NCBI RefSeq assembly: GCF_002865985.1
Contig: NZ_LNDD01000003.1
Coordinates: forward strand, 310,001 to 374,000
Source: Thermotoga sp. SG1
GTDB lineage: Bacteria > Thermotogota > Thermotogae > Thermotogales > Thermotogaceae
Reading direction: 5' to 3'
DNA length: 64,000 nt
The translations under genes and the position numbers were made by a program. The notes under the pieces are model-generated. The model saw only the letters and a program-made list of their open reading frames with translations, was not told where the DNA came from and ran no database searches. Of this stretch, positions 1-64,000 are shown piece after piece; position 1 is the first letter of the stretch, and every line of letters begins with the position of its first letter.

Positions 1-78
1 ATTTTAAAGTTCGAGCAAGATTTTCTCATTTCTCCAAGGATTCCGCTGGAAGCTTTTGTGTTGTTGAGGGAGGGCTGA
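1..78 (+). CDS. C-terminal tail of an unidentified protein (partial)
   Basis: Frame 1 is open from the window edge to a TGA at 76-78 and ends in ...FVLLREG. Only 25 residues are visible, too few to name a family. The stop is two bases before the TTG start of the anti-sigma-type kinase, whose GAGGGAGGG ribosome-binding site lies inside this tail. The two genes are therefore probably co-transcribed. An anti-sigma antagonist or another signalling partner would fit this position, but nothing in the residues proves it. Confidence 0.5.
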   Translation: MLKFEQDFLISPRIPLEAFVLLREG

Positions 79-80
79 AG

Positions 81-491
81 TTGCAAAACTTGATGTTCCT
101 CATCGTTCCTTCCAAACGTTCATACATAAAGATTGCACGCTCTACTATGCGTGATTTTTTGTTGCTTAACGGCTTTCCGAATAGTTTAGTTGTGGACATG
201 GAGATAGTCCTTGGAGAGCTTCTCGCCAATGTGATAAAGCACACTTACAAAGGAGATGAGACGAAAAAGATTATTGTGAGTTATGTGGTGAAAGATGGAG
301 CTTTCTACATTCTTGTAAGGGATTTCGGTGATCCTGTGGATCCCACCAGACTGAAACCCATTCCTCCAGATCTGAAGAATCCTAGAGAGGGAGGGTACGG
401 TCTTTACATAATCCATCAGGTGGTGGACGATATCAAGATACGACCTCTGAAAGTGGGCAATCTCACTATAGTCAGGAAAGATTTGAGGTGA
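81..491 (+). CDS. Anti-sigma-factor-type serine kinase (HATPase_c, RsbW/SpoIIAB-like)
   Basis: A 136-residue protein made almost entirely of one GHKL ATPase domain. The N box is visible as ELLANVIKH near residue 46, a G1-like VRDFGDPVDP near residue 80 and a glycine-rich G2 box GGYGLYIIHQ near residue 105. The size and motif set match the RsbW/SpoIIAB/BtrW group, which bind ATP and phosphorylate an anti-anti-sigma protein or sequester a sigma factor. The start is TTG at 81, behind GAGGGAGGG. No sigma factor gene is adjacent in the window, so the partner is unknown. It sits four bases upstream of trmFO and is probably co-transcribed with it. Confidence 0.8.
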   Translation: MQNLMFLIVPSKRSYIKIARSTMRDFLLLNGFPNSLVVDMEIVLGELLANVIKHTYKGDETKKIIVSYVVKDGAFYILVRDFGDPVDPTRLKPIPPDLKNPREGGYGLYIIHQVVDDIKIRPLKVGNLTIVRKDLR

Positions 492-495
492 CACA

Positions 496-1803
496 ATGAT
501 TGTGAACGTCATCGGAGCAGGTTTTGCAGGCTCAGAAATTGCGTATAACCTTGGAAAACGTGGAGTAAAAGTGCATCTTTATGAAATGCGTCCAAAGAAG
601 ATGACGGAAGTACACAAAACTGGATACTTTGCAGAACCCGTCTGTAGCAACTCTTTCAAATCGGAAGAGATAACGAATGCCGAGGGCCTTTTGAAAGCTG
701 AAATGAAGATGATGGGTTCTCTAATCCTCGAAGTGGCAGAAAGAACGCGTGTTCCTTCTGGGAAGGCGCTGGCTGTGGATAGGAACGCCTTTGCAAGAGA
801 GGTCACAAAAATAATAGAGGGAATGGAAAATGTTGAGATCGTAAGAGAAGAAGTTACCGGTTTCAATTCCGATGAGGGTATCTGGATAGTGGCGACGGGA
901 CCAGCTACCTCAGAGGGGCTCATTTCTTTTTTGAGAGAGCTTCTAGGAGAAGACTTTCTGTTCTTCTTCGATGCTGTTTCTCCGATTGTGACCTTTGAGT
1001 CCATAGACATGAGCGGGTGTTTTTGGGGAGACAGATTCGGAAAGGGGAACGATTACATAAACTGTCCTCTCACCAGGGAAGAATACGAGGAACTCTGGAA
1101 AGCGCTCGTTGAGGCAGAGGTCATTGAAATGGAGGATTTCGACAGAAGGTTTCTCTTTGAACGATGCCAGCCTGTTGAAGAGATCGCAAAAAGTGGAAAG
1201 GACGCTCTGAGATACGGCCCTCTGAGACCGACAGGACTGGTGGATCCTCGAACCGGTAAAGAACCGTACGCCGTGGTTCAACTTCGTCGTGAAGACAGAG
1301 AAGGAAAATTTTACAGCCTCGTTGGATTTCAAACGAGGTTGAAATGGGGAGAACAGAAGAAGGTCATCCAGAAGATCCCCTGCTTGAGAAACGCAGAGAT
1401 CGTCCGTTACGGTGTGATGCACAGGAATGTTTACATCAATTCTCCCAGAGTACTTGATCCCTTCTTTCGTTTGAAAAAACATCCTAATGTTTTCTTTGCG
1501 GGGCAAATCACCGGTGTGGAAGGGTACATGGAATCGGCGGCATCCGGGATCTACGTAGCGTACAACGTGTACAGAATCCTGAAAGGTCTTTCTCCGCTTC
1601 GCCTTCCTGAAGAAACCATGATGGGAGCTCTCTTCAGTTATATAATAGAAAAGGTCGAAGGTGATCTGAAACCGATGTACGCAAACTTTGGGCTGCTTCC
1701 TCCTCTTTCTGTCCGGGTTCGAAACAAGTTCGAGCGCAGGAAACTTCTCGCAGAACGAGCCATGAAAGCGATGAAAGAGTTTCTGGAGAAAAATCCCTGG
1801 TGA
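496..1803 (+). CDS. trmFO: Methylenetetrahydrofolate-tRNA-(uracil-5-)-methyltransferase TrmFO
   Basis: A 435-residue FAD enzyme that methylates U54 in the T-loop of tRNAs using methylene-THF as carbon donor and FADH2 as reductant. The N-terminal dinucleotide fold reads IGAGFAGSEIAYNLG (residues 5-19). Family-typical blocks follow: YEMRPKKMTEVHKT, CSNSFKS, PCLRNAEIVRYGVMHRN and GVEGYMESAASG. The length equals the usual 430-450. The ATG at 496 follows GAGGTGA. Spacing to both neighbours is short (4 and 15 bases), consistent with a run of co-transcribed + strand genes. Older annotations call this family Gid. Confidence 0.96.
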   Translation: MIVNVIGAGFAGSEIAYNLGKRGVKVHLYEMRPKKMTEVHKTGYFAEPVCSNSFKSEEITNAEGLLKAEMKMMGSLILEVAERTRVPSGKALAVDRNAFAREVTKIIEGMENVEIVREEVTGFNSDEGIWIVATGPATSEGLISFLRELLGEDFLFFFDAVSPIVTFESIDMSGCFWGDRFGKGNDYINCPLTREEYEELWKALVEAEVIEMEDFDRRFLFERCQPVEEIAKSGKDALRYGPLRPTGLVDPRTGKEPYAVVQLRREDREGKFYSLVGFQTRLKWGEQKKVIQKIPCLRNAEIVRYGVMHRNVYINSPRVLDPFFRLKKHPNVFFAGQITGVEGYMESAASGIYVAYNVYRILKGLSPLRLPEETMMGALFSYIIEKVEGDLKPMYANFGLLPPLSVRVRNKFERRKLLAERAMKAMKEFLEKNPW

Positions 1804-1818
1804 AGCGAGGGGGTAGGG

Positions 1819-3186
1819 GTGAAGGTGGAGTTCACTGTATCAGAAGACAGGATGCAGGCTTACGTCATCGTAAGGAAAGAAAGACCCGACGAACCTCCCC
1901 TGTCGAAGGAAGAACTTATAAGTGCTCTACAGTATGCCGGGATAAAGTACGGAATAAAAGAGGATGTAGTTGACGATCTCACAAGATCTCCTGTTTACAA
2001 CACACCTGTTCTGATCGCAGAAGGCACTCCACCTGTCGATGGTGAAGATGGAAGAGTGGAGCTGCTGAAGAAAGTGGAAGGTGTTTCTCAGAGTGACGGC
2101 AGAGTCGATCTCAGAGAAATACCTGCAAAGCAAAGGGTCATCGTTAAAAGAGGAGAGACCATTGCTCGCATCGTACCACCCACTTCCGGTGAAGAGGGAA
2201 GGGATGTTTTCGGAAATCCCGTAAAACCAAAACCAGGAAAGATGCCGGAGTATCACCTTGGATACAATGTGACATTGAAGGACAATGAGATCATTGCCAC
2301 AAAGAGCGGCTTACTGATCATTGAACCGAACGGGACGATACATGTGAACGATACCCTGGAAGTGGAATCGGTTGATTACTCCACCGGTAACATAGATTTT
2401 CCAGGAAGAGTGATCGTCAAGGGTGACGTGAAGCCGGATTTCGTTGTGAGGGCCCAGGAAGACATCGAAGTGAAGGGGGTCATAGAAGCAGCAACGGTCG
2501 TTTCCTTTGGCGGTAGCATTACAACGGGTGGCATAAAAGGAAGGGGAAAGGCCTTCGTGAAGGCAAAAAAAACGATCAAAACGGTCTTCATAGAGAACGC
2601 CGAGGTGGAAGCTGAGGAAGTAATGGTGGAGAAGAGTATAGAAAATTCCACTGTCAAGGCCAGTAGTGTAACGGTGACAGGAAGCAAAGGCAGTATAAGA
2701 GGTGGTGTGATAATCGCTCGAGTCAAAGTTGAAACCTTTCAGCTTGGATCTCCCATAGGAATTAAAACGAGAGTAGAAGTGGGTGTCGATCCGGAGGTGA
2801 ACGAGAAGATAAAGATCATCTCCGCTCAGGTTTCACTCGATAAGACAAACGTTCAAAAACTCACCAAAGTTCTGGTTGAGCTCAGAAAGATGCAGAGTGC
2901 TCTTAAAGACAAATTTCCTCCCGACAAAGAAGCACTTCTGAACAAGGTAAGCAACACGTTGATAAATCTCAGAGACTCCATACAGAAGAACGAGCAAGAA
3001 CTCAAAAGGTTGAACGAGATAGCCGAAGAGATGGCAAAGAACGCTTCTGTTGTTGTGAAGGAGGTTGCTTATCCTGGAGTTGAGATCGTCATGTTCAACA
3101 AGGTGTTTCGTGTGGAAAAAGAACTCACAAAGGCAGTTTTCTACTACAGAGACGGCGAAATAAGGGTGGGAGGTTATTCAGAATGA
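1819..3186 (+). CDS. FapA / DUF342 family protein
   Basis: A 455-residue cytosolic protein of the FapA (DUF342) family. The N-terminal third carries the characteristic PPTSGEEGRDVFGNPVKPKPG block (near residues 115-140). A run of short beta-helix-like repeats (about 200-310, for example GDVKPDFVVRAQEDIEVKG) is followed by a charged helical coiled coil (about 325-405) and a short C-terminal beta tail. Members are linked to flagellar assembly or to polymer-binding regulation, but the biochemical role is unclear. The start is GTG at 1819, behind GAGGGGG. The stop overlaps the manA ATG (ATGA), indicating coupling. Confidence 0.85.
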   Translation: MKVEFTVSEDRMQAYVIVRKERPDEPPLSKEELISALQYAGIKYGIKEDVVDDLTRSPVYNTPVLIAEGTPPVDGEDGRVELLKKVEGVSQSDGRVDLREIPAKQRVIVKRGETIARIVPPTSGEEGRDVFGNPVKPKPGKMPEYHLGYNVTLKDNEIIATKSGLLIIEPNGTIHVNDTLEVESVDYSTGNIDFPGRVIVKGDVKPDFVVRAQEDIEVKGVIEAATVVSFGGSITTGGIKGRGKAFVKAKKTIKTVFIENAEVEAEEVMVEKSIENSTVKASSVTVTGSKGSIRGGVIIARVKVETFQLGSPIGIKTRVEVGVDPEVNEKIKIISAQVSLDKTNVQKLTKVLVELRKMQSALKDKFPPDKEALLNKVSNTLINLRDSIQKNEQELKRLNEIAEEMAKNASVVVKEVAYPGVEIVMFNKVFRVEKELTKAVFYYRDGEIRVGGYSE

Positions 3187-4019
3187 TGCTCAAAGTTTTT
3201 CCTAAACTAAGAAAGCAGATCTGGGGAAGTCATCGCCTTGGAAGAATGTTTGGATCGGAAGAAAAGATAGGTGAGGTGTGGCTTCTCTCAGGACATCCTC
3301 TGTTCATCACCGAAACATCAGAAGGCCTGGATCTCAACAAAGACATGGAGAAGATCCTTGGAAAGGTCTTTCCCCGCTTTCCACTCCTTGTGAAGCTCAT
3401 CTCCGCCGAAGACTGGCTCTCGGTGCAGGTGCATCCGAACGACGATGAAGCACAGAGACTAGAAAAAGAACCCTGGGGAAAAACGGAAGCGTGGTACTTC
3501 GTGGAGTCCGGACAGATAGCCATTGGAGAGGACCCGGAGAAAATCAAAGAGGCATTTTCGAGCGGAAACTGGGATGGAGCATTGAAAAAGGTGAATGTCC
3601 AGCCTGGAACCTTTGTCTTTCTTCCCGCAGGAACGGTGCACGCACTGGGACCCAGCGGTTTTCTCGTGGAAGTTCAGCAATCATCAGATCTCACCTACAG
3701 AGTCTACGATTGGGGTCGGGACAGAGAACTCCACGTGGAAAAGGCTTTCAGGGTGATGAAAAAAAGAAAGGTCGAAGATCTTCTGATAAAAAATTTTGAA
3801 AGGTTTGAATGTGAATACTTCAGGATCAGAAAGATAAGCAAGGAAACTTTGAGAGGTTTCTGTGCAGTCGTTGTTCTTGAAAGAGGGGAGCTCGACGGAA
3901 GGAAAGTAGAACCCTTTGAAACATTCATCGTTCCAGAGGGAGAAAGCGCCTATCTGAACACACTCGCTCTTGAAATAAAACTTGGCAGTTTCTTCGAAAG
4001 ATGGGGTGAGAGAACATAA
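3183..4019 (+). CDS. manA: Mannose-6-phosphate isomerase, type I, short form
   Basis: A 278-residue cupin-fold zinc enzyme interconverting fructose-6-P and mannose-6-P. The zinc and active-site region is seen as SVQVHPNDDEAQRLE (near residue 80) with GKTEAWYFVE just after it. The later histidine motif is LPAGTVHALG (near residue 150). The length fits the short bacterial class, about 300 residues, rather than the 400-residue enterobacterial class. The ATG at 3183 overlaps the previous stop; the ATG one codon later is an equal alternative. A phosphomannomutase/phosphoglucomutase at 39.5 kb could use its product for GDP-mannose or glycan synthesis. Confidence 0.93.
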   Translation: MMLKVFPKLRKQIWGSHRLGRMFGSEEKIGEVWLLSGHPLFITETSEGLDLNKDMEKILGKVFPRFPLLVKLISAEDWLSVQVHPNDDEAQRLEKEPWGKTEAWYFVESGQIAIGEDPEKIKEAFSSGNWDGALKKVNVQPGTFVFLPAGTVHALGPSGFLVEVQQSSDLTYRVYDWGRDRELHVEKAFRVMKKRKVEDLLIKNFERFECEYFRIRKISKETLRGFCAVVVLERGELDGRKVEPFETFIVPEGESAYLNTLALEIKLGSFFERWGERT

Positions 4020-5194
4020 AGAGGGTCTTCATAAGTGATCTTCACATAGGAGACGGATCCGCCAAGGATGATTTCTTTTTCGATAGCGAACTTTCAGATT
4101 TCCTGGAAGATCTACTGGATGAAAAAGAAGTGGAACTCTTCATTGTAGGGGACGGATTTGAGATCCTCGAAAGCCGCGTTGTGAAAGAATTGGGACTTGT
4201 TTCTTTCGATGAAGTATTGAGAAGCCTCGACGAAACCGTAATAAACGAGATAGAGAAAAAACACGAGAAGATCTTCGAAACGCTCAAGAAATTTGCAAAA
4301 AAACACACAATCTACTACGTGGTGGGAAACCATGACTATCATATTCTCAAAAATGAAAATCTTCAAAAAGCTCTGAAGGAAAGATTCGATCGATTTGAGA
4401 TCTTGCCCTATTACTACGACGAAAAAACAAAGTTGCTAGTTCTTCACGGCAACCAGTTTGACGTTATAAATCGTTTCTCGCTGGACAGAAAAAGCAAAAA
4501 GATCATACCACCTCTTGGAGATTTCATAGCAAGGTACATGATGGTGAACTTCGACGAAAATGTCATAAACTTTGCTCCAGAAGATGTGATTAGAGACTAC
4601 GACAATGTAAGACCTCTTCTCGACGTTTTTCATTGGTTCGAACATGTAACGGAGATCTACGATATCGGAGTGGATCTGGTGGAGCTCTGGTTGAAAAGCT
4701 TTCTCGACATGTTGAGAACGAATGAGGCAAAAAGATGGATGAGAAACAACTTTCCAAGGACCCACTGGCTCTCCAAGTTGTTCGTGAACAGACTCGGTGG
4801 TCTGGAAATGGGCAGAATTCTTGTGAGGACAGTCTACACATTCAGAAAACTTCGTAGGTTGGATTATCTTCAAAAGTGGGCCAAAATTGTGTTGAAAGGA
4901 AGTCAGAAATGGAAGAAGTTCATGGTGGGTTACGAAGATTTGGACAAAGTTGATAGAGTCGATATACTTGTAATGGGACACGTTCATCATTTTACTTACA
5001 AGATAGTTCCCACACCTGCTGGAAAGAAACTGTACGTGAACTGTGGTAGCTGGAGGCCTGTTCTGGAAAAGATCGGGATGAAAAAAAAGCACGGCTTCCA
5101 CAAGAAAGCAGAACTTCCAAAGATAACGATGGACTTTTCGAACGGTAAGGTCGAGGTGAAGGCATCGATCACGAACATGATTGGAAAGATTTGA
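4016..5194 (+). CDS. Calcineurin-like metallophosphoesterase with apparent ATA start
   Basis: A 392-codon reading frame with all metallophosphoesterase motifs: ISDLHIGDGS (start of protein), VGDGFEI, VVGNHDYH and GHVHHF, so two-metal phosphoesterase chemistry is expected. It is distantly like LpxH-type hydrolases but longer, with a helical insert. The substrate is unknown. The DLH motif begins only six codons after an in-frame TGA at 4007-4009, and the stretch between holds no ATG, GTG, TTG or CTG. The only start with good geometry is ATA at 4016, which overlaps the manA TAA as ATAA and follows GGGGTGAG by six bases. A GTG at 4130 would remove the first catalytic motif and is rejected. Confidence 0.82.
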   Translation: MKRVFISDLHIGDGSAKDDFFFDSELSDFLEDLLDEKEVELFIVGDGFEILESRVVKELGLVSFDEVLRSLDETVINEIEKKHEKIFETLKKFAKKHTIYYVVGNHDYHILKNENLQKALKERFDRFEILPYYYDEKTKLLVLHGNQFDVINRFSLDRKSKKIIPPLGDFIARYMMVNFDENVINFAPEDVIRDYDNVRPLLDVFHWFEHVTEIYDIGVDLVELWLKSFLDMLRTNEAKRWMRNNFPRTHWLSKLFVNRLGGLEMGRILVRTVYTFRKLRRLDYLQKWAKIVLKGSQKWKKFMVGYEDLDKVDRVDILVMGHVHHFTYKIVPTPAGKKLYVNCGSWRPVLEKIGMKKKHGFHKKAELPKITMDFSNGKVEVKASITNMIGKI

Positions 5195-5205
5195 GGGGTG
5201 AGATC

Positions 5206-5679
5206 ATGATCTCTAACCCCGTTCTGGGTTACAGATTGGATCCTGGAGAGCCAGGAATTCCATATTCGGCTCCCGCAAGCCGCAGTGTGATCAGAGTGCT
5301 TTCCCAGGAGATATCGAATCTGATGGCGTTCAAGAAAGAAGCCCTCAGAGAGGGCGGGTACGTCATATACAGCAACATAGCCCTGGATATGAGAAAACGT
5401 GGATCTTTCCTTGCAGCGATCGCAGGACGAACACAGGTGTACATATACACTCCAGTATCTCAGAAAGGAGAAAGAGTAAATGAGTTTCAGGACAGACAGG
5501 ACGAAATAGAAAGAAAGATCCTAGAGCTTCAAAGACGTCTCAGTCAAGAAACCGATCCAGCTGAGAGAGAAAGATTGAAAGAAGATATAGAAAGATTAAA
5601 ACTGGCACTCAGTGTGCTGAAAGCGAGCCTCAGAACACCGGAACTTCTTGTGGGAGTGTTACTCGACAGTCTCGTCTGA
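5206..5679 (+). CDS. Hypothetical protein with C-terminal coiled coil
   Basis: A 157-residue protein of no recognised family. The first 90 residues are mixed and proline/glycine containing at the N-terminus (NPVLGYRLDPGEPGIPYSAP). Residues about 95-140 are a strongly charged heptad-like helix (ERKILELQRRLSQE and onward), followed by a short hydrophobic tail. The ATG at 5206 follows GGGGTGAG at ideal spacing; an in-frame TTG at 5191 is less likely because it precedes that site. It lies 11 bases after the phosphoesterase stop. The last 21 bases overlap the convergent HD-GYP gene. No signal peptide is visible. Confidence 0.7.
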   Translation: MISNPVLGYRLDPGEPGIPYSAPASRSVIRVLSQEISNLMAFKKEALREGGYVIYSNIALDMRKRGSFLAAIAGRTQVYIYTPVSQKGERVNEFQDRQDEIERKILELQRRLSQETDPAERERLKEDIERLKLALSVLKASLRTPELLVGVLLDSLV

Positions 5680-6507
5680 GAATATTTTCAGGAAAGCATC
5701 CACGACCGTTGGATCGAATTTTCTTCCTGCTTCTTTTTTAATCATTTCTATGGCCTCATCGTGAGTTTTCACACGCCCTTCCCACTCAGATGAAACGAAG
5801 TTGGTGAGAACATCGTAATAGTCACAGACGGCTATGATGCGTGCTTCGAGAGGTATCTCCTCACCTTTGAGACCATCTGGATAACCTGTTCCGTCCCAGT
5901 TCTCATGATGATGCCTCACGATAGGAACCGCATCCCAGAGCACTTCAAGGGAAGCCAGAAAAACAGAACCCATGATTGTGTGATCCTGAGGGTATTGCTC
6001 GAATATCTGGATCCTTGTTGGGGTATAAAGCATGAGTTGCTCGATTCCTATCTTTCCAACGTCGTGAAGCATGGCGCATTCTTTCAAAAAGGAAAGTCTC
6101 TTTTCGGAGAGTCCCAGCTTTTTTCCGACACGTTCAGCAAGTCTTGTTACCCTCTGAGAGTGGCTCCAGCCGTTTTCATCTTCTATCTCCATCAGAACTA
6201 TCATCGCTTGAAGAAGTCCACTCACCATTCTTCGCGTCCAGCTTGCAGTGAGCATTTTCTCGCCTGCAAGAACGTAAGCTGCGACAACCGGAAGTTCTCT
6301 ACTATTTTCTGGTATCTCCAGAAGTTTTTCTTCTCCTTTGTAAATCGTGTAGTTGTTTTTTTCTCTCACAACTGAAATTCCGGAGAAGGGAACCTTCCTT
6401 TTTAAGAAAGCGATATCTGATTCTTCCAGATTATCCACTTTCGTGTAAAGCCTATCCATCTTTTCCACGATTTCTTCAAAGTCTTCTTCCTCGAAAAAGC
6501 ACTTCAT
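5659..6507 (-). CDS. HD-GYP domain protein (putative cyclic-di-GMP phosphodiesterase)
   Basis: A 282-residue cytosolic protein whose C-terminal half is an HD-GYP domain: HSQRVTRLAE (about 116-125), the HD pair in CAMLHDVGKIG (148-149), HHHENWDGTGYPDGLKG with the GYP at 208-210, and ICDYYD-like AVCDYYDVLT. HD-GYP enzymes hydrolyse cyclic dinucleotides with a metal centre. The first 110 residues are an unrecognised N-terminal, possibly sensory, region without membrane helices. The gene starts two bases after the thrS stop, with its GGAGGG site inside the thrS end, so it is the promoter-distal member of the coaD-thrS unit. Cyclic-di-GMP specificity is inferred. Confidence 0.88.
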   Translation of the reverse strand: MKCFFEEEDFEEIVEKMDRLYTKVDNLEESDIAFLKRKVPFSGISVVREKNNYTIYKGEEKLLEIPENSRELPVVAAYVLAGEKMLTASWTRRMVSGLLQAMIVLMEIEDENGWSHSQRVTRLAERVGKKLGLSEKRLSFLKECAMLHDVGKIGIEQLMLYTPTRIQIFEQYPQDHTIMGSVFLASLEVLWDAVPIVRHHHENWDGTGYPDGLKGEEIPLEARIIAVCDYYDVLTNFVSSEWEGRVKTHDEAIEMIKKEAGRKFDPTVVDAFLKIFSDETVE

Positions 6508-6509
6508 CT

Positions 6510-8434
6510 TTATCCCTCCAATATGAGCTTCAACTTGCGGTCTTTTACTTCCTTTTTCAATGTGTCTATGAAAACATCCATTTTCACGTCTTTTATCTCT
6601 TTTCCTGAACGTGTTCTCACGGAGAGTTTCCCACTTTCGAGCTCCCTGTCTCCCAATACGATCATGTAAGGTATTTTCTGAATCTGCGCCTGTCTTATAC
6701 GGTATCCCAGCGTTTCTCTTCGATCGTCCAGAAAAACTCTGAATCCTTCATTGGAAAGTGCTGCTGCCACTTTCTTTGCTCCTTCGTTGTGCTTATCCGA
6801 TATCGGGATCACCGCTACCTGGATCGGTGCGATCCAGGTTGGAAACGCTCCTGCAAAGTGTTCTATGAGAATACCAAAGAACCTCTCTAAAGAACCATAT
6901 ATCGCTCTGTGTATCATTACCGCTGTGTGCTCCCTGTTGTCAGGCCCGATGTACGTGACGTTGAATTTTTCTGGCATCATGAAGTCAAGCTGTATCGTGG
7001 CACACTGCCATTCCCTTCCGAGAGAGTCCTTTATATGAAAGTCTATCTTGGGACCGTAGAAGGCACCCTCTCCTTCGTTCACCCTGTAAGGAAGTCCCGC
7101 TCTGTCCAGGGCTCTTTTCAAAGCGTTTGTAGCCCTTTCCCAGATCGCCTCATCACCCATATGGTCTTCAGGCATCGTACTGAGTTCGACCCTGTAGGTG
7201 AAGCCAAACTGGCTGTATATGGTGTTTATCAGTTCTAGAACTCCGAGTATCTCATCTTCGATCTGATCTGGTGTACAGAATATGTGTGCGTCGTCCTGAG
7301 TGAAGGACCTCACTCTCATGAGGCCATGGAGAACACCGCTTCTTTCGTACCTGTGTACCCGACCGAACTCGAAGAATCTCAAAGGAAGATCCCTGTAGGA
7401 CACGGCTCTGCTTTTGTATACAAGGATGTGACCTGGACAGTTCATGGGTTTTACTGCGTATCTCTCTTCGTCTTTTTCGATGAAATACATGTTCTCAGCA
7501 TAATGATCCCAGTGCCCTGAGATTTTCCAGAGTTGTTCATTCATTATGAGTGGAGTGAAGATCTCCTGATAGCCTCTCTTTCGGTGTAGTTCTCGAGAAA
7601 AGTTCATCAGTTCGTTGAGTACAACGACACCTTTGGGGAGAAAGAAGGGCATACCAGGGGCGTATTCTGTGTTCAACATGAAGAGTTCCAGTTGAGGTCC
7701 GAGTTTTCTGTGATCTCTCTTCTGTGCCTCTTCAAGAAATTTCAGATAGTTTTCAAGGTCCTCTTTCTTTGCAAAGGCTGTGCCGTAGACTCTTGTGAGC
7801 ATGGGATTTTTCTCATTACCTCTCCAGTAGGCTCCGGACACCGAAAGCAACTTGAAATGTTTCACCATACCGGTCGAAGGAAGATGTGGTCCTTTGCACA
7901 GGTCAATGAATTCCCCCTGACGGTAAATCGTCACCGTGTTTCCTTCTATTTCCTCTATCAGTTCCAGTTTGTACGACTGATCTTTGAAGATTTCCCTTGC
8001 CTCGTCTTTGCTGATCTCTTTCCTCTCTATGGGAAGGTTCTCCCTTATTATCTTTCTCATCTCCTGTTCTATCCTTGGGAGATCTTCTTCTGTGAGTTTT
8101 CCGTTTCTTATGTCAAAATCGTAGTAAAATCCGTTTTCTATGGTGGGGCCTATTCCCAGTTTCACGTTTTCTTTTCCGTACAATCTCATTACAGCCTGGG
8201 CGAGAATGTGTGCCATCGTGTGTCTGTAAAACTCGGGTGCCTCGGGATCTTCGAGTGTTACAAAACGTATTCTACAATTCCTCTCCAGAGGTCTTTTGAG
8301 ATCCCAGAGCTCTTCATCATCCACAACAGCACCTATCACCTTTTTGAGGTCGAGTTCCCGAGTGATTTCCATCGGTGTTGTTCCCTTTTCGTACTCCTTT
8401 TCACTTCCATCCGGGAGAATCACTTTTATCTTCA

Positions 8435-8435
<1 letters not shown>
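6510..8435 (-). CDS. thrS: Threonyl-tRNA synthetase
   Basis: A 641-residue class II synthetase of usual bacterial length. Domains in order: TGS (1-60), the N2 editing domain with the zinc/editing ligands [12 protein letters not shown] and [12 protein letters not shown], the catalytic core with [12 protein letters not shown] (motif 1/2 region), [12 protein letters not shown] (motif 2) and [17 protein letters not shown] (motif 3), then the anticodon-binding domain from about 540. The ATG at 8435 overlaps the coaD TAA by one base and follows GGAGGGAAAG. It charges tRNA-Thr and edits mischarged Ser. No T-box leader is possible here because coaD lies directly upstream. Confidence 0.98.
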
Positions 8436-9547
<1,112 letters not shown>

Positions 9548-9548
<1 letters not shown>

Positions 9549-10192
9549 CAGATGATCCTCCCGTACATCATCCAGTTCCAGAGAACAGACACGACCACAC
9601 CAAGAACGGGACTCAACCACCACCTCACGTCAGGTTTTTTGAATTTCCAGAGTCTATAGAGAAAACCGAGGGCAAGGGAAAGGAAAGCGAAGATCTCCTT
9701 TCCGGCAAGGAGAAAAACAAAGAAAGCAAGTCTTTCAGAAATTCCTTCTATATCAGAGATCTTCGGATCACCTGGTAAAAGGTTACGGAAAAAATACGTT
9801 ATGGCTACAGAAGCAGCGTTCATCCCAAGAAGATAGAAAACAAACTCCGATGTGAGATAAGAACTTTTGAAGAGATCTTTGATGTAAAAATTCAAAATCA
9901 AAAACACGACAAGGAGGAAAAGTTCCAGCAAATCTATCGCTCGTTTCTTTCCTTTTCTATGCAGATACGTTCTGAGACTATCTCCTACCAGATGAACCAC
10001 CACTGCCACAAAGAAAACGACCATGCCACTTTCTGACTTGAGCACAACATCGAAGGTGAAAGCCAGGATCGCAAAAACAGACCAGATTATGTGACCTATC
10101 AGCTTCCAGCCACTGTACTCTCTTATCTTCGCGTTGTTCGTGAATCCGTGATCTGCCACAACGTGACCGAGAAACAGATGAAACGGAAACAA
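9548..10192 (-). CDS. Integral membrane protein, DUF3307-like
   Basis: A 214-residue hydrophobic protein with about six predicted membrane helices. The N-terminus FHLFLGHVVADHGFTNN resembles the LLLGHxxGDF start of DUF3307 proteins, and VVVHLVGDSLRTYLH near residue 85 carries a second conserved HxxxD-type motif, as in that family. The function of the family is unknown. It lies six bases downstream of the GT4 glycosyltransferase and overlaps the phosphatase start by one base, so it is in the middle of a minus-strand operon. The family assignment is by motif resemblance only. Confidence 0.7.
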
Positions 10193-10197
10193 TCAGA

Positions 10198-11418
10198 TCA
10201 CCTCCAGATCCTCTCTTCCAGTTTAGAGAAGAAAGTTTTCAGCTTTTCGAACTTCACGAATTCCTTTATCATAAGGGAGGCGCTTATCTCAAGTGGTCCT
10301 TCTTCTATTGCCTCCATGTATATCTCTTCCAGCTTTTCAACAAATCGATCCACGGCCCACTCCTTTTTCACAAATTCTTTTCCCTTCCTTGAGAGTTCGT
10401 CTCTGAGATTGGGGTTCGTGAGGATTTCCCTTAGGGTTCTGGCAAAAGCCATTTCATTTTCTTCTTCCAGAAGTATCGCTCCCTCGCAACCTTTGAGAAC
10501 GTCTTTCACTCCCTTCCACTTCAAAACCACAACTGGAAGACCAGAGGCCAGTGCTTCCAGAAGCACCAGTCCCTGTGTTTCCGTTTTAGAGGCGAACACG
10601 AAAACATCTCCTAGCTTGTAATACTCAGGTATTTTCTCGTGATCAACGTAACCTGTTATGATAAGGTTCAGTTTTTTTTCTCTTGCGATCTCTTCGATCT
10701 CTTTTCGTTCGGGTCCATCTCCCACCATCACAAAGCACAGATCTGGAGAATTCAATCTCTCGAAGATCTTCAAAAGGAAATCCACGTTCTTTTCCCTTGC
10801 TATCCTTCCAGCGTAAAGTATCACCTTTTTTCCTTCAAGTCCCAACTTTTTCTTGAGATCTCCAGCCTCAGCCGATTCGAACTTTTCGACCTCTATTCCT
10901 GTCGGAAGAACCCTGATGGGTCTTTTCACTCCGTAACTTTCCAGTTCTGCTTTTATATCTTCTGTTGGTGCGATCACTATGTTCACCAGATTGCAAAACC
11001 ATGCGCTGAAATGTTCAACCATCTTTTTCGAAGGGGTAAAAGGTTTGGGAATGTAGTGTCTGTACTCAGGAAGGAGCGTGTGGTATGTGTGAACGTGTGG
11101 AAGTTTCAGTTCTTCCTGGACCTTGAGCGCCTTGAATCCCATGAAAAAAGGAGAATGGCTATGCACTACCTGGATTCCCTCTTTCTTCGCAAAATCTAAA
11201 ATCTTTCTGGTTGAGGCTATGGAGATCCTGTGCTGTCTTTCTGAAGGAAAAGGAATGCTTCTCACCACAAGGACATCTTTTTCATTCTCTGGAGCGGAAG
11301 GGGCCACTACAAATACCCGGTGGCCTCGTTCTGTGAGTTTTTTCTTGTAAAGTCTTATGGACGTTGCCACTCCGTTTATCTGAGGTGCGTAAGTATCACT
11401 GAACATACCGATGTTCAT
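10198..11418 (-). CDS. GT4 glycosyltransferase, probable diacylglycerol glucosyltransferase type
   Basis: A 406-residue GT-B enzyme. The N-terminal acceptor fold begins MFSDTYAPQINGVATSI, followed by HSHSPFFMGF and HTYHTLLPEYRHYIP, blocks typical of the bacterial alpha-monoglucosyldiacylglycerol synthase group. The C-terminal donor domain shows LPTGIEVEKF, LYAGRIAREKN and the EX7E region KTETQGLVLLEALASGLPVV. The likely role is glucosylating diacylglycerol at the inner membrane face to make glycolipids; acceptor specificity is inferred from family resemblance. The ATG at 11418 follows AGGTGAATG. Confidence 0.85.
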   Translation of the reverse strand: MNIGMFSDTYAPQINGVATSIRLYKKKLTERGHRVFVVAPSAPENEKDVLVVRSIPFPSERQHRISIASTRKILDFAKKEGIQVVHSHSPFFMGFKALKVQEELKLPHVHTYHTLLPEYRHYIPKPFTPSKKMVEHFSAWFCNLVNIVIAPTEDIKAELESYGVKRPIRVLPTGIEVEKFESAEAGDLKKKLGLEGKKVILYAGRIAREKNVDFLLKIFERLNSPDLCFVMVGDGPERKEIEEIAREKKLNLIITGYVDHEKIPEYYKLGDVFVFASKTETQGLVLLEALASGLPVVVLKWKGVKDVLKGCEGAILLEEENEMAFARTLREILTNPNLRDELSRKGKEFVKKEWAVDRFVEKLEEIYMEAIEEGPLEISASLMIKEFVKFEKLKTFFSKLEERIWR

Positions 11419-11425
11419 ACCACAT

Positions 11426-11845
11426 TCACCTCATCCACGAGGAAATCTTCCATATGAAAAGAAAAAGAGCGGGAGTCCTGATCAAAATAACAAGGATCGT
11501 TTTCTTATCCAATCTATTGAAGAAAAGAACAGAAACAAGAAACAAGATCAAAATGGACCATCTTGGGTCAATAAACACAGAAAGAAGAGGCAAGAATATG
11601 TAAGGAGAAAACGACACCATCATCTTGTCGGGAGATTCGCCGGTTGCCATTTTGTAGATACCGGACACGATCAGAGAATAGATCATGAAACAAAGAAAAA
11701 GTTCTGCCACCTTCAGAGGGAGTCTCAAGGAGTTGTACACCACTACGATTTCGTTCCAGAAACCAAGAACGTTCACGAAGAACACAGTGATCGGTACCAC
11801 AAATGAGAATTTCTTCATGGACTCATCCAGTTTCACAAGCATCAT
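11426..11845 (-). CDS. Small integral membrane protein of unknown function
   Basis: A 139-residue protein with roughly four hydrophobic segments (about 14-30, 43-62, 83-104 and 111-135) and little hydrophilic sequence. I do not recognise a family. The ATG at 11845 overlaps the TGA of the upstream gene and follows GAAGGTGA, implying translational coupling. It sits between a single-pass hypothetical and the glycolipid-type glycosyltransferase, so a membrane or envelope role is plausible. Nothing in the sequence specifies it. Confidence 0.7.
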   Translation of the reverse strand: MMLVKLDESMKKFSFVVPITVFFVNVLGFWNEIVVVYNSLRLPLKVAELFLCFMIYSLIVSGIYKMATGESPDKMMVSFSPYIFLPLLSVFIDPRWSILILFLVSVLFFNRLDKKTILVILIRTPALFLFIWKISSWMR

Positions 11846-12228
11846 TTCACCTTCAGGATGAAGTACATACCCTCTGCAAAGAAGTACTCTACGTTTTCTT
11901 CTGTCTTCTCAATGGATACGTTTTTTCCTGTTTCTCTTTTCACCACATTCAGCGCTCTCTCAAAATCTTCCCGATCTTTGAAAACAAACGACTTCCATTC
12001 CGGGTAATAGTCAATATTCTTCACTTCCTTTAGAACTTCGTTTACAAGAATGGATCTGTTGAGCTCGTTTCTGATGCGATCAACGGTAGATTTCCAAGGA
12101 GTATGCACACCAACATCAAAGGAAGGAAATCTTGTGAACTCCTTCCTTTCCGTTTTAAAGGACAGATCCACAAAAAACAGAACCAGCGCTGCCACCATCA
12201 GAACCAGAAGAAAGCCATTTCTCGTCAT
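11842..12228 (-). CDS. Membrane-anchored hypothetical protein
   Basis: A 128-residue protein with an N-terminal signal-anchor (LLVLMVAALVLFFVDLSF, about 6-23) and a soluble remainder expected outside the membrane. No family is recognised. The start ATG at 12228 overlaps the ctpA stop (ATGA), and the stop overlaps the next gene. Its place directly behind the periplasmic protease CtpA suggests an envelope function, which is inference from position only. Confidence 0.65.
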   Translation of the reverse strand: MTRNGFLLVLMVAALVLFFVDLSFKTERKEFTRFPSFDVGVHTPWKSTVDRIRNELNRSILVNEVLKEVKNIDYYPEWKSFVFKDREDFERALNVVKRETGKNVSIEKTEENVEYFFAEGMYFILKVK

Positions 12229-13436
12229 TTTATCTTCTCTAGCAGAACTTCCAGGCCCTTCTTTATAAACGGATCCTTTTCTGTATCTATCTCTATCTGT
12301 TCTCTTGTCTCCGCGTGGAGCTCTTCTTCTACCTCTTCTTCAACCACAACGTCTGGTTCTATACCAATTCTGTGTATGTCCTTTCCTGAAGGTGTGAGAT
12401 AGTGCGCTGTGGTCAAAAAGAGCACACCACCGTTACTCAGAGGAAATCCCGTCTGAACGGAACCTTTACCGAAAGTTTTTCTGCCGACCACGGTGGCGAT
12501 GCCAAGATCTTTCAGAGCACCCGTTAGAATCTCAGATGCCGAGGCCGATCCTTCGTTCGTTAGAACGACTATCGGAACGTTCGGATAGTTGTTTCCGTAG
12601 GACTCGTAAACGTCCTCTTCACCAAAGCCGTTTCTTACCTTCAAGATCACACCTCTGTCAACGAACATGCTGACAATTTTTAGTGCAACATCGAGATATC
12701 CTCCTGGATTGTCCCTCACGTCGATGATCAATCCCTTGACACCTTTTTCGAAGATCTTGTCCAGTGCGTTCTTCATGTCCGAATCGGCTTTTTCACCGAA
12801 TCGGGTTATTCTCACGTATCCGATTCTTCCTTTCTCCGTTTCTATGAACGAGTAGAGCACCATTTTTATCTCTATCTTTTCCCTGACGATGGTGAAAGTG
12901 AGTTTTTCTCCATCTCTCAAAACCTCTATCGTCACGGGTGTTCCAGGCTCACCCCTCAGATTGTTCACCGCCTCCATGTACGTCATCTTGGAGACTGGTG
13001 TCCCGTCTATCGTTATGATGAGATCTCCCGCTTTCAGCCCAGCCCGCCATGCCGGCGTTCCATACATCGGTGCAACCACCTTTATGGCACTGTGCTCTGT
13101 GTCGTAAGTCACTTCTATTCCAAGGCCGCCGTACTCTCCCTTCATCTCTATCTGGCTTTCACGATAGGTTTCTGGATCCTGATAGTAGGAAAAATCATCT
13201 CCTGTTCCCTTCACAAGGCCGTCTATGGCGTGATCTATGAGCTTGTTGATATCGAGTTTGTCTGCTTCGTAGTAGTAGTTCAGTATGTAAGAAAGAGAGT
13301 CGAAGAACGGCTCCAATGCCTTGTTTACCTCTTCTATGGTGAGGTCTGTTTTGGTGGATCCACCGAGGATGAGTGTGAGAACCAGCACTAAAGCACTGAT
13401 GATGACAAACCTTGAGAGTTGATTGAGCTTCATCAT
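12225..13436 (-). CDS. ctpA: Carboxyl-terminal processing protease, S41 family
   Basis: A 403-residue exported serine protease. It has a hydrophobic N-terminal signal/anchor (about 9-28), a helical prodomain, a PDZ domain (about 98-185, with GLGIEVT and AGLKAGDLIITIDG) and the S41 core. VTRFGEKADSDM and IIDVRDNPGGYLD precede the catalytic serine in NEGSASASEI (Ser299 likely) and the lysine in KTFGKGSVQ (Lys324). It trims or degrades periplasmic proteins from their C-termini. Two adjacent ATGs (13436 and 13433) lie behind GGAGG; either could start. It overlaps trmI upstream. Confidence 0.95.
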   Translation of the reverse strand: MMKLNQLSRFVIISALVLVLTLILGGSTKTDLTIEEVNKALEPFFDSLSYILNYYYEADKLDINKLIDHAIDGLVKGTGDDFSYYQDPETYRESQIEMKGEYGGLGIEVTYDTEHSAIKVVAPMYGTPAWRAGLKAGDLIITIDGTPVSKMTYMEAVNNLRGEPGTPVTIEVLRDGEKLTFTIVREKIEIKMVLYSFIETEKGRIGYVRITRFGEKADSDMKNALDKIFEKGVKGLIIDVRDNPGGYLDVALKIVSMFVDRGVILKVRNGFGEEDVYESYGNNYPNVPIVVLTNEGSASASEILTGALKDLGIATVVGRKTFGKGSVQTGFPLSNGGVLFLTTAHYLTPSGKDIHRIGIEPDVVVEEEVEEELHAETREQIEIDTEKDPFIKKGLEVLLEKIK

Positions 13437-14218
13437 ATTTCCTCCTTTCTACAAACTTTTGTGGCGAATATCATGTAAGCCGTGTGTGCAACCATTCTAT
13501 CCACCGGCCTCAGCCTTTCTGGAACGGGCTTGTAAGGTCTGAAGAGACTCTCCCATACTTCCACCTTCACGAAAGGAAGTTCGTACAACCTCTTCAGAGT
13601 TTCCTGGACTTGATTGGTAGTTGGACAGACGGTTGCGAATCTTCCACCACCTTTCAGGGCTTCCCAGCATCGATCCACGTAGTTCCAGGGATCGGGCACG
13701 TCCAGAAACAGAGCATCCACACCTTTCTCGTCGAACCCCTCGGATATGTCCCTCACCTTTATTGTAACTCTCTCGATCAGACCCCATTTCGTCAGGTTTT
13801 CTTCTGCAAGTTTTGCGAACTCTTCTCTTCTTTCGTAAGCAAAGACCATTCCGGAGCTTCCAACGGCTCGTGCAAAAACTGCACACATCGCCCCACTTCC
13901 AACACCCGTATCGATGACCCTGTCTCCCTCTTTCACATCTAGCATCATAACAATGAATGACGAATCCTTTGGATAGACGATTTGTGTTCTTCGCTTCATG
14001 TTCATGATCTCGTCGATCAGCCGGGGTTTCAGGATGTAGCCCTTTTTTCCGGATGACGTTCTTATGATGTCTCCGGTTTCTTTTTCAAGGACCTCGTTAA
14101 GGTCGATCACACCAAGGTGTGTGTGCAGTTTTTTGTCCTTTTCCAGATCGATCAGAAATTCACTCTCGTCCTCGAACGAAAGAAGCACTCTGTCTCCTGG
14201 TTTCAGTGTATCGGCCAC
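13433..14218 (-). CDS. trmI: tRNA (adenine-58-N1)-methyltransferase TrmI
   Basis: A 261-residue SAM enzyme making m1A58 in the tRNA T-loop, a thermostabilising modification in thermophiles. It has a small N-terminal beta domain and then a Rossmann methyltransferase fold: IDTGVGSGAMCAVFARAVG (motif I), AYERREEFAKLAEENL and the catalytic-region aspartate block ALFLDVPDPWNYV. I chose GTG at 14218 (MADTLKPGD...) because GAGGTG lies eight bases before it. The earlier GTG at 14227 is too close to that site. The start overlaps the upstream secreted-protein gene by 16 bases. Confidence 0.95.
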   Translation of the reverse strand: MADTLKPGDRVLLSFEDESEFLIDLEKDKKLHTHLGVIDLNEVLEKETGDIIRTSSGKKGYILKPRLIDEIMNMKRRTQIVYPKDSSFIVMMLDVKEGDRVIDTGVGSGAMCAVFARAVGSSGMVFAYERREEFAKLAEENLTKWGLIERVTIKVRDISEGFDEKGVDALFLDVPDPWNYVDRCWEALKGGGRFATVCPTTNQVQETLKRLYELPFVKVEVWESLFRPYKPVPERLRPVDRMVAHTAYMIFATKVCRKEEI

Positions 14219-14649
14219 TTCTCCCACACCTCTCTTGGAAAACTGAATCTGATGTCCACATGTTTGACGAGCACGCCGCGTCTTTTCCCATCCACGAGTA
14301 TGTACACGTTGTTCACACCCTTCACGTTCAAAAAGATCGTGTAGAGTGTCTGATGGAGAAAGTACCTTTCTGCTTCAAAGTCCATTCCTTTCAGCTTTTC
14401 GCCGTACAGGTCTAAGATCAGGTAGTCTCCAACGAAGAAATAAGCTCTCAGCACATTCTGAGGAACGAAACTCCTCAGTTCCGGGGGAGGAGACGAGAGA
14501 GCCTCGAAGATTTCAAGAACAGGATTTTCCTTTGCTTCTATCACCTTGACAACGGGCAGAAGGTCCTCGTTCAAATAGCATATCTTCAGCTCTGTTGAAA
14601 AAACCACGATCGTCATCAGAATTATCGTAAAAAAAGCGTACTTTTTCAT
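14203..14649 (-). CDS. Secreted GerM (GerMN)-domain protein
   Basis: A 148-residue protein with a signal peptide (YAFFTIILMTIVVFS, about 4-18) and one compact domain. Residues about 85-135 (LHQTLYTIFLNVKGVNNVYILVDGKR) match the GerMN pattern found in spore-germination and lipoprotein LpqB/GerM proteins, where it is an extracytoplasmic module of unknown ligand. Thermotoga does not sporulate, so an envelope role is expected. It starts overlapping the stop of the 291-residue secreted protein, and the two probably act together. Confidence 0.72.
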   Translation of the reverse strand: MKKYAFFTIILMTIVVFSTELKICYLNEDLLPVVKVIEAKENPVLEIFEALSSPPPELRSFVPQNVLRAYFFVGDYLILDLYGEKLKGMDFEAERYFLHQTLYTIFLNVKGVNNVYILVDGKRRGVLVKHVDIRFSFPREVWEKWPIH

Positions 14650-15521
14650 TCTTTCATCAACCTCTCAATGACGTCCAGAAGTTTTGACATGTCTTTTTCA
14701 TCTCTCAGAAGGACTACAACCCCTGTGACTCCAACGGGAATATCGTATATGGGACATATCTCGATTCTGTAACCCATCTCGTCTGCTATCTTCTTTGCAA
14801 TCTTCAAAGAGTTCGAATAAGCGGGAAGATCGAGCCCATTCAAGTCTTTTGAAAAACTCCTCACGATCACCCTTCCATCACCGTATCCCACAAGGAAAAC
14901 CGTGTCTTTCTCGAAGGGATCGATCCTCTCTCCCAAGGGTTTTACAACGTATCCAGTTGCTTGTTTGAATTTCAGCAAGACTCTGAACTGACCATCGCTC
15001 TCTGCAGTTTTTTCTACTACAGCTTCTCCTTTTTCAAAGAGCACATCCCCGGGTGCGGCCGGTTTTCCCCTGAAAACGAGCCAGTCTTTTGCGACGATCT
15101 TCATAGAGTCTTCCGTCTGTTCGATATCGAAGTTTCTTTCACCTTCGTAGTTCACAACGATCGTTCTTCCAATCTCCTCTATGGAGTTCACTCGACATGT
15201 GATCATTCTGATGGTCCCATCTGATTGTACATAGTCTACGCCAAACAATTTTAGAGTTTCTAACGGAACACCTGGATCTGGCAGCTTATTGTTGTCGAGG
15301 ATGTATAGGTTTTCTACGTTTGCAAGAACGTGGTTGTTGTACTCCAGATACCTGAGACTTCCCACCGTTCCTGTGGACGGTGGGGTGGTTTCGAAGATCC
15401 TTGAATGCTCCATCAAAACCTGCAAAATTTCGTCGAAGTTCAGCAGGGTAGCATCCAGCGTAAAGGTTTCTGCCAGAGAAACAGTGAAAGAAAGAATCAG
15501 TATCAACCAGAGCGTCTTCAT
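14646..15521 (-). CDS. Secreted protein of unknown function (possible amidase-like remnant)
   Basis: A 291-residue exported protein: signal peptide LWLILILSFTVSLAE (4-18), then mainly beta-rich sequence. The last 60 residues (SNSLKIAKKIADEMGYRIE ... GVVVLLRDEKDMSKLL) recall the secondary structure of N-acetylmuramoyl-L-alanine amidase cores (SLKLAKxL...GYKV), but no zinc-ligand set (H, E, H) is visible. I do not claim enzymatic function. It is followed directly by the GerMN-domain gene and preceded by the uridine-kinase-like gene, one base apart. An envelope-associated role is the safest inference. Confidence 0.62.
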   Translation of the reverse strand: MKTLWLILILSFTVSLAETFTLDATLLNFDEILQVLMEHSRIFETTPPSTGTVGSLRYLEYNNHVLANVENLYILDNNKLPDPGVPLETLKLFGVDYVQSDGTIRMITCRVNSIEEIGRTIVVNYEGERNFDIEQTEDSMKIVAKDWLVFRGKPAAPGDVLFEKGEAVVEKTAESDGQFRVLLKFKQATGYVVKPLGERIDPFEKDTVFLVGYGDGRVIVRSFSKDLNGLDLPAYSNSLKIAKKIADEMGYRIEICPIYDIPVGVTGVVVLLRDEKDMSKLLDVIERLMKE

Positions 15522-15522
15522 C

Positions 15523-17190
15523 TCAGTATTTGAAGATACTCCTTCCTATGAATTCTCTCAAGATCGATTTATCAGGAATATCTTCTATGTTCGTGATCGG
15601 CAAGAAGAAGTCCAGAAGTTTCAAAAGCCTCAGTGCTTCCGAGTACTCCGGTGTGTCCTCTGGAACCTGAACAAGAAGAGGTTCAGCAAATATTCTGAGC
15701 ACGGGAATTTCATACACCAAAGCTGAGTTGAACATCGTATCTGCTTCTTCCTGATAGGGAAAGATGTTTCTTTCTTCCCCTCTTCTGACGTTTGGCCACA
15801 TCTTCAGTGTGTCGTACGCAGTGTGTCCTCGGAACTTGTAGTCTCTCACGATTCTTCTGAGAAGGCGAGTGTCTGTTGTTGTGACTCTGTTGTGATCGTC
15901 GATGTTCAGATGTGTCAGAGCACTCACGTATATCTTGAACTTCTGTTCCCTCGGTATCGAAGCCGTCAGTTGCTCGTTCAGGCCATGTATTCCTTCGACG
16001 ATTATGATGTTGTCCTTTTCTAATTTGAGGGTTGGCCCTTTCATTCTCTTTCCAATCTTGAAGTTGAACTTCGGAAGAGTCACCTCTTTTCCAGCAAGAA
16101 GATCTTGAAGATGCCTGTTGAAAAGATCTATATCCAGGGCTTCTATGGAATCGAAATCGTAATTTCCATTTTCATCACGGGGTGTCTTTTCTCTGTCCAC
16201 GAAATAGTCGTCGAGGGATATGGCAACGGGTTTTAGTCCGTTCACCCTGAGTTGCAGTGAGAGTCTCTTTGCGAAGGTGGTCTTTCCAGAGGACGATGGC
16301 CCCGCTATCAGAACAAGACGCCTTCTTCTGTCTTTTGCTATCTCGTCTGCTATGTCTGATACCTTTTTCTCGTGCAGTGCCTCGGAAAGGAGCATGAGTT
16401 CAGATACTTCTCTTTCACCGTGAGCGATGATGTCGTTGAGATCCGATACGTACTCGATCTCTAAAACACTGAGCCAGCGAGCGTATTCTAGAAACACCCG
16501 GGAAAGTTTCGGCATATGTATCGTCGGGAGGTCTCCTGTCTTTGGGTCTGGATGGACAAGGACGATTCCCTGATTGTATGGCTGAACGTCGAAGATGTCT
16601 ATCCTGCCGGTACTGGGCGGAAGGTATCCGTAGAAATAAGCCCAGAATCCGTCGCAATGATAGAGTTTTACGGTTCGTTTCTTTCTGTATTTGAAAAGCC
16701 TCACAGTTTTTTCGAGACCTTCCTTTGAGAGGATTTCTCTTGCCTCATCTTTGTAGAACGTTTTCTTCTCTATGGGAAGGTCTTTTTGTACGAGTTCTTC
16801 CATCTTCTCTTTTATGGAGAGCACCTGTTGAGAATCAGGGACTATCAGTCTGTCTTTTTCGTAAATCTCGCAGTAGATGCCTTTCCCAAGAGAGTGAAGA
16901 ACCTTCAACTTCCAGTTCGGGTTCAGTTTTCTCACTGCCAAACTTGCCAGGAAAACGAGCCCTCTCTGATATATCCTGAGTCCATCCGGATCGGTGAGAT
17001 CTATGAAATCCAGTTCTCCACTTCTGTCAGGTGTTCTGAAAAGTTCCACTATCCGGTTGTTCACTTTCGCTGCGAGTATTCTGTACTTGAAGTACTTTTG
17101 ATATTCTTCGGCCAGTTGAAAGAGATTTTCCCCCTCTTCAAGGACGATCTCTCTGTTGTCCTGTCTGGAGCGAAGAACAACTTTTCGCAC
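15523..17190 (-). CDS. Uridine-kinase/phosphoribulokinase-like protein with ThrRS-like N-terminus
   Basis: A 555-residue fusion. The N-terminus is a TGS-like domain (1-65). A region resembling the ThrRS N2 editing domain follows (about 70-215); DLPIEKKTFYKDEAREIL and YLPPSTGRI align by eye with the thrS product in this window. The C-terminal half is a P-loop kinase of the uridine kinase fold: GPSSSGKTTFAKRL (297-310), ISLDDYFVDRE, and IIVEGIHGLN. The editing-domain Cys/His ligands of ThrRS are missing, so that half is probably a binding module. The kinase substrate is unproven. The start is GTG at 17190 behind GGAGGGAAAC. Confidence 0.85.
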   Translation of the reverse strand: MRKVVLRSRQDNREIVLEEGENLFQLAEEYQKYFKYRILAAKVNNRIVELFRTPDRSGELDFIDLTDPDGLRIYQRGLVFLASLAVRKLNPNWKLKVLHSLGKGIYCEIYEKDRLIVPDSQQVLSIKEKMEELVQKDLPIEKKTFYKDEAREILSKEGLEKTVRLFKYRKKRTVKLYHCDGFWAYFYGYLPPSTGRIDIFDVQPYNQGIVLVHPDPKTGDLPTIHMPKLSRVFLEYARWLSVLEIEYVSDLNDIIAHGEREVSELMLLSEALHEKKVSDIADEIAKDRRRRLVLIAGPSSSGKTTFAKRLSLQLRVNGLKPVAISLDDYFVDREKTPRDENGNYDFDSIEALDIDLFNRHLQDLLAGKEVTLPKFNFKIGKRMKGPTLKLEKDNIIIVEGIHGLNEQLTASIPREQKFKIYVSALTHLNIDDHNRVTTTDTRLLRRIVRDYKFRGHTAYDTLKMWPNVRRGEERNIFPYQEEADTMFNSALVYEIPVLRIFAEPLLVQVPEDTPEYSEALRLLKLLDFFLPITNIEDIPDKSILREFIGRSIFKY

Positions 17191-17204
17191 ACTCGTTTCC
17201 CTCC

Positions 17205-17233
17205 TTGAAAAGACACACCCGCGGTGGTAAAAT
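17205..17233 (+). promoter_or_regulatory. Sigma-70-type promoter for tRNA-Gln
   Basis: TTGAAA at 17205-17210 and TAAAAT at 17228-17233 are separated by exactly 17 bases. The predicted transcription start is near 17240, about ten bases before the tRNA. It overlaps the start of the divergent kinase-like gene. Confidence 0.8.
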
Positions 17234-17250
17234 TATAGCACGGAAAGGGT

Positions 17251-17324
17251 TGGGGCGTGGCCAAGCGGTAAGGCGGCGGACTTTGGATCCGCGATCGGTG
17301 GTTCGAATCCACCCGCCCCAGCCA
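17251..17324 (+). tRNA. tRNA-Gln (anticodon UUG)
   Basis: A full cloverleaf can be folded by eye. The acceptor TGGGGCG pairs with CGCCCCA (7 bp), the anticodon stem is GCGGA/TCCGC with loop CTTTGGA (anticodon TTG at the centre), and the T-arm is GGTGG/CCACC with loop TTCGAAT. The discriminator is G and the CCA end is encoded. The weak U1-A72 pair is a known identity element of bacterial tRNA-Gln. It is followed seven bases later by a strong terminator and is the only tRNA gene I see in the window. Confidence 0.97.
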
Positions 17325-17330
17325 GGGAAA

Positions 17331-17357
17331 AAGCCCCCGAAGAGGGGGCTTGTTTTG
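17331..17357. terminator. Bidirectional intrinsic terminator
   Basis: AAGCCCCC (17331-17338) and GGGGGCTT (17344-17351) form an 8-bp stem around loop GAAGA, followed by TTGTTTTG on the + strand (ending tRNA-Gln). On the minus strand the stem is followed by TTTTTCCC (ending the GH4 gene, whose stop is six bases away). One hairpin serves both converging units. Confidence 0.9.
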
Positions 17358-17362
17358 AATAA

Positions 17363-18772
17363 TCAACTTTCATAGTATTCTCTTATCTCTTCGTTGAAAG
17401 GAAGGCTGAGTATCTCGTCCAGCACTTTCACGACCTGATCGTACGATTTCGTCCTTGGGTCTCTGATGAGGATCTCCTCGAGTACCTTCTTGTCTCTTGA
17501 GATGTACGCCTCCAGATTCCATTCCATCCTCAGGATCCTTGGCCAGAGATAGAAGATCTTGATCCTGTGTGTGAGATCGGGTTCTACCTTCTCTCTGTGT
17601 ATTCCGCTGCTGTCTACCCAGACCGGAAGTTCCATCACCAGATCATCGGGGAAATCTTTGAGCGCTCCTTGGTTTTCCACGTTCAAAAAGAGCCTCACAC
17701 GTTTGTTGTTTGCTATCGCGTTTATGAAAGGTATGTGCTGTTCTCCGCTGAGTTTCCCCTTTGGGAAGATCTCGGGATATTCCTCTGTGATCTTCAAGTG
17801 TGGATTTTTCTGGACCTCCTCTGCGAGCTTTATGAGGCGCTCTCTTGCCCTTCTGAGCTGCTCGTGGAACTTCGGTCTTTCCACTTCGTTGTCTATTCCA
17901 CCGAACTTTCCGAACCACTTTTTCTTCGTCTCAAGGTTGTAGTGATACTTCCAGGTGCCGTTCCTCACCGTGTCTCCTATTGGGAGCATCCCGTAGAACC
18001 TGTACATGTCCATTGCAGCAGGGGACATCTGTGTGTCCCATGGATTTTTCGGCTCCCACTTCGGAAGTTTTTCCTCGATCCATTCATCGAGAAGTGGATA
18101 TGCATCTTCTCCTTTGTATTTGAATCTGTTCAACCAAATTCCGTGATTCACACCGGCGACCTGCCAGTCCACTTCCTCGGGATCGAGGCCGAGTCTTTCA
18201 AAGACCTCGTAAACCCCGGCAACACCGTGGCAGAACCCCACGATGTTTGCACCCGTCCATCTTCTCACTGCCTGTGTGATCTCAAAAACGGGATTGGCGG
18301 TCTGCATAAGATACGCCTTCGGTGCTATCTTTTTCATTTTCTCGGCGATCTCAAGGGCAAGTTTCACATCGGGATAGGAGGAGAGGATGTAGGTGTAGGT
18401 GGAGACCATGTTCAGTTCCTGACTGTCTATTCCTCTGTAGTAGCCGTGTTTTTCACCAACTTTTGTGACCTCGTCCCATCTTTGAGATCCACTGTCGTGA
18501 TACCTTGGATCGTAAGGGTAGGCGGTGTTTATGATGAAATCTGCCCCATCTATAGCCTCGTCGAGATTTTCCGTCTTCACCACTTTCACGGGTGAATTCA
18601 GCTCCTCCACGTACTTTCTTGCCAGGATGTAAGAGGCGTTGAGCCTTTTTTCATGAACGTCCATCAGGTAGATGTGTGTGTCTTTTCTTGAGAGTTCTTC
18701 CGTCTGTGCGATGTCTCCCACAAGCTGGAGGGCAAACCTCACGCTTCCTGCTCCGACGATGGAGATCTTCAT
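17363..18772 (-). CDS. GH4 family glycosidase, probable alpha-glucuronidase
   Basis: A 469-residue family 4 glycoside hydrolase that uses NAD+ and a divalent metal for redox-assisted cleavage. The NAD-binding motif is GAGSVRFALQL (7-17). The metal/active-site block is NIVGFCHGVAGVYE (near 175-188), and QVAGVNHGIWLNRF carries the second conserved histidine. The CHG signature is that of the alpha-glucosidase/alpha-glucuronidase branch, and the overall protein resembles the T. maritima alpha-glucuronidase Agu4B, so glucuronoside cleavage is the leading call. The ATG at 18772 follows AAGGTGGT. A near-perfect palindrome lies in the 44-base gap upstream. Confidence 0.88.
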   Translation of the reverse strand: MKISIVGAGSVRFALQLVGDIAQTEELSRKDTHIYLMDVHEKRLNASYILARKYVEELNSPVKVVKTENLDEAIDGADFIINTAYPYDPRYHDSGSQRWDEVTKVGEKHGYYRGIDSQELNMVSTYTYILSSYPDVKLALEIAEKMKKIAPKAYLMQTANPVFEITQAVRRWTGANIVGFCHGVAGVYEVFERLGLDPEEVDWQVAGVNHGIWLNRFKYKGEDAYPLLDEWIEEKLPKWEPKNPWDTQMSPAAMDMYRFYGMLPIGDTVRNGTWKYHYNLETKKKWFGKFGGIDNEVERPKFHEQLRRARERLIKLAEEVQKNPHLKITEEYPEIFPKGKLSGEQHIPFINAIANNKRVRLFLNVENQGALKDFPDDLVMELPVWVDSSGIHREKVEPDLTHRIKIFYLWPRILRMEWNLEAYISRDKKVLEEILIRDPRTKSYDQVVKVLDEILSLPFNEEIREYYES

Positions 18773-18793
18773 GTTTTTACCACCTTCTTGTTA

Positions 18794-18814
18794 AATTCGT
18801 TTCTGAGACGAATT
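18794..18814. promoter_or_regulatory. 21-bp palindromic operator-like site upstream of the GH4 gene
   Basis: AATTCGT (18794-18800) and ACGAATT (18808-18814) are perfect 7-bp arms. Two of the three inner pairs also match, which leaves one mismatch and a central base. It sits between the UbiE-like stop and the glycosidase start, where a sugar-responsive repressor would act. The regulator is not known from the sequence. Confidence 0.5.
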
Positions 18815-18816
18815 AA

Positions 18817-19485
18817 TTACCCTGAGGAAATTTTATCACCAACGAAGATCCCGGCCACAGAGAAAAGAAGGGGCCTGAAACTCACCTCGAAACCTTCTTC
18901 TTCCATCATCTTCATTATCTGATCTGGTGTCATAAAGTTGAGAACGGAGCTGGAAAGATACCTGTAGGCACGAAAATCCCCACTGAAGACTCCTCCAAGA
19001 AGGGGAACAAAGAGTTTCAGATAGAGAGAGTAGAGTTTCCCGGTGAACTTTCTGGTGTTCGGAGGAAGAAGTTCAAGAATCACAAGTCTTCCACCTTTTT
19101 TGAGTACCCTGCGGCATTCTTTCAGAACCCTTCTTCTGTCGGAGAAGTTCCTGAATCCAAAGGCCACGGTGATGGCATCGAACTCTTCATCTCTGAAAGG
19201 AAGATCGTGGGCGTCTCCTGTGACGAACCCTGCATCTTTCACTTTCTTTTTTGCTATCTCCATCATCTTCGACGAAGAATCAAGTCCAGTAATTTCAAGA
19301 TGTGGTACTTTTTTCTTCAGAAGTTTGATGACGTCACCTGTTCCCGTGGCAAGATCGAGGACCTTGTTCGGATGCTTTTCTAGGACAAGGGTCACCATTT
19401 GCTTTCTCCATTTCAGGTCCGTTCCAAAAGAGATGATCCTGTTCAGAAGGTCGTACCTTTCTGCTATTTCATCGAAGAGTTTCAT
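18817..19485 (-). CDS. UbiE/MenG-family SAM-dependent methyltransferase
   Basis: A 222-residue class I methyltransferase with the Ubie_methyltran pattern: FDEIAERYDLLNRIISFGTD (4-23), motif I VLDLATGTGDVI, GLDSSSKMMEIAKKK, ITVAFGFRNFSDRRRVLKECRRVLKKGG and YLSSSVLNFMTPDQI. In quinone-using bacteria it C-methylates demethylmenaquinone or an ubiquinone precursor. Thermotoga is not known to make respiratory quinones, so the substrate here is uncertain. The ATG overlaps the stop of the rubredoxin reductase (ATGA), making it the third gene of the flavodiiron operon. Confidence 0.85.
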   Translation of the reverse strand: MKLFDEIAERYDLLNRIISFGTDLKWRKQMVTLVLEKHPNKVLDLATGTGDVIKLLKKKVPHLEITGLDSSSKMMEIAKKKVKDAGFVTGDAHDLPFRDEEFDAITVAFGFRNFSDRRRVLKECRRVLKKGGRLVILELLPPNTRKFTGKLYSLYLKLFVPLLGGVFSGDFRAYRYLSSSVLNFMTPDQIMKMMEEEGFEVSFRPLLFSVAGIFVGDKISSG

Positions 19486-20564
19486 CGAGAGCTTCTAAGC
19501 CTTTCCTCCCACTCTCTTGCCTTCTTCATGTCTTCAAAGACCACAACTCCAACGATCTTTCCATCCCTGTAGAAGGCTTTGGTTTCATTGTCCAGCCAGT
19601 TTCCATCTTTCGTGAGAGATCCCAAGACAGCGATGGGAAAGTCGCCGAACTTGAAGTAGGAAGACCTGAACTGGAAGTCGTACTCGTCCGGGATGCCTCT
19701 CAGGTTGTTTGCCAGGACCTTCGCATGTGCCATGGCAGCTTTTGCCGTTCCACAGATGATACCGTCGTGTTCTGCACAGTCTCCTATAGCGTAAACGTCA
19801 GGTTTTGAGGTTTTGAACATCCTGTCGACCAAAATTCCTTTGTTGACATCTATTCCGCTTTCTTTTGCAAGAGACACCTCTGGGACTATCCCTATAGAGC
19901 AAAGAACAACCTTTGCAGGGATCTCCTCTTTGTCTGTGACCAAAATGTCGTTTTCTATCCTCTCAACGTCTCTTCCAAGATAGAACTCCACACCGTACTT
20001 TTCCAGTTCACTTTTTATCCTCTCCGTCAGATCCTCGTCCAGCCCCATGAGAGAGTTCGTTTTCTCAACGACTTTCACTTTGAAGCCTTTTTTGGAGAGA
20101 TTTCCTGCGAGTTCAAGTCCGATGAAACCTCCTCCGATGATGACCAGTTCTCCCTCTTTTTCTATGGCTTCTTTCAGTTTTTTTGCGTCTTCTATTGTTC
20201 TCAGAGTGAACATCCTCTCAGAACCGGGTATCTGGATCTTCCTGGGTCCTGCCCCCGTTGCAAGAACGAGGGTGTCATACTCAAGGATTTCCTTGTCTGT
20301 CTCCAGGATTTTTCTTTCTGTATCGATCCTTTTGGCTGTTGTTCCAAGAAGAAGATTTATCCCTTTCTTTCTGTACCAGTCCAGGGAATAGGGAAAGAGA
20401 TTTTCTTCTTTCACATCCCCTGCCACGTAATGGCTTAGCATGGGTTTTGTGTAGTAGGGAACCGTTTCTTTTTCGACGATGGTGATTTCGTGGTCTTCTG
20501 AGAGTTGTTTTGCCAGTTCCACCCCACCGGGACCGTTTCCAACTATCAACACCTTCACGTTCAT
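19482..20564 (-). CDS. NADH:rubredoxin oxidoreductase-type FAD protein
   Basis: A 360-residue pyridine-nucleotide disulfide-fold flavoprotein without redox disulfide. FAD binding is at VLIVGNGPGGVELAKQL (4-20), NAD(P)H binding at VIIGGGFIGLELAGNL (near 140), and the second FAD motif at VYAIGDCAEHDG (near 265). The length and the adjacency to a flavodiiron protein match NROR, which passes electrons from NADH via rubredoxin to the flavodiiron oxygen reductase. No rubredoxin gene is in the window. The ATG at 20564 overlaps the preceding stop (TGATG). Confidence 0.88.
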   Translation of the reverse strand: MNVKVLIVGNGPGGVELAKQLSEDHEITIVEKETVPYYTKPMLSHYVAGDVKEENLFPYSLDWYRKKGINLLLGTTAKRIDTERKILETDKEILEYDTLVLATGAGPRKIQIPGSERMFTLRTIEDAKKLKEAIEKEGELVIIGGGFIGLELAGNLSKKGFKVKVVEKTNSLMGLDEDLTERIKSELEKYGVEFYLGRDVERIENDILVTDKEEIPAKVVLCSIGIVPEVSLAKESGIDVNKGILVDRMFKTSKPDVYAIGDCAEHDGIICGTAKAAMAHAKVLANNLRGIPDEYDFQFRSSYFKFGDFPIAVLGSLTKDGNWLDNETKAFYRDGKIVGVVVFEDMKKAREWEERLRSSR

Positions 20565-21760
20565 CACTCCAGTTCTTTTATGAGAAGATCTATCGCCTCT
20601 TCAATCTTTTTCTCGTCCACACCGGCTCCCCGCACCTCTGTGAAGGAAAGCACTCTGTACTTCGACTCCTTCAGAAATTCTCCTGATTTTCTCTCAACAG
20701 ATGGAGCCCAGCCGTGCACACCGAAGACAAGAACGGATTTTTCATAATTTGCCTTATCTGTGATCTCGTAGAGAGCATACCTCATGAGTGGGTGGAGATC
20801 CGCTTCGTATGTAGAAATACCAAAGATCAGTGCCTCGCTGTCTGGGATGTCCTTCAAGATCTCACTCATCGCAGGGTTTTCTTCGTCGGAGAACCTGTAA
20901 ACGACTGGTCTTAGACCTTTTTCTTTGAGAGAGTCGATCACCTTCTTCATGACGTTTTCCACAAAGCCGTACATGGAATCGTAGATCACGGTGATCTTTC
21001 CTTTCGTTGAAACACCCTTTGCAACGTTTACGTAATGTTCAAGAAGTTTCTCCGGATTCTTCTTCCAGATCAAGCCATGTCCTGGGAGTATCGCTTCTAT
21101 GTCAAGAGTGGAAAGTTTCTTTGCTCCCTCCAGAATGTAGTTTTTGTAGTGTCCTATCACGGTGACGATGTACTTTGTTACGTAAGGAAGGTATTCTTCC
21201 ACCACTTCTTCGCTCGAGTCGTCCAGAGTGGAAGGAAGAGAGTATCCCCCTCCCACATCGCATCCAAAGAGAATTCCGTCCAGATAGGTCACCATCGTGT
21301 CGGGCCAGTGAAGCCAAGGGGTCATGACGAATTTAAACGTCTTTCCGTCTATTTCTCTTTCTTCACCATCTGATACCACCGACACGTTCTTTATACCGTA
21401 GAAACCTTCCAAGAGCCTCTTTCCGAAGTTCGATGCGAGGATCTCCACATCGTGTCCAATAACTTTCAGTGTTTCGGGCAGTGTTCCGCTGTGATCTGGT
21501 TCGGTGTGGTTGACGATGATGTGGGTAATCTTTTTTGGATCGATGAGACTGGAGAGGGTTTCTAGAAATTCTTTTGTGTAGTTTTTCTTCCAGCCGTCTA
21601 TCAGAACGTTTGCGCTGCCCAGTTTCACTAAGTACGCGTTGTAACTGATGCCTTCGGGTATTTCCCACACCGCCTCGAAGTACCTTATCTGATCGTCGTC
21701 TATTCTCAAGATATAGATTTCTGGGTCATCAAAAACCTTCTCGGTCCAGATTTTCGGCAT
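20564..21760 (-). CDS. Flavodiiron protein (oxygen/NO reductase)
   Basis: A 398-residue protein with an N-terminal metallo-beta-lactamase diiron domain (HTEPDHSGTL carries H-x-E-x-D-H; WLHWPDTMVTYL and PGHGLIWKK supply the others). Its C-terminal flavodoxin domain binds FMN (VIYDSMYGFVENV, GISTYEADLHPL). It reduces O2 to water in anaerobes. The ATG at 21760 is preceded by GGAGGTG; an in-frame TTG at 21775 lies upstream of that site and is rejected. This gene leads the operon with rubredoxin reductase and the UbiE-like methyltransferase and has a near-consensus promoter. Confidence 0.95.
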   Translation of the reverse strand: MPKIWTEKVFDDPEIYILRIDDDQIRYFEAVWEIPEGISYNAYLVKLGSANVLIDGWKKNYTKEFLETLSSLIDPKKITHIIVNHTEPDHSGTLPETLKVIGHDVEILASNFGKRLLEGFYGIKNVSVVSDGEEREIDGKTFKFVMTPWLHWPDTMVTYLDGILFGCDVGGGYSLPSTLDDSSEEVVEEYLPYVTKYIVTVIGHYKNYILEGAKKLSTLDIEAILPGHGLIWKKNPEKLLEHYVNVAKGVSTKGKITVIYDSMYGFVENVMKKVIDSLKEKGLRPVVYRFSDEENPAMSEILKDIPDSEALIFGISTYEADLHPLMRYALYEITDKANYEKSVLVFGVHGWAPSVERKSGEFLKESKYRVLSFTEVRGAGVDEKKIEEAIDLLIKELE

Positions 21761-21799
21761 ATGGGACACCTCCAAAAAAGAATTAGTAACTCCTAAATT

Positions 21800-21828
21800 A
21801 TTATAGCAATTGTCGAAAATAACGTCAA
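21800..21828 (-). promoter_or_regulatory. Near-consensus sigma-70 promoter of the flavodiiron operon
   Basis: Read on the minus strand: TTGACG (21828-21823), a 17-base spacer, then TATAAT (21805-21800). The surrounding 65 bases are AT-rich and contain two copies of CAATTG and the small inverted repeat TTAG-N6-CTAA just downstream of the -10, possible regulator contacts. Confidence 0.85.
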
Positions 21829-21842
21829 GATTGGCAATTGAA

Positions 21843-24800
21843 TCAGTTCAATATTTTTTCGAAGAAATTCTTATATTTCAGAAAGTTTTCCCAAAATTTT
21901 TCTCCTAAAATCTCTCCATAGAGTGTTTTTGCTCTGCTTCTTATATGATTTTCGATACCCTTTAACTGGTTGAAATCCACAAGATGTTTTTTTGCCAGAG
22001 ACACTACGATATAGGAGATAACCAGTGGTAAGGATTGTACACGTTTTTCGATGTTTTTTGATACAGAGGAAACATTTCCTATTTCATAACCTTCGAAAGT
22101 ATAGTAGACAGGCACAATATCTTCCAGCGCACCATCCAATACCATTTGATAGGCGAGCAGTACGTCTTCCCCCACCGAAAAGTTTTTACCATACTCTTCC
22201 AACAGAGAAACGAGTGAAGAGTAGCTTTCTAACAAAAATTTCTTGGGTACCAATGTGTTTATCGGGTGGATCTCTCCACTCAAAAATTCCATTGTTTTCC
22301 AGAAATAATCCAGTGGTTTTCTTTCTATGTCTATAAGCCATACATCACCTGTACACTTTCTGTTTTCCATCAAGGCCACGGAAACGGCAAGAAGTGCGTT
22401 TTTGCGAAAGTTTGCAGTGTCGAGAAAGAGTCTATTGATTCCATTCAACTGCAATCTGTCGTCTATATTATGGTAAACGATGTACTCACCATCAGCGGCA
22501 AGGGTTCCTCTGTACCTTGCAAGAAACGGTCCTTCGTTTTTTTCAAGGTTCAAGATTTTGTATGGGAACTTTTTCTCTTTTGCCAGAAGCTTTTCAATTT
22601 CCTCGGCACTTCCATCTGTTGAACCATCGTTCACGAACACCACTTCAAAATTGGAATAGGACAATAAGTAAAGGTCTTCAACGGTACTTTTGATGTATTT
22701 TCTGGCGTTCAAAAACGGTATTACTATAGATACAGATGGGTATCGAGTTTTTACAATTTCAAGTTGAGGAGAAAATACCACTCTACCGTTTTCTTTCCTT
22801 GCTTTTTCGAAGATTTCCTCACAAGTTTTATCGTTTGTTCCTATTGCCAAAAGCCAGCTTCCAATATTTTCTTCACCTTGAAGCATTTTTTCAAGGTTGC
22901 GTGCCAGTTGTTTTTTTATCAATGAAGGGTTTATTCTTTTCAAGCAAAAGGGTTCAGAAAATGAACCTATGATTTCTTCGTGAAGCAACCTTACTCCGGC
23001 TTTTTCAAATAGATCCTTTAAACTGTAAAAATCTCTTTCGGAACCATACTCCCAAGTTCCGCTTTCCTGTGATATTTCTTCTGAGAGTTCGTAGATCTGA
23101 GAGCCGCTGTACGGAACACCTACTACAATGAATCTTCCCACGCGAGCCATCTCTTTGAGCATTTTGATGATGTCTTCATCCTGAAAGTGTTCCACCACTC
23201 CGATGTTGAAGACTATATCAAATTCTCTTTCTGAAAATACCGTATTGAAAGCGTCCATTTTTCTGAAGTTCACGTTTCTTAATTCGAAAAAGCTAGCCAC
23301 CTTTTCTGATAGATTCACACTATCCTGGCTAATATCTATTCCCGTATAATGGGCACCTCTTTTTGAAAGATCAATGGAAATGATACCAGACCCACAACCA
23401 GCTTCAAGAATTTTTGATCCTTTCAACACAAAAAATCGATTCAACAGATTCACAAACTCTGATCTTAGAACTTTTCCTTCAGGACTGTTGACAAGGGAAA
23501 GTATGTCGTGCTCACTGTATCTTTTCCACAGGTTATCCCATACCCCTTTTTCTTTTACCTGTTCTACCTTTATCTTCGCTTTAGGTAGCGATTCTATCAT
23601 ATCGGCGATGTTTTTGATCTGTGATTCCAGAGAGTAGTTGTCTTCCACGTACCGTCTGTATTTTTCACTCTCGTATTTTCCTTTTATAAGATTAGGAATC
23701 TCACCGATGAAATTGAAGATAAGACTCTCTGACCATTGGTTTTTTGCTCCATGATAATTGTGTATTAACGGTTTTATCCCACAAGCCATTGCTTCGGCTA
23801 TGTTGTAGCCAAAACTTTCATGAACGCTTGTAGAAAGTACGTAATTCATATCTTCAAGAAATTCTTCTATGTTATGCACAAATCCATACAGTTTGACGTT
23901 TTTCTCCAGACCGGTTTCTTTGATGAAATACTTGAAGTAATTTGCATATCTCAGTTCTTGAAAATCTCCTGCCACATGAAGGGTGTATCTTTCATCGATG
24001 CTCTTCAAAAGCCCAATCACCTGAAGCCACATCTCAGGAGCCTTCTTATGGTTTATGTGTGCTACCACGGCTATGTTGAAACCAGGAGATCGAACTTTGA
24101 ACCTGAACCTGTTCAGATCGACACCATTTGGAATCACTTTGATCTTGTTCTTTATTTTTTCGTAGACGCTCTGATGATAGTCCTTCAGTACATCTTTCAT
24201 GTGATCGGCAACCAGTATCAGTGTATCCACGTTGTTCCAGTTTATTCTTTCTGGATAGTTTACAAGGGCTTCATAACTATGAAGTCTGCAGAGAATCCTT
24301 TTGTTTCCCTTTGGCAGTTTACCTGTTATCTCCACTGCCAGTTCGTTTGCCCACTCCAGCCAGACGATGTCCGCCCAGTTGTAGGCATCGACGATCTGCT
24401 TTCCATCTTTCGTCACGACGAGTTTCACTTCGTACATTTCAGAGAGGATGTTTGCTATGTCTTTGATGAAGTGATCCAGGCCTGGAAGACAAAGAAAGGC
24501 AACTTTTGTATCCTTTTTGAACTGTTTTTTGAGTGCTTCGTACTTTTCTTTCATTTCCAGGATGCCAGAAAGTTTTGATGCTTTTCTGTAGTGATGAAGG
24601 GCCATTGCGAGATTGTTCTGCTGCAGTTGAGTATCACCGAGCATGTCGTACACTTCCCACGTTTTCTCATTGATCCTCGTCAGATACCTCCAGGATTCGA
24701 AGTACTCTCCTTTTTCAAGTAGAACCTTCGAATAATTGAACAGTACGTCATCGTGAACAGGGTTTATCTTCAAGGCTTTTTCAAAGAAGGTTTGAGCCTC

Positions 24801-24941
24801 TTCTTTTTTGCCTTCGTAGTAATGCACTATCCCCAGTGCGTTGTATCTTTCTGTTTCATCGTCAATTTTTTCTGCTATTTCTTTTGCCTTTGAAAAATCT
24901 TTTTGTTCTATCGCCTTTTGAATTTTTTCAAAAATTTCCAT
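21843..24941 (-). CDS. Giant multidomain glycosyltransferase/methyltransferase (TPR + GT-B + SAM-MTase + GT2)
   Basis: A 1032-residue protein with four modules. TPR-like helices (about 1-140) come first, then a GT-B/GT4-type glycosyltransferase (about 145-455; VIPNGVDLNRF and STSVHESFGYNIAEAMACG). A SAM methyltransferase follows (about 470-690; ILEAGCGSGIISIDLSKRG, FDIVFNIGVVEHF), and last a GT2 domain (about 735-1000; VSIVIPFLNARKYI, VVFVNDGSTDGS, YIVYHNIDDR). It could add and methylate sugars on a glycan. It lies downstream of flagellin and the second large glycosyltransferase, so flagellin O-glycosylation is the best hypothesis. Base composition looks more AT-rich than neighbouring housekeeping genes, which may mark transfer. 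Confidence 0.85.
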   Translation of the reverse strand: MEIFEKIQKAIEQKDFSKAKEIAEKIDDETERYNALGIVHYYEGKKEEAQTFFEKALKINPVHDDVLFNYSKVLLEKGEYFESWRYLTRINEKTWEVYDMLGDTQLQQNNLAMALHHYRKASKLSGILEMKEKYEALKKQFKKDTKVAFLCLPGLDHFIKDIANILSEMYEVKLVVTKDGKQIVDAYNWADIVWLEWANELAVEITGKLPKGNKRILCRLHSYEALVNYPERINWNNVDTLILVADHMKDVLKDYHQSVYEKIKNKIKVIPNGVDLNRFRFKVRSPGFNIAVVAHINHKKAPEMWLQVIGLLKSIDERYTLHVAGDFQELRYANYFKYFIKETGLEKNVKLYGFVHNIEEFLEDMNYVLSTSVHESFGYNIAEAMACGIKPLIHNYHGAKNQWSESLIFNFIGEIPNLIKGKYESEKYRRYVEDNYSLESQIKNIADMIESLPKAKIKVEQVKEKGVWDNLWKRYSEHDILSLVNSPEGKVLRSEFVNLLNRFFVLKGSKILEAGCGSGIISIDLSKRGAHYTGIDISQDSVNLSEKVASFFELRNVNFRKMDAFNTVFSEREFDIVFNIGVVEHFQDEDIIKMLKEMARVGRFIVVGVPYSGSQIYELSEEISQESGTWEYGSERDFYSLKDLFEKAGVRLLHEEIIGSFSEPFCLKRINPSLIKKQLARNLEKMLQGEENIGSWLLAIGTNDKTCEEIFEKARKENGRVVFSPQLEIVKTRYPSVSIVIPFLNARKYIKSTVEDLYLLSYSNFEVVFVNDGSTDGSAEEIEKLLAKEKKFPYKILNLEKNEGPFLARYRGTLAADGEYIVYHNIDDRLQLNGINRLFLDTANFRKNALLAVSVALMENRKCTGDVWLIDIERKPLDYFWKTMEFLSGEIHPINTLVPKKFLLESYSSLVSLLEEYGKNFSVGEDVLLAYQMVLDGALEDIVPVYYTFEGYEIGNVSSVSKNIEKRVQSLPLVISYIVVSLAKKHLVDFNQLKGIENHIRSRAKTLYGEILGEKFWENFLKYKNFFEKILN

Positions 24942-24945
24942 ACCT

Positions 24946-27519
24946 TCATCCCCTCACAGATTCTATGAACCTCAAATTCTTCTCAGGTGCTTTCACTTTC
25001 AAAGTGGAAAATCCTGCCCTTTTCAGAGTGTTTTTCATCTGAGATGTTGTCCTGAGCACCCTGAACGGGGGATAGTACCATACAGGATCGTTTCTATCAC
25101 TCAGATCTGGAACAAAGAAGAAAAGAAGGACTCTTTCAGCATCTTCAACGAGTTTTTCAAGGTCGAGAGTCTCTTCTACGCCAGAAACAACAAGGAGGTT
25201 TTTCGAGTTCTCTTTCAACTCTATTCCGAGATCCTCCAGAGCAGATTCCAGTCCGGGAAGATCTCCTCTGACTTTCAAATCCGCCAGGTTGGTCTCTGAT
25301 AGAGTTTCAACAACGTACTCTTTTTTGATCTTGAATGGAGGATCTTTGTAGATCTCCTTTTCCCTTTCTCTGTAAATCTTCAAAGCTTCATCTGATGGAA
25401 ATGGAAACGAGTAAAAGAAGTTTTCTTTTTTCTTCCAGGATCTGACAGGATGGATCACACCAAGACCTGAGAATCTTTCTGTGATGTTTCCAGCCCAGAT
25501 GGTTTCGTCTTCTTTTCTCATGAAAGGAAAGATCTGGTTCGGATAGAGCGCGTCGTATTTATACTTTCCCAGTGCGATGTTTCCCAGGTTTTCGTTTTCC
25601 TCCACTGCCTTCATGTGAAGTTCGAAGGCTTTCTCGGGATCTTCCTCCTCATAGATCTTTGCAAGACGGTAGTAGTAGAATGGAAGTTTTGTGGTGTCTG
25701 TTATCTTCATAAGCAACTTCTTCGATTTTTCCTTGTCTCTGGTGGCCACAGCGGAAGCATAGAGCGCCACCGGGTGGTCGGAGATGAGGCACAGTTTTTC
25801 TGCGTCTTCTTTTACAAAGCCAAGAAGATCAAACGGGAACTCTCTGTAGCCTGAGAAGTACCTGTAGAGTTCTTCATAGACACCTTCTGTTTCTGGATCG
25901 AGGCGTGTTTTCAGGTCTTCGATCACAGGCTTTATGAAGCTTGCTATCTCTGGTGTCAATTCCAATGCTTTTCTGTATCTTGAAACGGCTTCGGAGAAGT
26001 TTCCAAGTTTCAAATAGAGATCTCCTATGAGTGCCTGGACGATGCCGTTTAGTTTTTCGTCACCTTCGATCTTTGAAAGTATTCTGATGAGTTTTCCTTC
26101 TGTTTCTCTCCTTTTCAGAAGATCGAAAATGAAAAGAAGGCCAGGGATGCCTGTTCTCTCCACAAAAGAGTTTGTGTCTTCGTCTGTGAGGTATTCGAAG
26201 AGGAAATCTTTTTTCTCAATCAGTCTTTTCACGATGAATCTGGAGATCTTCTTTGAGACGGGAAGTTTCTTCAGAAGATCTTCGGAAACATCTATCTCAA
26301 ATTCTGCTATCTTTTCCACCAAGTCGTCGAAGAAAAGACCTTCAGAGTTTTCTGCTATTTTTTCCACAAGGTTGAGCGCTTTTTGAAAGTCTTCTCTGTC
26401 TTCTATTTCTGAGATGTAACGGAGTGTGACTGCAAGTTTTGATCTATCCACATCGTTTTCTATCGCTTTTGAAAGATGATGTTCAGCCTCTTTCCATTTC
26501 TTCAATTTCAGGCACGCATGGCAGGTGAGAAGATGTGCTGTTCCTATTTCTTTTATGCTCATGATGGTGAACTCATACTTTTCTACCTGTGACATCGCCT
26601 TGTTCAAAACTTCAAAGAACCTGTTTCCCCATCGGTAAAGGTTTTCCCAGTCTTTTTTTCTTTCGTAGATGGCAAGTTTTGCAAAGTAAGGATCGGGGTT
26701 TTCCGAGAAAGCCTTCAGTGCAATATCTATCAGTTCTTCGCCTTTTTCAAGAAAGCCTCTTGTTATCAGTTCCATTCCGAAAATATAGAGAAATTCCAGA
26801 CCTATTGCCGGTACTTTTCCAACCTTTTTTATTTCCTGCAAAATCTGCCAGGCGATTTTGTTTTCTTCGTGCTTCTTACCACCTACCTTTTCTGTCTTAT
26901 AAAGCTGTATCAAATAGTATATCTTTTCTATAGGATCTTTCACCGTCTCGAGGTGTTTTCTTATGAGCGTTGCGGTTCGTTCGTATTTTTTCCTCTTCAG
27001 TTTCCTGGTCCAGATGTAACCGTAGTGGTATACTCTGAACGGGGCATGAACCACTTTCGGCTTGTAGACAGCCTGGTTGTGAACAATGTTTTTGTAGTAC
27101 ACTGTCCCGTTTCTGAATATCCTTGGAGTCGAGGCCACTTCTGTTTTTTTGAAATCCCAGTCCAGATAATTCACCGTTGGAAGATAGATGGTGTTCACAT
27201 CGTCTGGAAGATTTTTCAGAAAGTCCCTTATGTTTCTTCTGAACTCTTCAGAAACTTCTTCGTCTGCATCCAGTATGAGAATCCACTCACAGGTAGGAAA
27301 TTTCAAAGAGAAATTTCTTGCTTCAGAAAAGTCGTTTTTCCACTCATAAAAATAGAGCCTATCGGTGTACTCTTTTACGATCTCGGGTGTTCTGTCTGTA
27401 GAGCCGGTGTCGATCACTACGATCTCGTCTGCAACATCTTTGATACTCTCGAGTACCCTTCTTATGTTGTGTTCTTCATCTTTCACTATCATCGCAACGG
27501 AAAGAAGGCATTTTCTCAC
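24946..27519 (-). CDS. Large GT2 glycosyltransferase with TPR repeats
   Basis: An 857-residue protein. The N-terminal GT2 domain is clear: SVAMIVKDEEHNIRRVLES, VVIDTGSTDRTPEIV, and ILILDADEEVSEEF with the metal-binding DxD. About 200-690 is helical repeat sequence of TPR type (for example LIGDLYLKLGNFSEAVSRYRKALEL). The last 170 residues are a separate unrecognised domain. GT2-TPR proteins of this kind glycosylate peptides and proteins, including flagellins. The start is GTG at 27519 behind GAGGTGAG; the stop is four bases before the next large glycosyltransferase, so they are one unit. Confidence 0.85.
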   Translation of the reverse strand: MRKCLLSVAMIVKDEEHNIRRVLESIKDVADEIVVIDTGSTDRTPEIVKEYTDRLYFYEWKNDFSEARNFSLKFPTCEWILILDADEEVSEEFRRNIRDFLKNLPDDVNTIYLPTVNYLDWDFKKTEVASTPRIFRNGTVYYKNIVHNQAVYKPKVVHAPFRVYHYGYIWTRKLKRKKYERTATLIRKHLETVKDPIEKIYYLIQLYKTEKVGGKKHEENKIAWQILQEIKKVGKVPAIGLEFLYIFGMELITRGFLEKGEELIDIALKAFSENPDPYFAKLAIYERKKDWENLYRWGNRFFEVLNKAMSQVEKYEFTIMSIKEIGTAHLLTCHACLKLKKWKEAEHHLSKAIENDVDRSKLAVTLRYISEIEDREDFQKALNLVEKIAENSEGLFFDDLVEKIAEFEIDVSEDLLKKLPVSKKISRFIVKRLIEKKDFLFEYLTDEDTNSFVERTGIPGLLFIFDLLKRRETEGKLIRILSKIEGDEKLNGIVQALIGDLYLKLGNFSEAVSRYRKALELTPEIASFIKPVIEDLKTRLDPETEGVYEELYRYFSGYREFPFDLLGFVKEDAEKLCLISDHPVALYASAVATRDKEKSKKLLMKITDTTKLPFYYYRLAKIYEEEDPEKAFELHMKAVEENENLGNIALGKYKYDALYPNQIFPFMRKEDETIWAGNITERFSGLGVIHPVRSWKKKENFFYSFPFPSDEALKIYREREKEIYKDPPFKIKKEYVVETLSETNLADLKVRGDLPGLESALEDLGIELKENSKNLLVVSGVEETLDLEKLVEDAERVLLFFFVPDLSDRNDPVWYYPPFRVLRTTSQMKNTLKRAGFSTLKVKAPEKNLRFIESVRG

Positions 27520-27570
27520 ACTCTCACCTCAACAGGATATTTCTACAAATTCGACGTTTTGTCCTTAAAC

Positions 27571-27600
27571 AAAAATAAAGGGGGCATGCGCCCCCTTGTT
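27571..27600 (-). terminator. Intrinsic terminator of the flagellin gene
   Basis: On the minus strand, AAGGGGGC and GCCCCCTT (27597-27590 and 27585-27578) form an 8-bp stem with a 4-base loop, followed by TATTTTTG. It lies 20 bases past the flagellin stop and 58 bases before the first large glycosyltransferase. Confidence 0.9.
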
Positions 27601-27616
27601 GTCAGAGTGCCAAACT

Positions 27617-28780
27617 TTATCTCATCAATTGGAGGACGTTCTGCGGGAGTGTGTTGGACTGAGCAAGCATCGCCATGCTGGACTGGAGCAGGATCTGCTG
27701 CTTGGTGAACTCCATCATCTCTTTTGCCATGTCTGCGTCTCTGATTCTGGATTCTGCAGCTGTGAGGTTCTCTGCGGCAACACCGAGGTTGGAGATGGTG
27801 TGTTCGAGCCTGTTCTGGATAGCACCGAGTGCTGCCCTTGCTGTGCTCACCCTGTGAATCGCAGCGTCTATGACCATGATGGCCCTTTCTGCACTGTCCT
27901 GATCGGTGACTTTGAGGGATGCAGATGTCAATCCAAGTGCTGCTGCACTCATATCATCGATACCGGCAACCATGTTGTGGCCCTCGTTGGCTCCGATCTG
28001 GAAGATGAGCTGAGAGGCCGATGTGTAAACAGCTTCCACCCTCACAACGGCACTGTCGACTACTTCGTTAGATGGCAGAGCTCCTCCGAAGTCACTTATG
28101 CTGAGAACGTTTGTATCCCATGTGAAGGTGATATTTCCAAGCGCAGCCGCACCCGCTGTTATGGTGGCAATGGTAGAGGTATAACCTCCAACGGTGAACA
28201 GAGTGATCTTGACATCAAGTTCGGATGTGACCGCTCCCTGGAATTGTCCGATTTCGATAACGTATGTTCCTTCAACAGCAGCCGAGGACACAGCACCCAA
28301 CTGAACGTTTATGTTTCCACCCGTCACAACTTTCGCATCGACTTCACTTCTGAAGCTTTCCAGTTTTCCATCAAGGAGTTTCTTTGTGTTGAACTCTGTT
28401 GTTCTTGCTATTCTATCGATCTCTTCTCTGAGCTGATCAATTTCCTTCTGGATCTGTTCTCTATCAACGTCGGTGTTGGTGTCGGATGCTGCCTGGACTG
28501 CAAGTTCTCTCATTCTCTGAAGGATTGAGTGTACCTCTGTGAGTGCTCCTTCTGCTGTCTGGATCAGGGAGATAGCGTCTTGAGCGTTTTTGATTGCCAT
28601 GTTCAGACCCTTGATCTGGCCTCTCATCTTTTCGCTGATGGCAAGACCTGCTGCGTCGTCACCAGCTCTGTTGATCCTCAGACCAGAGGAGAGTCTTTCA
28701 AGGGTTTTTCCCATGCTGTACTGTGTCTGACTGATGTTCCTCCAGGCGTTCAACGCACTGATGTTGTGATTGATCCTCAT
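27617..28780 (-). CDS. Flagellin
   Basis: A 387-residue flagellin. The conserved N-terminal D0/D1 region begins MRINHNISALNAWRNISQTQ and continues through LERLSSGLRINRAGDDAAGL and GALTEVHSILQRMRELAVQA. The C-terminal D1/D0 region carries LGAIQNRLEHTISNLGVAAE and ends QQILLQSSMAMLAQSNTLPQ plus eight residues. The central 200 residues are the variable, surface-exposed part, rich in Ser and Thr and thus a suitable target for O-glycosylation. No signal peptide; export is by the flagellar type III apparatus. The ATG at 28780 follows GGAGGTGAG. Transcription is from a sigma-28-type promoter and ends at a dedicated terminator. Confidence 0.97.
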   Translation of the reverse strand: MRINHNISALNAWRNISQTQYSMGKTLERLSSGLRINRAGDDAAGLAISEKMRGQIKGLNMAIKNAQDAISLIQTAEGALTEVHSILQRMRELAVQAASDTNTDVDREQIQKEIDQLREEIDRIARTTEFNTKKLLDGKLESFRSEVDAKVVTGGNINVQLGAVSSAAVEGTYVIEIGQFQGAVTSELDVKITLFTVGGYTSTIATITAGAAALGNITFTWDTNVLSISDFGGALPSNEVVDSAVVRVEAVYTSASQLIFQIGANEGHNMVAGIDDMSAAALGLTSASLKVTDQDSAERAIMVIDAAIHRVSTARAALGAIQNRLEHTISNLGVAAENLTAAESRIRDADMAKEMMEFTKQQILLQSSMAMLAQSNTLPQNVLQLMR

Positions 28781-28820
28781 GAACCACTCACCTCCGTGTG
28801 AAAGTCTTTACTTCCCTGTA

Positions 28821-28832
28821 CCCGGCGCCGGG
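28821..28832 (-). other. 12-bp GC palindrome in the flagellin 5' leader
   Basis: CCCGGCGCCGGG is a perfect palindrome located about ten bases after the predicted sigma-28 transcription start, within a leader of about 60 bases. In RNA it can fold to CCCG-GCGC-CGGG, a compact 5' hairpin that could stabilise an abundant mRNA. Confidence 0.55.
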
Positions 28833-28846
28833 TTTTCCATTATTTT

Positions 28847-28873
28847 TAATCGGAAGCCTTTCAGGGGATTTTA
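28847..28873 (-). promoter_or_regulatory. Sigma-28 (FliA) promoter of flagellin
   Basis: On the minus strand TAAA (28873-28870) is followed after exactly 15 bases by TCCGATTA (28854-28847). The flagellar sigma consensus is TAAA-N15-GCCGATAA; six of eight -10 bases match, including the core CCGAT. Confidence 0.85.
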
Positions 28874-28942
28874 ATGTTAAATGTTTGTAACGGTCAGAGT
28901 GGTAGAATGTCTTCGAGACAAGTTCTGAAAGGAGGAAAGAGT

Positions 28943-29701
28943 ATGAGTTTCGTCTCGGACAGAGCAAAGGTCGGTAAAAACGTAAAGATAGGGCAGAATG
29001 TGGTGATAGAGGACGATGTGGTAATAGAGGATAACGTGGTGATAGGACACAACGTGGTGATCAGAAAAGGAACGAAGATCGGTGGTGGATGTGTTGTGTT
29101 TGACGGAACCATTCTTGGAAAGGTTCCCTTCAGGTCTTCTATTTCAGCGGTGACAGAAGACAAAGACCTTCCGTCCCTTACCATAGGAAACAACGTCATT
29201 GTGGGTGCAAATTGTGTGATTTACCGTGGTAGTTTTCTGGAGGATTTTGTTTTCGTTGGAGATCTTGTGGTGATAAGAGAGGATGTTAGAATAGGAACCC
29301 ATACGGTGGTGGGAAAGGGTGTTACCATCGAAAACAAAACCACCATCGGAAAGTACGTGAAGATAGAAACGAACGCCTACATCACCGCATTTTCGACGGT
29401 CGAAGATTACTGTTTCATCGCTCCCGAAGTGACGTTCACAAACGACAATTTTCTCGGAAGAACAGAAAAAAGAAAAAAGTTTTTCAAAGGGCCCACACTC
29501 AAGAAAGGTGCCAGGGTGGGCGCAAACGCGACCATACTTCCTGGAGTCGTAATAGGGGAAGATGCCCTGGTGGCGGCAGGATCGGTTGTAACGAAAGATG
29601 TCCCTCCCAGAAAGATCGTGATGGGAGTTCCAGCGCAGGTGGTTAGAGATGTTCCAGAAGATCAACTTCTTGAAAACCAATCTTACTACAGGGAGGAATA
29701 A
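28943..29701 (+). CDS. Left-handed beta-helix (hexapeptide) acyltransferase
   Basis: A 252-residue protein composed of hexapeptide repeats in two blocks, VKIGQNVVIEDDVVIEDNV (about 13-31) and VGANATILPGVVIGEDALVA (about 192-211), typical of trimeric acetyl/acyltransferases (LpxD/WbbJ/NeuD-like). It likely acylates a sugar nucleotide in surface-glycan synthesis; the donor and acceptor are not visible. The ATG at 28943 follows GGAGG; the frame stays open upstream, but without another ribosome-binding site. It is divergent from flagellin and two bases upstream of a GT4 gene, with which it should be co-transcribed. A modified sugar for flagellin glycans is a possible use. Confidence 0.85.
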   Translation: MSFVSDRAKVGKNVKIGQNVVIEDDVVIEDNVVIGHNVVIRKGTKIGGGCVVFDGTILGKVPFRSSISAVTEDKDLPSLTIGNNVIVGANCVIYRGSFLEDFVFVGDLVVIREDVRIGTHTVVGKGVTIENKTTIGKYVKIETNAYITAFSTVEDYCFIAPEVTFTNDNFLGRTEKRKKFFKGPTLKKGARVGANATILPGVVIGEDALVAAGSVVTKDVPPRKIVMGVPAQVVRDVPEDQLLENQSYYREE

Positions 29702-29703
29702 CC

Positions 29704-30903
29704 TTGAACATCGCCATACTCAATCACTACGCGAGTATCCCAGAGATGGGAAGTGCCGAGACAAGGCATTTTGAACTTGCAAAACGATTTGTGAAAGACG
29801 GTCACAGTGTGGACATCTACGTCGGGGACTTTTCGCACCTTTCAGGAAAAAGGTGGAGTGAAACGTTCGGGTGGCGCTTTTCAAAAGAGGGCGTGAACTT
29901 CATCGTCATAAAAACAAGAAAATACTCGGGGAATTCAATTTCCAGATTTCTTTCTTCTTTCGATTATTACAGGAACGGAAAGAGGCTGATCGTTCAACGA
30001 GATTACGATGTGATCATCGCTTCCTCTCCTCATCCTTTCTCCTGGAGTCTTGGGTGGCACTACGTGAAGAAAAAGAAGAGAGGAAGATTTTTCATCGAAA
30101 TCAGAGACGTCTGGCCAGACGATCTTGTGGAACTTGGATCAATCTCGTACTCTCATCCTGTTTCAAAACTCTTCGATTTCATGTGCAAAAAGTACTATCC
30201 GAAGGCCGATGGGATCATCTCTCTTGTTCCGGATCTTTCAAAGCACTTTGAGAGGCTGAGGGTTCATCCCGAAAGGTTCATCTTTGTGCCAAACGGAGTG
30301 GATCTGAGCCGATTCGAAAACTATGAATACTGCTCTGAAGTGGAAGAGATCCTCTCCAAAGTGCCGAAGGACAAGGTGAAGGTTCTCTATGCAGGATCGA
30401 TCGTTCCGCACAATGGAGTGAAGGAGTTCCTTGGGATGCTCTCAGATGTGAAAGAAGATATAAGAGAGAAATTTGTCTTCATCTTCGTGGGACCTTCCCA
30501 GCCGGACTATCTTGAAGAGTTGAAGAAGGCTTTCAGAGATCTCAAGAACGTCTTTTTCTTCGATCCTGTTCCCAAAAAGTGTGTTCCATCTCTCTTTCAG
30601 AAAGTGGATTTTCTTCTCTTTACCCTTTCTCATACCACGATGAACCATCCTGCGGTGAGTTCCTACAAGGTGCTCGACTACATGGCTTCTGGAAAACCCG
30701 TTCTATGTATTGACATAGAAGGAATTTTGTTCAAAGAAACAACCGGTGCGATCTTCTTCAACGAAAAAAATTTGGAAAAAGTCTTGGAAGATATTCTCAC
30801 AAAAGATCATTCACATCTTGGGATGAAAAACCGAGAGTACGTTGAGCGTGAAAGAGACTGGGACCACCTTTACGAAAAGTTAAAGGAGTTCATCTTCTCC
30901 TGA
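29704..30903 (+). CDS. GT4 family glycosyltransferase (WbuB-like)
   Basis: A 399-residue GT-B glycosyltransferase. The N-terminus ILNHYASIPEMGSAETRHFE is typical of the WbuB/WcaI group that transfers N-acetyl amino sugars. The donor half shows FVPNGVDLSRF, VLYAGSIVPHNGVKEF and SSYKVLDYMASGKPVLCID. IEIRDVWPDDLVELG marks the acceptor domain. The start is TTG at 29704 behind GGAGGAATAACC. It pairs with the upstream acyltransferase; together they look like a small polysaccharide or glycoprotein-sugar cassette. Confidence 0.87.
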   Translation: MNIAILNHYASIPEMGSAETRHFELAKRFVKDGHSVDIYVGDFSHLSGKRWSETFGWRFSKEGVNFIVIKTRKYSGNSISRFLSSFDYYRNGKRLIVQRDYDVIIASSPHPFSWSLGWHYVKKKKRGRFFIEIRDVWPDDLVELGSISYSHPVSKLFDFMCKKYYPKADGIISLVPDLSKHFERLRVHPERFIFVPNGVDLSRFENYEYCSEVEEILSKVPKDKVKVLYAGSIVPHNGVKEFLGMLSDVKEDIREKFVFIFVGPSQPDYLEELKKAFRDLKNVFFFDPVPKKCVPSLFQKVDFLLFTLSHTTMNHPAVSSYKVLDYMASGKPVLCIDIEGILFKETTGAIFFNEKNLEKVLEDILTKDHSHLGMKNREYVERERDWDHLYEKLKEFIFS

Positions 30904-30962
30904 AACAAAAGGTTAGGATAGAATATCTTATGCTGCATATTTTTAGATCAGGAGAGTGGACT

Positions 30963-32210
30963 ATGAAACAGCTGACTGAAAAAGACTACCGATGGAACTT
31001 TCTCGTCAACTCCCTGGATTATGCCTTTTTCAGCCTTGGGATGACCCTTGGTTCCATCTTCACGCTCTTTCCCGTTTTTGCGAAAAATCTTGGGGCGTCG
31101 AATGTGGAACTTGGTCTCATACCAGCCATTGCGAACCTTGGCTGGGGCATTCCGGCAATATGGGGTGCCAAATACGCTGAAAGGTCTCCCAAGAAATTGA
31201 AACTGGTCTTGGAAGTGACACTCGGGGAGAGACTTCCCTACCTTTTCATGGCTTTGATAAGTCTCTATCTTGCCGTGCCTTCCCCCAAACTGGCATTGTA
31301 CCTTTCCATTCTGATGATTGGAATCGCCACGTTCTCCATGGGGTTTCTGGGTCCACCGTGGATGAGCATGATAGAGAAGGTGATCGATCCAAAAAGAAGA
31401 GGGACCTTCTTTGCCATGGGGAATGGTCTTGGAGCGATCCTCGGTGTGGGGGGATCGATCATCGCAAAGAGACTTCTTTCGGAATACCCGTTTCCCGAAA
31501 ACTTCGGTTATGTTTTTCTCACTGCGTTTGTCTTCTTCATGGTGTCTTTTGTCTTTCTTGCGCTCACCAGGGAGGTACCCGATCAGGTCACTCCAAATGA
31601 TGAACCCATATGGAACTACATAAAAAACATGAAACACGTGTTTCTGGACAGAAACTTCAGAAACTTCCTGATAGAGAGAATCATCACCAGTTTCATGTTC
31701 GCTTCGAGTGGTTTCATCACTGTGTATCTTTTAGAAAAATTCTCTCTTCCAGACGATGCCGCAGCGGTGTTCACGGCGATAGTTCTCACATCCCAGGGTG
31801 TTTCATCGTTCGTGTTCGGGCCATTAGGGGATAAAAGAGGACACAAGCTGAATCTTCTTTTCAGCAAGATCTTTTACTCCCTTACTGTTTTGATTGCCTT
31901 CTTTTCTACGGATCCATTCCATGCCTATTTTGTCTTTGCCTTGATGGGGCTTGTCAACACGGCCAACAACGTGGGAAACATGGCGATCACGCTCGATTTT
32001 GTTTCGGGAAAGAGAAAAGAACTGTACATGGGTTCACTGTACTTTTCCATCGCACCGTTTTCTTTCATAGCTCCACTCATCGGTGGCAAGATAGCAGATG
32101 CCTTTGGTTGCGGTTTTCTCATAGTTGCCACAGGGTTGATCGGAATGTTCGCGAGTTTTTACGTTGTGAAATTCATCGTGGATCCAAGAGTTCAGATCAA
32201 GAACGATTGA
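30963..32210 (+). CDS. Major facilitator superfamily transporter
   Basis: A 415-residue integral membrane protein with about twelve hydrophobic segments in two halves. Between helices 2 and 3 the sequence is WGAKYAERSPKKLKL, and the repeat in the second half, FGPLGDKRGHKLNL, is the classic MFS GxxxDRxGxR-like loop. The substrate is not evident; sugar efflux/uptake or drug efflux are both possible. The ATG at 30963 follows AGGAGAG. A 59-base gap with TAGAAT at 30919-30924 separates it from the glycosyltransferase and may hold a weak promoter. Confidence 0.88.
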   Translation: MKQLTEKDYRWNFLVNSLDYAFFSLGMTLGSIFTLFPVFAKNLGASNVELGLIPAIANLGWGIPAIWGAKYAERSPKKLKLVLEVTLGERLPYLFMALISLYLAVPSPKLALYLSILMIGIATFSMGFLGPPWMSMIEKVIDPKRRGTFFAMGNGLGAILGVGGSIIAKRLLSEYPFPENFGYVFLTAFVFFMVSFVFLALTREVPDQVTPNDEPIWNYIKNMKHVFLDRNFRNFLIERIITSFMFASSGFITVYLLEKFSLPDDAAAVFTAIVLTSQGVSSFVFGPLGDKRGHKLNLLFSKIFYSLTVLIAFFSTDPFHAYFVFALMGLVNTANNVGNMAITLDFVSGKRKELYMGSLYFSIAPFSFIAPLIGGKIADAFGCGFLIVATGLIGMFASFYVVKFIVDPRVQIKND

Positions 32211-32235
32211 AATCTCCTTTCTTCGATGGTAGAAT
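32207..32235 (+). promoter_or_regulatory. Promoter of rpsB
   Basis: TTGAAA (32207-32212), a 17-base spacer and TAGAAT (32230-32235). The -35 overlaps the stop codon of the MFS transporter. The predicted start near 32242 leaves a leader of about 109 bases before rpsB. Confidence 0.85.
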
Positions 32236-32241
32236 TCTCAA

Positions 32242-32350
32242 GGTACCTATCACGCACGCTCCTGGATCCCACCCTCGGTGCCTGTAAAAAGGCCGGCGTG
32301 GGCGTGAAGGGAGCGGAGGACTAAAACCAAAAGGGATGGAGGTGTTGTCT
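32242..32350 (+). promoter_or_regulatory. Structured rpsB mRNA leader (candidate S2 autoregulatory site)
   Basis: The leader holds nested helices: CGCTCC (32257-32262) with GGAGCG (32310-32315), inside it CCCAC (32268-32272) with GTGGG (32298-32302), and a small GCCT/AGGC hairpin (32280-32283/32290-32293). CACGC (32251-32255) can also pair with GCGTG (32302-32306), which would cross the first helix and make a pseudoknot. S2-mediated control through the rpsB leader is established in E. coli, so autoregulation is a reasonable inference here. Confidence 0.65.
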
Positions 32351-33133
32351 GTGGCGGTTGTCACCATGAAACAGCTTCTGGAAGCAGGAGTGCACTTTGG
32401 ACACAGAACGAGAAGATGGAACCCGAAAATGGCTCCCTACATCTACACAGAAAGAAAGGGTATCTACATCATCGACCTTCAAAAGACCCAGCAGCTTCTG
32501 GAAGAGGCGTACTACTTTGTCAGGGAAAAGGCCAGTGAAGGTGCGACGATCCTCTTTGTAGGAACGAAAAAGCAAGCTCAGGGCGTGATAAAAGCAGAAG
32601 CAGAAAGATGTGGAGCCTTCTACGTGAACAACAGGTGGCTTGGTGGACTTCTCACAAACTTCAAGACGATCAGATCAAGAATTGACAAACTCATCGAACT
32701 TGAAGAAATGGAACAGAGTGGAAAACTCGATGAACTGCCAAAGAAAGAGCAGAGCAGAATAAGAAGAATCCTGGAGAAACTCAGAAAGAACCTGGGCGGA
32801 CTAAAAGAGATGAGGAAACTCCCTGACATCGTCTATATAGTGGACCCAAGGAAGGAAAAGATAGCCGTTGCCGAGGCGAACAAGCTGGGTATTCCCATCG
32901 TGGCCATAGTTGACACGAACTGTGATCCCGATCCAATCGATTATGTGATACCTGGAAACGACGATGCGATCAGGTCTATAAAGCTCATCACTTCCGTCAT
33001 AGCTGATGCATATCTTGAGGGAAGAGAAGGAGCTCCTCTCACGACAGAAGAAGAATCGAAGGCGGAAGAAACTGTTGAAGAGATGATCGAAGAAATCGAC
33101 TTGGAGGAATTCGAGGAAGAAGAGGAAGTTTGA
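32351..33133 (+). CDS. rpsB: 30S ribosomal protein S2
   Basis: A 260-residue S2 protein: [20 protein letters not shown] at the start, [55 protein letters not shown] and the acidic tail ending in EEEEEV. GTG at 32351 was chosen because GGAGGTG lies about six bases upstream; the ATG at 32336 lies before that site. The gene stands alone: it ends in a strong terminator, and tsf, its usual partner, is not next to it. Confidence 0.97.
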
Positions 33134-33162
33134 GAAGGGGCGATTCGCCCCTTCAAATTTTT
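33134..33162 (+). terminator. Intrinsic terminator after rpsB
   Basis: GAAGGGGCG (33134-33142) and CGCCCCTTC (33146-33154) form a 9-bp stem with loop ATT, followed by AAATTTTTT. It begins immediately after the TGA stop and overlaps the end of the convergent UPF0145 pseudogene. Confidence 0.95.
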
Positions 33163-33474
33163 TCCAGTCTCACTGCCGTTCCGTACGCGAGGATTTCTGC
33201 TGCACCACCTCATGATGGTGGAAGAAGAATATCTGAATCCTATCACCGCGTCCGCACCGAGTTTTTCTGCCTCCTTAACCATTCTTTCGAAAGCGATGTT
33301 CCTTGCCTCAGTCAGCATCTCCGTGTAGCCTTTGATTTCTCCTCCTGCAAGAGTTTTCAATGCAGCAGCTATGTCCCTTCCCAGATGTTTTGACATCACC
33401 ACGTTTCCCGAAACCACACCAAGGACCTCTTTCACTCTGTATCCTGGTATCTGTTCAACAGTGGTGACGATCAT
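33153..33474 (-). pseudogene. UPF0145/YbjQ family protein, frameshifted
   Basis: The minus strand begins MIVTTVEQIPGYRVKEVLGV and continues with HLGRDIAAALKTLAGGEIKG, YTEMLTEARNIAFERMVKEA and EKLGADAVIGFRYSSSTIM, which is the YbjQ (heavy-metal-binding-like, pentameric) family through about residue 93. After ATCATGAGGT the frame is lost. The expected C-terminus GAAEILAYGTAVRLEKI followed by a stop at 33155-33153 is present in the neighbouring frame. One extra base, or two missing, near 33205-33215 explains it. In the original frame translation continues antisense into rpsB to 32941. It may be a true mutation or a base-calling error. Confidence 0.85.
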
Positions 33475-33487
33475 ACTCTACACCCCC

Positions 33488-34234
33488 TCAGAAGTCTTTT
33501 GTTTCAAGAACTTTATAGGAAAGATAGACAAACACCACACCGGTCAGAGTATAAGCCAAGGAAGGCCATGGTGTGAGTTCTCCCCTCAGGATGTAAAGGT
33601 AGGTGTTCAAGATGGACAGAGGTTTGATAAAGCTTCCAAGTGCCGTTGTTCCTGCAAGAAGAGCGATCGAAACAATGAGGGGCTTGACCTGATCGGAAAA
33701 CAGCACGGAGAAGAAGATGGTGATAGAAAACCACAGGAAAATCCCAACTGTTTCCACCAGAAGATAGCGAAACACAGAACTTGCATCCAGTGACTCACCG
33801 ACGATCCAGCTGACGGGCAGTGGAAGAACGGCGAGTACCACGAGAGACAAAAGAGTGAAAACCAGAGGAACGAAAAACTTCACCATGAAAAGTCTTTTTC
33901 TTTTGACTCTCACAAGTAAAAGTTCCATCGTTTCGTTCTCTATCTCCCTTGCAAACACCGGAAAAGCCATTATGATCGCAAGTATTGGAACAAATTGGCC
34001 AAGGTTCTTCCCGTACCACTGGGTGATGATGTAGAAGTCCCATCTTGAGAGTTTTTCCATGAACTCATCTGTGACACCGAACTTTTCCAGGATGTTTTTC
34101 GGTGCACTTCTGATGATCTCAGAGAGATTTTGCGTGTAGTCCTTCATCACCACAAGCAAAATGAAAGTTCCAAGAAGGATGAAGAACATCACAAAAAAAC
34201 GCACCCTCATATCCCTGAATTCTTTATTGAACAT
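33488..34234 (-). CDS. ABC-2 type transporter permease
   Basis: A 248-residue membrane protein with six hydrophobic segments (N-terminal helix FFVMFFILLGTFILLVVMKD, then five from about residue 95 on) and the ABC-2 PVFAREIENETMELLLVRVK cytoplasmic loop (near residue 88-107), which contacts the ATPase. It is the membrane partner of the ATP-binding gene immediately upstream, whose stop it overlaps. ATG at 34234 was chosen behind GGGGTGAG; a GTG three codons earlier is possible. The exporter substrate is unknown. Confidence 0.85.
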   Translation of the reverse strand: MFNKEFRDMRVRFFVMFFILLGTFILLVVMKDYTQNLSEIIRSAPKNILEKFGVTDEFMEKLSRWDFYIITQWYGKNLGQFVPILAIIMAFPVFAREIENETMELLLVRVKRKRLFMVKFFVPLVFTLLSLVVLAVLPLPVSWIVGESLDASSVFRYLLVETVGIFLWFSITIFFSVLFSDQVKPLIVSIALLAGTTALGSFIKPLSILNTYLYILRGELTPWPSLAYTLTGVVFVYLSYKVLETKDF

Positions 34235-35015
34235 CTCTCTCACCCCTGACGATCGCTTCGAAGATGTCCTCGAACGAGGCGTCCTCCACCTGAACGCTTT
34301 CTGGTATCTCTTCTTTTTTCATCAGATAGATCTTCTCCCCACTTTTGAGTGTTTTCAGAAGATAGCCACCCAGTTCATCTTTTGAGACAACAAGTTTATA
34401 GGAAGACTTTATATCGTCCAGATTCCCTGAAAGAACCATCTTTCCTTCTTTCATGATGGCGACCCTGTCTGCTATTTTCTCAACCTCTGCCAGCACATGA
34501 CTGGTGTAGAGTACGGATTTTCCATCGTAAGTGAGAGATCTTATAAGGTTGAGAATTTCGTTTCTCACGATAGGATCGAGACCCCAAGTGGGTTCGTCCA
34601 GGATGTAAAGGTCAACATCTTCGGCGAGAACAAGAGAAAGATACAGTATCGTTCTCATGCCATGCGAAAGGTTGGTCACCTTTTCGTTCAGGTCTATACT
34701 GTACCTTTCAAGCATCTCAAGAGATCTTTCTTCGTAAAAGTTTTTTCCAATTTTTTTGAACAGATCGATCGTTTCTTTCACCCTCAGGTAGGGATAGAGC
34801 TTCTTCTCCTCGGGAAGGTATGTGAACGTGCCTTCCAGTTCGATCTTTCCTGATGTTTTCTTTCTGAGGCCGACTATGCATTTCAACGTGGTTGTTTTCC
34901 CCGCACCGTTCGGCCCGAGAATGGCGAAGATTTCCCCTTTATCCACTTCAAAACTAATGTCGTTCACTGCTGATTTTTCTCCGTAGAATTTTTTCAGGTT
35001 TTCTACTTTCAACAT
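34224..35015 (-). CDS. ABC transporter ATP-binding protein
   Basis: A 263-residue nucleotide-binding domain: Walker A LGPNGAGKTTTLKC (near 35), signature VTNLSHGMRTILYL (near 112) and Walker B VDLYILDEPTWGLDP, with SHVLAEVEKI as the switch histidine region. It is a YtrB/CcmA-like exporter ATPase. The ATG at 35015 overlaps the stop of the GntR regulator (TGATG), and its stop lies inside the permease start region, so the three genes are translationally coupled. Confidence 0.93.
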   Translation of the reverse strand: MLKVENLKKFYGEKSAVNDISFEVDKGEIFAILGPNGAGKTTTLKCIVGLRKKTSGKIELEGTFTYLPEEKKLYPYLRVKETIDLFKKIGKNFYEERSLEMLERYSIDLNEKVTNLSHGMRTILYLSLVLAEDVDLYILDEPTWGLDPIVRNEILNLIRSLTYDGKSVLYTSHVLAEVEKIADRVAIMKEGKMVLSGNLDDIKSSYKLVVSKDELGGYLLKTLKSGEKIYLMKKEEIPESVQVEDASFEDIFEAIVRGERDVQ

Positions 35016-35380
35016 CACTCATCACCCCCGAAAACTTCTTTTGAGAGTTTCAACACTCTCTCCAAAGGAATTCCTGCTTTTTTACAATCTTCCAGTACTT
35101 TTCTGAGTTTCTCTTCGAGCTGTGTCTGGAGTTTTTCCATGTTCACTTTCGATACGATGTAACCTTCTCCTCTTTTCACCTCCAGAACACCTTCCTGGAC
35201 GAGTTCTCTGTACGCGCGGGCGACGGTGTTCAGGTTCACCTCCAGGTTCTCTGCGAGTGATCGTATAGAGGGCACAAAATCACCTTCCCTCAACTTTCCA
35301 GACAGAATGAGAAGTTTGATCTTCTCTTTTATCTGCTCGTAGATCGGTTTTGAGGAGTGAAAATCGATCCCGAACCACAA
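35015..35380 (-). CDS. GntR family regulator, YtrA subfamily
   Basis: A 121-residue transcription factor with the short YtrA architecture: an N-terminal winged helix (WFGIDFHSSKPIYEQIKEKI, GDFVPSIRSLAENLEVNLNT, VARAYRELVQEGVLEVKRGE) and a short helical dimerisation tail instead of a ligand-binding domain. TTG at 35380 is chosen because GAGGTG lies six bases upstream; the GTG at 35389 has no such site. It leads the exporter operon and has a perfect palindrome across its own -10, which points to autorepression. Confidence 0.9.
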   Translation of the reverse strand: MWFGIDFHSSKPIYEQIKEKIKLLILSGKLREGDFVPSIRSLAENLEVNLNTVARAYRELVQEGVLEVKRGEGYIVSKVNMEKLQTQLEEKLRKVLEDCKKAGIPLERVLKLSKEVFGGDE

Positions 35381-35393
35381 TGTTATCACCTCG

Positions 35394-35430
35394 GTGTAAT
35401 ATTATACTATTACACAATGATATTTGTCAA
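35394..35430 (-). promoter_or_regulatory. Promoter and palindromic operator of the YtrA-type exporter operon
   Basis: On the minus strand TTGACA (35430-35425), an 18-base spacer and TATAAT (35406-35401). The arms GTGTAATA and TATTACAC (35394-35401 and 35408-35415) are perfectly complementary around a 6-base centre and straddle the -10. GTGTA...TACAC is the type of half-site used by YtrA regulators. Confidence 0.88.
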
Positions 35431-35502
35431 TTTTCGTCTTGCGTTCTTTGTTTCGTTTTGTTAAAATAGATGATGAAATCAATTAAATCAGGAGGGATGG
35501 CG

Positions 35503-37419
35503 TTGATCCTCAGAGAGATAAACCGCCTCTGTAAGGAGAAAATCACCGGAAAGAAGTTGTACGCAGTTCCAAAGCTTTGGATACCGGGATTTTTCAAAAA
35601 CTTCGAGGAAAAATCTGGAAAGTATTTCGTCGATCCGTACGAATTCGGTGCAGCTGTCACAGACTGGATATTAAAGCACTCCAAGAATCTCGATTACTCT
35701 CAACCTCTTTCGTTTTTAAAAGGCGAAAGTTCTCCTGACTGGATAAAACGCTCTGTCATTTATGGTTCCCTTCCACGAGCAACTGTTTCGTACAATCACA
35801 AAGGTTCTGGCTACTACGAAGAGGATGATGTCCTCGGTTTCCGTGAGGCGGGAACGTTCTTCAAGATGATTCTTCTTCTTCCGTTCATCAAATCGCTCGG
35901 AGTGGATGCCATTTACCTTCTTCCCGTCAGCAAAATGAGTGATCTTTTCAAAAAAGGGGGAGCTCCCTCTCCGTATTCTGTGAAGAATCCCATGGCGCTC
36001 GATGAGAGGTACCATGATCCGCTTCTTGAACCCTTCGGTGTGGAAGAGGAGTTCAAGGCTTTCGTTGAAGCATGTCACATCCTTGGAGTCAGAGTGATAC
36101 TCGATTTCATACCAAGAACAGCTTCAAGAGATTCGGATCTCATCAGAGAACACCCGGACTGGTTCTACTGGATAAGGGTTGAAGAACTCGCGGACTATAC
36201 TCCACCGACGGCAGAAGAGCTTCCTTTCAAAGTCCCAGATGAGGATGAACTGGAGATCATATACGGAAAAGAGAGCGTGAAAAAGCACCTCAAAAAGTTC
36301 ACACTCTCTCCGGATCGCATCAATCCAGAAAAGTGGGAAAAGATAAAGGAAGAAGAGGGTAACATTCTGGAGCTCATTGTGAGGGAGTTTGGAATCATAA
36401 CACCTCCTGGTTTTTCCGACTTGATAAACGATCCTCAGCCTACCTGGGACGATGTTACATTCTTGAGACTGTACCTTGACCACCCGGAGGCATCGAAAAA
36501 GTTTCTCGATCCAGATCAACCTCCTTATGTCCTCTACGATGTGATAAAAGCGAGTAAATTCCCAGGGAAAATACCCAACAGAGAACTCTGGGAGTATCTT
36601 GCAAGTGTGATTCCGCATTATCAGAAAAAGTACGGAATCGATGGAGCGAGACTCGACATGGGGCATGCCCTTCCAAAAGAACTCCTCGATCTCATAATAA
36701 AGAATGTGAAAGAGTACGATCCGGCCTTTGTGATGATAGCCGAAGAACTCGATATGAGCAGAGACAAAGCGGCAAAAGAGGCGGGCTACGACGTGATACT
36801 TGGAAGCAGCTGGTATTTTGCCGGAAGAACAGAAGAGATTGGAAAACTACCAGAGATTGCAGAAAGGCTCGTTCTTCCATTCCTGGCGTCCGTTGAAACA
36901 CCGGACACACCACGTATAGCCACAAGAAAGAATGCCTCCAGAATGAAAAAACTGGCACCCTTTGTGACCTACTTTCTCCCGAATGCAATTCCGTACATAA
37001 ACACAGGACAGGAGATAGGTGAAAAACAACCGATGAACCTCGGCCTGGACACAGATCCGAACTTGAGAAAGGTGTTACCACCGACAGACGAGTTTTTTGG
37101 AAAACTTGCCTTCTTCGACCACTACGCTCTCCACTGGGACAGGCCTGACAGGAGTGTTCTTTCCTTCATACGAAGGTTGTTGAAGGTGAGAGAACAGCTT
37201 GTCGAGTTCGTTCTCGAAGGAACCTTTAGAAACCTCTCTAGTGAGGATCTGGTTCTGTACTCTTACGAAAAAGACGGGAAAAAACTTGTCATCGCTGCAA
37301 ACGTTGGGAAAGAGACGAAAGAACTTTCCGGCGGCAGGGTTTGGAACGGAAGAAAGTGGGAAAGGAAAGGAAGGGTAATTCTCAAACCGTTGGAGTTTGT
37401 CCTTGTTCTTCGGGATTGA
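35503..37419 (+). CDS. mmtA: Maltosyltransferase (GH13, MmtA type)
   Basis: A 638-residue GH13-fold maltodextrin glycosyltransferase that moves maltosyl units between malto-oligosaccharides. Recognisable blocks: YAVPKLWIPGFFKNF, VDAIYLLPVSKMSDLFKKGG, VRVILDFIPRTASRDS (conserved region I), GIDGARLDMGHALP (region II with the nucleophile Asp), VMIAEELDMS (region III with the acid/base Glu) and ASVETPDTPR (region IV). It closely resembles the T. maritima enzyme of this name and size. TTG at 35503 follows GGAGGG by six bases; the ATG at 35497 would touch that site. The last 38 bases overlap the convergent rbgA gene. Confidence 0.95.
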   Translation: MILREINRLCKEKITGKKLYAVPKLWIPGFFKNFEEKSGKYFVDPYEFGAAVTDWILKHSKNLDYSQPLSFLKGESSPDWIKRSVIYGSLPRATVSYNHKGSGYYEEDDVLGFREAGTFFKMILLLPFIKSLGVDAIYLLPVSKMSDLFKKGGAPSPYSVKNPMALDERYHDPLLEPFGVEEEFKAFVEACHILGVRVILDFIPRTASRDSDLIREHPDWFYWIRVEELADYTPPTAEELPFKVPDEDELEIIYGKESVKKHLKKFTLSPDRINPEKWEKIKEEEGNILELIVREFGIITPPGFSDLINDPQPTWDDVTFLRLYLDHPEASKKFLDPDQPPYVLYDVIKASKFPGKIPNRELWEYLASVIPHYQKKYGIDGARLDMGHALPKELLDLIIKNVKEYDPAFVMIAEELDMSRDKAAKEAGYDVILGSSWYFAGRTEEIGKLPEIAERLVLPFLASVETPDTPRIATRKNASRMKKLAPFVTYFLPNAIPYINTGQEIGEKQPMNLGLDTDPNLRKVLPPTDEFFGKLAFFDHYALHWDRPDRSVLSFIRRLLKVREQLVEFVLEGTFRNLSSEDLVLYSYEKDGKKLVIAANVGKETKELSGGRVWNGRKWERKGRVILKPLEFVLVLRD

Positions 37420-38170
37420 TCTCGTCGGGTCGCTCGAAGGAGATGCGCCCCAGTTTTCCCTGAGACAGTTCTGTGAAAAACACTCTGATGGCACGATCTA
37501 GATCTGGGACTCCGCCCTTTTTGAGGAGTCCCCTTCTTTTTGCGAAGTTTTCGAAAAACGTGGTGAAATCCTCTTCGACTTTCTGATAGCGCTTGAAGAT
37601 ATCGAACGCTTTTTCAAAAACTTCGTGATCATCGATCCGATCTAGAGGAAGGCTTCCCACCAGAAGAAGCTTTGCAGCGAGGTCTTTGCTGAAGATGTTT
37701 TTGTAAAGAATACCCGGTGTGTCGAGGACTTTCACACCGTTTTCCAGAGAAAACCATTGTATGCCTTTTGTTATACCTGGCTGGGCACCTACTGAACTTG
37801 CTCTTTTTCCTTTCAGTTTGTTTATGATCGTTGATTTGCCCGTGTTCGGAACTCCCACAACCAGCACACGAGCGAGTCTATCAAGACGGAGTTTCCTCAG
37901 GAAGACCTGCCGGGGTTCATCCCTGTAGGTGATGATCACCTTTTTGCCCTTTTTTCTAAAGAAATCCACCCATTCTTTCGTTATCTTTTCGTCCGCCATG
38001 TCTACTTTGTTCAGAACGATGATCGTGTTTTTCCTGGAAAAATCCATTCCGTACGCCGATGTAGCAAAGGGGGCCCGGGCGTCCCGGACCTCCACAACTG
38101 TATTCACCAGTTTTAGAAGATCTTTGATCTGACGTTTTGCTTTTTCTATGTGACCAGGGTACCAGTTCAC
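37382..38170 (-). CDS. rbgA: Ribosome biogenesis GTPase RbgA (YlqF)
   Basis: A 262-residue circularly permuted GTPase needed for late 50S assembly. The order of motifs is diagnostic: MNWYPGHIEKAKRQIKD at the N-terminus, then G4 VLNKVDMAD, G1 VGVPNTGKSTIINKL, G2-region GAQPGITKG and G3 VLDTPGILY. The C-terminal domain is a helical RNA-binding module. The start GTG at 38170 overlaps the phosphohexomutase TGA. Confidence 0.94.
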   Translation of the reverse strand: MNWYPGHIEKAKRQIKDLLKLVNTVVEVRDARAPFATSAYGMDFSRKNTIIVLNKVDMADEKITKEWVDFFRKKGKKVIITYRDEPRQVFLRKLRLDRLARVLVVGVPNTGKSTIINKLKGKRASSVGAQPGITKGIQWFSLENGVKVLDTPGILYKNIFSKDLAAKLLLVGSLPLDRIDDHEVFEKAFDIFKRYQKVEEDFTTFFENFAKRRGLLKKGGVPDLDRAIRVFFTELSQGKLGRISFERPDEINPEEQGQTPTV

Positions 38171-39582
38171 AGTTTCAGAATCTCCCTGATCTTTTTTTCA
38201 CTTTCTTTCATGAGATTTTCTGCCCCTTCCCTTGTGTCTCCTCTCACATGGATGTACACCTTGAGCTTTGGCTCAGTTCCCGATGGTCTTACGAAGATCC
38301 TGGATTTCTCAAACATGAAGGCCACGGTTTCGTTTGGAATTATCCCTTTGTAACCTTTAGAGTAATCGATGATACCATCGTACTCCTTCAGAGATCTGTA
38401 TATCTCTACTGCTTTGCTGACATCTTCGAACTTGAAGTTGATCAATTTTTCCATGTAGTAGCCGTACTTTCTATAGAGTTCCTCGAGCTTTTCATACGGA
38501 TCGTAGTTGCTGAAAGCTATAGCAGAAAGGACACTTCCTACAACTCCATCCTTGTCTCTTGCGTGGTTACCTGCAAGGTATCCACAGCTTTCCTCAAAGC
38601 CAAAAACGAAGTTCCTGTCACCCTTTTTTGTGTGTTCTTCTATCAAATAACCGATGAATTTGAACCCTGTTGGAGTTTCTTCGAGGTAAGCGCCTCTTTC
38701 TTCACAAATGGGTCTTACCATGTCTGTGGTGACGATCGTTTTTATAACAAGGGGATTTTCCACCTTTACGTGTTCAAGTAGAAAATCTGTAAGGAGCACT
38801 CCGACCTGGTTTCCTGTGAGTCTTCTTCCTCTGTACACCACTCCCACCCTGTCACAGTCCGGATCGGTTGCAAGTCCAAGGGTCGCTTCCTTTTTGTTCA
38901 GCAAAACGAGTGCTTCATCTTCTTCGGGATTTGGAGTTGGGACCGTGGAGAAGTTTGGATCGGGTTTCATCTGTTCCTCCACGGGCCTCACTTTGAAACC
39001 AAGCCTTTTCAAAACCTCCGGAACGTAGTTTGCTCCTGTTCCATGGAGTGGGGAGTAGGCAATATCAAGACTTGTGTTCTTCGGAAGATTAGAGACGATA
39101 TTTATGACTTCTTCTATGTAGGCTTCTTTCACTTCGGAAGGTACGATCTTGATAGCTCCCTCACTCACACCGGAAATATCAACCTTCTTGTATATTTCGG
39201 TGATTTCGTCCGTGTATTTTGGAATTGCTTGAACTCCATCCCAAGTGTAGACCTTGTATCCGTTGTATTCTGGGGGGTTGTGGCTTGCTGTTATCACAAC
39301 TCCCGCACCGGCCTTCATGTATCTCACAGCAAAGGAGAGAACTGGCGTTGGCGTTGGTTCTGGAAACACGTAAGCTTCTATTCCTTCACCTGCAAAGACT
39401 CTTCCAGCGAGTTCTGCGAACTCTCTGGAGTTTTTTCTCGTGTCGTAGGCGATCACAACGCTTTTCAAGTTTCTCTGTTTCATCCAGAGGGCAACGCTCA
39501 GCGAAGCCCTCTTCACCGTGTCCTCATCGAACTCTCCCTTTCTCATCACACCTCGAATTCCACCCGTTCCAAACAGGATCAT
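38167..39582 (-). CDS. Phosphoglucomutase/phosphomannomutase
   Basis: A 471-residue alpha-D-phosphohexomutase with all four signature loops: the phosphoserine loop VVITASHNPPEYNGY (near 100), the Mg loop LATDPDCDRVGVV (near 240), the sugar loop FGFEESCGYLAGNHARDKDG (near 325) and the phosphate loop RPSGTEPKLKVY (near 435). It interconverts hexose 1- and 6-phosphates; glucose versus mannose preference cannot be read from the sequence. It overlaps neighbours on both sides by four bases. Confidence 0.93.
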   Translation of the reverse strand: MILFGTGGIRGVMRKGEFDEDTVKRASLSVALWMKQRNLKSVVIAYDTRKNSREFAELAGRVFAGEGIEAYVFPEPTPTPVLSFAVRYMKAGAGVVITASHNPPEYNGYKVYTWDGVQAIPKYTDEITEIYKKVDISGVSEGAIKIVPSEVKEAYIEEVINIVSNLPKNTSLDIAYSPLHGTGANYVPEVLKRLGFKVRPVEEQMKPDPNFSTVPTPNPEEDEALVLLNKKEATLGLATDPDCDRVGVVYRGRRLTGNQVGVLLTDFLLEHVKVENPLVIKTIVTTDMVRPICEERGAYLEETPTGFKFIGYLIEEHTKKGDRNFVFGFEESCGYLAGNHARDKDGVVGSVLSAIAFSNYDPYEKLEELYRKYGYYMEKLINFKFEDVSKAVEIYRSLKEYDGIIDYSKGYKGIIPNETVAFMFEKSRIFVRPSGTEPKLKVYIHVRGDTREGAENLMKESEKKIREILKL

Positions 39583-41375
39583 CCCTTTTCACCTCCAGAG
39601 AGAATATTTTGCACCTTGAATCTGGGGCAGATACCACAGAGATAGCAACCCTTCCATCTGCAATCCTCTGTAGTTTTTCCCTCGAGTGCCCTCTGGTATT
39701 CTCTCACCAAAAACTCCTTCGTGACACCCATGTCTATGTGATCCCAGGGAAATTCCTCTTCCGTTTTTCTTTCTCTCAAGTACTCCTCTGGATCTATTCC
39801 TGTCAGATCGAACGCCTTTTTCCATACGTTGAAGTCAAACATCTCACTCCACTCATCGAAAAGCGCTCCAAGTTCGTTTGCCTTCACTATGAGATCCAGA
39901 AGTTTTCTATCACCCCTCGAGAAGATCCCCTCCAGAAGACTCATCTCTGGATTATGGTACGAGACTTTTGCGAACCTTCTTGCTCTGGTAAGGATTTTGA
40001 ATTTTTCGTTTGCTTCTTCTGGGGTGATCTGTCGGGCAAACTGAAACGGCGTGTGTGGTTTTGGAACGAAAACGGCCACAGACGCTGAAACCTCTTTGAA
40101 TCCGATGGTTCTGACCTTTCTCAGAAGATCGATCAGTGCCTTCAGATCTTCTTCCGTTTCACCGGGAAGGCCTATCATGAAGTAGAGTTTTACCCGTCTC
40201 CATCCTGATTTCCTCGCTGCTTCCAGTGTCGAGAAGATGTCATGATCTTCTATGTTCTTGTTTATGATGTTTCTCAGACGTTGTGTGGAGGCCTCGGGAG
40301 CAAAGGTGAGTCCTGTTTTCCTGACCGACGCGATCCTGGAGGCGATCTCCACACCGAACCTGTCCATCCTCGTTGATGGGATGGAAACGGCGATCTTTTT
40401 TTCAGAAAATCTACTCAGCAGTTTTTCCACAACTTTTTCGATCTGTGTATGATCCATCGTCGAGAGCGAAAGAAGCGAGATCTCTTCGTACCCTGTGTTT
40501 TTCAGCATTTTTTCAGCGTTTTCGATGATGTTTTCGAGTGATCTTTCCCTCACCGGTCTGTAAAAAACACTCGCATGACAGAACCTGCATCCCCTTGTGC
40601 ATCCGCGTGCGACTTCCACAACCGCCCTATCGTGGACGGATTCTGTGTTCGGAAGGATTTTTCTTACAGGAACTGGCTGAGCGTTCAGATCCTTCACGAT
40701 CCTTCTTTTTATCGACGCTGGAAACTCAACTGATACGGGAACGATCCTTTTTCCTCGCTGCTCGTAGAAAGCGGGAACGTACACTCCTTCGATCTTTGAA
40801 AGTTCTTTCCAGATGGTTTCTCTGTTTTCTCCCTTCGTTTCTTTCAGGACTTTTGTGATCTCCAGGATGGCCTCTTCTCCGTCACCCACAAGGATCGCGT
40901 CGAAAAACCCGTAAACAGGTTCTGGATTGGAGGAACAGGGACCTCCCCCAAGAACGATGGGATCTTTCTTTCTTTCCCAGAAAAACAGTGGAATTTTTGA
41001 GAGTTTCAAAACTTCGACGACGTTGGTATAAGAAAGTTCGTACTCCAGAGAGATTCCAACTGCGTCCATCTGATAGAGCGGTGTGTAGGACTCCATCGTG
41101 TAGAGTGGGATATCCCTTTCCTTCATCTTCTCTATCATATCAATCCATGGAAGATAGCTTCTTTCTGCCCAGATATCGGGCTGGCTGTTCAGGATGTGAT
41201 AGAGTATCTCGAGGCCGTAGTTTGAGGTTCCGATCTCGTAGGTGTCGGGGAAAACAAGGGCGATCCGAAGTGAAACTTCTTTCGGATCTTTTACAACACT
41301 GTTTATCTCCTTGCCTATGTACCTGCTTGGTTTTTTGACCCATGGTAGTGTTTCGTTCAGGAATTTTAGGATCAT
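39579..41375 (-). CDS. B12-binding-like radical SAM protein (TIGR03960-type)
   Basis: A 598-residue protein. An N-terminal cobalamin-binding-like Rossmann domain (about 25-200, with LVFPDTYEIGTSNYGLEILY) precedes a radical-SAM core with the 4Fe-4S motif CTRGCRFCHASVFYRP (near 255). GLPGETEEDLKALIDL and FVPKPHTPFQF are further core motifs, and a cysteine-rich C-terminus (CRWKGCYLCGICPRF) may hold another cluster. The arrangement matches the TIGR03960 family, of unknown reaction. The next gene on this strand is the phosphohexomutase; no ribosomal gene adjoins it. Confidence 0.87.
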   Translation of the reverse strand: MILKFLNETLPWVKKPSRYIGKEINSVVKDPKEVSLRIALVFPDTYEIGTSNYGLEILYHILNSQPDIWAERSYLPWIDMIEKMKERDIPLYTMESYTPLYQMDAVGISLEYELSYTNVVEVLKLSKIPLFFWERKKDPIVLGGGPCSSNPEPVYGFFDAILVGDGEEAILEITKVLKETKGENRETIWKELSKIEGVYVPAFYEQRGKRIVPVSVEFPASIKRRIVKDLNAQPVPVRKILPNTESVHDRAVVEVARGCTRGCRFCHASVFYRPVRERSLENIIENAEKMLKNTGYEEISLLSLSTMDHTQIEKVVEKLLSRFSEKKIAVSIPSTRMDRFGVEIASRIASVRKTGLTFAPEASTQRLRNIINKNIEDHDIFSTLEAARKSGWRRVKLYFMIGLPGETEEDLKALIDLLRKVRTIGFKEVSASVAVFVPKPHTPFQFARQITPEEANEKFKILTRARRFAKVSYHNPEMSLLEGIFSRGDRKLLDLIVKANELGALFDEWSEMFDFNVWKKAFDLTGIDPEEYLRERKTEEEFPWDHIDMGVTKEFLVREYQRALEGKTTEDCRWKGCYLCGICPRFKVQNILSGGEKG

Positions 41376-41430
41376 TTTTTCACCTCAATTTCGATTTTAT
41401 CATTATATAATTGAATGGCGAGGTGGGAAA

Positions 41431-42369
41431 ATGGATGAATTGATCGTGAAATATGCAAAAAACCAGCTGGAACTTTTGAAGAAAATCGTGGAAAGATCAG
41501 AAGGAGTCTCTCTCCTCATAGATGGTGAGGATCTTTCTTATCAGAGGGAAATCTCCCTGGCACTGCCCGAGTATGTGGAGAAGTTTCCACCGAAGGCATC
41601 GGACGTGCTGGAAATCGATCCAAAGGGTGAAAACATCGGAATAGATGAGATTCGATCGATAAAGGACTTTTTGAATTACAGTCCAGAACTTTACAGCAGA
41701 AAGTACGTGATTGTCCACGATTGTGAGAGGATGACTCAACAGGCAGCAAACGCTTTCTTGAAGACCCTTGAAGAGCCACCCGAATATGCTGTGATCGTGC
41801 TGAACACCAGACACTGGCATTATCTGCTTCCCACGATAAAGAGCAGGGTTTTCAGGGTGAGTGTGAGGGTACCCAGAGAATTCTGGGAAACGGTGAAGGA
41901 GAAAATTGGAGACCTGTGGAAAGAGCTTCCGCTTCTTGAAAGAGATTTTTCGATGGCTCTGGAAGCGTATAAGTTCGGTCGAGAAAAGATTCTGTCTCTT
42001 CTGGAAAACGTGAAATCTCTGGGATTCGACCAGCTTTTGAAAAAGGTAATGGGAAAGGGTCTGGAAGGTTATCTTGCCTGTAGGGAGCTTCTAGAGAGGC
42101 TTTCTGGAGTAGAACCGAAGGAATTCTTCACCCTTTTTGATCAGGTGGTGAATACCGTCACCGGTAAAGATGCATTTCTTTTGATTCAGAAAATGGTGAG
42201 AATCGTTCTTCATGAAAACGTATGGGAAGGAGTTGACGATCAGAAAAACGTTTCTTTCCTTGACTCCATTCTCAGAGTGAAGACGGCAAACCTGAACACC
42301 AGAATCACCTTGATGAACGTTTTGATCATACACAGGAAAAGAAAGAGAGGTGTTCACGCTTGGAGCTGA
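41431..42369 (+). CDS. holB: DNA polymerase III delta-prime subunit-like protein
   Basis: A 312-residue clamp-loader subunit. IGIDEIRSIKDFLNYSPELY, YVIVHDCERMTQQAANAFLK and TLEEPPEYAVIVL are the conserved delta-prime/tau blocks, and the SRx motif is in TIKSRVFRV. No functional Walker A is present, as expected for delta-prime. The ATG at 41431 follows GAGGTGG. It begins a + strand run with ricT, as in many bacteria where holB and the PSP1-domain gene are adjacent. Confidence 0.88.
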   Translation: MDELIVKYAKNQLELLKKIVERSEGVSLLIDGEDLSYQREISLALPEYVEKFPPKASDVLEIDPKGENIGIDEIRSIKDFLNYSPELYSRKYVIVHDCERMTQQAANAFLKTLEEPPEYAVIVLNTRHWHYLLPTIKSRVFRVSVRVPREFWETVKEKIGDLWKELPLLERDFSMALEAYKFGREKILSLLENVKSLGFDQLLKKVMGKGLEGYLACRELLERLSGVEPKEFFTLFDQVVNTVTGKDAFLLIQKMVRIVLHENVWEGVDDQKNVSFLDSILRVKTANLNTRITLMNVLIIHRKRKRGVHAWS

Positions 42370-43175
42370 AAGCAAAGGCAGTGGGTGTGGAGATAATCCC
42401 AAAGGGTAAGATAATATACTACTCCGTTCCAAACGGTGAGGAATATTCAAGAGGAGATCTGGTCCTTGTGATGGGAGACTTCGGTCTTGAAGTCGGTAGG
42501 GTCCTCATACCCGTTCGTGAGGTGAGCATAGACGAGGTCGGCTACGAGTTAAAAGCCGTGATCAGAAAACTGACGGAGGAAGACATGGAGCAGCACAAAA
42601 AGAACGTGGAGGACGCATGGAAGGCCTTCCAGATCTGTAAACAGAAGATAAAGGAACACGGTCTTCCGATGAAGCTCCTCCATGCAAGGTACACCTTTGA
42701 CAGATCAAGACTCATATTCTTCTTCAGTGCGGAAGGAAGGGTCGACTTCAGAGAACTCGTGAGAGACCTTGCGAAAATATTCAAAACCAGGATAGAACTG
42801 CGCCAGGTTGGTGTAAGGGACGAGATGAAGTTCTTTGGGGGCCTTGGACTGTGTGGACTTCCAGCGTGTTGCTCCACTTTCCTCAGGGAGTTCTCCAGTG
42901 TCACGTTGAAACACGCCAAAAAACAGCAGATGATGATCAACCCGGCCAAGATATCCGGGCCCTGTCGAAGATTGCTCTGCTGTCTCACTTATGAGTACGA
43001 CTTCTATGAAAAGGAACTGAAAGGAATTCCCGACGAGGGAAGCACCATAACTTACGAAGGCAAACGTTACAGGGTGGTCAACGTGAACGTGTTTCTGAAA
43101 ACGGTGACCCTTTTCTCCGACCAGGAGGGAGAGATGATAAAGGTCCCGTTCGATCGTTTCAGGAAGGGGGAATGA
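42360..43175 (+). CDS. ricT: PSP1-domain protein RicT/YaaT
   Basis: A 271-residue protein of the RicT (YaaT) family. Conserved elements: YSVPNGEEYSRGDLVLV, KLLHARYTFDRSRLIFFFSAE, LRQVGVRDEMKFFGGLGLCG and the cysteine set CGLPACCSTFLREF ... PCRRLLCCLTYEYDFY. In Bacillus it joins RicA and RicF in a complex that carries Fe-S clusters and affects RNA processing and competence. TTG at 42360 overlaps the holB end by ten bases behind GAGAGGTG. Confidence 0.92.
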   Translation: MELKAKAVGVEIIPKGKIIYYSVPNGEEYSRGDLVLVMGDFGLEVGRVLIPVREVSIDEVGYELKAVIRKLTEEDMEQHKKNVEDAWKAFQICKQKIKEHGLPMKLLHARYTFDRSRLIFFFSAEGRVDFRELVRDLAKIFKTRIELRQVGVRDEMKFFGGLGLCGLPACCSTFLREFSSVTLKHAKKQQMMINPAKISGPCRRLLCCLTYEYDFYEKELKGIPDEGSTITYEGKRYRVVNVNVFLKTVTLFSDQEGEMIKVPFDRFRKGE

Positions 43176-43399
43176 GGATGTTCCAGGGGATTGGAAAGTT
43201 TTTGATCCTCATGGGACTCATTCTTGTGGTTTTCGGAATTCTACTTGTGCTATTCGAAAAGATACCATTTCTCGGAAAGCTTCCCGGGGATATAGTGATA
43301 AGGCGAAAGAACTTCGTTTTCTACTTTCCATTGATGACGAGTTTGATCATCAGCGTGGTTATATCTCTCATTCTGTACCTGATATCCCGGATGAGGTGA
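43172..43399 (+). CDS. DUF2905 small membrane protein
   Basis: A 75-residue protein with two hydrophobic helices (about 10-28 and 50-72) flanking the loop EKIPFLGKLPGDIVIRRKNF, which is the signature of DUF2905. The family is widespread in Firmicutes and Thermotogae and its function is unknown. The ATG overlaps the ricT stop (ATGA). Confidence 0.85.
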   Translation: MRMFQGIGKFLILMGLILVVFGILLVLFEKIPFLGKLPGDIVIRRKNFVFYFPLMTSLIISVVISLILYLISRMR

Positions 43400-43403
43400 T
43401 GGT

Positions 43404-43718
43404 ATGGACGATCAGATAAAGAGAAAGGTTTACAGCTACATTGGATTCGCTGTGAAGGCAAGAAAGGTTGTATTCGGAAAAGAACGTATCAGGGCGTACA
43501 TAAGGGCTCCGAGAGAGAAAAAACTCATCATCATAGCGGAGGACGCGAGCGAGAGGACAAAGAAAGATACCATCGTGCGATGTGAGAACAGAAACGTTCC
43601 CTACATCGTCATGTTCACCAAAGAAGAACTGGGGAGGCTTCTGGACAAACCCGGTGTTTCCGTGATAGGCCTGGAAGAAGACAACCTGATAGAGGCTATA
43701 GAAAAGGTGGTAAAATAG
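43404..43718 (+). CDS. L7Ae/L30e-family RNA-binding protein (YlxQ-like)
   Basis: A 104-residue protein of the L7Ae/L30e/S12e/Gadd45 fold: [39 protein letters not shown] and [14 protein letters not shown]-like [15 protein letters not shown]. YlxQ proteins lie beside infB in many bacteria and bind kinked RNA. It begins four bases after DUF2905 and ends 19 bases before infB. Confidence 0.9.
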
Positions 43719-43737
43719 ACGAGGTGAGGTGATAGAA

Positions 43738-45807
43738 GTGGCCAGATTGAGAGTCTATGAACTGGCGAAAAAACTCAACATGTCTCCGAAAGAACTCCTT
43801 CAAGAACTGGAAGAACTCGGCGTCAGTGTGAAAAACCACATGAGTTTTGTGGATGAGGAGATCGCGAACATCATCATAGATCTGCTGGAAGAAGACAGGG
43901 GAAAGAAATCAAAGCAGCCTTCAAAACCAAAGAGAGAAAGTGACGAAGAGATAGAAAAGGAAGTCGTTGAAAAGAAAAAGAGGAGAAAAATCACATTAAA
44001 ACCGGACGAGTTAAAACTCGACATAATCGCTGAAAAAATAGGTGTCCCTCAGAACAAGATCATACAGGATATGTTCGTAAAAAGGGGCATCGCACTGAGG
44101 CCGGGTCAAATCTTAAAACTCGAAGAGGTAGATCAGATCCTGAAAGAATACAAGGTGGAAGTGGAACTGGAGGAAGAGAGAAGAATTGAAGAAGAAATCG
44201 ATGAATTCGAACTTCTGGAGAAGAAGTACCAGGAGCTCTACGAGAAAGAGAAGGACAAACTGGTGCCAAGACCTCCCGTTGTGACGGTGATGGGGCACGT
44301 CGATCACGGAAAGACAACGCTTCTTGACAGGATCAGGTCTACAAGGGTTGCCGAAAAAGAAGAAGGTGGTATAACCCAGTCCATAGGTGCATATCAGGTG
44401 GAAGTGAACGGAAAGAAGATCACGTTCATAGATACACCGGGGCACGAACTCTTCACAGAGATGAGAGCAAGGGGTGCCCAGGCGACGGACATCGTTGTAC
44501 TTGTTGTCGCTGCTGACGACGGAGTGATGCCCCAGACGATAGAAGCGTACAACCATGCAAAGGCGGCGAACGTTCCCATCATAGTCGCGATAAACAAGAT
44601 AGACAAGCCGAATGCGAATGTGGAGAAGACAAAACAGGAACTCGTGGAAAAACTCGGTCTCATCCCGGAAGAATGGGGTGGCGATACGATCGTTGTTCCC
44701 ATCTCAGCGAGGACCGGACAGGGAGTGGATGAGCTCCTCGAGATGATTCTCCTCGTTGCAGAAATGAACGAGATCAAGTGTTATCCTGAAGGACCCGCAA
44801 GGGCGGTGATAATAGAGTCCAAACTGGACAAGAAGATGGGACCTGTTGCAAGTGTGATAGTGAAAGACGGTGTTCTGAGAGTGGGAGACGCCGTCGTGGC
44901 TTCCAACACCTACGGAAAGGTGAGAAACCTGTTCGACGACAGGATAAGACCTATAAAGGAGGCACTCCCGTCTCAGCCCGTTATGATCCTTGGATTCGAG
45001 GACATACCGGACGTTCACTCGAACGTTTACGTGGTGGAAAGTGTGGAAAAGGCGAAAAGTATCGTTGAAAAAAGACTGGAAAAGTTGGAGTCTCAAAAAC
45101 AGACGAAAAAGCACGTAAACCTGGAAGAACTCATGAAGATGATGCAGGAAAAAGACAAAAAGATCCTGAACCTCATTCTGAAAGCAGACACCTACGGTTC
45201 GGTTGCGGCACTGAGGAACGCCATAAACAAACTCCAGTCCAGGGAGATAGAGCTGAACATCGTCCATGCTGGAGTTGGTGAGATCAGCACCAGCGACGTC
45301 ATGCTGGCTGCAGCCGTGGACGGTGTGATACTCGGTTTCAAGGTGAAGGTGAACAACAAGGCCAGGATACTTGCAGAGCAGGAAGGAGTTGACGTGAGGA
45401 CGTACTCCATCATCTACAAACTCGTTGACGATCTGAAACTAGCGTTGGAGGGAATGCTGGAGCCCGAAGAAGTGGAAGAAGTGATCGGACATGGAGAGAT
45501 AAAAAAGGTCTTCAAGATCTCAAAGGTTGGAAAAGTTGCCGGTGTTCAGATGCTGGATGGAAAGGCAGACAAAGATGGTTTTGTGAGAATCTACAGAAAC
45601 GGCCAACTTGTTTTTGAAGGAAAGATAGAGAGCCTAAAGCATTACAAAGAAGACGTGAATGTCGTTGAAGCACCACAGGAATGCGGTATAAAATTTGCGG
45701 GCTTCGACGACATACAGGAAGGAGATGAACTCGAGTTCTACGTGATAAAGAAGGTAAAGAGAAAACCTACTTTTGTAGAAGAGCAGACGGTTCAAGAACA
45801 GAAATGA
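43738..45807 (+). CDS. infB: Translation initiation factor IF-2
   Basis: A 689-residue IF-2. The IF2_N motif is [20 protein letters not shown], followed by a charged linker. The GTPase domain has G1 [10 protein letters not shown]2 [13 protein letters not shown]3 DTPGHE and G4 NKIDKPN, with domains II to IV after it ([14 protein letters not shown] begins domain III; the C2 domain ends the protein). It delivers fMet-tRNA to the P site. GTG at 43738 follows GAGGTGAGGTGA; an upstream GTG at 43729 overlaps that site. The N-terminal extension is short, as usual in thermophiles. Confidence 0.97.
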
Positions 45808-45831
45808 AGGGGCAGAGCCCCTTCTTTTTTA
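45806..45831 (+). terminator. Intrinsic terminator after infB
   Basis: GAAGGGGC (45806-45813) and GCCCCTTC (45817-45824) pair around loop AGA and are followed by TTTTTTA. The stem starts on the second base of the TGA stop codon, and the T tract runs into the stop of the convergent gene. Confidence 0.95.
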
Positions 45832-46530
45832 TTCGATGGTTTCGACTCTTACATTGTCGAAGAAGACGGTCTGGAAGGTTGTTGCCATTCCTATTCCTCC
45901 TGAGAAGACGTCGGAGTCAGTAACATCGATGACCTTTTTTCCGTTCAGAAAAACTTCGATCCTTTCTCCTTCTGCAAGGATTTTCAAATACATCCAGTCG
46001 CCACTCAATTTAACACCCTTGTTTTCTGCTATCTTCATGTCTATGCTTCCTGCGAACTTGTGAAGGGCCACACCGTACTCTGAGAAAGATACGTAGAAAC
46101 CTTTCTTTCCATCTTCGGAGAGCCTGAAGTACACTCTTCCTTCTGCTGAGCCTTCTCTTTTCAAATTACACTCGAGTGTGAGATTCGTCCACTCACCCAG
46201 AGTGAAAATCCCCCGGCCTATATCTGCTCTGAGGACCTTCCCGATAGTTTTGTCTGCTTGAACTCCCTCTTCAACGTGAGGAGCATTAAATCCTTCAAGA
46301 ACTTTCCATGGTCCAAAGGGGGCCACTTCTCCTTGACCGTACGATTCGAAGTCTTCGAAGAGATCTTCTGTTCCTGTTGGTTTTACCACTTTGAAACCAA
46401 GTTCCACTTCTGGTACCTCCACCTTCACTTCGGGAAGGGGAACGGGAACCTGTACCCTTGATTCACAGCTTGTTCCCACAAAAAGAATCATGGCACCTAC
46501 GATTACAAATAACAGAATCAGCCTTCTCAT
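45829..46530 (-). CDS. Secreted lipoprotein-like beta-sandwich protein
   Basis: A 233-residue exported protein. The signal sequence LILLFVIVGAMILFVGTSC ends in a cysteine that may be lipidated, although the lipobox (VGTSC) is atypical. A proline/valine-rich spacer (VPVPLPEVKVEVPEVE) leads into a domain of about 170 residues. Repeated aromatic/Gly strands there (DFESYGQGEVAPFGPWKVLE, GMATTFQTVFFDNVRVETIE) resemble concanavalin-like/DUF1080 glycan-binding folds. Binding of a surface or environmental polysaccharide is inferred. The gene stands alone, with its own promoter. Confidence 0.72.
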   Translation of the reverse strand: MRRLILLFVIVGAMILFVGTSCESRVQVPVPLPEVKVEVPEVELGFKVVKPTGTEDLFEDFESYGQGEVAPFGPWKVLEGFNAPHVEEGVQADKTIGKVLRADIGRGIFTLGEWTNLTLECNLKREGSAEGRVYFRLSEDGKKGFYVSFSEYGVALHKFAGSIDMKIAENKGVKLSGDWMYLKILAEGERIEVFLNGKKVIDVTDSDVFSGGIGMATTFQTVFFDNVRVETIE

Positions 46531-46561
46531 AATAACACCCCCTTGAAAAATCTTGGGTAAA

Positions 46562-46589
46562 ATTATATCATGTTTTCTTTAAAATACAA
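46562..46589 (-). promoter_or_regulatory. Promoter of the lipoprotein-like gene
   Basis: On the minus strand TTGTAT (46589-46584), a 16-base spacer and TATAAT (46567-46562) lie about 30 bases before the start codon. The -35 is close to the end of the upstream Mut7-C gene. Confidence 0.75.
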
Positions 46590-46608
46590 ATTTGTAACAA
46601 ATTGAAAA

Positions 46609-47346
46609 TCAATTCAGATTTTTCTTTATGAACTCCACCATGTGATCGTAGTGTGAGCCTTTCCAGTAGACCCTTCCACAGTTTGGACAGCGCACGAATT
46701 CATCGAAGAGCTTGTAAACTTTTGGAGGAACTCTGTCTTTCACACTCTCTTTTGGGACTTCTTCGAATTCTGTGTTGCATTCGATGCATCTTGTGAATGG
46801 CTTCATCCATCTCTTCAGATCGTACCTTTCCACCACTTCCATCAGTTGTTTCTTCGGGTCGGTGTTTCTCACATAGTAGCCGAAGACGAGTTCTTTTCTC
46901 TTCAGCAGACCTACATCGCGGGACAAGAGTATGGCATTCTCTTGAACTGCCTTCCTGCAGAGTTTTTCGTCGTCTTCTTCACCGAAGAAGGCGTAAAAGC
47001 CAAGCATTCTGAGGAACCTGGCGAGCTTTCCAAGGTGGATGTCGAGAACAAAACGGGGTTCACCTTCGTACCTTGGGGTGACAAGCCATTCTGAAGGAAT
47101 CTCTATCGTCTTAAACTCAGGATACACGCAGAAAAATTCACCATCTTCCACCATGTGATCGAAATCGACAGGTTTTCCGTTCAGTGTGATAAAACTCACT
47201 TCAACGTGTGGCACCCCCAGTGCCTCTATTCTGTCCTTCACCGTTTGAAATCCTGTGAAGTGGTGAATTTTCACTCTTTCGTTGTCTTTGAAGAAATCGT
47301 TCAATCTACCGAAGAATCTGAAAAAGGCGATTTTTTCGTATTTCAT
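46609..47346 (-). CDS. Mut7-C ubiquitin/Mut7-C RNase domain protein
   Basis: A 245-residue protein. Residues 1-80 form a ubiquitin/ThiS-like beta-grasp fold (Mut7-C ubiquitin). From about 90 comes the PIN-like Mut7-C nuclease domain: FVLDIHLGKLARFLRMLGF (catalytic Asp), AVQENAILLSRDVGLLKRKE, and the zinc ribbon CIECNTEF ... CPNCGRVYWKGSHYDHM. Such proteins are predicted RNases; the target RNA is unknown. The gene is divergent from the peroxiredoxin. Confidence 0.9.
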   Translation of the reverse strand: MKYEKIAFFRFFGRLNDFFKDNERVKIHHFTGFQTVKDRIEALGVPHVEVSFITLNGKPVDFDHMVEDGEFFCVYPEFKTIEIPSEWLVTPRYEGEPRFVLDIHLGKLARFLRMLGFYAFFGEEDDEKLCRKAVQENAILLSRDVGLLKRKELVFGYYVRNTDPKKQLMEVVERYDLKRWMKPFTRCIECNTEFEEVPKESVKDRVPPKVYKLFDEFVRCPNCGRVYWKGSHYDHMVEFIKKNLN

Positions 47347-47370
47347 TCTGTATCCCTCTTGTGGTAGAAT

Positions 47371-47390
47371 ATCAATGTATATCAGTGTAT
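47371..47390. repeat. Tandem 10-bp repeat between the Mut7-C and peroxiredoxin genes
   Basis: ATCAATGTAT (47371-47380) is followed immediately by ATCAGTGTAT (47381-47390), differing at one base. A 10-bp period places both copies on one helix face, as for a cooperatively bound operator. It lies 28 bases before the peroxiredoxin ATG and 24 bases before the divergent start. Confidence 0.5.
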
Positions 47391-47418
47391 AAGTTTTACC
47401 TAAGTGGAGGTGGTCTTC

Positions 47419-47892
47419 ATGTTGAAATCTGGTGATAAGGCGATCGATTTTGAACTGGTGAACACAGAATTGAAAAGAGTGAGACTTTCAGACTATTCAG
47501 GAAAAAACGTGGTTCTCGTTTTCTATCCCGGTGCGTTCACGAGTGTCTGTGAAAAGGAATTGTGCACGTTCAGGGATTCCCTCTCCAAGTTTAACAGATT
47601 CAACGCGGTTGTTCTTGGTATCAGTGTGGACAGTCCCTTCGCAAACAAGGCTTTTGCGGAGAAGAACCGTATCACGTTCGACCTTCTCTCTGATTTCGGT
47701 GGAAAGATGGCATCTCAATACGGAGGAGTACACGAGAACTTCCTGGGTATTCCTGGCTACACCGTTGCAAAAAGGGCAGTCTTCATCGTGGACGGTAACG
47801 GAACGATCGTCTATTCATGGGTGTCCGACGATCCAGGGAAAGAGCCTGTTTACGAAGAGATAGAGATGGAACTTGAACGTCTTTCAGGATAA
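47419..47892 (+). CDS. Peroxiredoxin (Bcp/AhpE-like)
   Basis: A 157-residue thiol peroxidase. The peroxidatic motif is FYPGAFTSVCEKELCTF with CysP at 44 and a second Cys at 49, the spacing seen in Bcp-type atypical 2-Cys enzymes. DFGGKMASQYGGVH and KRAVFIVDGNGTIVYSWVS are the other family blocks. It reduces peroxides, which suits an anaerobe that meets oxygen. The ATG at 47419 follows GGAGGTG; a GTG-led extension from 47404 overlaps that site. Confidence 0.93.
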   Translation: MLKSGDKAIDFELVNTELKRVRLSDYSGKNVVLVFYPGAFTSVCEKELCTFRDSLSKFNRFNAVVLGISVDSPFANKAFAEKNRITFDLLSDFGGKMASQYGGVHENFLGIPGYTVAKRAVFIVDGNGTIVYSWVSDDPGKEPVYEEIEMELERLSG

Positions 47893-47937
47893 AAGACCGG
47901 GCGATCTTTCCGATAAAAGATTCGGGGAGGTGGTAGT

Positions 47938-48147
47938 TTGAGAGTAGATGGTGTCGGATACAATCCAGTTTATCCGAACCATCCGGTGCAGCGCTCTCTG
48001 TCCAACGGTAGCACTCCCGTTATGAGTAAGGAGCAGATGGAGCGGATCCTTTTCTTCTCCCTCTATCAGCAAGCAGGCTTGAACGTGAAACTGGTGAGGA
48101 TCGCAGGAGAGCTTTACTCTGGAAAAACACTGGATCAACTTGTGTGA
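47938..48147 (+). CDS. Small conserved-looking hypothetical protein
   Basis: A 69-residue protein starting at TTG 47938 behind GGGGAGGTGG. The N-terminal half is disordered-looking and proline/asparagine rich (VGYNPVYPNHPVQRSLSNGS). The C-terminal half is one amphipathic helix (KEQMERILFFSLYQQAGLNV) and a short tail. I recognise no family. The good ribosome-binding site and tight packing between the peroxiredoxin and the GH130-like gene argue that it is real. Confidence 0.6.
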   Translation: MRVDGVGYNPVYPNHPVQRSLSNGSTPVMSKEQMERILFFSLYQQAGLNVKLVRIAGELYSGKTLDQLV

Positions 48148-48185
48148 AAGGGCAAGATGCCCCTTCACTCGTGGGGGAGTGGGGC

Positions 48186-49190
48186 ATGGCAGAGGAGATT
48201 TTAAGAAAACTCCTTTTTCATAAAAGATCGCTGAGAAAAGACGAAACGATCGACATTTTCAGAAGGGTGACCTACTTCTTTCCCAAAGATTTCGTTCTCA
48301 CGAACTACCCCAGACAACCCGTTGCCGTTTTCAACCCGGGAGCAGTCCTCGTGGGAAAGAGCCTCCATGTGTTTCCGAGGGTGATATTCGATTACTACAA
48401 GTACGTGTCGTCGATTGGCCACTTCGTGGTGGACATCGATGAACTGCTCAGCAAAGAAGTGAAAAGACCCATAGAGATGGAGGTCGTTTTCTGGCCACGA
48501 GACATTCAGGAGTTCCTCGGCTGCGAAGATCCAAGGGTCTTTTTCAGAGACTCCCAGTTCGAGATACTGTACACGGCAAAAGGATACAAAGACTGGTCGC
48601 AGGAAGGGAAACCGCACACGGACTTTCTTGCTTACGCTGTTTTGGATGAAGATCTGAATCTTCTGGAAAAGAAATACATCTCCATAAGAAGCACGCTCGG
48701 TGATTTCATCCCCGTTTCGATGAAGGACAGTTCTTTTGTGGAATCGAACGTGATACTGACCAGAATAACGGTGGGAGACACCAAAGTCTGCTGGCGTGGA
48801 AGGATGGAAGGAGATTCCATAGATCTCTACAGTCTGGACCCGGTCTTCTTCCCCGAAGAATGGGAAACGAAGGTCGGATGGTCCACCAACGCTATCAAAG
48901 TGAAGAAAGGTTACCTCATAGGCTGGCATGCGGTTCTCAAAGACCTCACCTACAAAAACGGTCTGGCACTTGTGGACAGCAGGGGGAAACTCCTTGGAAC
49001 AACGAACTACGTTCTCTCACCAAAAGGCGTGATCGAAGAGTACGGTGACAGGATCAGGGTGATATTCGGCTGTGGACTTGTGGTATACGAAGGAAAGGTG
49101 ATATGGATAGGTGGTGTCTCCGACTGGGCGATAGGTGTGTTCGAGGCCGACGAAGGTGAGATCATGAATTTAATGAAAGAAGCAACATGA
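48186..49190 (+). CDS. GH130-like glycoside phosphorylase/hydrolase family protein
   Basis: A 334-residue five-bladed beta-propeller candidate of the GH130 type. VFNPGAVLVGKSLHVFPRVI, VSSIGHFVVDIDELLSKEV and the CEDPRVFFRDSQFEILYTA block with the conserved E-D-P-R are recognisable. KVGWSTNAIKVKKGYLIGWH follows in the later blades. Family members phosphorolyse beta-mannosides or related sugars using inorganic phosphate; the substrate here is open. The ATG at 48186 follows GGGGGAG. The start region is preceded by an imperfect GAAAGGGCA/TGCCCCTTC hairpin that lacks a T tract. Confidence 0.78.
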   Translation: MAEEILRKLLFHKRSLRKDETIDIFRRVTYFFPKDFVLTNYPRQPVAVFNPGAVLVGKSLHVFPRVIFDYYKYVSSIGHFVVDIDELLSKEVKRPIEMEVVFWPRDIQEFLGCEDPRVFFRDSQFEILYTAKGYKDWSQEGKPHTDFLAYAVLDEDLNLLEKKYISIRSTLGDFIPVSMKDSSFVESNVILTRITVGDTKVCWRGRMEGDSIDLYSLDPVFFPEEWETKVGWSTNAIKVKKGYLIGWHAVLKDLTYKNGLALVDSRGKLLGTTNYVLSPKGVIEEYGDRIRVIFGCGLVVYEGKVIWIGGVSDWAIGVFEADEGEIMNLMKEAT

Positions 49191-49232
49191 TTTTAACAGT
49201 AGAGTGGTATCGTAATTTCGTGAGGTGAGAAC

Positions 49233-49334
49233 GTGTACAGTTTCGTACTCTTCGAGCAAGGAATTCTAAGTGATATGATAATGTGCACTACACCAAAGAG
49301 CCGGCCCTTCAGCGGACCGGGGGTTTCTGCGTGA
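49233..49334 (+). CDS. Candidate 33-codon leader ORF overlapping the pseudoknot element
   Basis: GTG at 49233 follows GAGGTGAG (49222-49229) at good spacing and reads MYSFVLFEQGILSDM and on to PFSGPGVSA, with a TGA at 49332-49334. The last dozen codons run through the first strands of the structured RNA described next, and the stop lies in its 4-base loop. If translated, ribosomes would unfold the element. The alternative is that the RNA starts downstream, near 49286, and this frame is fortuitous. No amino-acid run typical of classical attenuators is present. Confidence 0.35.
   Translation: MYSFVLFEQGILSDMIMCTTPKSRPFSGPGVSA
49251..49279 (+). promoter_or_regulatory. Possible promoter of the pseudoknot leader
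   Basis: TTCGAG (49251-49256), a 17-base spacer and TATGAT (49274-49279). The -35 is weak. The predicted start near 49286 would lie just upstream of the closing helix of the RNA element, so the leader would contain the whole structure. Confidence 0.4.
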
Positions 49335-49386
49335 CCGCTGAGCAGAAATCGAGGGGCCGGCCAGAAGGTCGGCCCCTTTGTTTTTC
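49300..49386 (+). promoter_or_regulatory. Candidate riboswitch/attenuator: closed H-type pseudoknot overlapping a terminator
   Basis: Helix P1 pairs GCCGGCCC (49300-49307) with GGGCCGGC (49354-49361). Inside, TCAGCGG (49309-49315) pairs with CCGCTGA (49335-49341), and GGTTTCTGC (49322-49330) pairs with GCAGAAATC (49342-49350). The last two cross each other with no base between their 3' strands. The P1 3' strand is also the 5' arm of a 10-bp terminator, GGGGCCGGCC (49353-49362) with GGTCGGCCCC (49367-49376), then TTTGTTTTT. P1 and terminator are mutually exclusive, so stabilising the pseudoknot should turn the next gene on. I match it to no known riboswitch class. Confidence 0.75.
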
Positions 49387-49403
49387 AGAAGGAGGTGAAA
49401 GAA

Positions 49404-49913
49404 ATGAGAGTTCAGATCGGAGAGCCTATCCTGGGAACATCACGGTTCAGAAGGTTCGATCTTGGAGGATGCTCTCTGATGATCGGAAGGGAATACACAG
49501 GGAAGCTGCCAGATATCGATTTCTCTGCAAAGAGCGTTCAGGAAATCGGAGAAGATCTGATGAACACACTGGACGAATTCATCCTGGAAAGAGACGGAAA
49601 GGTGTTCCTGAAACTGACCAGTCCTCTCACACTTCGTTACTCAAAAGATCTGACAATCAGGATAGATCCGTCCTTGACTCCTGCTTTTCTCATCTTCGAA
49701 GATTTTGAAGATGGCAGAGGATGCGTTGTGATGGCAAGAACCGAAGAGACGGCAGAAGATCTGATCAAAAGATTCGATGAAACGGTGAAATGGCCAGAAG
49801 ACTTTCCAGGCTTTCTGAGAGCAGTGAAGAAGAACGATCATGTACTTGGAGTGGTGGGGAGTGTTGGAAAGGTAACAGGAATATGGACGAGGGGAAATAT
49901 CGTGGTAATTTAG
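49404..49913 (+). CDS. Protein of unknown function controlled by the pseudoknot element
   Basis: A 169-residue soluble protein starting at ATG 49404 behind GGAGGTGAAAG, 17 bases after the attenuator T tract. No family is recognised. It begins MRVQIGEPILGTSRFRRFDL and has no membrane segment or signal. Mixed alpha/beta sequence includes KVFLKLTSPLTLRYSKDLTI and ends in a glycine/valine-rich strand region (VLGVVGSVGKVTGIWTRGNI). It is monocistronic: the next gene is on the other strand. The only functional hint is its elaborate leader, which suggests control by a metabolite, ion or RNA signal. Confidence 0.75.
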   Translation: MRVQIGEPILGTSRFRRFDLGGCSLMIGREYTGKLPDIDFSAKSVQEIGEDLMNTLDEFILERDGKVFLKLTSPLTLRYSKDLTIRIDPSLTPAFLIFEDFEDGRGCVVMARTEETAEDLIKRFDETVKWPEDFPGFLRAVKKNDHVLGVVGSVGKVTGIWTRGNIVVI

Positions 49914-49943
49914 TTCTCCAGTTCATTTCACCAATGAAAAATG

Positions 49944-49980
49944 AAAGAAAGTGGGGACATCATCCACTATCCCCACTTGA
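49944..49980 (-). terminator. Terminator downstream of encapsulin
   Basis: AGTGGGGA (49950-49957) and TCCCCACT (49970-49977) form an 8-bp stem with a 12-base loop. On the minus strand it is followed by TTCTTTCATTTTTC. It lies 12 bases past the encapsulin stop and could also help end the + strand gene, although the + strand side has only a weak T tract. Confidence 0.75.
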
Positions 49981-49989
49981 ACTTTCAGT

Positions 49990-50787
49990 TCAGAATGCTA
50001 GATACACCATCGCTTCAGGATTGACCACGTAGAAAGTGAACGTCTCCGTCACAAAGAGCCTTACGCTGTCTTTTTCCCTGTCTTCGTAGCCTATCGACAG
50101 ATCCTGTCCAAGAATCAGCTTGAAATCTCCTCCTCGTTCGGATACAACAAGAGCGTCTTCGATTCTGGGTGTGGTGATGACTCTTCCTCCGAGAAGTTCC
50201 GTCACCCTTTTTTCGAGGGGATAGTACCCAGTCTCTTCCTTCAGGAAGTTGATCCATCTGTCAGTGTTTATGACGAGGGTGTAGGGACCATCTATACCGT
50301 CTTTCGAGAACGTCGAAAGAGCCCTCACCAGAGATTCAAGAAGGTCCTTTGAAGAATTCCCAGACTGGATCTTTCGTTCCTCTTTGAAGGAAAGAAGGCC
50401 TTTCACGCCGGACTTTTCGCACCCCTCGAATATCACTTCATCTTCGAACTCTGCCACCTTTCTCACGGTCTCTTCCAAACTGGAGAGATCTATGTTTTCT
50501 TTTCCCCTCTCTAGATTGTCGAGTTCCCACAGCTTGAGGGTAAATGTCGCTCTCAACTCGATCAGTGGAAGGGATTTTCTCAGCCCCCATTTCACGGCTT
50601 CATTCTCCTCTGAAAGCACTTCAACCTCTCCAAGCGGATGAGCAGCGTACTCCCAGCCGTAAGGACCTTCTACATCGATGAATCTTCTTCCATAGAGTTG
50701 TGTTTTGAATATCTCCCTTGCTCTTTTGTCTATTTCCTGCCATTGTCTTTCTGTCAGAGGAGCAAATGATCTTTTCAGAAATTCCAT
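49990..50787 (-). CDS. Encapsulin shell protein (family 1)
   Basis: A 265-residue HK97-fold protein that self-assembles into a protein nanocompartment. It starts [20 protein letters not shown] and carries [60 protein letters not shown] and [20 protein letters not shown]. All of these match the well-studied T. maritima encapsulin, which forms a 60-mer around 24 nm. The cargo gene is 13 bases upstream on the same strand, so shell and cargo are co-expressed. Some older annotations call this family linocin/bacteriocin or CFP29 maturation protease; the shell role is the current understanding. Confidence 0.97.
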
Positions 50788-50800
50788 GATTTCACCCCTT

Positions 50801-51142
50801 TCAAATCTTTCTTATACCGAGATCCCCGCCTGTAGAGGAGTCACTGGAGGTTTCCTCTTCTATCTCCGTAATCGGCCTGTCTGTGAACAGATAGGTTCTG
50901 AGTGCCTCGTCCCAACCCGGCATGTTTCTTCTCAACCACTCAAGAAGCATCGCCGCATGTTCCATCTCTTCGTTTCTGTTGTGTTCCAATATCTTCCTCA
51001 CGGTTTCATCTTCCGTGGTTGCAACTCTTTGATGGTACCAGGCAACCGCCTCTATCTCCTCCTTCAAGCTATTGAGAGCTCTGACGAAATCTCTGTCTTT
51101 TCCTGTGAGTTCAGAAACCGGTTCGTGGTACTGATCTGCCAT
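50801..51142 (-). CDS. Encapsulated ferritin-like protein (encapsulin cargo)
   Basis: A 113-residue helical protein: [20 protein letters not shown] and [20 protein letters not shown] carry the Glu and ExxH ligands of a diiron ferroxidase formed across a dimer. A flexible linker (about 92-104, [12 protein letters not shown]) leads to the C-terminal targeting peptide GGDLGIRKI, which docks on the inner encapsulin wall. It oxidises Fe(II) and stores iron inside the shell. The ATG at 51142 follows GGAGGTGAG. It is the first gene of the operon. Confidence 0.95.
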
Positions 51143-51208
51143 TTTCTCTCACCTCCATTGAATTCTTTTGAAAATGAAACGTCCACTTAAATTTTACCAC
51201 AAAAGTAT

Positions 51209-51236
51209 GTATTAGAATCTCACTGTAAAAAGTCAA
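51209..51236 (-). promoter_or_regulatory. Promoter of the encapsulin operon
   Basis: On the minus strand TTGACT (51236-51231), 16 bases, TAATAC (51214-51209). Its -10 overlaps TAGAAT (51213-51218, + strand), the likely -10 of the divergent thiamin operon. Confidence 0.65.
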
Positions 51237-51242
51237 ATAAGA

Positions 51243-51346
51243 CCCTTCCCCAGGGGGAGCTCCTATTCCGGGGCTGAGAGGAGGACGGAAGTCCTCGACC
51301 CCTAGAACCTGATCCGGGTAATACCGGCGGAGGGAATGGGGAAGGA
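51243..51346 (+). promoter_or_regulatory. TPP riboswitch (THI element)
   Basis: The conserved core is clear: GGGGCTGAGA (51280-51289) and CCTGATCCGGGTAATACCGG (51308-51327) followed by CGGAGGGA. The closing helix is CCTTCCCC (51244-51251) with GGGGAAGG (51338-51345). It binds thiamin diphosphate. The 3' part, GGCGGAGGG (51327-51335), can pair with CCCTCCGCC (51358-51366) of the terminator; ligand binding prevents this antiterminator, so TPP turns the operon off. Confidence 0.97.
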
Positions 51347-51356
51347 AAAGAAAAAA

Positions 51357-51390
51357 CCCCTCCGCCATGTGCGGAGGATTTTATTTTTAT
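51357..51390 (+). terminator. Riboswitch-controlled terminator of the thiamin operon
   Basis: CCTCCGC (51359-51365) and GCGGAGG (51371-51377) form a 7-bp stem with loop CATGT, followed by ATTTTATTTTTAT. Its 5' arm is the target of the aptamer's antiterminator strand. Confidence 0.92.
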
Positions 51391-51405
51391 AAGGGAGGTG
51401 TCTTC

Positions 51406-52152
51406 ATGAAAGATGTTCTGATTTCCAGACTCATCGTTGAGAGGTACTTTGAAAAACTCAGAAACAGTTTAGAACTGGATGTTGCCATCGTTGGAGCAGG
51501 TCCAAGCGGACTCACAGCAGCGTATGAACTGGCAAAGAAGGGTTTCAGAGTAGCGGTTTTCGAGGAAAGAAACGTTCCAGGTGGAGGCATCTGGGGCGGC
51601 GGAATGATGTTCAACGAAATCGTACTGGAGAAAGAACTTGAAGACTTTTTAAAAGAGCTCGAGATCAATTACACCTTGAGAGAAGATCACATCGTGGTGG
51701 ATTCTGTTCACTTTGCTTCTGGTCTTCTTTACAGAGCAACAAAGGCAGGTGCCTTACTTTTCAACAACGTTTCTGTGGAGGATGTTGCCGTTCAAAACGA
51801 TAGGGTGTGTGGTGTTGTGGTGAACTGGGGGCCCACGGTGAGGCTGGGACTCCACGTTGATCCCATCACGATAAAGGCTTCCTTCACTGTGGATGGGACG
51901 GGACATCCTGCGAACGTGGTATCTCTTCTTGCAAAGCGTGGACTCGTCGAGATGAAAACAGAGTTTCCCATGGATGCCGATGAAGCAGAGAAGTTCGTTG
52001 TGGAAAACACCGGAGAGATCTTTCCAGGACTTCTCGTTTCTGGAATGGCAGTATGCGCTGTCTACGGCGGTCCCAGAATGGGACCGATCTTTGGGGGTAT
52101 GGTTCTGTCCGGTCAGAAGGTTGCGAAGTTGATAAGTGAAAGGCTGGGGTGA
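51406..52152 (+). CDS. thi4: Thi4-type thiazole synthase (archaeal-like)
   Basis: A 248-residue FAD/NAD-fold enzyme that makes the thiamin thiazole from NAD and glycine. The dinucleotide fold is [20 protein letters not shown], with [20 protein letters not shown] downstream. At the position where yeast Thi4 has its sacrificial cysteine (HC), this protein reads GLHVDPITI with histidine, as in methanogen enzymes that use free sulfide catalytically. The C-terminus [20 protein letters not shown] is family-typical. The ATG at 51406 follows GGAGGTG. It is the first gene under the TPP riboswitch. Confidence 0.95.
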
Positions 52153-52156
52153 GATC

Positions 52157-53431
52157 ATGACCCAAATGGAGATGGCACGAAAAGGAATCGTTTCCGAAGA
52201 GATGAAGAAAGTCGCCGAGTACGAAGGTGTGGATGTGGAAGAAGTTCGGAAAAAGATCGCAGAAGGAAGGGCTGTTCTTCCAAAGAACAAACTCCACAGA
52301 GTGAGCAAGCCCATGATAGTGGGAGAAGGTTTCACCGTGAAGGTGAACGCAAACATAGGAACTTCTCAGGGTTTTTCTTCTCTTGAGGAGGAGAAAGAGA
52401 AAGCGAAGGTAGCGATAGAGTACGGTGCCGATTCTCTCATGGTCCTCTCCACGTGGGGGGATCTGAGAGAGATCAGAAGGGCGATCGTGGAAATGTCTCC
52501 CGTCCCCGTTGGATCTGTTCCTATCTACGACTCTGCCGTGAAGAGCTATCAGATGAAAAAGAACGTGGTGGATTTCTCGGAAAAGGACTTTTTCGATATG
52601 GTGATCGCACACGCTGAGGACGGTATAGATTTTATGACAATACACGTGGGTGTGACGAAAAGAGTCCTCGAGAGGGTGAAAAGTTCAAAAAGGATCCTGA
52701 AGATCGTGAGCAGGGGAGGAGCAATTATCGCTGGATGGATGATCAAGAACAACAAGGAAAATCCGTTCTACGAACACTTCGATGAACTTCTGGACATAGC
52801 AAAAGAGTACGATATCACCCTGAGCCTCGGTGACGGAATGAGGCCGGGAGCGGTGGTGGATGCGAGTGACTCCCAGCAGTTCGAAGAACTCTTCGTGATG
52901 GGAGAACTCGTTGAGAGAGCAAGAGAAAAGGGAGTCCAGGTGATGCTGGAAGGACCCGGCCATGTTCCACTGAACGAAGTGGAGATGAACGTGAAACTTA
53001 TGAAGAAAGTGGGAAAAGGTGCCCCCATCTTTCTCCTGGGTCCCCTTCCCACCGACAGGGCAACGGGATACGACCACATAGCCTGTGCGATCGGAGGGGC
53101 TCTTGCCGGCTACTACGGTGCGGATTTTCTCTGCTATGTTACTCCATCGGAACACATTTCCCTTCCAGATGTTGAGGATGTGAGAGAAGGTGTGATAGCA
53201 TCTAAGATAGCAGCGGTCGTGGCGGACGTTGCACGTGGAAACAGAAAAGCCTGGGAACTGGAAAAACGCATGGCACTCGCACGGAAGAATTTCGATTGGG
53301 AAACGATGTTCGATCTCTCACTGGGGAAGGACATCGCAAGGAAAAAGTACGAGGAAAGGCCATATCCCGACAAGGGTTGTTCCATGTGTGGACCCTTCTG
53401 TGCAATAAAGATAGCGGAGGAGTTCTCTTGA
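52157..53431 (+). CDS. thiC: Phosphomethylpyrimidine synthase ThiC
   Basis: A 424-residue radical-SAM enzyme converting AIR to [76 protein letters not shown] and [19 protein letters not shown] are diagnostic. The 4Fe-4S cluster motif C-x2-C-x4-C is at the C-terminus (CSMCGPFC). It is the short form without the long N-terminal domain seen in proteobacteria. The ATG at 52157 follows GGGGTGAG; the stop overlaps the next start. Confidence 0.97.
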
Positions 53432-54174
53432 GAAAAGGCGTTTCTACAAGCATCATAAGGAGCAGACCAGATCTCCTAGAAACTCTTCCACAGGCCGATG
53501 TGTACGAACTGGGTTTTTTCAAACTGGAGGACCTGGGACATGTCCTCCACTTCTTTTCAGGCAAACATTTTGGAATTCATGCTCCTTTCGTTTACAGATA
53601 CATCGACCATCATCCAAATCCCACCTCACTGAACGAAGAAAAAAGGAAAGACACGTTCTTCGTGAACAAAAGGTGCGCTGAGCTTTCGAAGAAGATTGGA
53701 GCCGATTACGTGGTTGTTCACTTTCCAAATGCTCTTCAGAGAGAAAACTGGCTTTCTATATACGAAGAAGTGGAAAGGGAATTTTCTGAACTTTCAACCC
53801 TCGTCAAAACTAGGGTGGAGAATGTTTATGGAAACGACCATTTTCACTCCGCAAAGGACTATAGATCCTTTCTTGAAAACACAGGTTGCAGGATGTGTAT
53901 CGACGTGGGACACCTTCTTCTCGACGCTGAGATCTACCACTTTTCTCCTGTGAAATTCATCGAGGAGCTTTCAGATCTGATCGAGGAGTTTCACATATAC
54001 TACGCTGACTTTGAAACTTACAGAAGGTGCCACCATGCCCCCTGGGGTGAGTCGAAGAACTTCTTCGAGATTTTGGAATTCATAAAAGACATGGATGTTG
54101 ATTTTGTCATAGAACCGACTCCGGAGTGCGATGAGGGCTTGGAAGAACTTCTCGAGTACTGGAGGGATCTGTGA
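53428..54174 (+). CDS. TIM-barrel sugar-phosphate isomerase/endonuclease IV-like protein in the thi operon
   Basis: A 248-residue protein of the xylose-isomerase-like TIM-barrel superfamily. [75 protein letters not shown] and [20 protein letters not shown] place metal-binding His/Asp/Glu residues at strand ends. TTG at 53428 follows GGAGG and overlaps the thiC TGA; the stop overlaps the thiD-thiN start. Four-base overlaps on one side and one base on the other show it belongs to the thiamin operon. Its thiamin role is not established. Confidence 0.78.
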
Positions 54175-55403
54175 TGGTTCTTGTGGTATCGGGATTTGAC
54201 CCTTCTGGAGGAGCAGGAATGCTTCAGGACGTGAAGATTCTGTCCGCACTCGGAATAAGGGTCCACGGTGTGATATCTGCCCTGACCGTTCAGAACGAAG
54301 AGAAGGTTTTCTCTGTGGGTTTCAGGAACTGGGAAGAGATGAAAAAGGAAATCGAGGTGCTCACCCCGCCACGTGTGATAAAGGTGGGTCTTGTCCGTCC
54401 TGAAGTGGTGAAGAATCTGAGGGAGATGTTTTCGGATTCAACGATCGTGTGGAACGTTGTGCTTGAGTCTTCTTCGGGTTTCAAGTTTCAGGACCCGGAC
54501 GAAGTGAGAAAGTTCACAGGATACGCCAACTACGTTGTGCTGAACAGCGAGGAAGCAGAAAAGGTGGGTGAGCAGGAAAACTTCATCATCACCGGCGGGC
54601 ATGAGAAAGATGACAGGATAAAGGTGAGGTACAGGGATCTTGTCATCGAAACCCCCAGGATACCCGGAGAGTTTCACGGAACAGGCTGTGCCTTCTCCAG
54701 TGCGATTGCCGGCTTTCTTGCGATGAACTATCCTGTAGAAGAGGCGATCAGATCCGCCACGGAACTTCTCAGAAAGATCCTCGAGAGGTCTTCAGGTGTG
54801 GTGGAGACGGAAAAGCTTCTTCGTGACTGGCACAAACACGACGTTCTCAACACGCTGGACGAGATCCTCCCGGAATTCCTTGAGATAGGCCCCTCCACGG
54901 TACCCGAGGTTGGGCAGAACATCTCCTACGCTCTGCCGTGGGCGCAGAGTGAGTACGAGGTGGGAAAGTTCCCGGGAAGGATCAGGCTCAAGGAAGGAAA
55001 GGCGGTGGCTGTATCCTGCGCTTCCTTCAGAGACAGGTCCCATACCGCACGGATGACGATCACCATGATGCGGTTCCATCCGTACATGAGATGCACGGTG
55101 AACGTGAGATACAGAAAAGAGTACGTGGAGAGGGCAAGGAAAAAAGGATTGAAAGTCTATCATTACGACAGATCGAAAGAGCCGGAAGAGATCAGAGAAA
55201 GAGAGGGTCAGTCCATGGTGTGGATGATAGAGCAGGCGATCTCGGAGTTGAACGCACCACCGGATGTGGTATATGATGAAGGATGGTGGGGAAAGGAAGC
55301 GATGATAAGGGTTTTTGGAAGAAATCCAAAGGAGGTTCTGGAGAAGATAAAACTCATGGTGAGGGAGGGAGAATATGCCGAAGGCGGAGGGAAGGATCTT
55401 TGA
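54174..55403 (+). CDS. thiDN: ThiD-ThiN fusion: HMP(-P) kinase and thiamin-phosphate synthase
   Basis: A 409-residue bifunctional protein. The N-terminal ribokinase-fold HMP/HMP-P kinase (1 to about 225) shows [20 protein letters not shown] and [20 protein letters not shown], with the anion-hole GTGC. The C-terminal ThiN domain (about 235-409) shows [20 protein letters not shown] and [20 protein letters not shown]. ThiN replaces ThiE in archaea and some thermophiles and joins HMP-PP to thiazole phosphate. No thiE is seen here. ATG at 54174 shares its first base with the previous stop. Confidence 0.94.
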
Positions 55404-55788
55404 TTTCAAAGGGCACGATGCGATAAGAACGGACTTTCTGGAGGCCATAGATTTCGATGGGAAAGAGGAGTACATCAGGATCGAAACCGAAGAGTTCTCC
55501 GCCGTGTGCCCCTTCTCCGGTCTTCCAGACATAGGCAAGGTGATCATAGAATACTATCCCGACGGTGGAAAGATCGTTGAGCTGAAGTCCCTGAAGTACT
55601 ACTTTGTGAGTTTCAGGAACGTGGGAATATACCAGGAAGAGGCAACGAAGAGAATATACGAAGACCTGAAGAGCCTTTTGAAAACGGACCGTCTGAGAGT
55701 CACCGTGATATACAACATAAGAGGCGGAATAAAGACAACGACGCAGATAGGTTCACTGGAGGGAAGAGGGAATGGAAAAGTTGAATGA
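55375..55788 (+). CDS. queF: 7-cyano-7-deazaguanine (preQ0) reductase QueF
   Basis: A 137-residue unimodular (type I) QueF that reduces preQ0 to preQ1 with NADPH for queuosine synthesis. The catalytic cysteine is in [19 protein letters not shown] and the substrate motif is [20 protein letters not shown] (E-x-K-S-L-K-x-Y). The ATG lies 29 bases inside the thiD-thiN gene, so translation and transcription are coupled to the thiamin operon. Confidence 0.96.
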
Positions 55789-56410
55789 AAGATTGATACT
55801 CCTGACAGGAATTTTCGTTTCTGCCCTGACCATCTCAAACGTGATCGCAGGAAAACTTGTGAACATAGGTCCTTTCCTCGTTCCTGTGGCAGTTCTATGC
55901 TATCCCATCACGTTCGCTGTAACGGACATCGTTTCGGAGGTTTACGGGAAAAGAACCGCACAGAAGGTGGTGTGGACCGGCTTTTTCACCTCTCTGATCC
56001 TTGTAATCTACTCGCAGATCGCCGCTCTCTATCCTCCCGCCTCCATCTTCGAAGAAAACGAAGCGTTTGTGAAGGTGTTCGGTGCCACACCGAGGATCGT
56101 TCTTGCGAGTATCCTCGCGTACGTTCTCTCTCAGTCCCACGATGTCTGGGCCTTTCACTTCTGGAAGAAGGTCACCAGGGGATCACACCTGTGGCTCAGA
56201 AACAACCTTTCCACGATGGTCTCCCAGTTCATAGATACCCTTGTGTTCATCACTCTGGCCTTCGCCGGAACGGTTCCTGGAACTGCACTCTCCCAGATGG
56301 TCTTCTCTCAGTACGCGGTGAAATTGATCATCGCCGCTATCGACACTCCCTTCGTTTATCTGGGAGTAAAACTCGTGAGCGGTAGATGGGTTGTGAAGGA
56401 AGGGAGCTGA
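55772..56410 (+). CDS. Queuosine precursor transporter (YhhQ family)
   Basis: A 212-residue membrane protein with about six helices. [17 protein letters not shown] and [20 protein letters not shown] are characteristic of YhhQ/DUF165 proteins, which import preQ0/preQ1. [20 protein letters not shown] is the later conserved helix. It overlaps queF by 17 bases; reductase and transporter together serve queuosine salvage. Confidence 0.93.
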
Positions 56411-56415
56411 TATTT

Positions 56416-57168
56416 TTGATAGTTGCAAAAGGGTTGACCAGAAAATTCGGAGATTTCGTCGCCGTCGATCATGTCGATCTTGTGGTGAGGCCTGGTGAGA
56501 TATACGGCTTTCTGGGACCAAACGGTGCAGGGAAAACGACCACCATAAAGATGCTCACGGGTGTTTTGAAACCAACCGAGGGTGAGATAGAGATCCTCGG
56601 AATGAACATGAAGACACACGAGATGGAAATAAAAAAAAGCATCGGGGTCGTTCCGGACGAGCCGAAGATCTACTCTCAGCTGACCGGAAAAGAGTTTCTG
56701 GATTTCATCATGGAGATATACGGCCTCAACGAAAAAGAGGTGAGCAAAAGGATAGCAGAGCTCTGTGAGGCTTTCAAGGTGGATTACCTTGGAAAAAGAG
56801 TGAGCGAGATGTCTCATGGAATGAAACAAAAGCTCATGCTGGTCGGTGTTTTCATGAGAAGGCCCAGGGTGATCTTTTTGGATGAACCAACGGTGGGGCT
56901 CGATGCAAAGAGTGCCAAAATTTTGAAACTTCTTTTGAGGAAGTATGCAGACGAAGGTGCCACGATATTCCTCACCACCCACATCTTGGAGATTGCAGAG
57001 AAGATGTGCGACAGGATCGGCATCATAAACAGGGGAAGACTCATAGTGGAGGGAACAATGGAAGAGCTCAGAAAACTCTCTGGGCAGGAAAAAGCTTCAC
57101 TGGAGGACCTCTTCCTTCAACTCACGGCGGAAAACGAGGAAATAGAAGAGATCATCAGGGAGTTGTGA
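56416..57168 (+). CDS. ABC transporter ATP-binding protein
   Basis: A 250-residue ABC-2-type nucleotide-binding domain: Walker A FLGPNGAGKTTTIKMLTGVL, signature VSEMSHGMKQKLMLVG, Walker B VIFLDEPTVGLD and switch TTHILEIAEKM. The best start is TTG at 56416, six bases after the transporter stop, behind GAAGGGAG. It forms an exporter with the permease encoded next. The substrate is unknown; its place in the thiamin/queuosine run does not reveal it. Confidence 0.92.
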   Translation: MIVAKGLTRKFGDFVAVDHVDLVVRPGEIYGFLGPNGAGKTTTIKMLTGVLKPTEGEIEILGMNMKTHEMEIKKSIGVVPDEPKIYSQLTGKEFLDFIMEIYGLNEKEVSKRIAELCEAFKVDYLGKRVSEMSHGMKQKLMLVGVFMRRPRVIFLDEPTVGLDAKSAKILKLLLRKYADEGATIFLTTHILEIAEKMCDRIGIINRGRLIVEGTMEELRKLSGQEKASLEDLFLQLTAENEEIEEIIREL

Positions 57169-57171
57169 GAT

Positions 57172-58581
57172 ATGAGAGAACTCTTTGTGCTTATGAAGTA
57201 CGCAAATCCACGGGGAAAGAAAGGATTGTATGCGGTGATTTTCACCGCCCTGATGATGGGTGTGCTCTTTTACTCTCTCATGGGAAAGACCTTTGAAGAA
57301 CTGCTGAACAGGTTCGGAGAGGAAGTCTTTGTTGCCTCCCTGACGTTTTCGACCACCCTGTTTTCTGTGATGTTTCTTCTTGGAATTTCTTTCTATCTTT
57401 CTCATTCTCTTGTTCTGGAGGAAGAGATAGAATTTTTACTCACTCTGCCGATCAGAAGAAGTACGATTGTCATATATCAGATGCTGATGTCTCTTTTTTA
57501 CCAGGCTTTTGTCTTGATAACGATGTTTCTGAATCTTCTGATGCTTTCTTTTCTCACCAGAGACCTCCTTCCAGTGCTGTCCGGGATTTTGCATCTTTTC
57601 TTTCTCATTCTTTTGGGATCTGTTCTGTCGATAGTCTTTGGGAGGGCATTGAATCGATCGGCGGCACGCCGGCTCTCTTCCGTGGTACAACTTCTTGCCG
57701 TCTTCGGGTTTCTTGTGATCGTGAACGTTCCAGACTTTGCCACTGTGGCAGGAAAATTCTTTGTTTCGAAGTGGAACGTTCTTTCTTATCCTGTTCTTTC
57801 ACATGACAGGCCCATCTTCCTGATCCACGAGACTCTTCTTGCGGTCCTTTCCTTTTTGCTCTTCTATCTGGCATCACGAAAGGCTGCCTTTGAGCCCGTT
57901 TCATATGAGAAAAAAGAAGAACAAAAAGAGAAAAGATTCCCGGGAAGGGGATTCTTCAAGAAAGATTTCATCACTCTTGTTCGTGAAGAAAGGATGGTTT
58001 ATTTTCTTTTCTATCCGGTGGGCTTTGGAGTTTTGATGACGATCGTGGGAAGCGCGGATTTCGGATTGATCTTTGCGTCCGGCATTTCCGCACTCTACAA
58101 CGCGACGATGACGGCGATGCTCTGGAGGAAGGAATTGGAGGTCTGGCCACTTCCCAGAATCTTTCCCGTCAGATTGAAAGATGTCGTTCTTTCAAAGGTG
58201 CTCGTTCCATCCTTTCTGAACACCACGGTTGTTTCAGGTTACGTGATCTTTCTTGTTTTCTACCAGAAGCAATTTCTCTACCTTTCTTTCGTTCCCGTAT
58301 GTCTGAGTCTTTACCTTTTTGTCTCAATGGTTGGGCTTTTTCTTTCAAAGTGGGAGAAAACAGGCCAACTTGCAAACCCTGCGAAGGTCTTTTCCACACC
58401 GGTGGTTCTTCTGGTACAGCTTCTTGCCCTCGGGGTGGTGGCTTCTCTCGGATACGTTCTTTCACTCGGGTCGCATCTTATTTTCGCACTGGCTTTAATA
58501 TCCGTTGTTGTGGGAAGCATCGGTGGATTTGTCGCAACTTTCAGGCGTTTTGTGAATCGTGTAGAAAGATTTGAGACGTGA
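57172..58581 (+). CDS. ABC-2 type permease, large form
   Basis: A 469-residue membrane protein with about twelve hydrophobic segments in two blocks separated by a charged loop (about 240-265, SYEKKEEQKEKRFPGRG). LSHSLVLEEEIEFLLTLPIRRSTIVIYQ is the coupling region, given here only to mark it near residues 80-107. It is the membrane partner of the preceding ATPase, three bases away. The final 87 bases are shared, antisense, with the PfkB kinase gene. Confidence 0.85.
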   Translation: MRELFVLMKYANPRGKKGLYAVIFTALMMGVLFYSLMGKTFEELLNRFGEEVFVASLTFSTTLFSVMFLLGISFYLSHSLVLEEEIEFLLTLPIRRSTIVIYQMLMSLFYQAFVLITMFLNLLMLSFLTRDLLPVLSGILHLFFLILLGSVLSIVFGRALNRSAARRLSSVVQLLAVFGFLVIVNVPDFATVAGKFFVSKWNVLSYPVLSHDRPIFLIHETLLAVLSFLLFYLASRKAAFEPVSYEKKEEQKEKRFPGRGFFKKDFITLVREERMVYFLFYPVGFGVLMTIVGSADFGLIFASGISALYNATMTAMLWRKELEVWPLPRIFPVRLKDVVLSKVLVPSFLNTTVVSGYVIFLVFYQKQFLYLSFVPVCLSLYLFVSMVGLFLSKWEKTGQLANPAKVFSTPVVLLVQLLALGVVASLGYVLSLGSHLIFALALISVVVGSIGGFVATFRRFVNRVERFET

Positions 58582-59310
58582 GATCCTCTCAAAGGGAGTC
58601 AATGGACCTTCTTGACCAAGAATCTGCGAACATTCCACCGCTTTTTCCAGAGCTTCTCTGCGAGACCTTCCTTTCAGAAGCTCGTGGATCAACACCATAT
58701 CGAACAGATCTCCAAGACCTATCGGATGGGAAAATAATACTCCGTTTCCTGGAACATGGATATCGTGCCATCTTGCACCCTCTGGTCCCATCTTCACCAC
58801 ATCACATCTGATTCTTGAACATTCTTTCTCGTTTCCTATGATGAGTGCCTTCAAATCGCTGGTGTCGATCCGTGCTCTGGGGCCGATGTCGATCACTACG
58901 TTTTGTGATCTTTCACACACGACTTTCAAGGTCTTTTCCGTGACCTCTCCCGTTGCAAAGACAAGATCGTAATCGTTCATCATGGATGGAACAACGATGT
59001 TTTCTCCGTTCACACCGATCTCGACAGCAAGAGGCCTTCCGTTGCGGGCTATGAACAGACCCGTTTTCCCATGAAGAATCGACATATGAGAAACATCGAA
59101 GCCTGATCTTTTGAGTTCATCAACCAGGTGTTTTCCTCGAAAGTCCTCTCCAACGTTCGAGTAAAAATCAACTCTGTGTCCAAGAAGGAATAGACCGTAC
59201 GCCACGTTAAGGCCCGACCCACCTGGAGATTCCCTGATGATTGTTTTGTGTGGATCTTTACCGAACAGGAAGACGTCCCAGAAAGTGCCACCAAAGATCG
59301 CTATCTTCAA
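58495..59310 (-). CDS. PfkB-family carbohydrate kinase
   Basis: A 271-residue ribokinase-fold kinase. The N-terminus KIAIFGGTFWDVFLFGKDPH, substrate-binding SPGGSGLNVAYGLFLLGHRV and DFYSNVGEDFRGKHLVDELK are typical. The C-terminal anion-hole motif is HPIGLGDLFDMVLIHELLKG, where GLGD replaces the usual GAGD with the catalytic Asp kept. The substrate sugar or nucleoside is not evident. TTG at 59310 follows GGGAGG. Its last 29 codons are antisense to the convergent permease, an unusually long overlap. Confidence 0.87.
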   Translation of the reverse strand: MKIAIFGGTFWDVFLFGKDPHKTIIRESPGGSGLNVAYGLFLLGHRVDFYSNVGEDFRGKHLVDELKRSGFDVSHMSILHGKTGLFIARNGRPLAVEIGVNGENIVVPSMMNDYDLVFATGEVTEKTLKVVCERSQNVVIDIGPRARIDTSDLKALIIGNEKECSRIRCDVVKMGPEGARWHDIHVPGNGVLFSHPIGLGDLFDMVLIHELLKGRSRREALEKAVECSQILGQEGPLTPFERISRLKSFYTIHKTPESCDKSTDASHNNGY

Positions 59311-59357
59311 CGAAAGTCCCTCCCGTGATAGAATTTCAAAAAAACGGAGGGAAAACG

Positions 59358-60374
59358 ATGAATCTCTGGAAATTATATCAGCCAGGAACACCCGCTGCGA
59401 TAATAGCCTGGGGGCAGCTGGGAACACCCCATGCAAAAACCACCTACGGCCTTCTCAGACACAGCAGGCTCTTCAAACCGGTGTGTGTTGTCGCAGAACA
59501 CGATGGAAAGAAAGCAAGCGATTTTATTTGGCCGGTTCGTTTCGATGTTCCCGTGGTTTCCTCGATAGAAAAGATCAAAGAGTTCGGTGCAAAGGTTGTG
59601 ATCATCGGAGTGTCCAACCCTGGAGGCTACCTTGAGGAAAAGGTCGCTCAGCTTGTGAAAGATGCCTTGTCGAACGGTTTAGATGTTATATCGGGCCTTC
59701 ACTTCAAGATCTCCCAGCAAACAGAGTTTCTGAAACTGGCTCAGGAAAGTGGAGCAAAAATACTGGATATTCGTGTTCCACCGGTGGATCTGAGGGTCTT
59801 TTCTGGTGATGTATACCAGAAGAGAATAAAAGTCGTTGGTGTTTTTGGAACAGACTGTGTTGTTGGAAAAAGGACAACCGCCGTTCAGCTCTGGGAAAGG
59901 GCGCTTCAGAAAGGAATGAAAGCTGCCTTCATGGCCACAGGTCAGACAGGGATTCTGATAGGTGCAGACGCAGGGTACGTTGTGGACGCTATTCCTGCCG
60001 ATTTCGTTTCCGGTGTGGTGGAAAAGACCATCATGGAGCTCGAGAGGATGGGAAAAGAAATCGTCTTTGTTGAGGGACAGGGGGCACTGAGACATCCCGC
60101 GTACGGTCAGGTCACCCTGGGCCTTCTGTATGGATGCAATCCCGATGTTGTCTTCTTGGTACACGATCCGTCAAGAAACCATTTTGAGTCTTTTCCGAAA
60201 ATTCCAAAAAAACCTGATTTTGAAGAAGAAAGAAAGCTCATCGAAACACTCTCGGATGCAAAGGTGATCGGGGGAGTGTGTCTGAACGGGACCTTCGAAA
60301 CAGACCTTCCCGTCTACGATCCTTTTAATCCAGAAGATCTCGATGAGATGTTGAAGAGGGTGGTCGAATGGTGA
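59358..60374 (+). CDS. DUF1611 family P-loop protein
   Basis: A 338-residue protein of the DUF1611 family: an N-terminal Rossmann-like domain (about 1-130, with VVIIGVSNPGGYLEEKVAQL) and a P-loop NTPase domain (VVGVFGTDCVVGKRTTAVQL near 155-174, IVFVEGQGALRHPAYGQVTL near 230). In other bacteria these genes neighbour dipeptide epimerases and cell-wall enzymes; the reaction is unknown. The ATG at 59358 follows GGAGGGAAAAC. Its stop overlaps the comB start by seven bases. Confidence 0.87.
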   Translation: MNLWKLYQPGTPAAIIAWGQLGTPHAKTTYGLLRHSRLFKPVCVVAEHDGKKASDFIWPVRFDVPVVSSIEKIKEFGAKVVIIGVSNPGGYLEEKVAQLVKDALSNGLDVISGLHFKISQQTEFLKLAQESGAKILDIRVPPVDLRVFSGDVYQKRIKVVGVFGTDCVVGKRTTAVQLWERALQKGMKAAFMATGQTGILIGADAGYVVDAIPADFVSGVVEKTIMELERMGKEIVFVEGQGALRHPAYGQVTLGLLYGCNPDVVFLVHDPSRNHFESFPKIPKKPDFEEERKLIETLSDAKVIGGVCLNGTFETDLPVYDPFNPEDLDEMLKRVVEW

Positions 60375-61051
60375 ATGTTGTGATGGTTCCATGTTCTGTG
60401 GTGAAGGATGAAACGGTGGTCGTCGTGGACGTTCTGAGAGCCACTAGTACTATTGTCACAGCGCTTGCCAACGGTGCAAAAGAGGTTGTTCCTGTAAAAA
60501 CGGTGGAGGAAGCATTGTTAAGGAAGGAAAAGGATGTTCTTGTGTGTGGAGAAAGGAACGCAGAGAAGGTGAAGGGGTTCGACCTTGGGAACTCTCCTCT
60601 TGAGTACAAAAGCGAACTGGTCTTTGGGAAAACGATCGTTCTCACAACGACGAACGGCACTCAGATAATCGAGAAAGTAGAGGGTGACAGCGTCATCGCA
60701 GCCTCTTTTCTGAACGTTTCTGCGGTTGTTGAATACCTGAAAGAAAAGGAAAGCATCACCGTCGTCTGTGCTGGAACCAGTGGGCGTTTTTCTCTGGAAG
60801 ATTTTTTACTTGCTGGTATGATCGTGAAAAGACTGAAAAGGGACGATCTTCTGGATGGTGCGCTTGTGGCTATGAAATACTTCGAATCTGTAAAAAACAT
60901 AAGGGAGGAGATCAAAAGATTCTCCTCCCATGCAAAGAGACTGATATCTCTTGGATTCGAAAAAGACGTCGATTTCTGCACAACGGAAGATCTCTACAAC
61001 GTGGTTCCAATCCTCGCAAACGGTGCTTTCACTCTGAAAGAAGCTCGGTGA
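60368..61051 (+). CDS. comB: ComB-like 2-phosphosulfolactate phosphatase family protein
   Basis: A 227-residue protein with the ComB pattern: VVVDVLRATSTIVTALANGA, VCGERNAEKVKGFDLGNSPL, ELVFGKTIVLTTTNGTQIIE and VCAGTSGRFSLEDFLLAGMI. ComB dephosphorylates 2-phosphosulfolactate in coenzyme M synthesis, a methanogen cofactor. Bacteria outside that pathway carry ComB homologues, so the substrate here may differ. It is coupled to the DUF1611 gene. The last 23 bases overlap the convergent fabD. Confidence 0.88.
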   Translation: MVNVVMVPCSVVKDETVVVVDVLRATSTIVTALANGAKEVVPVKTVEEALLRKEKDVLVCGERNAEKVKGFDLGNSPLEYKSELVFGKTIVLTTTNGTQIIEKVEGDSVIAASFLNVSAVVEYLKEKESITVVCAGTSGRFSLEDFLLAGMIVKRLKRDDLLDGALVAMKYFESVKNIREEIKRFSSHAKRLISLGFEKDVDFCTTEDLYNVVPILANGAFTLKEAR

Positions 61052-61910
61052 AGTGCTTTGCGTTCACTCCCATCTTCCTGCAGAGATTCTTGAGAACGGT
61101 TTTTGGACCTACCTCTACGAACTCGTTCACTCCCATCTCTTTCATTGTATCCACCGATTGCTTCCAGAGAACAGGGCCTGTGATTTGTTCTATGATGTTC
61201 TTCTTTATCTCTACGGGGTCTTCTGTAGGTTTGGCGGTAGAGTTCATCACGATGGGCCATCTTGGTTTTTTGAACTCTATCTTTTCCACCTCTTCTTTCA
61301 TTTTCTCCCTAGCGTACTCCAGAAACGGTGTGTGGAAAGGACTCGAGACCATGAGTTCTACAATCCGGCGCGCACCTTTTTCTTTCAAAAGCTCCATCGC
61401 TTTTTCAACAGATTCTTTCAGGCCACTTATTACCACCTGATCGTGTGAGTTGTAATTTGCCACGTACACTCCATCTATTGAGTTCACTACCTTTTCTATC
61501 TGTTCGATATCGAGTCCTATAACGGCTGCCATGGTGCCCTTTCCAGGCTCGAGCGCCTGCGACATGTACTCTCCTCTTTTCCTCACAAGGTAGAGCCCGG
61601 TCTCGAAATCGTACACACCGGCCACCGCCAGAGCAGTGTATTCTCCGAGACTGTGACCCGCAACGACATCTGGGAGAATACCCCTTTTTTCCAGTTCGAG
61701 GTAAGCGATGTAACTCGTTATATAAATGGATGGCTGGGCGTTTTCTGTGAGTTTCAGGGTCTCTTCATCGCCGTTCATGATCTCGGTGATGTCGAATCCC
61801 AGAACCTTTTTTGCCCTCTCGAATATGTCCTCTGAAGATTCGTACACAGAAAAATCCTTTGCCATTCCGGAGTACTGGGATCCCTGTCCGGGAAAGACGA
61901 ACGCCCTCAC
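61029..61910 (-). CDS. fabD: Malonyl-CoA:ACP transacylase
   Basis: A 293-residue acyltransferase: FVFPGQGSQYSGMAKD at the start, catalytic serine in VVAGHSLGEYTALAVAG (near 90), RGEYMSQALEPGKGTMAAVI, and the catalytic histidine in SSPFHTPFLEYA. It loads malonate onto ACP for chain elongation. GTG at 61910 follows GGAGGTGAAAC and overlaps the bioY stop; a longer upstream frame runs antisense-free but through bioY without a ribosome-binding site. It is the last gene of the fab operon visible here. Confidence 0.95.
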   Translation of the reverse strand: MRAFVFPGQGSQYSGMAKDFSVYESSEDIFERAKKVLGFDITEIMNGDEETLKLTENAQPSIYITSYIAYLELEKRGILPDVVAGHSLGEYTALAVAGVYDFETGLYLVRKRGEYMSQALEPGKGTMAAVIGLDIEQIEKVVNSIDGVYVANYNSHDQVVISGLKESVEKAMELLKEKGARRIVELMVSSPFHTPFLEYAREKMKEEVEKIEFKKPRWPIVMNSTAKPTEDPVEIKKNIIEQITGPVLWKQSVDTMKEMGVNEFVEVGPKTVLKNLCRKMGVNAKHFTELLSE

Positions 61911-62416
61911 CGTTTCACCTCCAGTTTTTTCAACCTGAGAGCTATGACAGCGGCAACAACGAGTTTTATCAGATCGAACCAGATGAACGGGGCAAATCCG
62001 AGTGCAACTGCTTTTTTGATATCGTGAACGTAAAAATTCAAAACGAACACACCGAGCACGTATATGATTCCAAGACCAGAAAGACCAGAAACGAGATACC
62101 ACACGAAGTTCTCTCTCTTCTCAGAAAGAAGACCGATCACAAACCCTCCCAGAATAAAACCGAAGAGGTACCCACCGGTGGGACCGACAAGGACCTGTGC
62201 TCCTCCTTTGAAGTTCGCAAAGACGGGAAGTCCGATGGCTCCAAGCAACACATACGCTGCAATCGACAGTGTACCGTATTTTTTCCCAAGAATGTAGGCG
62301 GAAAGGAAAACAAAGAACACCTGAAGAGTGAAGGGAACTGGACCGATCGGAATCGAGATCCATGCTCCAACCGCAATGAGGGCTGTAAAGATCCCAGCCT
62401 TTACAAGTTCCCTCAT
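61907..62416 (-). CDS. bioY: Biotin transporter BioY
   Basis: A 169-residue membrane S-component with six helices. ALIAVGAWISIPIGPVPFTL, QVFFVFLSAYILGKKYG and FKGGAQVLVGPTGGYLFGFI are the BioY signatures. It binds biotin and works with an ECF module (or alone at low rate). Placement inside the fatty-acid operon fits the need for biotin by acetyl-CoA carboxylase. Stop and start overlap both neighbours by four bases. Confidence 0.94.
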   Translation of the reverse strand: MRELVKAGIFTALIAVGAWISIPIGPVPFTLQVFFVFLSAYILGKKYGTLSIAAYVLLGAIGLPVFANFKGGAQVLVGPTGGYLFGFILGGFVIGLLSEKRENFVWYLVSGLSGLGIIYVLGVFVLNFYVHDIKKAVALGFAPFIWFDLIKLVVAAVIALRLKKLEVKR

Positions 62417-63357
62417 TCTTCAATACACCTCCTCAATTTCTTCACCGTCTCCACAAATTCGTTCATGATGTCTTCTATGATCTGTTTCACAGGTTTTATT
62501 TCGTCGATCAGGCCGGCGCTTTGTCCCATCATGAAAGAACCTCTCTCCAGATCCCCCTCTACAACGGCTCTCCTCAGGCTTCCCACCAGCATCTCCTCTG
62601 CCTGCATCGGGTTTTCGAACTCCATTTCCTGAATTTTCCTGGCAAATGGCGTTCTGAGAACGCGTGCGGGGTGGCCAAGTTTGGCACCGGTCACCACCGT
62701 GTCCCTTATAGAAGCTTTGACAATTTTTTCTTTGTAGATAGGGTGAACATCACTTTCTACACTCGCTACGAATCTTGTTCCCATCTGCACAGCCTCTGCT
62801 CCGAGGGCAAAAGCGGCGGCCATTCCTCTTCCATCAGCGATTCCCCCTGCTGCGATTACGGGAATGTTCACGCTCCTGGAGACCTTGTTCACGAGAACAA
62901 GGGTGGTGACCTCTCCTATATGACCACCGGATTCCATTCCCTCCGCTATAACAGCGTCTGCTCCTGCCCTTTCAACCATTCTTGCAAGAGAGTCTGAAGC
63001 CACAACGGGAATGACTTTTATGCCGTTTTCTTTTAATTCCTTTATGTATTTTGTAGGGTTCCCCGCTCCAAAAGTAATCACGGGCACCTTTTCCTCCACA
63101 CAAACTCTGACGAGATCGTCTGCCCAAGGTGAAACGAGAATCACGTTCACACCGAAGGGTTTGTTTGTTCTTTCTCTGAGATCAGAAATGGCTTTCCTCA
63201 GATCATCGGGTTTCATAGCTCCAGATCCGATGATTCCAAGTCCTCCTGCTTCGGACACCGCTGCTGCGAGGGTGGGGGTCCCTGCCCACGCCATTCCACC
63301 CATGATTATGGGATACTCTATCCCAAGTAATTCTGTCACTCTGGTTTTCAGCTTCAT
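62413..63357 (-). CDS. fabK: Enoyl-ACP reductase II FabK (FMN-dependent)
   Basis: A 314-residue flavoprotein of the nitronate-monooxygenase/FabK superfamily. [20 protein letters not shown] at the N-terminus, [60 protein letters not shown] and [20 protein letters not shown] are the FMN/TIM-barrel motifs. It reduces trans-2-enoyl-ACP with NADH. Position between fabZ and fabD supports FabK over nitronate monooxygenase. Confidence 0.93.
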
Positions 63358-63767
63358 TTCTTTTTCACCCCCAGCAAGAGTTTGGCCTTAGCTACGATGG
63401 TATTTTCAACCTTTGCCACACCTTCTACCTGAACTGTGCCAAGTTTTTCACCTATCTTCTTCACCTCGTAGATCAGTCTATCTCCAGGTCGCACTTCCTT
63501 TTTGAAACGTGCCTCGTCTATACCGAGAAAGAGTGGTATGCCTTCAAGGTTTTTCAGGAGAAGAATTCCGGCAGTTTGAGCAAGCCCTTCGATGATGAGA
63601 ACACCAGGATATATGGGATATTCTGGAAAGTGACCTTGGAAGACGGGATCGGAAATACTGATGTTTTTGAAAGCAACGATTCTATCCTCGCCCTCTTCTA
63701 TCACACCATCCACCAGAAGGAAAGGATACCTGTGTGGAAGGATCGATTTTACGTAGTCTATGTTCAT
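63354..63767 (-). CDS. fabZ: 3-hydroxyacyl-ACP dehydratase FabZ
   Basis: A 137-residue hot-dog-fold dehydratase. [20 protein letters not shown] begins the protein and [20 protein letters not shown] carries the catalytic histidine; the active-site Glu is in the [11 protein letters not shown] helix. The length is normal. It overlaps fabK and fabF by four bases each. The window shows no fabG or acpP in this operon. Confidence 0.96.
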
Positions 63768-64000
63768 TGTTCATACCTCCCCAAAACGATCGACACGTTG
63801 TGTCCCCCGAAACCGAACGAATTCTTCATGAAGTTCTTTATTTCCATCTGAACATTTTCTTTCCCAACAAGACCTGTTCCCTTTGCCTCCTCAATTGGGT
63901 TGTCAAGGTTTGGCATGCCGTGCACAAAAGAGTGCTGCATCTGAAGAATCGAAAGGACGAGTTCTGCGGCACCAGCGGCACCAAGAAGATGTCCTATCAA
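63764..64000 (-). CDS. fabF: 3-oxoacyl-ACP synthase II FabF, C-terminal part (partial)
   Basis: Only the last 78 residues are inside the window; the gene continues past 64000. [18 protein letters not shown] contains the second active-site histidine of KAS II, and [17 protein letters not shown] is the conserved C-terminal glycine-rich loop. It condenses malonyl-ACP with acyl-ACP. It is upstream of fabZ in the same operon. Confidence 0.95.

Follow-up and report, generated by a model that had tools for sequence, protein, structure and literature searches.

Attenuators of the trp, his, leu and ilv type have a short leader ORF directly 3' of a promoter-like site, an antiterminator and a terminator that exclude each other through a common 5' arm, an additional competing hairpin, and a gene start past the terminator. 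In TnaC and the Erm-type leaders, including the transcription-attenuating ermK, a conserved stretch of the nascent peptide ends where a stalled ribosome would free regulatory RNA, and stalling favours downstream expression, whereas small pseudoknotted riboswitches place the competition for a terminator in a short leader. Our search of the open-access literature found no case of leader-peptide (ribosome-operated) attenuation in Thermotogota.

Here we describe a locus in a 64,000-nt stretch of the Thermotoga sp. SG1 genome (the window, in whose numbering all coordinates are given) that is best read as an unannotated leader ORF followed by an attenuator, probably controlled by the ribosome. The locus has all of the trp-type features named above, but differs from the classical attenuators in lacking a run of identical control codons (Met-Ile-Met-Cys only, fewer than in the classical cases), in an antiterminator whose 5' strand falls within the ORF and whose two strands are separated by the stop codon, and in a leader peptide that is conserved past the candidate control codons. 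With TnaC and the Erm-type leaders it shares a conserved stretch of ~17 residues ending at the corresponding position and a putative stalling that would favour downstream expression; it differs from them in that no known arrest peptide in the family libraries matches it and in that the putative stalling has no known inducer. Compared with the pseudoknotted riboswitches, the common feature is terminator competition in a short leader, but the Thermotoga element has no Rfam match, its pseudoknot is unconserved and half of it is coding. By analogy, the ribosome-type logic that we infer for this leader resembles that of trp and erm.

The architecture (leader ORF, antiterminator and terminator) is well supported by sequence comparison; for the sensing step and the signal we put forward hypotheses. 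If correct, the reading would extend ribosome-operated leader-peptide attenuation to Thermotogota, provide a small and tractable attenuation system operating near 80 °C, and hint at what a shortened, so far uncharacterised COG2122 protein does, by linking its control to translation or sulfur.

Organization and distribution of the leader unit

A DNA search of 61 genomes returned seven homologous loci, which together with the window gave eight Thermotogaceae sequences for comparison. Six of the seven are from the same genus (75–92% identity) and one is from another genus of the family (72%). The leader unit occurs once per genome, always directly before the same gene, and among 45 genomes of the order the leader pattern and the protein are confined to these eight. 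The features of the locus in the window are as follows.

49205–49213, forward strand: putative extended –10 element of the leader transcript (TGGTATCGT; TGGTATNNT in 8/8 homologues in the alignment)
49222–49229, forward strand: ribosome-binding site (RBS) of the leader ORF (GAGGTGAG in 7/8, GAGGGGA in G010)
49233–49334, forward strand: leader ORF of 33 aa with GTG start and TGA stop (MYSFVLFEQGILSDMIMCTTPKSRPFSGPGVSA), previously unannotated
49275–49286, forward strand: codons ATG ATA ATG TGC (Met-Ile-Met-Cys) from the codon listing, candidate stall or control site
49300–49310, forward strand: segment A, 5' strand of the antiterminator, within the leader ORF (core GCCGGCCC at 49300–49307 invariant in 8/8)
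49314–49320, forward strand: segment D (GGACCGG), which can pair with A as a competing hairpin (GGACCG in 8/8)
49351–49362, forward strand: segment B, shared by the terminator, as its 5' arm, and the antiterminator, as its 3' strand (pairing in all genomes)
49367–49378, forward strand: segment C, 3' arm of the terminator (T tract at 49377–49385)
49390–49398, forward strand: RBS of the downstream gene (AGGAGGTGA, read from the sequence), outside the terminator
49404–49913, forward strand: gene under the proposed control, encoding a 169-aa short, divergent COG2122/UPF0280 relative (ApbE superfamily), assigned from profiles and a structure model

A conserved and translated leader ORF

The small ORF uncovered by this analysis is open in all eight genomes, with its RBS, start and stop positions kept, and ends about 20 nt before the terminator. 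Between the start codon and segment A, codon differences in the eight-genome comparison number 82, 46 and 140 at positions 1, 2 and 3, respectively, and upstream of A there are 87 synonymous codon differences in the leader frame, compared with 19 and 3 in the remaining two; both the synonymous excess and the third-position bias are limited to the frame of the leader ORF. Judged by these substitution patterns, the leader ORF is therefore translated into a peptide upstream of A. This peptide is conserved as protein over ~17 residues, reading M-x-S-F-V-L-F-E-Q-G-I-L-S-D-M-I-M-C in the genus and E-x-G-I-L-S-N-M-I-M-R in G010. Searches against the Pfam and NCBIfam models gave nothing above threshold for the peptide, and across 103 genomes of the class it was found solely upstream of the COG2122-like gene, all other matches having E > 0.3. 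A published T. maritima study (PMC3636130) reports 13 putative ncRNAs, of which four contain ORFs shorter than 40 aa.

The candidate stall site combines two invariant Met codons with one Cys codon: ATG ATA ATG is unchanged in 8/8 genomes, and the following TGC is present in 7/8, being replaced by CGC (Arg) in G010.

The –10-like element at 49205–49213 is the putative promoter of the leader transcript; a consensus scan for sigma-70-type sites returned none at this position. We also considered a second promoter, internal to the ORF and immediately 5' of segment A, at TATGATAAT (49274–49282). Its bases are conserved but are also those of the Met-Ile-Met codons, and its –35 region, inspected by eye, is unconserved in G003 and G010. 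Within 49274–49290, ATGATAATG and, in 7/8 genomes, ATGATAATGTGC look like a –10 element and are fixed even where a change would be synonymous. We keep this promoter as a minor possibility.

Mutually exclusive hairpins and a shift in constraint

Segments A, D, B and C can form three mutually exclusive hairpins, A:D, A:B (the antiterminator) and B:C (the terminator). The A:B pairing comprises 10–13 bp in 8/8 genomes and 11 bp in the window (49300–49310/49351–49361), where a C-to-U change in A is accommodated as a single U.G pair with B. The B:C stem comprises 10–12 bp in 8/8 genomes and 12 bp in the window (49351–49362/49367–49378). With B common to both, only one of A:B and B:C can form at a time, in every genome. 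The weaker A:D hairpin, at –5.6 to –12 kcal/mol, is the minimum-free-energy structure of its segment in 8/8. By the general criteria for leader-peptide attenuators, a translatable, conserved ORF with an RBS and an exclusive A:B and B:C pair were thus each found in 8/8 genomes. Segments A and B are invariant, so that their pairing is almost without covariation support. A survey of 464 kb of the genome yielded 34 terminators, and none of the others rivals this one in the length of upstream sequence complementary to the 5' arm: 8 exact here and no more than 7 elsewhere. The 101-nt leader has a folding z of –2.9.

The coding signal does not extend past the start of segment A: between there and the stop codon, differences by codon position number 40/38/36, yet A and D are fixed. 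The Arg codon CGG, which is part of A, is kept in 8/8 genomes though it makes up 3.5% of Arg codons (212 long ORFs of the window genome), and G010 keeps D as GGACCGGG although the frame of D relative to A is shifted. Together these observations argue for RNA-level constraint within the coding region, and we take them as signs that the constraint changes from peptide to RNA at segment A.

This change of constraint bears on the best-surviving alternative, in which the leader ORF would simply encode a small protein and end in a terminator of its own, partial read-through would account for expression of the 169-aa gene, and A:B would have no use in regulation. Such a gene would account for the conservation of the peptide as protein over ~17 residues, and for a strong terminator 16–19 nt past the stop codon, as at many gene ends. 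It fits poorly, however, with a carboxy-terminal part held at the RNA instead of the protein level, with the fixation of a rare codon and of element D, and with the retention of the A:B pairing in 8/8 genomes; nor did Pfam or NCBIfam yield a small protein above threshold, and the ORF is known solely in front of the 169-aa gene. We consider this alternative unlikely.

Folding predictions are consistent with a competition between A:B and B:C in an attenuator. Transcripts that end before C are predicted to fold into A:B in 8/8 genomes, and when A is blocked, the predicted ensemble probability of B:C exceeds 0.99 at both 37 and 80 °C. For the full-length, free RNA at equilibrium, B:C is favoured in the window and A:B in G010, and several other homologues are predicted to be balanced between the two at 70–80 °C with all RNA free. 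Since equilibrium prefers the terminator in the window, the ON state there would need kinetic formation of A:B, and on this folding model the outcome is likely to be kinetic.

An attenuator with this A/B/C layout might alternatively be driven not by the ribosome but by temperature or by a protein that binds the RNA, perhaps the COG2122-like product itself. The near-invariance of A, D, B and C beyond the needs of pairing, which extends to a conserved G.U pair within the terminator stem, and the convergence of the predicted A:B and B:C stabilities at 70–80 °C in several homologues speak for a switch of this kind. In neither case, however, would there be a role for the coding leader ORF, for its RBS or for where its conserved motif is placed, and structurally the product matches a COG2122/ApbE-like protein, with no known RNA-binding domain found. 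We regard a protein- or temperature-driven switch as quite improbable.

The crossing helices are not conserved

A preliminary description of the region had proposed a closed H-type pseudoknot that serves as an aptamer and competes with the terminator. Its three helices (49300–49307/49354–49361, 49309–49315/49335–49341 and 49322–49330/49342–49350) and its hairpin with T tract (49353–49385) can all be drawn in the window. The outer elements proved to be real and longer than drawn: the closing helix, given as 8 bp, is paired in all eight genomes and shows no variation across the alignment, but spans 11 bp as A:B, and the terminator, given as a 10-bp stem, is a hairpin with a T tract whose stem has 12 bp. 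Likewise, the proposed ON/OFF arrangement, with an antiterminator strand competing for the 5' arm of the terminator before the gene, is conserved in all eight genomes.

The crossing helices fared differently. Across the eight-sequence alignment, pairing is kept in 64% of cells for the 7-bp inner helix and in 75% for the 9-bp one. The covariation check that the preliminary description had itself named gave both-sided changes at 1/16 inner pairs, no more than in shuffles; the pseudoknot thus lacks conservation by covariation in the homologues. Four of the eight homologues do not allow any two crossing helices of 5 bp, and two others form merely a different crossing pair, no better than chance, limiting the pseudoknot proper to the window and its nearest relative, G002. 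Nowhere is the leader less conserved than in this inner region. The 11-bp A:B helix clashes with the 7-bp helix that begins at 49309, and 49300–49334, the 5' half of the supposed aptamer, lies inside the conserved small ORF that the preliminary description had missed. That this half is coding points to the ribosome, not a ligand, as the sensor. In the window considered alone the pseudoknot is beyond chance, as crossing helices of 16 bp in total were reached in 0/300 dinucleotide shuffles of the inner region. The expectation that no known class would match also held: Rfam reported no family at threshold at this locus and, at gathering and permissive thresholds, nothing credible, the best sub-threshold matches being unrelated sRNAs, and there was no T-box match in the window.

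We thus rejected the pseudoknot as a conserved core of the element, being absent from most homologues and without covariation. On this comparison the locus is not a pseudoknot riboswitch, and control of the terminator by a ligand-binding closed H-type pseudoknot, although drawable beyond chance in the window, present in G002 and outside every known Rfam class, is very improbable given its restriction to 2/8 homologues, the overlap of its first inner helix by the extended A:B and its coding 5' half. The case illustrates that a pseudoknot convincing in a single sequence can vanish when homologues are compared.

A model for translation-controlled attenuation

A translation-controlled transcription attenuator is the best explanation of the locus, one that we regard as probable rather than secure. 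The ribosome as sensor, its stall site, the ON/OFF polarity and the signal are steps that we infer. Transcription probably starts near 49220, and the leader ORF of 33 codons would be made first. Should the ribosome stall no later than Met-Ile-Met-Cys, or should translation be held up there in another way, segment A would be free to pair with B; this would block the terminator and allow the COG2122-like gene to be transcribed (ON). A ribosome reading through A to the stop codon would sit on or between A and B (at the stop, 49332, it would cover roughly 49316–49345), so that B:C would form and transcription would end (OFF).

Counted from the first base of the codon in the P site, the leading edge of a ribosome lies ~15–16 nt ahead. 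By this geometry, a ribosome with the Cys codon (49284–49286) in its P site would have its edge at ~49299–49300, right before A, and at the next codon it would begin to cover A; Met-Ile-Met-Cys, the best-conserved stretch of the peptide, thus ends at the last position that would leave A free. Stalling may come about through scarce charged tRNA (Met, perhaps Cys) or through peptide arrest, both of which fit the sequence. The signal would be a shortage of methionine or another sulfur amino acid, or else a metabolite to which the nascent peptide responds, and a methionine or sulfur signal is plausible.

A narrower version of the model is offered tentatively, as somewhat unlikely in its entirety. 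In it, the leader would act as a nascent-chain or Met/Cys sensor and halt the ribosome one step short of A, making the locus a sulfur-metabolism attenuator of a repurposed COG2122 protein in deep-branching, hyperthermophilic Thermotogota that use sulfhydrylation and not the HcyBio route.

The downstream protein and its sulfur context

In a single-sequence Pfam search the downstream protein returned a blank, and five of the eight family members match PRK04334 weakly. Several lines of comparison nonetheless place it near COG2122. A profile of the eight proteins retrieves canonical COG2122 genes that neighbour HcyBio in other Thermotogales (E ~1e-9 to 3e-10), an hhalign comparison of the family with COG2122 gave 95% over 131 columns, and a confident AlphaFold model of the eight-sequence alignment (mean pLDDT 85) has a sole significant Foldseek match, the DUF375 protein DVU1097 (PDB 2o34, E 4e-5). 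The family is shorter, at 169–174 aa compared with ~240–260 aa for canonical COG2122, and LERDGKV replaces the canonical VENGGDI motif in the downstream protein.

In Desulfovibrio vulgaris, COG2122 is needed for homocysteine formation together with DUF39/HcyBio (PMC5764234). HcyBio, the usual partner of COG2122, is absent from 8/8 carriers of the leader unit and present in 25/37 other genomes, which makes a sulfur function of the shortened protein uncertain. A link to HcyBio-dependent homocysteine synthesis was accordingly discarded; a looser sulfur link remains. The carriers are eight of the nine Thermotogales genomes with an O-acetylhomoserine sulfhydrylase over the curated cut-off, a co-occurrence that fits a sulfur amino-acid context as weak evidence confounded by kinship, seven of the eight belonging to one genus. 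HcyBio with canonical COG2122 is found in 25 genomes and the sulfhydrylase over the cut-off in nine, one genome having both; several family members have neither HcyBio nor the sulfhydrylase over the cut-off. Methionine routes are patchily distributed among the Thermotogales genomes (G007 and G014–G042; for example L060–L071 and L073–L078). Rfam detected no SAM riboswitch near the metY-metA pair.

Neighbouring features

Directly 5' of the leader lies a gene for a GH130 mannooligosaccharide phosphorylase (48144–49190, forward strand). Convergent with the attenuated gene is that of a type 1 encapsulin shell protein (49990–50787, reverse strand), whose T. maritima relative is PDB 3dkt. Further downstream, a TPP riboswitch (RF00059, 80 bits; 51243–51353, forward strand) precedes a Thi4-like gene and thiamine genes.
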